Part shown: in pieces, positions 1-27,820 of the stretch
How positions within the stretch are numbered: position 1 is the stretch's first letter
Layout: each line of letters opens with the position of its first letter
Source: a virus
Length of the DNA stretch: 27,820 bases
IMG/VR virus record: IMGVR_UViG_3300032288_000513
Span: 1 to 27,820 of that record
Strand: one strand, 5' to 3'
Notes under the pieces: model-generated
Database searches by the model: none
Told to the model about the DNA's origin: nothing
Seen by the model: only the letters and a program-made list of their open reading frames with translations
Translations under genes and position numbers: made by a program

Positions 1-75
1 CCTTACGAGATCGTAGACGTAGCGGATATTCCTTCAGATCGTACATTTCGTGGAGCATGGTCATGGGTCTCGTAA
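1..75 (+). CDS. 3' end of a phage protein gene (partial)
   Basis: Frame 1 is open from the first base to a TAA at 73-75. The visible C-terminus contains VADIPSDRTFRGAW and ends WSWVS. An (I)PxDRTFRxAW end is a recurring short signature in small phage proteins of tail regions, directly followed by a gene like the next one here. The function is not known to me. Its end overlaps the next gene by 13 nt, which suggests translational coupling. Nothing can be said about its length or N-terminus. Confidence 0.6.
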   Translation, partial: PYEIVDVADIPSDRTFRGAWSWVS

Positions 76-293
76 TCGACTTAACTAAAGCTAAGAACAT
101 TGGTCACGATATGCGTCGTGCTGTTAGGGCTGAAGAATTCAAGCCTTACGACGAAGCTATTGCCAAGCAGATACCGGGTACAGAAGGTGCTGAGACTGCT
201 CGTCAGGCTATTCGTGACAAGTACGCAGCTATCCAGACAAGTATTGAAGCAGCAACGACACCTGACGAGATCAAAGCAGCATTGGGGATTTAA
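63..293 (+). CDS. small conserved phage protein of unknown function
   Basis: This 76-residue protein begins MGLVIDLTKAKNI. It is charged and predicted mostly helical, with an RRAxRAEEFKPYD segment near residues 17-29 and a helical tail ending EIKAALGI. I chose ATG63 over ATG57 because the GGAG at 52-55 sits 7 nt before ATG63 but only 1 nt before ATG57. It resembles small proteins often found next to phage tail-fibre genes, where a helper or assembly role is sometimes suspected, but I see no domain that proves a function. It is followed without a gap by the tail fibre gene. Confidence 0.7.
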   Translation: MGLVIDLTKAKNIGHDMRRAVRAEEFKPYDEAIAKQIPGTEGAETARQAIRDKYAAIQTSIEAATTPDEIKAALGI

Positions 294-1283
294 ATGTCAA
301 CATTAAAGACGAACAATGTACAAGTTGGGCAGTCTGTAACGGCTACAAATAACTTTACTATTTATCAGCCTTCTACTCCAGACGGTACAGTTCGTATTGG
401 TGTTGGCAATAGTGGCGCTACGACAGCAGATGTTCTTACGGCTAATAGTTCAGGCAACGTGGGGATTGGTACGAGTTCGCCTAGTTCTTATACGTCTGGC
501 GATCAGCTTGTTATTGCCAGCGCAAGTGGTAACGGTCAGATGACTTTGGCTGGGGCAGATAATGGCAACCCAACCTTAAACTTTAGACGGGTCTCTTCGC
601 CAAGTACCACGCGAGGATACATACAGTATGACAACACAGCTGAATGGATGCGTTTTGCAACCAACGGCTCCGAACGCGCCCGTATTGACTCCAGCGGTAA
701 TCTGCTGGTGGGGGCGACGAGTCAGCCGATTGGCGGCGTGACTACACGCCTTTCTGTGTCGTATGCAACAAGTGACTATTCTTTTGGTGTAAGAAGCACT
801 GCCGGTACGCCTTACGGGATCATCGTCAATTACAGCACTACACCAAACAATACAGGCAGTGAAGTAATTTATTTTAGTGACTCAACAACTGGAAGGTTTG
901 TGGTTCGTTCTAACGGTGGTATTGCCAACTACAGCGGTAATGACGCCAACTTGTCTGACCGCCGCGAGAAGACCAACTTTGCACCGGCTGGTGAGTACCT
1001 GTCGAAGATTTGCGCAATCCCTGTGCAGACCTTCAACTACATCGACCAGAACCTTGAGGAAGACTCCGGCCTGACGCTGGGTGTGGTGGCTCAGGACGTT
1101 CAGGCTGTAGCGCCTGAATTGGTTTCAGAGTCTAACTGGGGTACGCAAGAAGAACCTAAAGTACGCCTGTCGATCTACCAGACTGACATGCAATATGCGC
1201 TAATGAAGTGCATCCAAGAACAGCAAGCCATGATCGAAGAACTGAAGGCTAAAGTAGCCGCACTAGAAGGGGCTAAAGGCTAA
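294..1283 (+). CDS. tail fibre/spike with C-terminal Peptidase S74 intramolecular chaperone
   Basis: A 329-residue protein. The N-terminal two thirds is Ser/Thr/Gly/Asn-rich beta-repeat sequence with the fibre-like phrases NSSGNVGIGT (about 52-61) and ARIDSSGNLLVG (about 128-139), typical of trimeric fibre shafts. The C-terminal 110 residues match the S74 (intramolecular chaperone auto-processing) domain. It opens with LSDRREKTNF, whose S221 and K226 sit where the Ser-Lys self-cleavage dyad lies in the family. GVVAQDVQAVAPELV and DMQYALMKCIQEQ follow, then a coiled-coil-like end. In the family this domain helps the fibre trimerise and then cuts itself off. Receptor binding is inferred. The stop is 2 nt before the next gene. 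Confidence 0.88.
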   Translation: MSTLKTNNVQVGQSVTATNNFTIYQPSTPDGTVRIGVGNSGATTADVLTANSSGNVGIGTSSPSSYTSGDQLVIASASGNGQMTLAGADNGNPTLNFRRVSSPSTTRGYIQYDNTAEWMRFATNGSERARIDSSGNLLVGATSQPIGGVTTRLSVSYATSDYSFGVRSTAGTPYGIIVNYSTTPNNTGSEVIYFSDSTTGRFVVRSNGGIANYSGNDANLSDRREKTNFAPAGEYLSKICAIPVQTFNYIDQNLEEDSGLTLGVVAQDVQAVAPELVSESNWGTQEEPKVRLSIYQTDMQYALMKCIQEQQAMIEELKAKVAALEGAKG

Positions 1284-1285
1284 TC

Positions 1286-2704
1286 ATGCAAAAGATTCTA
1301 TTTGGTGAGTGGTTGCCAGATCAACCCGGCGTAACAGGTGCAGTAACAGACGCAAAGAACTGTTATCCAGTTGCTAATGGATATGCTCCAGTTAAGAGCG
1401 AGGCTGATTACTCTGACGCTGCTGGTGCTAATCTAATCATTACCTTTGCTGGCAAGTTTGCTGGTGCTAGTACATTGTTTGCTGCTAGTGCAACCCAGAT
1501 TTATAAGTTTGACAGTGCTGATGCTAGTTTGGATGCGCTTACAACTACTGGATATACGGCAGTTGAGGGATGGGATGTAACTCAGTTCGGCGCAAAGATG
1601 ATTCTGGCTAACGGTCAGGATAAGTTGCAATCATGGACATTAAATTCATCGACTTACTTTGGTGATTTGTCTGCTAGTGCGCCTATTGCCAAGTATGTAA
1701 CTGTTGTCCGTGACTTTGTGGTTGCTGCTAATGACGGAACTGACACTAGCAAGGTTTACTGGTCTGATTTAAATGACGAGACAGACTGGACACCGGGTGC
1801 TGCATCTCAGGCTGATACCCAGATTCTTCCTGACGGTGGTGACATTACTGGTATAGCTGGTGGTGAGTACGGTCTAATCTTCTTGGAGCGTGCTATCTAC
1901 CGGATGAGTTACACAGGCTCACCATTCTTCTTCCAGTTTGACGCTATTTCTAGGTCTTTGGGCTGTATTTCTAACGGATCTATCGCTCAGTACGGCAACC
2001 TAACGTATTTCCTTGCAGACGATGGCTTTTATGTCTGTGATGGTCAGTCAACAAAGAACATAGGTAGCGAAAAGGTAAATCGCTGGTTCTTTGATAACGC
2101 CATTCCTAGTGAAATCCAGACTGGAATGAGCGCAACAGTTGATCCAGTTAATAAATTAGTAATATGGAAGTTTAATAATACGTTTGGCGGTAAGAATATG
2201 CTGATCTACTCGATTGACCTTAACAAATGGTCATACGCAGATACGACAGCAACGTCAATTGCTTACGCATTAACGCCTTCCGCTACGTTGGAACAGGTAG
2301 ATAACTACAACTCAAGCATTGATGCGCTTGATATTCCGTTGGATTCGCGGGTATTCGCTGGTGGACAGTTACTATTTGCTGGTGTTAGCGGTCAGAAGAT
2401 CATTGCTTTCTCAGGCCAGCCTAAGACTGCGAACATATCAACGGGTGATATTGATGTAGGTAGGTCTACGATCATGCTTGCCAAGCCTATTGTGGACAAT
2501 GGTAGCGGTTCTATCGCTGTTTCTAGCCGGGATAATCTTGCTGAACAAGTGGAATTTGGCTCAAATGTGTCTCCAGATGCAGAAAACCGTGTGAGCTTGC
2601 GGTCTAACGGTGAATATCATCGACTAAGACTGACTCCTACTGGTTCTAGCTGGAAAACTGCTGTTGGCTTAGAGTTTGACGTTGTTAAACAGGGTGATCG
2701 ATGA
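1286..2704 (+). CDS. tail hub / head-completion protein candidate, beta-propeller-like (P22 gp10-like)
   Basis: A 472-residue protein starting MQKILFGEWLPDQPGV. It has no signal peptide or membrane segment and is dominated by short alternating beta strands with repeated aromatic-Gly turns, for example GEYGLIFLERAIYRMSYTG (about 192-210) and LADDGFYVCDGQSTKNIG (about 243-260). This suggests a propeller. Length and organisation recall the packaged-DNA stabilisation/tail hub protein gp10 of P22-like podoviruses, which plugs the head-tail channel. I base this on overall resemblance, not an alignment, and a generic tail structural protein is an alternative. It overlaps the next gene at ATGA (2701-2704). 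Confidence 0.55.
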   Translation: MQKILFGEWLPDQPGVTGAVTDAKNCYPVANGYAPVKSEADYSDAAGANLIITFAGKFAGASTLFAASATQIYKFDSADASLDALTTTGYTAVEGWDVTQFGAKMILANGQDKLQSWTLNSSTYFGDLSASAPIAKYVTVVRDFVVAANDGTDTSKVYWSDLNDETDWTPGAASQADTQILPDGGDITGIAGGEYGLIFLERAIYRMSYTGSPFFFQFDAISRSLGCISNGSIAQYGNLTYFLADDGFYVCDGQSTKNIGSEKVNRWFFDNAIPSEIQTGMSATVDPVNKLVIWKFNNTFGGKNMLIYSIDLNKWSYADTTATSIAYALTPSATLEQVDNYNSSIDALDIPLDSRVFAGGQLLFAGVSGQKIIAFSGQPKTANISTGDIDVGRSTIMLAKPIVDNGSGSIAVSSRDNLAEQVEFGSNVSPDAENRVSLRSNGEYHRLRLTPTGSSWKTAVGLEFDVVKQGDR

Positions 2705-3489
2705 CTCAGTTCCGTACATTACCGCCATTTGGAGGAGATCCTCGTCAGGTTTCTGAGGTTGTTCGTGGGGTTATGGACGGAAAGACCAATAATACGGGTC
2801 GGATTACGTTAGCCACAGGGAATGCCACGACAACTACCCTCTATGACGAGCGTATAGGCTTTGACAGCCTGATATTCTTGGTTCCAGTATCTAATGCTGC
2901 TGAGGCTGATTCAGCGCCTTATGGAGCGTTTCAAGACTCTACAGACCAGACTGCTGCTAGCACAACCGCAGCCTATGCTGTTGCACTAAACACAACAGAT
3001 TACTCTAACGGTATCTACGTTTCCAATACTTCGCGGATTAACGTAAGAAACTACGGGATATACAATATTCAGTTTTCGTTGCAGTACAAGAATACGACTA
3101 ACGATGGTCAAGACATAGACATCTGGTTTAAGAAGAACAATACTAATGTTGATGGATCAAATAGCCGGTTTCATATGCCAGCTAGAAAAAGCACTGGTGA
3201 TCCATCTCACTTAATTGCTGCAATGAACTTCTTTTTAGAAATGAATGCTGGTGATTACGTTGAGGTTATGTGGCGGACAACAGATACCGGCGTTTCTCTT
3301 GAGCAATATCCAACAAGTTCAAGTCCTACAAGACCATCGATTCCTAGTGCGATTATTACTGCTAGCTATATCGCTCCTTCAGCAACATCTAATGTGTATG
3401 TTTCTAGCCAGCAACAAGGCCAAGCAACAATATCGCATTGGTCAAACAATACGGCAGACAAAACCTATGGATACATTGTGGTGGGCTAA
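2701..3489 (+). CDS. virion structural protein, N-terminal adhesin-like segment plus jelly-roll-like C-terminal domain
   Basis: A 262-residue protein. The N-terminus (MTQFRTLPPFGGDPRQVSE) and the following TTTLYDERIGFDSLIFLVP are familiar from podovirus tail-associated proteins. Residues about 120-235 alternate beta strands (YGIYNIQFSLQYKN, DIDIWFKKNNT, MNFFLEMNAGDYVEVMW) in the manner of a C1q/TNF-like jelly roll, often found in phage adhesins. The C-terminal GYIVVG closes the last strand. A tail or baseplate adhesin role is inferred. Its stop codon (TAATG) overlaps the start of the next gene, and there is a 4-nt overlap with the gene before, so these genes are probably translated together. 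Confidence 0.55.
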   Translation: MTQFRTLPPFGGDPRQVSEVVRGVMDGKTNNTGRITLATGNATTTTLYDERIGFDSLIFLVPVSNAAEADSAPYGAFQDSTDQTAASTTAAYAVALNTTDYSNGIYVSNTSRINVRNYGIYNIQFSLQYKNTTNDGQDIDIWFKKNNTNVDGSNSRFHMPARKSTGDPSHLIAAMNFFLEMNAGDYVEVMWRTTDTGVSLEQYPTSSSPTRPSIPSAIITASYIAPSATSNVYVSSQQQGQATISHWSNNTADKTYGYIVVG

Positions 3490-3887
3490 TGGAGTTTAGG
3501 TACATACCTGTAGATAAACTTAGGGACTGGTGGCCTAGTGTCCGCCCCGGCTTAGATGAAATTAAAGGGTACAGCCCAGAAAACTGGATAGTAGAAGATG
3601 TGTACACAGACTGCTTTAACCAAAAAGCAATGCTGTGGGTAGGACTAGAGAATAACCACTTTAAGTGCTTCTTTATCCTGCAACCTATGGGCGAAACAAT
3701 GCACCTATGGGCTGCTTGGTCGTTAGAAAATAATTATCAAATTGTTGAATCTGGATTAAAATACATAAAAGACATCTGTAGTCAAGGCAATGTCAAATAT
3801 TTAACTTTCTCTAGCCATCGTCGAGGATGGCAGCGTAGGGCGAAACAACTCGGTTTCCGTCCTAAACAATGGATTTGCGAGGTGTAA
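3489..3887 (+). CDS. GNAT-fold protein of podovirus tail clusters
   Basis: A 132-residue protein. The start is ATG3489, overlapping the previous stop, rather than an upstream in-frame start at 3438 buried in the previous gene. The pattern PVDKLRDWWPSVRPGLDEI, then the strand KAMLWVGLE, the strand MHLWAAWS, and a C-terminal YLTFSSHRRGWQRRAKQLGF is that of small GNAT-like proteins next to virion genes in many podoviruses. The RRGWxRRAKxLGF end is the family's helix and last strand. Acetyl-CoA binding has not been shown for this type as far as I know, so an enzymatic role is uncertain. A structural or assembly role is equally possible. Confidence 0.6.
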   Translation: MEFRYIPVDKLRDWWPSVRPGLDEIKGYSPENWIVEDVYTDCFNQKAMLWVGLENNHFKCFFILQPMGETMHLWAAWSLENNYQIVESGLKYIKDICSQGNVKYLTFSSHRRGWQRRAKQLGFRPKQWICEV

Positions 3888-3888
3888 T

Positions 3889-4623
3889 ATGGGCGGTGGT
3901 GGCGGTCAACAAGAGAGTAAAACAACTACGAGCATTGATCCAGAAATCAAGCCGTATGTTACCTATGGACTAGAAGAAGGTAAGCGCCTTTACGAGTCTG
4001 GTACGCCTACATTCTTCCCCGGTCAGACCTACGTTTCTCCTTCTCAGGCTACTCAATCAGCCCTGCAAATGGCTCAGGAACGGGCTATGGCGGGTTCTCC
4101 GCTGGTTCGTGCAGCACAGGAGCAACAGCTAGCTACGATTCAAGGACGAGGCGTTAATCCATTCCTAGAGGGTGCTTTAGCTGGCGTTAATCGTCAAGCT
4201 CGTGAGCAATTTACGGAAGGTGTCCAAGGTCTTCAGTCTAAGGCTTCCTCGATGGGTCGTTATGGCTCTGCTGCTCAAGCTGAACAAGAAGGTCGCGCTC
4301 AAGACGTATTTGCTCGTGCAATGTTGGAGCAAGGTGGTCAATTAGCTTACGGATCGGCTGAAGCTGAACGCGCTAGACAGATGGCTGCTACTCAGGCTGC
4401 TCCTCAGATGGCTGCTGCTGACTATTCTGATATTCAAAGACTCTTATCAACAGGTCAAGCACAAGAGCAATATTCTTCTGCTGAACTGCAAGACGCAATT
4501 AATCGTTTTAACTTTGAACAAAACTTGCCACAAGCAAAACTTAGTCAATTTGCTAACTTGTTTAGCAGTGTGCCTCAAGGTGGTCAGACTGTTACACAAG
4601 CTACGCCACAAGGAGGTAAATAA
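3889..4623 (+). CDS. virion protein candidate, ejection/DNA-transfer type
   Basis: A 244-residue protein beginning MGGGGGQQESKTTT, then a conserved-looking segment with YETGTP/FFPGQTYV-like character (residues about 33-47). The rest is Ala/Gln/Glu-rich and helical (many AQEQ, AEAERARQMAA runs) with no membrane segment. Gly start plus long Ala/Gln helices is typical of proteins packed inside or attached to podovirus virions and ejected with DNA. It is first of four consecutive genes with this composition, the next starting at its stop (TAATG). Function is inferred from composition and position, and no catalytic motif is visible. Confidence 0.5.
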   Translation: MGGGGGQQESKTTTSIDPEIKPYVTYGLEEGKRLYESGTPTFFPGQTYVSPSQATQSALQMAQERAMAGSPLVRAAQEQQLATIQGRGVNPFLEGALAGVNRQAREQFTEGVQGLQSKASSMGRYGSAAQAEQEGRAQDVFARAMLEQGGQLAYGSAEAERARQMAATQAAPQMAAADYSDIQRLLSTGQAQEQYSSAELQDAINRFNFEQNLPQAKLSQFANLFSSVPQGGQTVTQATPQGGK

Positions 4624-5300
4624 TGGCTGATCCTATTACTATGGCGGTTGTCGGTGGCTCTATTGGCGCTATGACAAACAAGAAAGATCCACTTAAAGGT
4701 GCTTTGTTAGGTGCTGCTGGTGGTTATGGTGGCGCTACATTGATGGGCGCTAGTGGTCTAGGTGCTGGTGCATCTAGTGGTGTTTTACCTAGCGCATTGT
4801 CTGGCTCTACTACTGTTGCTGGTAGCACTTTACCTGCTGGAGCCGCACAAGCATTTACTACTGGGCCAACTGCCGCAATGCAAGCTGCAAACTTAACAAC
4901 TGGCCCGTCTGGTGTTTTGGGTGTTGAGGCCGCTAAAACTGGATTGTTTGGTGGTGCGACTCCATTAACTAATGCTGCAATGCAAGGTCAGGGTTTGGCT
5001 CAAACTGGCGCTATGCAAAGATCATTGTCGTTAGGTATGCCGGGAGTAGAAGCATCATCTTTGTACGAGCCTACTTTTATGGATAGGATTAACTCTGTTG
5101 GTCAATTTGCTCAAGAAAACCCAGTCCTTACGCAAATGGGTCTTCAGTCAGCACAGCAAATGATGCAGCGTCCTGAAATGCCAATGGCTCCTGCTGGTCA
5201 AGTAAGTCGTGGTCAGATTCAGGGTGGTGATTACATGAGTCTGCTAAATCCACAGCAAAGCACAGTCCTTAGACCACAACCGATTTCCCTATTAGGGTGA
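4623..5300 (+). CDS. Gly/Ala-rich virion or ejection protein candidate
   Basis: A 225-residue protein. Residues about 5-80 are strongly Gly/Ala-rich (AVVGGSIGAMT, GALLGAAGGYGGATLMGASG), a low-complexity glycine-zipper-like stretch that could insert into membranes. The remainder is Met/Gln/Pro-rich and ends LRPQPISLLG. Similar glycine-zipper proteins occur among podovirus ejection proteins that form a channel in the cell envelope. That role is inferred from composition and neighbours. It starts in the TAATG overlap with the previous gene and is followed by the next after 3 nt. Confidence 0.5.
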   Translation: MADPITMAVVGGSIGAMTNKKDPLKGALLGAAGGYGGATLMGASGLGAGASSGVLPSALSGSTTVAGSTLPAGAAQAFTTGPTAAMQAANLTTGPSGVLGVEAAKTGLFGGATPLTNAAMQGQGLAQTGAMQRSLSLGMPGVEASSLYEPTFMDRINSVGQFAQENPVLTQMGLQSAQQMMQRPEMPMAPAGQVSRGQIQGGDYMSLLNPQQSTVLRPQPISLLG

Positions 5301-5303
5301 TAT

Positions 5304-7025
5304 ATGGCAATTACAGATTACATTCCTAATGTCTTTGGTCAAGCGGCTCCTAGCTATCTGCCGGGATTGCTTGGTGCTGAGGAAACTAAGAACTTACAAA
5401 ATCGCGCCAATATTCAGGGATTGCTAGGTGCTGGTCTGGCATTAGCTCAAGGCATGAGTAATGTTGGGCCACGTCGTTCTGCTGCTGAGAACATCTTAGG
5501 TGCATTGGCTGGTGGCTTTGGTGCTGCTGGTGGTGCTTACGATCAAGGTATTAAGAATTACGTTACGCAGCAACAGATTGCACAGACTCAGTTGGCACAA
5601 ACTCAGGCGGCAACCAAGCTAAGAAGTATTGCTGATGCTAAAGCAAAATACCCAGACTTGGCTCCATTGTTTGACATTGATTCTGGTGAGGCGGTTAAAC
5701 AAGTAATTAACCGTGAAAGAGCAAAGATGTACGGCTTTGGTGGTGAAGCTAATCAGGTTCCTGCTCAGGTTCCTTCTCAAATGCTAGCTCAAGATCAGAC
5801 TCAAGTTGTTTCTCAAGGGCAGTTGCAGCCAGCACAGGCTCAAGCAAATCAATTGATAGATCCTGCTGCACTTGCTAAAGCTAATGAGAATCGCAGAAAA
5901 GCAGCATTTGCCTATTCAATGGGCGATGACAAAATGGGCAAGTTCTTTACTGATGAGGCTGATAGGCTTGATCCTAAAGAAACTTTTATGTTTAGAGATG
6001 GCAAGATGGTTTCAACTAAGCGCGGATTGGTTGGTGACTTTGGCGGTGTTAAACAGTTGTCTCCTGATGAAGCCAAAGCAAGAGGACTTGATCCTACTCG
6101 CGGTATTTGGATGCTTAAAGGCGATGGTACTCCTCAGCTTATTGAAGGAACTAAGCCTAATGCAAGGCTTTTGACTGATGTTGAAGTAAAAGAGCGTGGA
6201 TTACCAACTGACAGAGGTCAAGTTTATCAAGTTGGGTCTGATAATAAGATTGATCTTGTTCAGGGAACAATGGTTGATAAAGAGAAGTTTACTGGTGAGT
6301 ATGCGAATCTTGCCAACACGATGTTTGGCACATCAGACATTAGCAAACTTAGCCCAGATCAACGTAAAAAGATTGATGATGAAGCTGAAAGACGAGGTAT
6401 CTCAAAAGCTAAAGCTGGTGCTAGCACAATTTACACTGGTCAACTTAGCAAAACAACTGCTGGAGAAGTTGAAAAGAGCGTAATTACTACTGCTGATGCT
6501 GTTACTCGTTTAAATAATATTCAGTTTTCTTATAGACCAGAGTATCAAAATATTGGGTTTAGAACGAAACAAGCATGGGGTACGCTTAAAGATAAGTTTG
6601 GCGGTTTGTCTCCTACAGAAAAAACCCAACTTACTAATTATTCGCAATATCGCCAAAATGCTTTGCAGAACCTTAACCAAACCATTAAAGATATTACAGG
6701 TGCGGCTATGGGAGTTCAGGAAGCAGAAAGAATTATTGCCACATTACCTAATGCTGGTGCTGGCATATTTGATGGAGACAGCCCAACAGAGTTTGAATCA
6801 AAGCTGAACAATGGTATATCGCAAACTAAATATGCCTTGGCTCGTAAAAATTACGCGCTGAGAAAAGGTTTGAATTGGGAAAGTACGCCTTTGGATAAGA
6901 TGCCATCAATCATAAATGAACGAGGCGCTGCTATTGCAAAGCAATACAATCTTGATCCTAGAAAAGCAGCAGATTTGCAGACAATCAACCGTCAGTTGGC
7001 GGCTGAGTTTGGCGTATCCTTTTAA
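5304..7025 (+). CDS. internal virion / ejection protein candidate
   Basis: A 573-residue protein. The N-terminal part (about 35-95) has another Gly/Ala zipper (GLLGAGLALAQG, ILGALAGGFGAAGGAY) followed by helical QQIAQTQLAQTQ repeats. Residues about 150-185 are a Gln/Pro-rich linker (VPAQVPSQMLAQDQ, GQLQPAQAQANQ). The middle carries repeated phrases (ARGLDPTRGIWML, ERGLPTDRGQVYQV) that look like a short internal duplication. The C-terminal 200 residues are helical. No lytic transglycosylase motif is seen. Position between two other such proteins supports a podovirus ejection-complex role, but no family is named with certainty. Confidence 0.5.
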   Translation: MAITDYIPNVFGQAAPSYLPGLLGAEETKNLQNRANIQGLLGAGLALAQGMSNVGPRRSAAENILGALAGGFGAAGGAYDQGIKNYVTQQQIAQTQLAQTQAATKLRSIADAKAKYPDLAPLFDIDSGEAVKQVINRERAKMYGFGGEANQVPAQVPSQMLAQDQTQVVSQGQLQPAQAQANQLIDPAALAKANENRRKAAFAYSMGDDKMGKFFTDEADRLDPKETFMFRDGKMVSTKRGLVGDFGGVKQLSPDEAKARGLDPTRGIWMLKGDGTPQLIEGTKPNARLLTDVEVKERGLPTDRGQVYQVGSDNKIDLVQGTMVDKEKFTGEYANLANTMFGTSDISKLSPDQRKKIDDEAERRGISKAKAGASTIYTGQLSKTTAGEVEKSVITTADAVTRLNNIQFSYRPEYQNIGFRTKQAWGTLKDKFGGLSPTEKTQLTNYSQYRQNALQNLNQTIKDITGAAMGVQEAERIIATLPNAGAGIFDGDSPTEFESKLNNGISQTKYALARKNYALRKGLNWESTPLDKMPSIINERGAAIAKQYNLDPRKAADLQTINRQLAAEFGVSF

Positions 7026-7033
7026 GGTGAATC

Positions 7034-9085
7034 ATGGCTGAATTTGATTATGCAAGTCAGTTGATTAAAAATACTCCACAGCAGCCACCAGCAGCTACTG
7101 ATGACTTTGATTATGCGTCTGCTTTTGTTAGTGGTCAAAGAGCTACGTCTGGACAACAGGCTGGATCTGGTCAATTCCCAGAACTAGGGCCAAAGCCTAT
7201 TGCTGATCCTCGTAGGGCTGCTAGTGCTGGTACTGCATTTGTTGCCGGTGTTCCTACTGACAAGATGGCTGCTATTCGCTACTTTGCTAAACAGCGTGGT
7301 ATTCCAGAAAGCCGTTATCAAATTATTGATGGCGATATAGCGTATCAGGCTGAAGACGGTAAGTTTTATAAAGAGGTTGTAGGTGGATTGCCTACAGCGG
7401 CTTACTACGCTCCTGACGTTGCTGAGATGGTTCCGGACATTCTCGCTGGTGTGGCATCTGCTCCACTTACATTAGCTGGCCCATTAGGTGTAGGTACTGC
7501 GGCTACTATAACTGGCGGTACTGCTGCTCTTGCTAATTATGCTCGACAGAAATTAGGTGGATTGATTGGTGGTCAGGAAGTTAATCCGACTGAAGTTGCT
7601 CTTTCTGGTGGTTTATCTTTCCTTGGTGAAACTGCTCCTGCAATTCGCAAAGGTTTCGTTGAGCGTAGAACAGCTAGAGACATTGCACAGATGAATGTGC
7701 CTCTTGTTAATTCATTGCGCGCTAAGGCAGGTCGTTTAGATATTCCATTGACTCCTGCTGAAATTACTAACTTGGCATCATTAATGTCGCAGCAGAAAGT
7801 TATTACCAATGTTCCTGAATCTCAAGTAAAGATGCAGCAGTTTTACAGAGAGCGCGAGAAGAAGGTTCAGCGTGCTGTTAATGATTATCTTGGCAGTATT
7901 TCAAAGATTCAGGATCAAGCAGAAGCTGGTTCTATGGGCTTTGATGCGCTTCAGGCTACAAAACAGCAACTTATAGATGAGCGCAAAGCAGCTACGGAAC
8001 CTTTGTATACATCTGCATTTGCTGCATCTGTTCCTGTAGATACTGCTCCCGTTATTGGCAAAATAGACAATTTCCTTAAAACACAACCTGCTAATGGTCG
8101 TGCTGCTAGCTATCTTAAAAAGATGAAAGGTCTTTTTGAGAGAGAAGTACCAGCATTAGATGAGGCTGGTCAGGAAATAACAAAAAAGGGAATTGAGAAT
8201 AGGCTTCCTGTATTGCAAAACATTAAGTTTGAACTTGATTCAATGTTCAACGAAGATGCGTTTAAGTCACTTGATACAAAGATTCAAAGCAATTTAACAG
8301 AGATCAAGAATACATTGGTTCAACAGATGGGTAAGGATAATCCTGATTACCTTGCTGCTAATGCTGAATTTGAACGTTTGTCTGCTCCACTAAATGAGTT
8401 TAACAAACGAACCACTGGATCATCCTTGCTGCAAATGTCTCAGGATAATCTAAAGAATTTCTCAAGCAGAATCTTTGAAAACCCAAGTCCTGCAACTGTT
8501 AAGTATGCCAAAGATCAGATCATCAAAGGTGGTGGTCAAGAAGCATGGGATGCTGTTGTCAGGTCATATCTTGACGATGTTTGGGGACAGGCTAGAAAGC
8601 CGAGTAAGACACAGCAAGGTGAGAAGTTTGACACTGGTAATACTTGGCAAAATATTCTTCTTGGCGATGTAAAGACAAAAGCCGCTATGCGTGTTGCTTT
8701 AGGCCCAACTCAGTACAAGGCATTGACTGACTTGGCAGAGGTATTACAGGCTGCTGGTAGCGTTAGAAAGCTAGGCTCTGATACTGCATTTAACCAGTTG
8801 GTTACTGAAGAATTAATGAAGAATCCACCTGTTACTAGCATTACAACAGGTGTTGCTCGTGCTGTTGGTGGAATCAAATTAGATCAACCAGCAAAGGTGC
8901 TTTCTGACTGGGCTATTAAGCGTGATGCTGCTGCTAATGCAGATAAAATAGCTAGTATTATTACAAGCCCTGACGGTATTTCTAGGTTGAGAGAACTTCG
9001 TCAAATGTCTAAGACATCAGCAAAGTATTGGGCTGGATTAAGTCAACTTATGGCTGATTACGGTATGTTTGAAACTAGGGATTAA
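7034..9085 (+). CDS. large internal virion / ejection protein candidate
   Basis: At 683 residues this is the largest complete protein of the window. It opens with a duplicated FDYAS motif (residues 4-8 and 24-28), an N-terminal signature I associate with phage internal virion proteins. A Pro/Gly-rich segment follows, then a weakly hydrophobic Ala/Gly/Thr stretch at about 138-168 (PLTLAGPLGVGTAATITGG) and long amphipathic helices from about 200 to the end. No peptidoglycan hydrolase motif is visible. The SD-like AAGGTG lies 6 nt before ATG7034. As the last of the Ala/Gln-rich set it probably belongs to the DNA-ejection complex, by inference. Confidence 0.5.
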   Translation: MAEFDYASQLIKNTPQQPPAATDDFDYASAFVSGQRATSGQQAGSGQFPELGPKPIADPRRAASAGTAFVAGVPTDKMAAIRYFAKQRGIPESRYQIIDGDIAYQAEDGKFYKEVVGGLPTAAYYAPDVAEMVPDILAGVASAPLTLAGPLGVGTAATITGGTAALANYARQKLGGLIGGQEVNPTEVALSGGLSFLGETAPAIRKGFVERRTARDIAQMNVPLVNSLRAKAGRLDIPLTPAEITNLASLMSQQKVITNVPESQVKMQQFYREREKKVQRAVNDYLGSISKIQDQAEAGSMGFDALQATKQQLIDERKAATEPLYTSAFAASVPVDTAPVIGKIDNFLKTQPANGRAASYLKKMKGLFEREVPALDEAGQEITKKGIENRLPVLQNIKFELDSMFNEDAFKSLDTKIQSNLTEIKNTLVQQMGKDNPDYLAANAEFERLSAPLNEFNKRTTGSSLLQMSQDNLKNFSSRIFENPSPATVKYAKDQIIKGGGQEAWDAVVRSYLDDVWGQARKPSKTQQGEKFDTGNTWQNILLGDVKTKAAMRVALGPTQYKALTDLAEVLQAAGSVRKLGSDTAFNQLVTEELMKNPPVTSITTGVARAVGGIKLDQPAKVLSDWAIKRDAAANADKIASIITSPDGISRLRELRQMSKTSAKYWAGLSQLMADYGMFETRD

Positions 9086-9088
9086 ATC

Positions 9089-9856
9089 ATGGCAAAGAAC
9101 AAGATTAGCGAATACAGCGCTACTGCTGCAAATAACACTGACATAGGTGGAATTAACATAGCAGAGGGTTGCGCTCCGTCTGGCATTAATAACGCTATTC
9201 GTGAGTTAATGGCACAGCTTAAAGACCAGCAAGCAGGAACTGATGGCGATAACTTTACGGTAGGTGGTAACTTATCTGTTGCTGGTGCGATGACTTGTAC
9301 TGGTGCTGCTGTATTCTCTAGCACTGTGGCTGTTACTGGTGCAATGACTTTATCTTCTGCATCGACTGGTGTTACTGCTTCGGCAACTGATGACAGCACT
9401 AAGTTAGCTACGACTGCATTTGTGCGCGACATTATTCCTACTGGTGTAATTGTCATGTGGTCAGGCTCAATCGCTAGTATTCCTACTGGTTGGTTGATTT
9501 GCGACGGTTCTAATAGTACTCCTGACCTGCGTAACCGCTTTATCGTTGGCGCTGGTAGTACATATTCTGTTGCTGGTACAGGTGGCTCTGCTGACGCTAT
9601 CGTTGTAAGCCATACGCACACTGCTACGGTTACAGATCCCGGTCACACACATAGTATTTTCGCAAGATCATTGGGCGCTGCTGCTACTACACCTAATTAT
9701 TTAATGGCTGATGTAAGTACCGGAAATGGTCAAAACATACCAACGACAAATTCTGCTACTACTGGTATATCTGTATCTAACAGTAGTACAGGTTCTAGCG
9801 GAACTAACGCCAATCTGCCTCCGTACTACGCCCTTGCATACATTATGAAGGCCTAA
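9089..9856 (+). CDS. tail collar domain protein (tail fibre)
   Basis: A 255-residue protein. Residues about 1-60 (KISEYSATAANNTDIGGINI, INNAIRELMAQLKD) form an attachment-like region seen in podovirus fibres. Residues 65-100 are a short Ser/Thr/Ala beta shaft. PTGVIVMWSGS at 117-127, then PTGWLICDGS and PDLRNRFIVGAG, is the classic phage tail-collar domain. Two HTH triplets (H175/H177 and H186/H188) match the metal-binding His motifs of the trimeric tip in such fibres. The end NLPPYYALAYIMKA is the usual collar C-terminus. A second receptor-binding fibre besides the S74 protein is the likely role. Confidence 0.85.
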   Translation: MAKNKISEYSATAANNTDIGGINIAEGCAPSGINNAIRELMAQLKDQQAGTDGDNFTVGGNLSVAGAMTCTGAAVFSSTVAVTGAMTLSSASTGVTASATDDSTKLATTAFVRDIIPTGVIVMWSGSIASIPTGWLICDGSNSTPDLRNRFIVGAGSTYSVAGTGGSADAIVVSHTHTATVTDPGHTHSIFARSLGAAATTPNYLMADVSTGNGQNIPTTNSATTGISVSNSSTGSSGTNANLPPYYALAYIMKA

Positions 9857-9858
9857 TC

Positions 9859-10044
9859 ATGGAAAAGATGCCTCTCTCTGATGACCAGATTGAAGCTATA
9901 GCGGAACGTGCCGCTGAAGTAGCCTTCAAGAAAATCTATGAAGAAGTCGGTCGTTCTGTCGTTAAAAAGATATTCTGGATCGTCGGTGCTGCTGCATTGG
10001 GTCTAATGTTCTGGATGGCTGGTAACGGCTCTTTACCTAAGTAG
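9859..10044 (+). CDS. small single-pass membrane protein
   Basis: A 61-residue protein with a charged N-terminal amphipathic helix (DDQIEAIAERAAEVAFKK) and one hydrophobic segment at about 38-56 (IFWIVGAAALGLMFWMAG), then a short tail. Small proteins of this plan sit between the fibre and lysis genes of many phages. Function unknown, with holin or antiholin activity possible but unproven. It begins 2 nt after the collar gene's stop and ends 9 nt before the next gene. Confidence 0.65.
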   Translation: MEKMPLSDDQIEAIAERAAEVAFKKIYEEVGRSVVKKIFWIVGAAALGLMFWMAGNGSLPK

Positions 10045-10053
10045 GAACAATAA

Positions 10054-10746
10054 ATTGATCCGCTAACTCTCCTAGCTGCTGCCAATGCTGCTGTTGCGGC
10101 TGTAAAAAAGGGATGTCAGCTATACAAGGACATCAAGGGCGCTGCTGGTGAGGTCAAGGACGTACTAGACGATCTAAAGACGCAGTTTGGGAAGATTCAG
10201 AATCCTACTAACGCTCAAAAGATTCAGTATAACGAAGAAGTAGCTAGGGTTCAGGAAATAGGTAGGGCTGATCCTAACGACGTATTTATCAAGATTGGCA
10301 ATGACCTTGGTATTCTGATGGATGAGTACGACAAGATCGGCAAGGTCTTTATACAGCAGGAAGCAGAAGCAACACAGGTTTATACGGGTGCAGATTCGGT
10401 TGGTAAACGAGCGTTAATACGTGTCATCATCCGGTCAAGATTAGATGCGATGTTTGCGGAACTACGCGAAACAATGGTCTACAAAGCACCGGCTGAGTTA
10501 GGTGACTTGTGGAGCAGGTACGAGAAGATGTGGAAGCAGATCGTTATTGAGCAAGATGAGGCTCATAAACGTGAGACTGCAAAGCTACAGATTGACGCTG
10601 CTAGAAGACGTAAAGCAGCAAGGATAAGGCAAGAGTACGTAACATGGTTTGGCGCAATCCTTTTCGTCGTAGTGTGGTTCCTCGCCGTGCTTCATCTTCT
10701 AAGGGAGAGTCTGACGTATCGTTTGCTCTCGTCTTATGTGTACTAG
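10054..10746 (+). CDS. membrane-anchored coiled-coil protein with an apparent ATT start codon
   Basis: The first ATG in this frame is at 10318, but the frame is open with natural-looking protein sequence back to a TAA at 10051-10053. The first codon after that stop is ATT10054, reading (M)DPLTLLAAANAAVAAVKKG in place of a start methionine. An AGGA at 10043-10046 lies 7 nt before it. No ATG, GTG or TTG exists in frame between 10054 and 10318. From ATT the protein is 230 residues: Lys/Asp-rich helices, RRRKAARIRQE, and a membrane segment at about 196-216 (FGAILFVVVWFLAVLHLL). Function unknown. The last 103 nt overlap the next gene in another frame. Confidence 0.65.
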   Translation: MDPLTLLAAANAAVAAVKKGCQLYKDIKGAAGEVKDVLDDLKTQFGKIQNPTNAQKIQYNEEVARVQEIGRADPNDVFIKIGNDLGILMDEYDKIGKVFIQQEAEATQVYTGADSVGKRALIRVIIRSRLDAMFAELRETMVYKAPAELGDLWSRYEKMWKQIVIEQDEAHKRETAKLQIDAARRRKAARIRQEYVTWFGAILFVVVWFLAVLHLLRESLTYRLLSSYVY

Positions 10747-10898
10747 TAATGGCTTTGACGTTTGTCGTTGTACTCCCTGTGCTTGGGGTGATGTACATGG
10801 ATCTAAACAATGCTCGTGTGGCTGTAGAGATGGAAATAAGGGCTATTAGAGAGTTACGCAAGCAGATTATTAACGAGCGAATAAGGGGTGAGCCTTGA
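10644..10898 (+). CDS. small membrane protein overlapping the previous gene
   Basis: An 84-residue protein with a basic N-terminus (RNPFRRSVVPRR), one strong membrane segment at about 26-50 (FALVLCVLVMALTFVVVLP) and a charged helical tail (EIRAIRELRKQIINERI). The first 103 nt are read in a different frame from the end of the previous gene, itself a membrane anchor. Only a weak ribosome site (GAG about 9 nt upstream) is visible. The C-terminal plan is like small phage envelope proteins near endolysins, so a lysis-associated role such as antiholin is possible. No family is recognised with certainty. Confidence 0.6.
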   Translation: MVWRNPFRRSVVPRRASSSKGESDVSFALVLCVLVMALTFVVVLPVLGVMYMDLNNARVAVEMEIRAIRELRKQIINERIRGEP

Positions 10899-11533
10899 TT
10901 ACTATGCAGCAATTTACTCAGTTAGTGCCAAACACTAAGTATCCTAAACAGTGGTATGACGCGCTGTTTGGTAAGCAGACTGAGCTATCTGGTAAATCAT
11001 TGGCTGAGGAGTACGAAATCAATACTCCTAAGCGTATTGCTGCATTTATGGCTCAATGTGGTCATGAGTCTGGTGGCTTTGTTTGGCTGACAGAAAACCT
11101 AAACTACAGCGCCGCTGGTCTAATGAAGACCTTTCCTAAGTATTTTCCAACTCTTGAACTTGCAAACGCTTACGCTCGTCAACCAGACAAGATAGCTAAT
11201 CGCGTCTACGCCAATCGTATGGGTAACGGTGATGAAGCTTCCGGGCAAGGCAGTCTCTACAAGGGCAGAGGATTAATTCAGGTTACCGGCAAGGATAACT
11301 ATTTTTGGTTCGCCTCATCCCTTGGAATTACTCCTGAAGAAGCCTCAGAGTATATGCAGACCTTTGAAGGTGCTGCTCAGAGTGCTTGCTGGTATTGGGA
11401 AACAGCTAGCCTGAATAAGTTAGCTGATGCTGGTGATATTTTGACTATGACTAAGCGCATTAACGGAGGAACCATTGGACTTGAAGACCGTAAAAAACAT
11501 TATGCTCATGCTCTCCATGTGCTTGGTGGCTAG
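10895..11533 (+). CDS. endolysin, GH19 (chitinase-like) family
   Basis: A 212-residue single-domain enzyme that should cut peptidoglycan glycan strands at lysis. CGHESGGFVWLTENLNYSA (about 55-73) holds the expected catalytic Glu residues E58 and E67. YKGRGLIQVTGKDNY (122-136) is the conserved substrate-cleft block and RINGGTIGLEDR (about 188-199) the third family signature. No signal peptide is visible, so export would rely on a holin. The start is TTG10895, overlapping the previous stop (TTGA), with AAGGGG ending 6 nt upstream. ATG10904 is less well placed. The 3' end overlaps the lipoprotein gene by 59 nt. Confidence 0.9.
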   Translation: MITMQQFTQLVPNTKYPKQWYDALFGKQTELSGKSLAEEYEINTPKRIAAFMAQCGHESGGFVWLTENLNYSAAGLMKTFPKYFPTLELANAYARQPDKIANRVYANRMGNGDEASGQGSLYKGRGLIQVTGKDNYFWFASSLGITPEEASEYMQTFEGAAQSACWYWETASLNKLADAGDILTMTKRINGGTIGLEDRKKHYAHALHVLGG

Positions 11534-11669
11534 TGCTTGCGAAGACAGATTTAGGTATCCTTGCCAAGATCCTAAGAACTGGGAAGCCACTCAATGTAAG
11601 CCTCCTATCTGCACTTCAACTGGAACCTGTCCTGAAGATGTAACTCAACCTGAAAAGGCCAAGCCATGA
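11475..11669 (+). CDS. small phage lipoprotein of the lysis region
   Basis: A 64-residue protein starting at TTG11475, 5 nt after a strong GGAGG (11465-11469). This start gives a positively charged N-terminus before the hydrophobic stretch IMLMLSMCLVASAC, where ASAC at 19-22 is a good lipobox with C22 as the lipidated residue. The mature part is short, Cys- and Pro-rich (RFRYPCQDPKNWE, CKPPICTSTGTC). It is outer-membrane bound by inference. Its first 59 nt lie inside the endolysin gene. It looks like an o-spanin, but a separate nested Rz1 lies downstream, so its job is unclear. Confidence 0.75.
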   Translation: MDLKTVKNIMLMLSMCLVASACEDRFRYPCQDPKNWEATQCKPPICTSTGTCPEDVTQPEKAKP

Positions 11670-12067
11670 TTTTAAAAGCTACAGAAGAACAACTTAACGC
11701 ACTGCTTAAATTTGCCATTGGCATTACGTTCTGTGCAATTCTTGGCATGATGGCTACTCTGTCTATGTACTCGGTTGTGTTTGTGACTCAGCCTATGTCT
11801 GGGATGGCCCCAGCAGATAAGCAGTTTTTCCTATTGCTGTCTGATATGAGTAAGTATATTCTTGGTGCTTTGGCAACATTGATTGCTGTTAAAGGTAAGG
11901 AAGCACTGCCACAGTTTGTGCCGCCTAACTTGAGTAAGCCAGAGCCAGAGCCACCAAAGCCAGTAGTAACTACGACGGTTACGACTGTACGTACTGAAGA
12001 AGCTACGACTGGTTATGGCGGTAAAGCTGCACCAGTTCAACCACCTCATCCGGAGAGACATGAATGA
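11666..12067 (+). CDS. holin-like protein with two membrane segments
   Basis: A 133-residue protein with membrane segments at about 14-40 (FAIGITFCAILGMMATLSMYSVVFV) and 56-76 (FFLLLSDMSKYILGALATLIAV), joined by a short loop. A Pro-rich C-terminal tail follows (KPEPEPPKPVV), ending with charged residues. Two segments beside an endolysin and spanins fit a holin, which would open the inner membrane to let the endolysin through. The family is not identified. Starts in an ATGA overlap with the lipoprotein gene and ends in an ATGA overlap with the next, so the cassette is probably one coupled unit. Confidence 0.65.
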   Translation: MILKATEEQLNALLKFAIGITFCAILGMMATLSMYSVVFVTQPMSGMAPADKQFFLLLSDMSKYILGALATLIAVKGKEALPQFVPPNLSKPEPEPPKPVVTTTVTTVRTEEATTGYGGKAAPVQPPHPERHE

Positions 12068-12231
12068 AAAAGTTAATTGCACTTATTGCGTTTGTTCCTC
12101 TGATCCTGTTTGCTGCTGAGACTAAGAAGGTTTGCAATATGCAGAAGGATCGTAAAGGTAAGGAAGTTAAAGTCTGCAAGGATGTAAAGGTTCACAAGAA
12201 GCTCGACGGTACTAAGGTTCCTCCAAAGTGA
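12064..12231 (+). CDS. small secreted Lys-rich protein with two cysteines
   Basis: A 55-residue protein, MKKLIALIAFVPLILFAAE and then a Lys-rich mature part (KKVCNMQKDRKGKEVKVCKD...KKLDGTKVPPK). The N-terminus is a clear signal peptide, cleaved around AAE. The two Cys (in KVC and KVCKD) could form a disulfide in the periplasm. GGAG at 12052-12055 is 8 nt before ATG. It overlaps the holin gene by 4 nt and Rz by 4 nt, so it belongs to the lysis unit. Function unknown to me. Confidence 0.7.
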   Translation: MKKLIALIAFVPLILFAAETKKVCNMQKDRKGKEVKVCKDVKVHKKLDGTKVPPK

Positions 12232-12698
12232 ATCCTTGGTTAATCCTTGGTGTAGTGCTAGCAGTTGGTGCTGCTGGAGGTGCTGGCCTATACCAAGGGC
12301 GTGAACTAGGCATGGCTAAAGTCCAACAGGAATGGGATAAGGAACGTGCTGCTCAAGAGGCTGCTTATGCTCAGGCTCAGGCTGAGGCTAGGACTAAAGA
12401 GCAGGAGTTACAGGCCAATGCAGACGCTATAAGACAGGAGAAAGACCGTGAGATCCGCAATCTTAATGCTCGTACTACTGCCCTTACTAACAGCTTGCGC
12501 GACAGGTCGGAACGCCCCACCACCGAAGCCAGTACCTTGCCCAGTACCACCACGAATGGATCCACTGCCACCGGATGTACTGGAAAAGAGCTTTACCGCC
12601 CAGATGGAGAATTTCTTGCAAGGGAAGCTGCCAGAGCCGACGAACTCCGCTTCCTCCTCAAACAATGTAGAGAACAATACGAAGCCTTAACCAAATAG
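12228..12698 (+). CDS. Rz: i-spanin, Rz-like
   Basis: A 156-residue protein starting at GTG12228, overlapping the previous stop. One N-terminal membrane segment (about 4-24, WLILGVVLAVGAAGGAGLYQG) is followed by a long charged coiled coil at about 28-95 (QEWDKERAAQEAAYAQAQAE, REIRNLNARTTALTN) and a C-terminal helical part. This is the plan of inner-membrane spanins that bridge to Rz1 in the outer membrane and fuse the membranes in the last lysis step. The identification rests mainly on the nested Rz1 lipoprotein gene in the +1 frame, which is the hallmark arrangement. Confidence 0.85.
   Translation: MNPWLILGVVLAVGAAGGAGLYQGRELGMAKVQQEWDKERAAQEAAYAQAQAEARTKEQELQANADAIRQEKDREIRNLNARTTALTNSLRDRSERPTTEASTLPSTTTNGSTATGCTGKELYRPDGEFLAREAARADELRFLLKQCREQYEALTK
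12448..12690 (+). CDS. Rz1: o-spanin lipoprotein, Rz1-like, nested inside Rz
   Basis: An 80-residue protein entirely inside the Rz gene in another frame. It starts at GTG12448 with AGGAG 8 nt upstream. MRSAILMLVLLPLLTAC is a lipoprotein signal with lipobox LTAC (C17). The mature part is Pro-rich (PPPKPVPCPVPPRMDPLPP), as in the Rz1 family, and would stand on the outer membrane and contact Rz across the periplasm. Fully embedded Rz1 is known from lambda-type phages. Both frames look selected. Confidence 0.85.
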   Translation: MRSAILMLVLLPLLTACATGRNAPPPKPVPCPVPPRMDPLPPDVLEKSFTAQMENFLQGKLPEPTNSASSSNNVENNTKP

Positions 12699-12707
12699 GG
12701 GGCTGTT

Positions 12708-13019
12708 ATGAAGAAACTTGCTGTTGTCTTATCGCTAATTAGTTGTTATAGTTTTGCAGAAGAATCACAGGCAGCAGGTTTCAAGAATAACGCTGGTGGC
12801 TGGACGGTTATTACCACCAGAGATCAGTATTGTGGTGCTAGAGGAATGAATGATGGTTATGCCTTTGGAACTGAGGCTTACGTTAAGTTCTGTTGGACAC
12901 GTAGAGGTAATGCAATCTTGGTAGTATTTGAAGACGGTAAAAATGGAACTTGGTCTGTTGATTCTTTTCAATTACTTCCTTCTGAACCTGAATATCCAGT
13001 AGCAAAACCAAATGCCTAA
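12708..13019 (+). CDS. secreted protein of unknown function
   Basis: A 103-residue protein. MKKLAVVLSLISCYSFAE is a signal peptide with likely cleavage after the Ala of SFA. The mature part reads AGFKNNAGGWTVITTRDQYC and later YVKFCWTRRGNAILVVFEDG, with two Cys that could pair in the periplasm and repeated beta-strand character. Preceded by a GGGG-type ribosome site. It sits directly after Rz and may be part of the late lysis unit or an envelope-modifying protein. I do not recognise a characterised family. Confidence 0.7.
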   Translation: MKKLAVVLSLISCYSFAEESQAAGFKNNAGGWTVITTRDQYCGARGMNDGYAFGTEAYVKFCWTRRGNAILVVFEDGKNGTWSVDSFQLLPSEPEYPVAKPNA

Positions 13020-13206
13020 AAAAGAAGATTGGATGCCAGCTTGCCAGTCCTGCTCTTTCTTTGAGATTGAGCCGAAAGAAGATCTAGGCTATTGCAGACG
13101 TTATCCACCAACATTAATTAAGACTGGTGAGGATGACTATGACTCCACTTACCCGGTTACAGCTAGGGATGACTGGTGTGGAGAATTCCATCGTTTTTCT
13201 AATTAG
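13012..13206 (+). CDS. small cysteine-motif protein
   Basis: A 64-residue cytoplasmic protein with CQSCSFF at residues 11-17, GYCRRYPPT about 26-34 and DDWCGEFH near the end. The four conserved-looking Cys (CxxC, C, C) suggest a metal or Fe-S site. The acidic and aromatic TYPVTARDDWCGEF segment is a recurring phage phrase, but no function is established. Starts within the last 8 nt of the previous gene. Confidence 0.65.
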   Translation: MPKKEDWMPACQSCSFFEIEPKEDLGYCRRYPPTLIKTGEDDYDSTYPVTARDDWCGEFHRFSN

Positions 13207-13214
13207 AGGGAATC

Positions 13215-14171
13215 ATGCGAAAACCATCTTGCACAGAGCAAGAATTTATTGCCTTGTGGAATAAACACGGTTCGGTAGCAGAAGTAGCAAAAATCTTAGG
13301 CATTACAGACAGAAATGTTCATGCAAGACGAAGACGAATTGAGGAAGAAAATGGAATTATCCTAAAAGGCGTAGCAAAGAATAGCCCTGACTTTAAAGTA
13401 ACGTACCCAGAGAACAATGTACGGGTCAACGTAGAGTTACAGAATGGCATCATTATCGTAGGGTCTGACTGTCATTACTGGCCTGACATTATCAGCACTG
13501 CTCACCGCGCATTCGTAAAGATCATCAAAGATTTGAAGCCAAAGATGGTCGTTATGAATGGCGATGTATTTGACGGGGCTAGCATCTCTCGTTACCCGGT
13601 ATCAGGATGGGGATCAACACCTACTGTAAAACAAGAGCTAGAAGCCTGTCAGGAACGTCTAGGAGAGGTCGAGGAGGCTGCAAAAGGCGCTTCCCTTAAC
13701 TGGACATGGGGTAACCACGATATGCGCTTTAACGCTCGTTTAGCGGCTCAGGTAGGGGATACTTGGCGAGGCGTTGAAGGCATGAACCTGACTGACCATT
13801 TCCCACGTTGGAAGTTCTCAACCAGCATTATGGTCAATGACACCACAATGATTAAGCATCGTTATCATAATGGCATCCATGCTGTTTACAATAACACAAT
13901 GAAGGCTGGTATCAGTGTCGTAACCGGACACTTACATTCCCTTAAAGTTACGCCTTGGTCTGATTATCGTGGTGATAGATACGGTGTAGATACAGGTACG
14001 CTGTGTGACGTTAATGGCAACCAGTTTGAGTATTCTGAAGACAACCCTAAGAACCATCGGTCAGGCTTTGCAGTTCTAACCTTTGTTGATGGGAAGATGC
14101 TGCCTCCAGAACTATGTCAGGTCTGGGACGATGACCACGTAGTCTTTAGAGGACAGCTTATTGCTGTTTGA
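13215..14171 (+). CDS. metallophosphoesterase (calcineurin-like) with N-terminal helix-turn-helix
   Basis: A 318-residue protein. Residues about 5-42 (EFIALWNKHGSVAEVAKILG then ITDRNVHARRRRI) form a helix-turn-helix. The phosphoesterase motifs follow in order: GSDCHYW (D85, H87), NGDVFD (D117), GNHD (N167, H168) and GHLH (H249, H251), a complete metal-binding set. A fused HTH suggests it acts on nucleic acid or is DNA-targeted, and the substrate is unknown. Such genes are common in phages and sometimes annotated as DNA repair or RNA-processing exonucleases. SD GGGA before ATG. Its end overlaps the convergent MazG-like gene by 14 nt. Confidence 0.85.
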   Translation: MRKPSCTEQEFIALWNKHGSVAEVAKILGITDRNVHARRRRIEEENGIILKGVAKNSPDFKVTYPENNVRVNVELQNGIIIVGSDCHYWPDIISTAHRAFVKIIKDLKPKMVVMNGDVFDGASISRYPVSGWGSTPTVKQELEACQERLGEVEEAAKGASLNWTWGNHDMRFNARLAAQVGDTWRGVEGMNLTDHFPRWKFSTSIMVNDTTMIKHRYHNGIHAVYNNTMKAGISVVTGHLHSLKVTPWSDYRGDRYGVDTGTLCDVNGNQFEYSEDNPKNHRSGFAVLTFVDGKMLPPELCQVWDDDHVVFRGQLIAV

Positions 14172-14463
14172 CGAATACTCCGTCTTTGTTGAGGTAGCCT
14201 TTGCGATCTTTAATTTCGCTATAGGCTGCCTCTAAGCACTTGGTAAGGCTTACGTCTTCTAAAGCCCCCACCACAATAAGGCAAACAAGCACATCACCAA
14301 TACCGTCAACAATAGCAGGTCGATCCCGTTTAATAATAGCATCTGCTAACTCTCCCATTTCAGATACTGCTTTAAGTAGTTGGGTCTTAGAGTCTGAGTT
14401 AGCGACAATTCCTCTAGCTTCAGCCCATCGAATTACATCAAGTTCTGTGACATTCCAACTCAT
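14158..14463 (-). CDS. MazG-like nucleotide pyrophosphohydrolase
   Basis: A 101-residue protein on the minus strand. The SEMGELADAI segment (about 34-43) and VDGIGDVLVCLIVVG (about 52-66) match the EExxE and ExxD-type metal-binding helices of all-alpha NTP pyrophosphohydrolases, and AYSEIKDRKG near the end is the usual C-terminal phrase. Such enzymes hydrolyse nucleoside triphosphates, often non-canonical ones, and in phages may change the host (p)ppGpp response. The start overlaps the XRE stop (ATGA), so the two form one transcription unit. Confidence 0.7.
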   Translation of the reverse strand: MSWNVTELDVIRWAEARGIVANSDSKTQLLKAVSEMGELADAIIKRDRPAIVDGIGDVLVCLIVVGALEDVSLTKCLEAAYSEIKDRKGYLNKDGVFVKQQ

Positions 14464-14651
14464 TTAGACAGTTCCTTAATCTCAGCGATAGGCAGTCCAA
14501 AGGTTTCGTGAATTGCAATCATCATCTCTGCTGAGACTTTAGCTTTACCGTTACGTAGTCGGCTAATGACTGGAGCAGCTACACCTAGCTTAATGGATAG
14601 CTGGCGGTCGTTTTTAATGTCAAAGCGTTTTTGCAGTTCATCAAGAATCAC
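14460..14651 (-). CDS. XRE/Cro-type helix-turn-helix regulator
   Basis: A 63-residue minus-strand protein, almost only a DNA-binding domain. DRQLSIKLGVAAPVISRLRNG (residues about 16-36) is a helix-turn-helix and LPIAEIKELSK the last helix, like Cro-size regulators. The start is GTG at 14651-14649, with AGGAG 6 nt upstream on this strand. It probably binds the dyads described upstream of it or the divergent control region. Too short for a typical oligomerising CI repressor. No integrase is in the window, so a lysogeny role is not supported. Confidence 0.8.
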   Translation of the reverse strand: MILDELQKRFDIKNDRQLSIKLGVAAPVISRLRNGKAKVSAEMMIAIHETFGLPIAEIKELSK

Positions 14652-14674
14652 GTATTTCTCCTGTAGTTAAAGTT

Positions 14675-14740
14675 GTTGGTGACAGCTATTCCCTATTCCC
14701 GTGTGCGATATGCCACTGCCAGCTATTCACTGACACCAAC
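14675..14740. repeat. inverted repeat GTTGGTG / CACCAAC
   Basis: Arms GTTGGTG at 14675-14681 and CACCAAC at 14734-14740, with 3 further base pairs possible after one mismatch (CAG with CTG). The 52-nt loop contains repeated AGCTATTC copies at 14684 and 14721, and it lies 24-89 nt upstream of the XRE gene start. It could act as an RNA hairpin in the leader or as paired operator half sites. No function is demonstrated. Confidence 0.35.
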
Positions 14741-14773
14741 ACGGCTGACCACTGCTATTTCCCCATCGTCCTA

Positions 14774-14797
14774 CCATAGCAATCTAGAATCCTATGG
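14774..14797. promoter_or_regulatory. dyad-symmetric operator candidate
   Basis: Near-palindrome: arms CCATAG and CTATGG flanking TCTAGA, 20 of 24 positions symmetric. It lies about 120 bp upstream of the XRE start on the minus strand. Symmetry of this size is typical of operator sites for dimeric helix-turn-helix proteins, so autoregulation by XRE is possible. No binding evidence. Confidence 0.4.
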
Positions 14798-14979
14798 CTT
14801 CCCGGTTCTGGGTTAGTCCTCTCTCGCGTAAAGAGTCCAGCAATGGTCATGCGTCTTGGTGCAGAGTCACTAGATTTTGGAGCATTCCGAAAGAGGATCT
14901 AGCCTCTGCTGCCGATGTTACGCGCCACTATCGGCTTGGCGTATTAGGTGGGTACTCGCTGCGTCTATCTTCTGTACAC

Positions 14980-14993
14980 ACTGACAAGTCAGT
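14980..14993. promoter_or_regulatory. palindromic operator candidate ACTGAC-AA-GTCAGT
   Basis: Perfect 6-bp arms around AA in 14 bp, in the noncoding stretch about 330 bp upstream of the XRE gene. The half site ACTGAC occurs again at 14729-14734. It could be a regulator binding site. Confidence 0.35.
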
Positions 14994-15093
14994 AAGGAAG
15001 CCTAGCATCCGCTTTCCCCATAAAAGGTGGAGATACTCACAAGAAGGAGTGAACCGACCAAAGTCTCCTGCCAGCTTGCTTTCTCTCCGTAGA

Positions 15094-15342
15094 CTAGAAC
15101 GGGATAGGATCGTTAGGATCTTCTTCCGGTATTGGTTTAGCTTTAGATTTTGGTGCGTCTTTAGGCTTAACTGACAGGCTAAAGAACTTCTTACCGTCCT
15201 TGCTAGACTCTTTAATCCATGCTGACAACCAGTAATCAGTACCGTCTACGTTAATAGATCCGCTGTACTCTGGATGATTGTCTGCTGTCTTATTTTGATT
15301 CTTAGAGAGAATTCCTCTATTTGTATTGTCGAAATTGCTCAT
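15094..15342 (-). CDS. SSB-like single-stranded DNA-binding protein candidate
   Basis: An 82-residue minus-strand protein. The SGSINVDGTDYWLSAWIKES segment (about 27-46) and KKFFSLSVKPKD have the OB-type strand pattern of small phage single-strand binding proteins. The C-terminus is acidic and ends DPNDPIPF, like the DDxIPF tip that SSB uses to recruit partners. It lies immediately after the ERF recombinase gene (2 nt gap), a usual pairing. SSB-like binding is inferred from tip and context. AAGGT before ATG. Confidence 0.65.
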   Translation of the reverse strand: MSNFDNTNRGILSKNQNKTADNHPEYSGSINVDGTDYWLSAWIKESSKDGKKFFSLSVKPKDAPKSKAKPIPEEDPNDPIPF

Positions 15343-15344
15343 AT

Positions 15345-15959
15345 TTACCTTGTGGTGAATTTTTTAATTGCTGCCCGTTGCTTACTATCCAACAGACTCC
15401 AAAGGGCGGTTTTAGAATCTGCATCTAACTCTGATTGTTCAATATACTGAACAGCGCCTTCAACATCATCTTTGTCTAGCAAGGAAATTACAATAATCCC
15501 AATGCTGCGGATAGCTTCTTGCTCCTCGCTAGTCATGCTATCGAATACGTCTTTGGTAATAGGCTTGGCTGACTTAGGAGCCTCTGAGCCTGTTGTAGCG
15601 TCTAGCGCATCATGCTCTACGATCTCCAGAGCAGTAACGTAAAGGTATCTACGTGAGTACGTCTCTACAGCCCCTAGATTCTGGATCGGATGCGTTCCTT
15701 TTAAGTTTGCATCTGCCATTGGAGATGTAAAAACTATGCTTTCGTCAGAATCACAATCAAATATAGTTAATGTTGCGTATTCTTTCGAAAAGGAAACTAC
15801 GCTACATAAGTTTAAATTGTTAAATATTTGCTGTATTTCATTTAAAAAATCAGACAGCTCAAAATATTTATAATTTGCAAATTTATTATGACCAGACTTA
15901 TTAAGTTCTTTTTTTTGCAATTCAATTCTTGCTTGCATTAACTTTTTATGAATTTTCAT
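15345..15959 (-). CDS. erf: ERF-family single-strand annealing recombinase
   Basis: A 204-residue minus-strand protein. FANYKYFELSDFLNEIQQIF (about 29-48), IVFTSPMADANLKGTHPIQN and AVETYSRRYLYVTALEI followed by EHDALDA make up the ERF core, which anneals complementary single strands as P22 Erf does. The C-terminal 90 residues are a variable acidic tail with a partner-binding flavour. I chose ATG at 15959 because AGGA lies 6-7 nt upstream. An in-frame ATG 7 codons earlier (15980) has no ribosome site. The start lies inside the end of the HNH-AP2 gene, and the SSB-like gene follows. Confidence 0.85.
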   Translation of the reverse strand: MKIHKKLMQARIELQKKELNKSGHNKFANYKYFELSDFLNEIQQIFNNLNLCSVVSFSKEYATLTIFDCDSDESIVFTSPMADANLKGTHPIQNLGAVETYSRRYLYVTALEIVEHDALDATTGSEAPKSAKPITKDVFDSMTSEEQEAIRSIGIIVISLLDKDDVEGAVQYIEQSELDADSKTALWSLLDSKQRAAIKKFTTR

Positions 15960-16428
15960 ATTCAATCCTAGATTTTTCATTTAGATATGCTTTGTGAGCA
16001 TCTTCTACATTATTAAAAAGTCCTAAATACTTTCTTTGTTTGTAGACACAAATATGAGCTTGCCATTTCTTTGCTTTTTTGTGAAAACTTACTCCAAGAA
16101 TCTGAGACTTACTGTTACTTTTAGCAAATATTTTATTTTGAGCATTTGATATTGGAGTTATATCTCTTAAGTTTTTTATCCTGTTATCGTTTTTTATGCC
16201 GTTAATATGATCTATTTCATATTTAGGCCACTCACCATAAACGTATAACCAAGCTAAACGATGTGCATAATAAGATTGACCAAGAACAGTTATTCTTAAA
16301 TAACCAAACCCATTATCACAACCAAGAGGAACCCCAGTTTTTATACCCCTCCTTTTCTTTTTCCAGCAAAAAATCCCAGTATTTTTGTCATATTCAATCA
16401 ACTCAACTAAATCTTTCTGAGTTAGCAT
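15946..16428 (-). CDS. HNH homing endonuclease-like protein with AP2 domain
   Basis: A 160-residue minus-strand protein. A first domain (about 13-95) holds GYLRITVLGQSYYAHRLAWL, and IDHINGIKNDNRIKNLRDIT carries the HNH residues (H56, D73, H74, with N91/N94 region after). Residues 109-147 (ILGVSFHKKAKKWQAHICVY, KYLGLFNNVEDAHKAY) are an AP2 DNA-binding domain. HNH-AP2 proteins are usual free-standing homing endonucleases of phages. The gene is much more AT-rich than its neighbours, consistent with later arrival. ATG at 16428 (GGAG 5 nt upstream) is preferred to a TTG 8 codons earlier. A hairpin sits just upstream of its ribosome site. Confidence 0.9.
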   Translation of the reverse strand: MLTQKDLVELIEYDKNTGIFCWKKKRRGIKTGVPLGCDNGFGYLRITVLGQSYYAHRLAWLYVYGEWPKYEIDHINGIKNDNRIKNLRDITPISNAQNKIFAKSNSKSQILGVSFHKKAKKWQAHICVYKQRKYLGLFNNVEDAHKAYLNEKSRIEYENS

Positions 16429-16437
16429 GATTGCTCC

Positions 16438-16457
16438 ATAGGTTGATGACAACCTAT
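16438..16457 (-). promoter_or_regulatory. hairpin abutting the ribosome site of the HNH gene
   Basis: Perfect 8-bp inverted repeat ATAGGTTG and CAACCTAT with a 4-nt loop. On the minus-strand transcript it ends next to GGAG, 10 nt upstream of the HNH start. Hairpins that hide ribosome sites are known for phage homing endonuclease genes (T4 I-TevI), so translation control is plausible. No T run follows, so it is not a normal terminator. Confidence 0.45.
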
Positions 16458-16468
16458 TGTATCATTAT

Positions 16469-16654
16469 TTATCCCTTATTGAATTTTTTATACTGCATGA
16501 TATTGAATTGCCGAACTTCCGGAACAGGTTGTACCGCATTAGCCTTAGCTTGCATTTCTTTGCGAACCTTTGCAAAGGTCTTAGCAATGTTTGTACTGGA
16601 AGACGAGACATATTTAAATGATGGATCTAAGATAGATTTACTCATATTGAACAT
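16469..16654 (-). CDS. small conserved phage protein
   Basis: A 61-residue minus-strand protein beginning MFNMSKSILDPSFKYVSSSS, with a central helical KTFAKVRKEMQAKANA. A start at the later ATG (16645, MSKSI) is also plausible, and neither has a strong ribosome site. MSKSI.DPSF.Y is a phrase I associate with small phage proteins in early regions. No function known. It precedes the HNH gene by 40 nt. Confidence 0.6.
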   Translation of the reverse strand: MFNMSKSILDPSFKYVSSSSTNIAKTFAKVRKEMQAKANAVQPVPEVRQFNIMQYKKFNKG

Positions 16655-16714
16655 GAAATAAGGTATAGAACAATCATTATTACACCACAGAAAACTGGAT
16701 GTCTAGCAAACCAG

Positions 16715-16915
16715 TCATTCGTCGATAGCAGCTTGTTCACGTTTCATCCTTTCCATTTCGATAATCATTACATCTACATGAGCCAATGCTTTGCCGTATG
16801 AATCAATGTCTTTGCCTATAGACTTGCATAACATTTGGCGGGCTATTTCCATGCCTTCGGCAACACCGTCTTTATATGCCTGAGTGCGAACGTCACTGAT
16901 TATTGGATTTTCCAC
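16715..16915 (-). CDS. small helical protein of unknown function
   Basis: A 66-residue minus-strand protein read from GTG at 16915-16913, 7 nt after AAGGAG, giving MENPIISDVRTQAYKDGVAE. It is helical, with REQAAIDE at the end. A longer frame upstream (to 16960) is inside the next gene and is disfavoured. Overlaps the following minus-strand gene by 23 nt. No domain recognised. Confidence 0.6.
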   Translation of the reverse strand: MENPIISDVRTQAYKDGVAEGMEIARQMLCKSIGKDIDSYGKALAHVDVMIIEMERMKREQAAIDE

Positions 16916-17060
16916 TTTCAAGCTCCTTAAGTTGATCTTTAAGATTCCAGTAACCAGCACGATCTAAGGCCATTTCGTAACTACCGTCTTGGCATGATTT
17001 CCAGTGTGCGTTAGATTCTTCTAGTGCTGCTATCTTTGCTTTGATTTCATTGATATTCAT
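16893..17060 (-). CDS. small protein, first gene of the leftward operon
   Basis: A 55-residue minus-strand protein, MNINEIKAKIAALEESNAHW continuing to DRAGYWNLKDQLKELESGKS. It is a predicted coiled-coil-like two-helix protein. GGAGA lies 5 nt before ATG17060. It overlaps the next gene (16715-16915) by 23 nt in a different frame, and is the first gene after the divergent control region. Function unknown. Coding quality supports it despite short length. Confidence 0.65.
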   Translation of the reverse strand: MNINEIKAKIAALEESNAHWKSCQDGSYEMALDRAGYWNLKDQLKELESGKSNNQ

Positions 17061-17228
17061 ATTGGTCTCCTAGTAGCCGCTGTGTTGCGGTGAGTGAACT
17101 ATACTCAAAAATGATGACTGCGTGTAAAATTATTCCTATCAGTTATCTATTGCCAATAGTTAATATCAATTGACAGTAATATTCTACATGGGCAATATCT
17201 ATGGGCAGCTTAACTACAGGAGAAAACT
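17061..17228. promoter_or_regulatory. divergent control region between leftward and rightward early genes
   Basis: A 168-bp noncoding gap. It contains a perfect palindrome CTATTG-C-CAATAG at 17147-17159, an inverted TATTGCC/GGCAATA pair (17148-17154 and 17191-17197), CTATCAGTTA at 17137-17146 (whose reverse complement recurs at 21465) and a perfect TTGACA at 17170-17175 on the + strand without a clear -10 at 17-nt spacing. The leftward -10 candidate TATAGT (minus, 17098-17103) matches one upstream of 21555. Probably holds both early promoters and operators for the XRE regulator. The exact start sites are unproven. Confidence 0.55.
17129..17156 (-). promoter_or_regulatory. sigma70-like leftward promoter candidate
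   Basis: On the minus strand, TTGGCA (17156-17151, 5/6 to TTGACA), a 16-nt spacer and AATAAT (17134-17129, 5/6 to TATAAT). It points toward the small genes beginning at 17060. The -35 element overlaps the CTATTGCCAATAG palindrome, so a repressor bound there would block it. Confidence 0.35.
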
Positions 17229-17411
17229 ATGAAGGTTGCCGAGAAGTTAATAATCGTGTTTTGGTTCATTTGTGGCGCATTAGCGATATATTGGAGCATT
17301 AAAGTACATAATATGCCGCCAAAGCTGCCTTGTCAGGTAGCCGAGATTAGCCCTGACTTTAGCCATGAGGATAGACAAAAATGTCGGATAATACGGAACC
17401 ACAAATTATGA
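17229..17411 (+). CDS. small membrane protein, first rightward early gene
   Basis: A 60-residue protein with AGGAG 7 nt before ATG17229. One membrane segment (about 7-25, LIIVFWFICGALAIYWSI) is followed by a short loop with PCQVAEISPDFSHEDRQKCR. That last segment, with two Cys, is a phrase seen in phage small proteins. Function unknown. Its stop overlaps the ATG of a short, less credible ORF at 17408. Confidence 0.65.
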   Translation: MKVAEKLIIVFWFICGALAIYWSIKVHNMPPKLPCQVAEISPDFSHEDRQKCRIIRNHKL

Positions 17412-17420
17412 ACGAGCAAA

Positions 17421-17654
17421 ATGAACCTGCACCACCTTTGCGATGGAAACCGTTGCAAACCTTCTTGCCCAAACTGTCACCCAGAGGTCAACCAATTGAG
17501 CAGCGAACCTTTAAAACCTGTACAAGTCGAATCAACGAAAAGCAGCTATTTCGGTACTAGATTCTGCCGAGGATGTAAGAAAAGCCGTACTGTTACTCAG
17601 TTCAAAGATAGCAACGTATGCAGGATTTGCACCTTGAGAGGTGTTAAGGTATAG
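17421..17654 (+). CDS. zinc-ribbon protein of unknown function
   Basis: A 77-residue protein with two cysteine clusters: LCDGNRCKPSCPNCH (residues 6-20) and FCRGCKKSRTVTQFKDSNVC then RIC (about 48-70), each a probable zinc site. KSRTVTQF is typical of small phage zinc-ribbon proteins. The start is ATG17421 with only a weak GAG. An alternative ORF starting at 17408 (50 codons, ATGA overlap with the previous stop) would be read in another frame but lacks recognisable sequence. A DNA- or RNA-binding role is inferred. Confidence 0.65.
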   Translation: MNLHHLCDGNRCKPSCPNCHPEVNQLSSEPLKPVQVESTKSSYFGTRFCRGCKKSRTVTQFKDSNVCRICTLRGVKV

Positions 17655-17667
17655 TTAAAGCAGTAAC

Positions 17668-17774
17668 ACACGCTTGGAGGCGTGTTTTGAGTAAGCCTTA
17701 GATGAGACTCTGCTGGTACTCACCAGTCCTCCAACACCGTTATGCGGTGAGAGTCTCACCTAGGGCTTTTTTTT
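17668..17774 (+). ncRNA. structured RNA candidate: hairpin, pseudoknot, branched stem and T8 tail
   Basis: Hairpin 1: ACACGC (17668-17673) pairs GCGTGT (17680-17685), loop TTGGAG. A long stem follows: 17693-17710 pairs 17751-17768 with one A.C mismatch and one G-U, extended by T17711-A17750. It closes two inner hairpins, CTGGT/ACCAG (17713-17717, 17722-17726) and CACCG/CGGTG (17735-17739, 17745-17749). The unpaired strand CCTCCAA (17728-17734) is exactly complementary to TTGGAGG (17674-17680), giving a 7-bp pseudoknot. A run of 8 T ends the structure (17767-17774), 12 nt before the next start codon. It could be an attenuator, a terminator or a ribozyme-like RNA, and no known class is proven. 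Confidence 0.6.
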
Positions 17775-17786
17775 ATTGTAAAAGAC

Positions 17787-18413
17787 ATGAAACTAAAGCC
17801 TAAAAATTGGGACAAGTTCCAACATTATCGGGATCGTTGCCCACCTTGGATCAAGCTACATCGAGACATATTAAACGATAGGATTTTTGCAGGTCTCCCT
17901 ATCGCTAGCAAAGCGCTAGCACCGTTACTTTGGTTATTAGCAAGTGAGTCAAAAGATGGTGAATTTGACGCTGCTAGCAACGAGCTAGCATTTCGCTTGC
18001 ACATTGCTATCAAGGATATTGAAGTAGGACTTAAGCCATTGATTGATAATGGCTTTTTTATTGATGCTAGCACTATGCTAGCACCTTGCTATCAACCTGC
18101 TATCCCAGAGAGAGAGGGAGAGAGAGAGACAGAGACAGAGAAGAAGTCTGTAGCGGTAGAAATTCCTGATTGGCTTGACGTTAACGATTGGAAAGATTTT
18201 ATTGCCATGAGGAAGAAGATAGGGAAACCTATGACTGATCGAGCAATGAAGATAATTATTTCTAAATTGGAAAAAATGAAAGACAAAGGAATTAGCACAT
18301 CTATGGCATTGCAGAACAGCATTGTTAGCGGTTGGCAAGATGTTTATGAACCTAAAGTTCAGCAAACAGTGCAACAAAAAGACTGGTGGATGAACGACAG
18401 GAGGATCAAATGA
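17787..18413 (+). CDS. phage replication initiator-like protein (lambda O / replisome organizer type)
   Basis: A 208-residue protein. The N-terminal domain (about 1-90) has CPPWIKLHRDILNDRIFAGL and LAPLLWLLASESKDGEFDA, the winged-helix pattern of phage replisome organizers that bind the origin. A charged low-complexity linker, EREGERETETEKK, sits at about 110-122. The C-terminal part (about 128-195; WLDVNDWKDFIAMRKKIGKP, TSMALQNSIVSGWQDVYE) resembles DnaT-like domains that contact a helicase or its loader. Next come a primase zinc domain and a DnaB-type helicase, as expected for an initiator. Origin-like repeats lie inside the gene. Only a weak A-rich ribosome site. Confidence 0.7.
   Translation: MKLKPKNWDKFQHYRDRCPPWIKLHRDILNDRIFAGLPIASKALAPLLWLLASESKDGEFDAASNELAFRLHIAIKDIEVGLKPLIDNGFFIDASTMLAPCYQPAIPEREGERETETEKKSVAVEIPDWLDVNDWKDFIAMRKKIGKPMTDRAMKIIISKLEKMKDKGISTSMALQNSIVSGWQDVYEPKVQQTVQQKDWWMNDRRIK
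17904..18146 (+). repeat. origin candidate: three GCTAGC pairs plus purine tract
   Basis: GCTAGC-N5-GCTAGC occurs three times: 17904-17920, 17973-17989 and 18066-18082. The spacing inside each pair is the same (11 bp repeat-to-repeat), so the six sites lie on the same helix face pairwise. Just after comes a purine-only tract at 18107-18129, continuing to 18146 with two C. The gene is the replication initiator. The same arrangement of iterons and a purine-rich strand inside the initiator gene is known from lambda gene O. Codon use (AS..LA repeats in the protein) may contribute. Confidence 0.5.
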
Positions 18414-18838
18414 TCGGGAACCTACTCAATCGCCTAGAGAAAGTTAAAGGCTCCAAAGGTCGCTGGACTGCTTGCTGTCCTGCTCACGCTGACCGTAGTC
18501 CTAGCCTAGCAATCACACACCTTGACGATGGTCGCATTCTGCTCAAGTGTTTTGGTGGATGTTCCGTTTACGAAATAGTTTCTGCTGTTGGTATGGACAT
18601 CGGTGATCTGTTTCCTAAAGAGAACAAATTAGGATACACAAGCGATACACAATCCCAAAAACCTGAGCGTAGACCATTTTACGCAACAGACCTGTTACGA
18701 ATAATCCATTTTGAGGCACTTTTAACGGGCATAGCGGCGTTTGATTTAGCGGAAGGTAGGCAGGTATCAGACACCGATAGAAAACGGCTTAAAACGGCTT
18801 TTGAGCGAATTAACGAAGCAGCAAATTATATTAATTGA
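18410..18838 (+). CDS. primase zinc-binding domain protein (CHC2-type)
   Basis: A 142-residue protein. The start ATG18410 has AGGAGG 5 nt upstream and overlaps the previous stop (ATGA). A longer in-frame GTG at 18386 is disfavoured. CPAHADRSPSLAI (C23, H26) and LLKCFGGCSVYEIV (C47, C51) form a CHC2 zinc ribbon that reads template sequence in bacterial primases. No TOPRIM catalytic domain follows, so it is a stand-alone zinc domain. Catalysis would need a partner or a separate polypeptide. It lies between initiator and helicase, fitting a primosome role. Confidence 0.8.
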   Translation: MIGNLLNRLEKVKGSKGRWTACCPAHADRSPSLAITHLDDGRILLKCFGGCSVYEIVSAVGMDIGDLFPKENKLGYTSDTQSQKPERRPFYATDLLRIIHFEALLTGIAAFDLAEGRQVSDTDRKRLKTAFERINEAANYIN

Positions 18839-18845
18839 GGGCAAT

Positions 18846-19847
18846 ATGAGTTTAGAAGATCGAGCAATAGATTTAGACGAAGCTAGAAAAGCCAGAATCT
18901 TAAAGTCGGAAGTCATTGATGTAGAGAAGTATCTACACGCTAATGATGTGACCATTAAAGTTAAACGGGCTACGGAATGGTCGGAAGTTATCAAGAAAAG
19001 CTATCTAAATAGTAAAACTGATACAAAAATTGTATTGCCTTGGCCTAATACGCATTCCAGTTTTGCGTTTAGGGATGGTGAGGTAACGGTATACGCTGGT
19101 GGTAATGGTGGTGGTAAGTCGCTGATTACAGGCCAGATTGCGCTGAACCTAATCCGTCAAGGTCAGAAGGTTTGCATAGCTAGCTTTGAGATGAAGCCTG
19201 AGAAAACCTTAGAGCGTATGGTTAGGCAGTTCTCTGGGGAGTACATAGATAATCCGTTAAGTAATGACCGTGAGAAATATATCCACAACCTTTTTGTCAG
19301 ATTCGATACCTATGTTTCTGACAAATTGTTTCTTTACGATCAACAGGGAACTACATCAGCGGATAAAGTTATTGCTATGGCAAGGTATTGCGCTACGGAA
19401 CTAGGTATCAAGCATATCTTTATCGACAGCTTAATGAAGTGCGTTAAGGGTGAGGATGACTTTAACGGCCAGAAGAACTTTATTGATGAGCTAACGGCAT
19501 TGGCTAGGGATCACAATGTTCACATCCACCTAGTTCACCATATCCGCAAGCTGGTCAATGAGGAGCAACAGCCGAACAAGAACGACTTAAAGGGTTCTGG
19601 ATCTATTTCGGATCAGGTAGACAATGTGTTCCTAATGTGGCGAAATAAGAAGAAGGAGAACATGAGGAACCGAGGGGAACAGATAGACGAGACACAGCCT
19701 GATGCTTACCTAATGTGTGAGAAGCAGAGGAACGGTGAGTCTCAGGAGTGGTATGGTCTTTATTACCATAGTAACAGCCAGCAATTTATAGAGAAGGTTG
19801 GCGCTATGCCTATGGACTTTGATAATAGAGGGAGATTCAGCGCATGA
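18846..19847 (+). CDS. replicative DNA helicase, DnaB/RecA-fold
   Basis: A 333-residue protein. The start is ATG18846 after GAGGG, not an upstream in-frame ATG that overlaps the primase gene. Walker A GGNGGGKS (85-92, K91), then FEMKPEKTLERMVRQFSGE (the helicase H1a-like E segment), Walker B IFIDS (D194) and VHHIRK with the SGSISDQVDNVFLMWRNKK block. These are the DnaB/Gp4 RecA-core motifs. It lacks the DnaB N-terminal domain, so it is a core-only helicase of the kind found in phages. It should unwind at the origin with the initiator. The end overlaps the next gene (ATGA). Confidence 0.85.
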   Translation: MSLEDRAIDLDEARKARILKSEVIDVEKYLHANDVTIKVKRATEWSEVIKKSYLNSKTDTKIVLPWPNTHSSFAFRDGEVTVYAGGNGGGKSLITGQIALNLIRQGQKVCIASFEMKPEKTLERMVRQFSGEYIDNPLSNDREKYIHNLFVRFDTYVSDKLFLYDQQGTTSADKVIAMARYCATELGIKHIFIDSLMKCVKGEDDFNGQKNFIDELTALARDHNVHIHLVHHIRKLVNEEQQPNKNDLKGSGSISDQVDNVFLMWRNKKKENMRNRGEQIDETQPDAYLMCEKQRNGESQEWYGLYYHSNSQQFIEKVGAMPMDFDNRGRFSA

Positions 19848-20389
19848 TTCGCGCAGCGGTATTAGAGGACATTCCTTATATTGTTTCTTTGGCAAATAAA
19901 GAAAGTTTCTCTCTTGGGTTTATACCGAAGCCAGCTTATGAGGCTGCAATAACCGGGCATAAGGGTGGAAAGCGGTGGTCAACAACCTGCAATGACAAAA
20001 TATTTGTTTGTGTTGAAAATGGCGATCTTGTTGGTTTTGCAATGTTTAGTTATGGTCGGGTTTCTAAATGCAATCAAATTTGTATTCAGCAGGATGCAAG
20101 GCTAATCGAAAGAGGTAAAGCATTGTTATCCTCTGCAATATCGCATGGCAATTTAGTTGGCAGGGAAGATTTTGCTTGTGGTTGTGCTGATGATTTAGCA
20201 AGTAATTTGTTTTGGCAGCAAATGGGATGGGTTAAGGTTGGCGAAAGACGAGGAATAAGCCATAAAAATACTTGGAAAGAAACAAGTAAAAGGAAAATCA
20301 ATATTTATAGATTCCAGACAAATAGCCTATTTGAAACAAATTTTGGGTTAATTGTGCCGAAAGTTGGTGAAACAATTGCTATCTACTGA
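19844..20389 (+). CDS. GNAT-family acetyltransferase-like protein
   Basis: A 181-residue protein beginning MIRAAVLEDIPYIVSLANKE, the usual first strand and helix of GNAT. GDLVGFAMFSYG is the second core strand, IQQDARLIERGKALLSSAI the acetyl-CoA binding turn and helix (pyrophosphate loop positions RLIERGKA), and NLFWQQMGWVKVGERRG the last helix and strand. Substrate unknown. The gene is more AT-rich than its neighbours, hinting at a separate source. It overlaps the helicase stop (ATGA). Confidence 0.75.
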   Translation: MIRAAVLEDIPYIVSLANKESFSLGFIPKPAYEAAITGHKGGKRWSTTCNDKIFVCVENGDLVGFAMFSYGRVSKCNQICIQQDARLIERGKALLSSAISHGNLVGREDFACGCADDLASNLFWQQMGWVKVGERRGISHKNTWKETSKRKINIYRFQTNSLFETNFGLIVPKVGETIAIY

Positions 20390-20579
20390 AGAATACAGGC
20401 ACAAATGTGAAGTATCGCAAGTGTTACGCTGGAGAACAGAAGATAGGAATAAGGCTATTGATTACCTAGCTAAAGTTAGAAAAGCTAGGGGTGATGTAGT
20501 AGCAGACAAGCTAGCCAATGACTGCAAAGAACAGTGGGCTAAGGGAAACAGAGGCATAAAGGGAGATTGGCGTGGATAA
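20367..20579 (+). CDS. small conserved phage protein (EQWxKGNRGxKGDWR type)
   Basis: A charged helical protein of about 70 residues ending EQWAKGNRGIKGDWRG, a tail I recognise from small phage proteins. Inside it, YRHKCEVSQVLRWRTEDRN and YLAKVRKARGDVVADKL are charged helices. The start is uncertain: I use GTG20367 (MKQLLSTEEY...), with TTG20352 or TTG20376 as alternatives. None has a good ribosome site. The first 23 nt overlap the acetyltransferase gene. Function unknown. Confidence 0.55.
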   Translation: MKQLLSTEEYRHKCEVSQVLRWRTEDRNKAIDYLAKVRKARGDVVADKLANDCKEQWAKGNRGIKGDWRG

Positions 20580-20754
20580 CGAAATTCATACTTGTAATAA
20601 CGACTGTCAGCGTCCTGCTTGTGTAGCGGTACGGGAAGCGGTAGCGGCTGAACGAGAAAGATGTGCCAAGTTATGCGATTGGCTTAGTGAAAGATACCCA
20701 ATGGCAACTTCCGTTGATTGTGCTGATATTATTCGCGGGAAGGGGAATGAGTGA
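20572..20754 (+). CDS. small conserved protein with Cys and Arg/Glu-rich helix
   Basis: A 60-residue protein starting at GTG20572, 6-7 nt after GGGAG. CNNDCQRPACVAVREAVAAE (8-27) combines Cys with an Arg/Glu helix and continues ERERCAKLCDWLSER. The end DIIRGKGNE matches a common phage C-terminal phrase. Probably a small metal- or partner-binding protein. Function unknown. Overlaps the previous gene by 8 nt and the next by 4. Confidence 0.6.
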   Translation: MDNEIHTCNNDCQRPACVAVREAVAAERERCAKLCDWLSERYPMATSVDCADIIRGKGNE

Positions 20755-21035
20755 GAGCTTACCGAGTAGATGCAAACCAGAAGGCTATTGTTGCTGCACT
20801 GCGGGAAGAAGGGTTTATTGTTCAGCATCTGCATAAAGTTGGAGAAGGCTGTCCAGACTTGTTGATAGGTCATAGTCATAACGGCAAGCGTTATAACGTC
20901 CTGCTAGAGCTTAAAGACGGGGATGGCAAGCTAACGGCACAGCAGGTTATCTGGCACGCTGGATGGCGAGGTCAGGTAGCGGTGGTTAATAACGCAAAGG
21001 ACGCAATTACTGCGGTTTACGATGCCTGTAAATAA
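20751..21035 (+). CDS. VRR-NUC-like endonuclease
   Basis: A 94-residue protein. ANQKAIVAALREEGFIVQHL (8-27) is the first helix, GEGCPDLLIG (31-40) carries D36, and LLELKDGDGKLTAQQVIWHA (51-70) holds E53, K55 and the QxxxxW helix. Together these form the PD-(D/E)XK core of VRR-NUC nucleases, common in phages and suggested to resolve branched DNA or process ends. The start is GTG20751, 5 nt after AGGGG. It overlaps the previous gene by 4 nt. Confidence 0.75.
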   Translation: MRAYRVDANQKAIVAALREEGFIVQHLHKVGEGCPDLLIGHSHNGKRYNVLLELKDGDGKLTAQQVIWHAGWRGQVAVVNNAKDAITAVYDACK

Positions 21036-21447
21036 GAAGCCTAGAAAGCCTAGAAAGTACATACCAAAGACGCTACCACTAACTATCAGGCATAACGCAG
21101 AGTCAGAGACAGCCTTACAACTAGCGCCTCATTCTGAGTTAATGAAGCTAAGAGAAGGCTACGGGGACGAAGGTAGTTGGAACACCATAGTCGCTAGGCT
21201 CAATATCGGGTTAGTGGCTGCTAACGCTATTGGCAAGGAAGATCAGGCTAAACAGATCAGGATAGGGCTAGATGCCATGCTAAAGGTACAGACTAGGTGC
21301 GATAGAACGGGCAAATGGGGCTTATCTGGCAGTGACTTAAGGGAAGTAGGTGACGGGCTAGTGCTTACTGATAACTTACAGCTATCGTTAACAAGAAAGC
21401 AATTTGCCCAAGCCATTGATTATGTTTACCAACACGCTGCTAAATAA
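21022..21447 (+). CDS. conserved phage protein of unknown function
   Basis: A 141-residue protein with a basic start (MPVNKKPRKPRKYIPK), then a helical body (LRE and IRIGLDAMLKVQTRC). No domain recognised. It overlaps the nuclease gene by 14 nt. Last gene before the second noncoding control region, so its transcription may end near there. Confidence 0.6.
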   Translation: MPVNKKPRKPRKYIPKTLPLTIRHNAESETALQLAPHSELMKLREGYGDEGSWNTIVARLNIGLVAANAIGKEDQAKQIRIGLDAMLKVQTRCDRTGKWGLSGSDLREVGDGLVLTDNLQLSLTRKQFAQAIDYVYQHAAK

Positions 21448-21554
21448 AAACTATCAATAAGTAGTAACTGATAGAAATATATGTGTTGCAGTTGGAGAAT
21501 ACTCTGCTATAGTTCTTTCACAGCAGCACAATATTAATCAACTAGGAGCTGACC
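21448..21554 (+). promoter_or_regulatory. promoter region with operator-like repeats
   Basis: A 107-bp gap. TTGCAG (21486-21491), 16 nt and TATAGT (21508-21513) form a promoter candidate (weak -35, 5/6 -10). Downstream, TTCTTTCACAGCAGCACA resembles the sequence after the leftward -10 at 17090-17103. An inverted repeat CTATCA (21451-21456) with TGATAG (21469-21474) sits upstream. TAACTGATAG at 21465-21474 is the reverse complement of 17137-17146. The region is likely an early or delayed-early promoter under the same regulator. Confidence 0.5.
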
Positions 21555-21764
21555 ATGAAAACAACTCAATATGAATTAAATTGCGCCTCTGACGGATTTG
21601 CACAAGGTGGATTATTGACTGTATATGATGACGGAAAATCAACTGTTCGCACAGTAATAGAGCGTTGTAAGCCCGGTATGAATGGTTCTTGGTATGTCAC
21701 TGATGACAACCATAATTTTCCTAGGGAAATGTTGCCAGTTTTGCTTAATTCATTGGTTCGATAA
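21555..21764 (+). CDS. small protein of unknown function
   Basis: A 69-residue protein, MKTTQYELNCASDGFAQGGL, with GGAG before ATG. Beta-rich with charged residues (VYDDGKSTVRTVIERC) and a short helical end (LPVLLNSLVR). No family recognised. It is the first gene after a promoter candidate, and a strong hairpin follows. Confidence 0.6.
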   Translation: MKTTQYELNCASDGFAQGGLLTVYDDGKSTVRTVIERCKPGMNGSWYVTDDNHNFPREMLPVLLNSLVR

Positions 21765-21770
21765 ATAACT

Positions 21771-21788
21771 AGCCGGGGAAACCCGGCT
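21771..21788 (+). terminator. strong GC hairpin, weak U-tract
   Basis: AGCCGGG (21771-21777), GAAA tetraloop and CCCGGCT (21782-21788), a 7-bp mostly GC stem. Only TTAACTAT follows, so termination would be partial, or the hairpin may stabilise the upstream mRNA or hide the weak ribosome site of the next gene. Confidence 0.5.
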
Positions 21789-21795
21789 TAACTAT

Positions 21796-22125
21796 ATGAA
21801 AACAATAAATCCACACGAGGCCATTGACTACATGATTCGGCATTCTGCTGAATATGCTCAGGCTAAGGCTCAGGTTACGTACTTAGAGGAATTCCGTAAG
21901 AGCAAGAAAGCCATGCTATTTGCTAATGCGATAGGAAATACTATTGCAGATAAAGACAATTTTGCGTACAGTCATCCAGAGTATTTAGCGGTGCTGGATG
22001 GGCTTAAGGAGGCCGTAGAGAAGGCAGAAACACTGCGGTGGATGTTGGTAGCAGCACAGGCCAGAATAGATGTCTACAGGACTCAAGAAGCGTCAAATAG
22101 GCATATAGATAGATCAACTCAATAA
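21796..22125 (+). CDS. conserved phage protein, helical
   Basis: A 109-residue protein. YMIRHSAEYAQAKAQVTYLE, FRKSKKAMLFANAIG, FAYSHPEYLAVLDGLKEAVE and LRWMLVAAQARIDVYRTQEA are helices with conserved-looking YLEEFRKSKKA and AYxHPEY phrases of a widely spread phage family of unknown function. Only weak ribosome site, and it starts 8 nt after a strong hairpin, which could modulate translation. Confidence 0.65.
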   Translation: MKTINPHEAIDYMIRHSAEYAQAKAQVTYLEEFRKSKKAMLFANAIGNTIADKDNFAYSHPEYLAVLDGLKEAVEKAETLRWMLVAAQARIDVYRTQEASNRHIDRSTQ

Positions 22126-22134
22126 GAGGATAAT

Positions 22135-22356
22135 ATGAACGACACAAATATAGTAGATGATAGCAACCTAGCGCAATGTTGCTTTTGTGGATTTATAGAC
22201 GATTGGGATGAGATACCTAAAGGTAAATGCTCGTTTACAGAAGATACTCTTACTGAGTGTCCAGAGTGCGGTGACGTAGACGGATTCGCCGACTATGATC
22301 CAACGAACATTGCTCGACAGCAGCGAATTGCCGCTAACCTTGCGAAAGTTGGCTGA
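22135..22356 (+). CDS. zinc-ribbon protein
   Basis: A 73-residue protein with CCFCGF at 15-20 and CPECGD at 42-47, two CxxC pairs forming a likely zinc ribbon, and C32 between. Acidic overall, N-terminus and C-terminus differ from known families. AGAGGA before ATG. Function unknown. Similar ribbons bind DNA, RNA or host proteins. Confidence 0.65.
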   Translation: MNDTNIVDDSNLAQCCFCGFIDDWDEIPKGKCSFTEDTLTECPECGDVDGFADYDPTNIARQQRIAANLAKVG

Positions 22357-22471
22357 TTGGGAAATTGAGGCGTTAGGTATTAAGCACTTCGGTAATCTCT
22401 ATTACTACTATCCAGACCAGATTAAAGCTCTGGTTCTGGATGTCCATAAAAAATATCAGAGGAATAAATGA
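22295..22471 (+). CDS. small protein in an apparent gap, start uncertain
   Basis: A frame reading MIQRTLLDSSELPLTLRKLA from ATG22295, then DWEIEALGIKHFGNLYYYYP and DQIKALVLDVHKKYQRNK to a TGA at 22469-22471, 58 residues. The C-terminal 40 residues look like real protein and fill an otherwise geneless interval. The stop overlaps the next ATG (ATGA). The start may be later (TTG22310 or TTG22340), which would avoid part of the 62-nt overlap with the previous gene. Function unknown. Confidence 0.5.
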   Translation: MIQRTLLDSSELPLTLRKLADWEIEALGIKHFGNLYYYYPDQIKALVLDVHKKYQRNK

Positions 22472-22821
22472 CCATCACACTAACCCGCGAGGAAGCGCAG
22501 CAGGTGCTGGATGTAATAGAAAGAAATATTGTCGGTGTGTCACGTTACAGAGCAACCGAACTGCTCCGCGCCAGACTCGCGCAGTCTGAACTGGAACCTG
22601 ACAAGTACCTGATGGAAGTTGAATGCACAAAGTGTGGAGCAAAGCAGGATGGTATCTTGACCGTCAACGCCCCACCACAGCGCAAAGAATGGCAGGGACT
22701 GACGGATGAGGAAATGTTTGACTGTTTAGCACAAACTGACGGTGAAGCAAAACGATTGCCGTTAGGTTTTAAATGGTTTGCTGAAGCCATCGAAGCCAAA
22801 CTAAAGGAAAAGAATGCGTAA
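22468..22821 (+). CDS. small conserved phage protein
   Basis: A 117-residue protein with AGGA 5 nt before ATG. An N-terminal helical segment (LTREEAQQVLDVIERN) precedes a CTKCG pair (residues about 54-58) and EWQGLTDEEMFDCL (about 74-87), which resembles a phrase common in phage early proteins. Its codon use looks more GC-rich than neighbours. Function unknown. Overlaps the next gene by 8 nt. Confidence 0.65.
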   Translation: MTITLTREEAQQVLDVIERNIVGVSRYRATELLRARLAQSELEPDKYLMEVECTKCGAKQDGILTVNAPPQRKEWQGLTDEEMFDCLAQTDGEAKRLPLGFKWFAEAIEAKLKEKNA

Positions 22822-23137
22822 AAAAGAGGCGCAATATCTGTCAAAAATAGCTGATATAGGCTGTATAATTTGTTATAGGCTTGGCTATATTGGTACTCCA
22901 GCAGAGATCCACCATATCAGAGGTATTGGTTTGGGGATGGGTGTTAGGAATTCTAATTACGCAACTATCCCACTTTGTCCTGAGCATCATCGGGGGAATA
23001 CTGGCTATCACGGCATGGGAAGAAAAGCCTTTGAGCGTCGGTACGAGGTTACCGAATTGCAGTTAGCACAGCAGGTACAGGAGATTCTTAATGAAGAAGA
23101 CCAAAGCAGCCAAGAAGGTAGCCAAAGTTATGCGTGA
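22814..23137 (+). CDS. Ref-like HNH nuclease (RecA-dependent nuclease family)
   Basis: A 107-residue protein. IGCIICYRLGY (C17, C20), AEIHHIRG (H33, H34) and ATIPLCPEHHRGNTGYHGMG (C55, H58, H59, H66) match the Ref/RecA-dependent nuclease family, a zinc-stabilised HNH fold known from phage P1, which cuts displaced strands where RecA sits. The KAFERRYEVTE end agrees. The 3' end overlaps the next small gene by 47 nt. Endonuclease activity is inferred from the conserved motifs. Confidence 0.8.
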   Translation: MRKKEAQYLSKIADIGCIICYRLGYIGTPAEIHHIRGIGLGMGVRNSNYATIPLCPEHHRGNTGYHGMGRKAFERRYEVTELQLAQQVQEILNEEDQSSQEGSQSYA

Positions 23138-23249
23138 GTATGGCAAAGGCGAACTGCATTCTGGCAAGGGTGGCCCTGTGGTCAAGTCTCAGAAGCAAGC
23201 CGTAGCTATCGCCATGAGCGAGGCTGGCATGAAGAAGAAGAAAAAGTAA
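23091..23249 (+). CDS. small basic protein (DUF6496-like)
   Basis: A 52-residue very basic protein, MKKTKAAKKVAKVMREYGKG and LHSGKGGPVVKSQKQAVAIA, ending in GMKKKKK. The VMREYxxGxLHSGKGGPVVKSxKQAVAIAxSEAG pattern is a widespread small phage family without known function. AGGAG 8 nt before ATG23091. It shares 47 nt with the end of the nuclease gene. Confidence 0.75.
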   Translation: MKKTKAAKKVAKVMREYGKGELHSGKGGPVVKSQKQAVAIAMSEAGMKKKKK

Positions 23250-23665
23250 TGGCTGGCTTGCTTGGTTATCAGATTTCGCCTGACTATGCTATTGCTCCAG
23301 AAGCAAAGGTAGGCAAGTGGACTAACCAAGATGAGGCTGTGTTTCAGTCTGGCATTAGGCAGACTCCTTGGTTTTCTCAATTTGTTAAGCAATTTGGTGA
23401 GGAGCCTAACCTAAATAGTCCTGATTACAACTATCGGGCTGCTTGGAAGGCTAATGTAAGACCAGAGAATTACGAGCATGACACAATGCAGCATTGGCCT
23501 AGTGTTACTCCACTTGGGTATAGTCTAAAGGCTAAGAGTCATCCTACGGCTTGGATGGAAGACTATATGCAGATTACTGGCGCTGATCCTCATAAACCAG
23601 TCCCACTTTCTCAAGAGCAGATAATGCAGTTGAGCAAAGCATTACGTTATAGGTATTCAAAATGA
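23249..23665 (+). CDS. conserved phage protein, structural type
   Basis: A 138-residue protein. TPWFSQFVKQFGEEPNLNSP, DYNYRAAWKANVRPE and YSLKAKSHPTAWMEDYMQIT resemble small proteins found near packaging/head genes in podoviruses. No enzymatic motif. Its start overlaps the previous stop (TAATG) and its end the next start. Function unknown. Confidence 0.6.
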   Translation: MAGLLGYQISPDYAIAPEAKVGKWTNQDEAVFQSGIRQTPWFSQFVKQFGEEPNLNSPDYNYRAAWKANVRPENYEHDTMQHWPSVTPLGYSLKAKSHPTAWMEDYMQITGADPHKPVPLSQEQIMQLSKALRYRYSK

Positions 23666-23844
23666 AAACTGGTCTTTACAGTAATATTCATGCTAAACGC
23701 AAGCGCATAGCCGAGGGTTCTGGCGAGAAGATGAAGAAGCCGGGAACTAAGGGCGCTCCTACTAAAGCGGACTTCAAGCAAGCAGCCAAGACAGCTATGC
23801 CTGTTCGTGGTTCCCGTACAGCTAAGAATAAAGCCAAAAAATGA
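23662..23844 (+). CDS. small basic conserved phage protein
   Basis: A 60-residue protein, GLYSNIHAKRKRIAEGSGEK, PGTKGAPTKADFKQAAKTAM and NKAKK. This basic KKPG(T/S)KGAPT pattern is a repeated phage small-protein family. Function unknown. DNA binding by charge is possible. It overlaps neighbours at both ends by 4 nt. Confidence 0.7.
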   Translation: MKTGLYSNIHAKRKRIAEGSGEKMKKPGTKGAPTKADFKQAAKTAMPVRGSRTAKNKAKK

Positions 23845-24302
23845 AACCTTGTCCTAAAGTCTGTTCAGACATCCAGCTCAACCTAGCAAATAGGGATTGG
23901 GCTTTTAAGAATGTAGGCTATGGCCCAGCTAACCCAGAGGAGCCTGAAGACTTCTGGGATAAACGTGCTGAGGAATGGGCTACGACTCCTGAGAATGCAC
24001 AGACAATGCGCTGCGGTAACTGTGCTGCATTTATCCAGACTCCTGAGATGATGGAATGTATTATCAAGGGCATTCAGGGTGAGGAATCAGACGCTGAGAC
24101 TTATGCCAATGAGGTCGTAGATGAATCTGATTTAGGCTACTGTGAGCTTTTCGAGTTCAAGTGTGCTGCGGATCGTACTTGTTCTGCTTGGCTCGTTGGA
24201 GGCGCAGTCACTAAAGCTATGACTGAGAAGCAGAAGAATATGCTCAGAATGGCTAAGATGGAATACGCAGAAAAAGACGAAGAAGACGAGGATGAAGACT
24301 AA
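23841..24302 (+). CDS. cysteine-rich conserved phage protein
   Basis: A 153-residue protein. MRCGNCAAFIQTPEMMECI (about 57-75), GYCELFEFKCAADRTCSAWL (about 99-118) place seven Cys in a pattern like small metal or Fe-S proteins. The C-terminus is strongly acidic (EKDEEDEDED). The GNC and GYCxLxxFKCAAxRxCxAW phrases recur in phage proteins of unknown function. Located in the head/packaging side of the genome. Start in an ATGA overlap. Confidence 0.65.
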   Translation: MKPCPKVCSDIQLNLANRDWAFKNVGYGPANPEEPEDFWDKRAEEWATTPENAQTMRCGNCAAFIQTPEMMECIIKGIQGEESDAETYANEVVDESDLGYCELFEFKCAADRTCSAWLVGGAVTKAMTEKQKNMLRMAKMEYAEKDEEDEDED

Positions 24303-24598
24303 TGGCAGCGGCTTGGACTAAGAAGGCTGGCAAGAATCCTAAGGGCGGTCTTAATGAGAAAGGCCGTAAGTCTTATGAGGCTGAGAATCCCGGATCAAAC
24401 CTCAAGGCTCCAGTCAAAGCGGGTGACAATCCCCGTAGAGCGAGCTTTTTAGCACGTATGGGCAATATGCCGGGGCCGGAGTATAAAGATGGTGAGCCTA
24501 CTCGTTTGTTACTGTCTTTACGAGCATGGGGAGCCTCATCGAAGGCTGATGCCAAGCAAAAAGCCGCAGCTATTTCCGCTAGAAACAAGAAAAAATGA
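24302..24598 (+). CDS. small basic protein (DUF6321-like)
   Basis: A 98-residue basic protein: WTKKAGKNPKGGLNEKGRKS, NLKAPVKAGDNPRRASFLAR and GPEYKDGEPTRLLLSLRAWG. The GKNPKGGLNxKGRxSY and PRRxSFxARMG phrases define a phage family of unknown function. It may bind nucleic acid or pack with DNA. Starts in a TAATG overlap and ends in an ATGA overlap with the methyltransferase. Confidence 0.7.
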   Translation: MAAAWTKKAGKNPKGGLNEKGRKSYEAENPGSNLKAPVKAGDNPRRASFLARMGNMPGPEYKDGEPTRLLLSLRAWGASSKADAKQKAAAISARNKKK

Positions 24599-25116
24599 TA
24601 TTAAATCTAGGCTCCGGCAAAGACTGGAGAGAGGATTGTCTAAACTCAGACATACAGGCTAGGGTTAAGCCTGACTGGGTATGCGACATATCTAAGGTTC
24701 AATGGGGTGAGCTAGTAGATACCCGGTTCGGACAGATCAAGATTAAGCCTGAGATGTTTGAAAAAATCATCGCAAATGACGTTTTAGAGCATATTCCTGA
24801 TTTAATTAGAGCGATGACAAACTGTCGGGACTTATTGAAAACTACCGGCAAATTGATAGCTTCCGTTCCGTATGAGCTAAGTTTAGGTGCTTGGCAAGAT
24901 CCTACGCACGTACGTGCTTTTAACGAGAATAGCTGGCTGTACTATACCGAGTGGTGCTGGTATTTAGGCTGGGAATCTGGCTTTAAGCTAGAAGAACTCC
25001 AGTTTAAGTTGTCTGAATTAGGCTCAGAAATGTCTGAGAAGGGCGCTTCTGATGAGGAAATCCTAAGAACTCCACGAGCTGTAGACTCAATGAAGGTGAC
25101 ATTGTGCAAGCTATAG
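24595..25116 (+). CDS. class I SAM-dependent methyltransferase
   Basis: A 173-residue protein. LNLGSGKDW (3-11) is the glycine motif that binds SAM, with D19 after strand 2. IIANDVLEHIP (58-68) is motif IV/post-I, and LIASVPYELSLGAWQDPTHV a later strand. The target cannot be inferred from motifs: a small molecule, sugar or protein is possible. It stands beside a glycosyltransferase, suggesting a joint modification of a sugar or nucleotide product. Overlaps the next gene by 13 nt. Confidence 0.8.
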   Translation: MILNLGSGKDWREDCLNSDIQARVKPDWVCDISKVQWGELVDTRFGQIKIKPEMFEKIIANDVLEHIPDLIRAMTNCRDLLKTTGKLIASVPYELSLGAWQDPTHVRAFNENSWLYYTEWCWYLGWESGFKLEELQFKLSELGSEMSEKGASDEEILRTPRAVDSMKVTLCKL

Positions 25117-25811
25117 TTATCTGTACGGTAAAGAATCCCGGCGTAACGATATTGCTTGAAAGCATTAGAGTTTATGCGCCTACAATGCCTGTATATCTAT
25201 TTGGCAACAGCTTAGAGCTTTGGCATAAGGCTAAGAGTATCCTGCCCAACTTGGTCTGGAGGCCGAATCAGGCTACCAACTTTGGCGATGCTTACAATAC
25301 GGCAATAGATTATGCCTTTGAGCATGGACGTTATAAATCAGTAATTGTTTCTAACGATGACGTTGTTATAACACCTAGTGCCATAGATGTGATGAAGAAT
25401 GATTCGGAAATTCTGGAATCAAACGGCGTAAATGTCGGATTCTTGGGAGCCAGATCGGACTACGTATTGCCTGACCAAAACATTAGGTTTCCGGTAGAGG
25501 AAGATGAGCGAGTCGGATTAAAGTGGGAGAGCGAGTTTTACATTAAGCCCACAGGAGTCATAGCACCAATATTTGCTACCATTAGCAAGAAGGCATGGGA
25601 TGTGGCTAAGTTCCCTAGCACGAATTGGTATTCCGATAATATAATATGCCATGACCTGCAAAAAGCAGGGTTTGAGCATTTCGTATCAAGGGCTTATGTT
25701 CATCACGCAGGAAGCCAGACAGTAGGAACAGACTTTGAGAAATGCCATGAAGAACCACGAGAGTGGATAAAGGCTAACAGACCGGATATATACGAGGCAT
25801 TTTATGGCTAA
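25104..25811 (+). CDS. glycosyltransferase-like protein (GT-A fold)
   Basis: A 235-residue protein starting at GTG25104. The first strand AIVICTVKNPGVTILLESI, NFGDAYNTAIDYAFEHG (59-75) and VIVSNDDVVITPS (80-92, with the DxD-like D85/D86) fit a GT-A transferase. FLGARSDYV and YSDNIICHDLQKAGFEHFVS follow, ending in SRAYVHHAGSQTVG, the usual metal/acceptor region. The sugar donor is unknown. Glycosylation of phage or host surface, or of DNA, could be meant. Paired with the methyltransferase. Confidence 0.7.
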   Translation: MQAIVICTVKNPGVTILLESIRVYAPTMPVYLFGNSLELWHKAKSILPNLVWRPNQATNFGDAYNTAIDYAFEHGRYKSVIVSNDDVVITPSAIDVMKNDSEILESNGVNVGFLGARSDYVLPDQNIRFPVEEDERVGLKWESEFYIKPTGVIAPIFATISKKAWDVAKFPSTNWYSDNIICHDLQKAGFEHFVSRAYVHHAGSQTVGTDFEKCHEEPREWIKANRPDIYEAFYG

Positions 25812-26427
25812 CCCGATTGATGACTTCTTCAAGATGCTGGCAAATCAGGTAACTGGTGCTGGCGTTCAGGCTTACGGTGCTGTTGCTGATCGTAGCCAGA
25901 TGCCATCGAATAAACGTATATATTTGGAAACATTTGCAGATAAGCAGATGGCTCCTATTACTGAGAAGAACTTTACTGAGGCAGAGTTAAAGACGATTGG
26001 TGAGTTGGTTAGAGCAAAGCAAATGGCTAATCCCAATGCGCCTACAGGATATATTCAGTACAAGGATTATGCTAACTTTGTTCCTTCAGCGCAAAACTCT
26101 ATGGCGGCTGGAGTAGGGGCAGGAGCAGCTAATCCTTACGAAAACATCAGGACTACGCTAGGTCAGTTTAATTACGCTATAGATCCAAAGACAGGGAATG
26201 TATCGATTAAAGATGTATACGACTTCAATCCATTAAAGAGCAAAACACAGCAAAGTATGTCCACAGGAGACTATATTGCTAAGGCTCCTAGTCTTTACGG
26301 ATTGGCAAGAATGTACGGTGAGGCAATGATGCCGCAAGGTAAAGGTAGACAGGTACAAGTTCAGATACCCGGTCTCTTAGCAGAAGCAGAGACATCAAAG
26401 AAGCCAGTAAAGAAATCAAGTAAGTAA
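25804..26427 (+). CDS. conserved phage protein of unknown function
   Basis: A 207-residue protein, MANPIDDFFKMLANQVTG. A VYDFNPLKSKTQQ segment near 140 and YGEAMMPQGKGRQVQVQIPG near 180. Mixed helix and loop, basic C-terminus (KKPVKKSSK). No domain recognised. Between a glycosyltransferase and the small terminase, so it may be a virion or packaging accessory. Confidence 0.5.
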   Translation: MANPIDDFFKMLANQVTGAGVQAYGAVADRSQMPSNKRIYLETFADKQMAPITEKNFTEAELKTIGELVRAKQMANPNAPTGYIQYKDYANFVPSAQNSMAAGVGAGAANPYENIRTTLGQFNYAIDPKTGNVSIKDVYDFNPLKSKTQQSMSTGDYIAKAPSLYGLARMYGEAMMPQGKGRQVQVQIPGLLAEAETSKKPVKKSSK

Positions 26428-26454
26428 GCATGACATCCAAAGGATAATGCAATT

Positions 26455-26754
26455 ATGGAAACAACTGACGATTTTAAAACGCCAGAAATCGGCAAAGGAC
26501 TAGCAGGGCCGGGTAGACCTAAAGGAATGCCTAACAAGTCTACTAGTGTCGTAAGAGAAGCTATAGCTAATCTACTAGAGCGCAATGCTCCTAACATGGA
26601 TAGATGGCTTAATGAGGTAGCTGATAAAGATCCTCATAAGGCATTGGACATTATCCAGAAGCTATCTGAGTACCATATCCCTAAGCTGGCTAGGACTGAG
26701 GTCACAGGGCTTGATGGTGCTCCTCAGCAGCACGTGGTTACATGGCAGAAATGA
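26455..26754 (+). CDS. terS: terminase small subunit candidate
   Basis: A 99-residue protein, GPGRPKGMPNKSTSVVREAI, then LLERNAPNMDRWLNEVADKD and PHKALDIIQKLSEYHIPKLA, ending ARTEVTG. The GRPKGxxNKxT basic start followed by a helical body is that of small terminase-like proteins that recognise DNA ends for packaging. The family is inferred, supported by the large terminase 460 nt downstream. The HNH gene sits between them. Confidence 0.6.
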   Translation: METTDDFKTPEIGKGLAGPGRPKGMPNKSTSVVREAIANLLERNAPNMDRWLNEVADKDPHKALDIIQKLSEYHIPKLARTEVTGLDGAPQQHVVTWQK

Positions 26755-27227
26755 GACAGCCATTAAAAGACCGCTTTGAGGCCAAGGTTGAGCGAATCCC
26801 TTTTTACGGGTGCTGGACTTGGATGGGTGCGTTAAACCATCGTGGCTACGGGATTATTGGTAAGGGCGCTAGAGGTCAAGGTAATGAAAGAGCGCATAGA
26901 ACTGCATACCGCTTATATCGTGGCGAAATCCCTGAAGATAAGATAATCCTGCATAAGTGCGGTAATCCTACTTGCGTCAATCCTTGGCATCTTGAGGCTG
27001 GTACGCAAAAGGAAAACGCTGCTGATATGGTTCGCATGGGTAGGCAATTCAAGCCAGATAACTCAGGAGAAAACGCTAAGTGGGCGAAACTTAATGCCGA
27101 TCAAGCTAAAGAGATATTGGCTGCAAAAGGTGGTAAACGTGGTATTGGGCTAGCTTTGGCTAAGAAGTTTGGCGTAAGTAAATCAGCAATTTACAATATT
27201 TGGGCTGGTACAAGTTGGAACAAATAG
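26742..27227 (+). CDS. HNH endonuclease (HNH_3-type) with C-terminal helix-turn-helix
   Basis: A 161-residue protein. PFYGCWTWMGALNHRGYGII, AHRTAYRLYRGEIPEDKIIL (H52) and LHKCGNPTCVNPWHLEAGT (H71, C73, C78, N80, H83) form an HNH_3 nuclease fold. The C-terminal part (about 111-160, LNADQAKEILAA...AKKFGVSKSAIYNIW) is a helix-turn-helix that likely supplies DNA contacts. The start may be ATG26742 or ATG26751, the latter in an ATGA overlap with the small terminase stop. Its end overlaps the large terminase start by 13 nt. This looks like a free-standing homing endonuclease inserted in the terminase pair. Confidence 0.85.
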   Translation: MAEMRQPLKDRFEAKVERIPFYGCWTWMGALNHRGYGIIGKGARGQGNERAHRTAYRLYRGEIPEDKIILHKCGNPTCVNPWHLEAGTQKENAADMVRMGRQFKPDNSGENAKWAKLNADQAKEILAAKGGKRGIGLALAKKFGVSKSAIYNIWAGTSWNK

Positions 27228-27820
27228 TCATCCCATACTCCCCTAGAGCGCTTCAGTTAAAGATACATGAAGCCGTTGATTCCAATAGATTTACGGTAGT
27301 TGTTGCCCATCGAAGATTTGGCAAGACTGTAAGCGCTATCAACCATCTGATAAAGGCCGCCATTGAGTGCAAGAAACCAAACCCACGATTTGCCTATATT
27401 GCTCCGACTTATGCTCAGTCCAAAAGGGTGGCGTGGGATTACTTACTTGAATTTACTCGTCCTCTTGGGGCTGTGGCTAATATCTCGGAACTTAGGGTTG
27501 ATTTTTGGGGTAGGCGCATTAGTCTTTACGGGTCTGACAATGCTGATAGCTTGCGTGGGCAGTATTTTGATGGAGTTGTCCTTGACGAGATCGGAGACCA
27601 AAACCCGAAGATCTGGAACGAAGTCATCAGGCCAGCGTTAGCAGATCGCAACACTGACGAGGCTCCTACATGGTGCTTATTCATAGGAACCCCAAAAGGT
27701 AAGAACCACTTTGCTGACTTTAGGGATAGGGCGCAGACAGCGGAGGGATGGGCGTTACTTGAGTTCAGAGCCAGCGAGACAGGGATTCTTAACGAGAAAG
27801 AACTCTGGGGCGCTCGTAAG
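27215..27820 (+). CDS. terL: terminase large subunit, 5' part (runs off the window)
   Basis: 202 codons visible. The start is a TTG27215 (MEQIVIPYSPRALQ), chosen because the phrase IVIPYxPR is the usual N-terminus of such proteins. TTG27200 is the alternative. Walker A HRRFGKT (32-38, K37), then FAYIAPTYAQSKRVAW and Walker B VVLDEIG (D124, E125) make the packaging ATPase. It powers DNA translocation into the procapsid. The nuclease domain lies outside the window. The reading frame begins inside the HNH gene's last 13 nt. Confidence 0.9.
   Translation, partial: MEQIVIPYSPRALQLKIHEAVDSNRFTVVVAHRRFGKTVSAINHLIKAAIECKKPNPRFAYIAPTYAQSKRVAWDYLLEFTRPLGAVANISELRVDFWGRRISLYGSDNADSLRGQYFDGVVLDEIGDQNPKIWNEVIRPALADRNTDEAPTWCLFIGTPKGKNHFADFRDRAQTAEGWALLEFRASETGILNEKELWGARK

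Follow-up and report, generated by a model that had tools for sequence, protein, structure and literature searches.

A covarying RNA with two loop-junction pseudoknots ahead of phage replication genes, probably a new kind of RNA switch

The window analysed here is the whole stretch of 27,820 nucleotides of the IMG/VR virus record IMGVR_UViG_3300032288_000513, from a bacterial virus of freshwater. A gene for a replication protein (O-like/primosomal; 17787-18413, + strand) starts 12 nt after a run of eight T (17767-17774), and a short structured element lies immediately before it, as the earlier note on this DNA had described. A sigma-70-like promoter is predicted upstream of the element on the same strand (17626-17655), with TTTGCA at 17626-17631, an 18-nt spacer and TATAGT at 17650-17655; this -10 sequence shares bases with the stop codon of the preceding ORF (17421-17654). 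That ORF is small and Cys-rich (zinc-ribbon-like), and similar small ORFs are often found upstream of the promoter in relatives. Inside the replication gene, six iteron-like GCTAGCA repeats were observed at 17904-18104, partly with 11-bp spacing, and they likely mark an origin of replication within the O-like gene.

The element is about 110 nt long and consists of four stems and two pseudoknots. Its transcript is expected to run from about 17662 to the U-run (17662-17774, + strand), as indicated by our own covariance model, by covariation and by the z-score of the fold. Inspection of the window sequence located every strand that the earlier note had listed on the + strand, including the long stem with one mismatch, the two inner hairpins and the T8 run. 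Hairpin P1 (17668-17685) has 6 bp and a TTGGAG loop (17674-17679), which is the 5' strand of pseudoknot 1 (PK1). Its partner is CTCCAA at 17729-17734, and a seventh pair is possible between G17680 and C17728, TTGGAG(G) at 17674-17680 being the exact complement of CCTCCAA at 17728-17734. The long stem P2 has 19 nt per strand (17693-17711 and 17750-17768), and its sole mismatch in the window is A.C, between A17702 and C17759. Between the two strands lie a single unpaired G17712, hairpin P3 (17713-17726), U17727 and C17728, the 3' strand of PK1 and hairpin P4 (17735-17749). The second pseudoknot (PK2), which like the promoter-like site was absent from the earlier note, links TGAGTA directly 5' of P2 (17688-17693), the last A of which is also the first base of P2, to TACTCA in the P3 loop region (17717-17722).

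The fold energy of the window element corresponds to z = -5.8, and none of 200 shuffles was equally good. The element scores 117 bits with its own covariance model, the building set of which includes the window element itself, and a search with the covariance model revealed no second copy in the window. Rfam 15 gave no match at gathering or permissive thresholds, apart from weak chance matches, and neither a tRNA nor an Rfam family was found at the element; the Rfam search that the earlier note had proposed, for pistol and for all models, was thus negative. No published account of the motif was found in the literature searched, the coverage of which was incomplete.

Related phage contigs were fetched through the downstream replication protein and the helicase, and in about 30 of them the element recurs ahead of the replication operon. 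The covariance model R1 was built from 22 protein-fetched contigs, and the set was then extended with R1 and two DNA patterns, giving 158 distinct RNAs by a rule that ignores the U-run. Because the DNA patterns used to fetch many of these relatives prescribe parts of P1, P3 and the junctions, invariance at the prescribed bases is partly due to selection; the first alignment (A1) was gathered through flanking proteins and not by DNA patterns. Nearly all homologues come from IMG/VR or uncultured phage contigs. A DNA search of annotated phage records found no close isolate and a single clear copy, in the uncultured phage record MW202462 (L309). Four Burkholderiales genomes also contain the element, namely a Polynucleobacter sp. 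(L310), two other genomes from the same family and a third from the same order (L313, L314 and L315). Among sampled genomes it was present in 3 of 398, 2 of 399 and 1 of 369, with the Polynucleobacter genome counted each time; given this low frequency, it is mainly a phage element.

The earlier note had named covariation in related phages as the check on its fold, and the outcome clearly favours the structure. In the protein-fetched alignment of 22 sequences, 22 of 42 pairs show changes in both partners, and pairing holds in 99% of cells; no shuffle matches this, and slid partners pair at 37-48%. Among 105 diverse sequences, covariation was observed in 33 of 40 pairs, and 98.8% of cells pair, compared to 29-46% with slid partners. 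Every helix is supported by homologues, P1, P2, P3, P4 and PK1 in both alignments. Conserved unpaired nucleotides are nearly absent, besides the G, the UC and the P2 mismatch. P2 itself always has 19 nt per strand and a single mismatch, which in 135 of 141 RNAs falls at position 10 or 11, counted from the base.

Both pseudoknots are conserved as pairings rather than as sequences. PK1, the loop-junction pseudoknot of the earlier note, forms all six pairs in 141/141 RNAs and covaries through five versions (UUGGAG/CUCCAA, UUGGCG/CGCCAA, UUGGCA/UGCCAA, UUGACG/CGUCAA and UUGGUC/GACCAA). The same note had seen a Shine-Dalgarno-like GGAGG and an anti-SD-like CCUCC in these strands. Control of this kind was rejected: the loop has covaried to sequences other than GGAGG, and most relatives have UUGGCG/CGCCAA or UUGGCA/UGCCAA. 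PK2 usually reaches 6-7 bp in total and has 22 sequence versions; its four core pairs form in 141/141 parsed RNAs, as against 20% when partners are swapped between RNAs. The non-Watson-Crick pairs of P2 comprise 158 G.U and only 5 A.C, indicating that the functional RNA is the + strand. A minus-strand signal was rejected, since the weak model matches there merely reflect the long stem. Judged by these comparisons of sequences, the element is a conserved structured RNA, widespread and absent from Rfam.

The surroundings of the element are conserved as well. In 83 of 158 relatives, a promoter-like site that matches the consensus at 9 or more of 12 bases stands just before P1, compared to 8.9% of shuffles, and its -10 mostly lies 3-10 nt ahead of the hairpin. 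A run of at least five U at the same place after P2 occurs in 153/158 RNAs and is absent from the other five, and a same-strand start codon follows 0-19 nt past the U-run in 133 of 135 loci. These figures support the attenuator or terminator that the earlier note had thought plausible. Since there is no room for a promoter between the U-run and the ATG, transcripts from upstream promoters must cross the terminator. The downstream genes belong to many families, among which primosomal and replication-initiation proteins are the commonest; DUF1376 is found in 37 relatives, and about ten have a homing endonuclease gene of the HNH or GIY-YIG type. In three contigs (L104:3840, L083:81 and L087:4556), what comes after the same promoter is not the RNA but another sequence of ~100 nt, conserved among the three (GGGAATGGCTAGGGA..), and a DUF1376-like gene follows.

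In the prophage-like region of Polynucleobacter, the promoter is accompanied by three inverted-repeat sites of the AACA..TGTT type, which are putative operators, with a divergent HTH repressor gene nearby and replication genes downstream. From its sequence, this arrangement resembles that of an early lytic promoter. Three divergent copies (L313, L314 and L334) have no U-run and possibly form instead a short GGUCU..AGACC hairpin, which overlaps the P2 3' strand directly before the ATG of an HNH gene; such a replacement fits an output that may have changed in level without being lost. Contig L385 holds two copies of the RNA, at 2853-2956 (-) and 3624-3723 (+), 0.7 kb apart and pointing away from each other, each immediately ahead of an HNH endonuclease gene. 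Another divergent copy (L321:3496-3615), on a 63-kb phage contig, has a U-rich but interrupted tail and directly precedes an ORF resembling a Rha/antirepressor-type regulator.

Many of the phages with the element also contain a second, related class of RNA (class B), located ~3.5 kb downstream (L098:8499-8604, L095:4358-4460, L004:9343-9448, L091:8225-8329, L096:7928, L101:7947, L200, L201 and L233:6323); the covariance model search did not find it in the window. In class B, the P1 loop makes a kissing contact with that of a CGUG..CACG hairpin through strongly varying yet complementary sequences (e.g., UGUGGG/CCCACA, UAUCCGG/CCGGAUA and UAACGG/CCGUUA), and the RNA has a long P2, a U-run and its own promoter-like site. 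Directly after the class-B U-run comes a stretch of ~260 nt that is 77-98% conserved (L098:8601-8870, L004:9469-9719, L003:9296-9554, L100:8434-8684 and L108:8021-8274). This stretch has no evident gene, tRNA or Rfam match and is probably another phage non-coding RNA.

The geometry of PK2 bears on how the element may work. The PK2 strand adjoins P2 without a spacer and, in 129 of 141 RNAs, extends one base into it, while its partner loop sits at the far end of P2. Because the strand abuts and overlaps P2, PK2 and the full terminator stem should be mutually limiting: by simple A-form distances, which give a bound from ideal helices, PK2 formation needs the ~4-5 lowest P2 pairs to be open, and the exclusion rests on this ideal-helix geometry together with nested folds. 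The two sides are similar in estimated stacking energy (medians of -10.5 kcal/mol for PK2 and -9.2 kcal/mol for the lowest five P2 pairs), and both PK2 and lower P2 covary. When the P2 3' strand is left out, the minimum-energy fold contains PK1 in 124/141 RNAs and both pseudoknots in 92/141, whereas the complete RNA is predicted to adopt the terminator fold in 141/141, and likewise for the window element folded separately; true pseudoknots are beyond the reach of nested folding, and P1 and PK1 may simply be present together. An antiterminator pairing between GCUUG of P1 and YAAGC at the P2 base was also considered and rejected, as it is absent where the P2 base differs (L309, AGGG...).

Given that two states predicted to limit each other both covary, that one of them ends in a U-run and that the following gene has no room for a promoter of its own, the element has the anatomy of an attenuator, and its layout (promoter-like site, leader, stem with U-run, then gene) is that of intrinsic-terminator attenuators. 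We lean towards the view that it acts in cis, as a transcription attenuator with two states, within the 5' leaders of the early (replication) operons of phages. Transcription would start at about 17662. During synthesis of the first ~85 nt, the P1 loop would pair with the strand that follows P3 (PK1) and the P3 loop with the strand that precedes P2 (PK2), and these pairings would hold the P2 5' strand. Once the P2 3' strand emerges, the outer ~9-10 pairs of P2 could close fully only if PK2 opens. With P2 closed, a GC-rich stem would stand against the U-run and RNA polymerase would stop, leaving an RNA of ~110 nt; with PK1 and PK2 holding, either by kinetics or through stabilisation by a ligand, a protein or a polymerase contact, the polymerase would read through into the replication gene. 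Because the terminator fold is strongly favoured at equilibrium, read-through would need kinetics or an effector. More tentatively, the element might belong to a new class of RNA sensors, responding to a small molecule, to a phage protein or to the polymerase itself and so deciding whether the phage starts to replicate. It could then be a riboswitch-like or put-like gate before the replication initiator genes of freshwater Burkholderiales phages.

Known leader RNAs offer partial parallels. Transcriptional riboswitches and attenuators (e.g., fluoride and ZTP) place a promoter, a pseudoknotted fold and an overlapping intrinsic terminator before a gene, and the element shares with them a pseudoknot that would compete with the terminator stem; however, it matches no Rfam riboswitch and precedes phage replication and homing endonuclease genes. 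The CI RNA of P4 and the C4 antisense RNA are processed RNAs that pair antisense with a leader and so govern whether transcription ends before it reaches phage replication or antirepressor genes. The leader position and, in our proposal, premature termination before phage genes are common to both, but the conserved complementarity of our element is internal, and it has no C4 match in Rfam.

The alternatives differ mainly in what they make of the terminator and of the gene behind it. A stand-alone trans-acting small RNA of ~110 nt (a decoy, a sponge or a protein-binding RNA), with its own promoter and a leaky terminator on whose read-through the replication genes depend, is possible though rather improbable. 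The promoter-like site, the 5' hairpin and the 3' terminator would suit it, as would the engagement of nearly all loops in pairing, like in stable small RNAs; yet the same-strand start codon within 19 nt in 133/135 loci argues against it, no copy was clearly seen without a downstream gene, and a static RNA has no need of competing PK2 and P2. It is quite unlikely that the element is a 5'-UTR device for mRNA stability and translation, in which the 5' end is shielded by the compact fold and ribosomes (S1) bind to the U-run beside the Shine-Dalgarno sequence. The short, constant distance from U-run to ATG and an mRNA beginning with a hairpin would be expected in such a device, but a GC-rich stem against U6-9 is a textbook intrinsic terminator, and the similar class-B RNA of relatives precedes a conserved non-coding stretch and no start codon.

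An antiterminator like HK022 putL/putR, whose leader RNA would bind the elongating polymerase and make it resist the terminators of the early operon, is an unlikely explanation. Suppression of distal termination by put works through the zinc-binding domain of the RNA polymerase beta' subunit. The put RNAs lie close to early promoters, measure ~70 nt and form two stem-loops without a terminator of their own (PMC9378689). The element resembles them as a promoter-proximal structured RNA of phage early transcripts, and the head-to-head copies of L385 recall putL/putR (PMC9378689), two divergent copies occurring at times in both. It also lies directly downstream of a promoter, and the Polynucleobacter promoter with three operator-like repeats and a divergent HTH repressor gene is as expected of an early lytic one. 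However, its ~110 nt, four stems and two pseudoknots are not a ~70-nt two-stem RNA, the terminator is built into the fold here and not in put RNAs (PMC9378689), which have no such pseudoknots either, and the L385 copies each precede a homing endonuclease gene with no evident pL/pR pair; thus location alone is shared. A self-cleaving ribozyme related to pistol is very improbable. The pistol class is marked by ten highly conserved nucleotides and self-cleavage. Its published model comprises three stems and a pseudoknot of the P1 loop, with the cleavage site in a P3-P2 junction of strictly two nucleotides (PMC4604425). The layout noticed in the earlier note holds: a P1 hairpin with a ~6-nt loop pairing with a downstream junction strand, the order P1, linker, P2, pseudoknot strand, hairpin and P2 (PMC4604425), and an association with phages. 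Membership in the class does not, since the Rfam pistol model was not matched by cmscan under permissive settings (E ≤ 10), and the P4 and P2 3' strands abut, in the window as in the alignment, leaving no two-nucleotide junction for cleavage. Moreover, P2 is not short, a terminator ends the RNA, hairpin P3 with a second pseudoknot is added, and conserved unpaired nucleotides are nearly limited to those given above. The element is therefore pistol-like in layout only.

Taken together, a strongly covarying RNA class absent from existing lists, with two loop-junction pseudoknots, is common in environmental phages and sits exactly where replication genes get switched on. If the attenuator that we propose works as outlined, it would be a compact RNA switch in which a pseudoknot keeps the base of a terminator open, and it would provide a testable entry to replication timing in uncultured phages. 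The copy in Polynucleobacter sp., located in an apparent prophage, makes the element approachable in a culturable genus. Its sequence and setting suggest that these phages probably rely on an RNA switch of a new kind to begin their replication.
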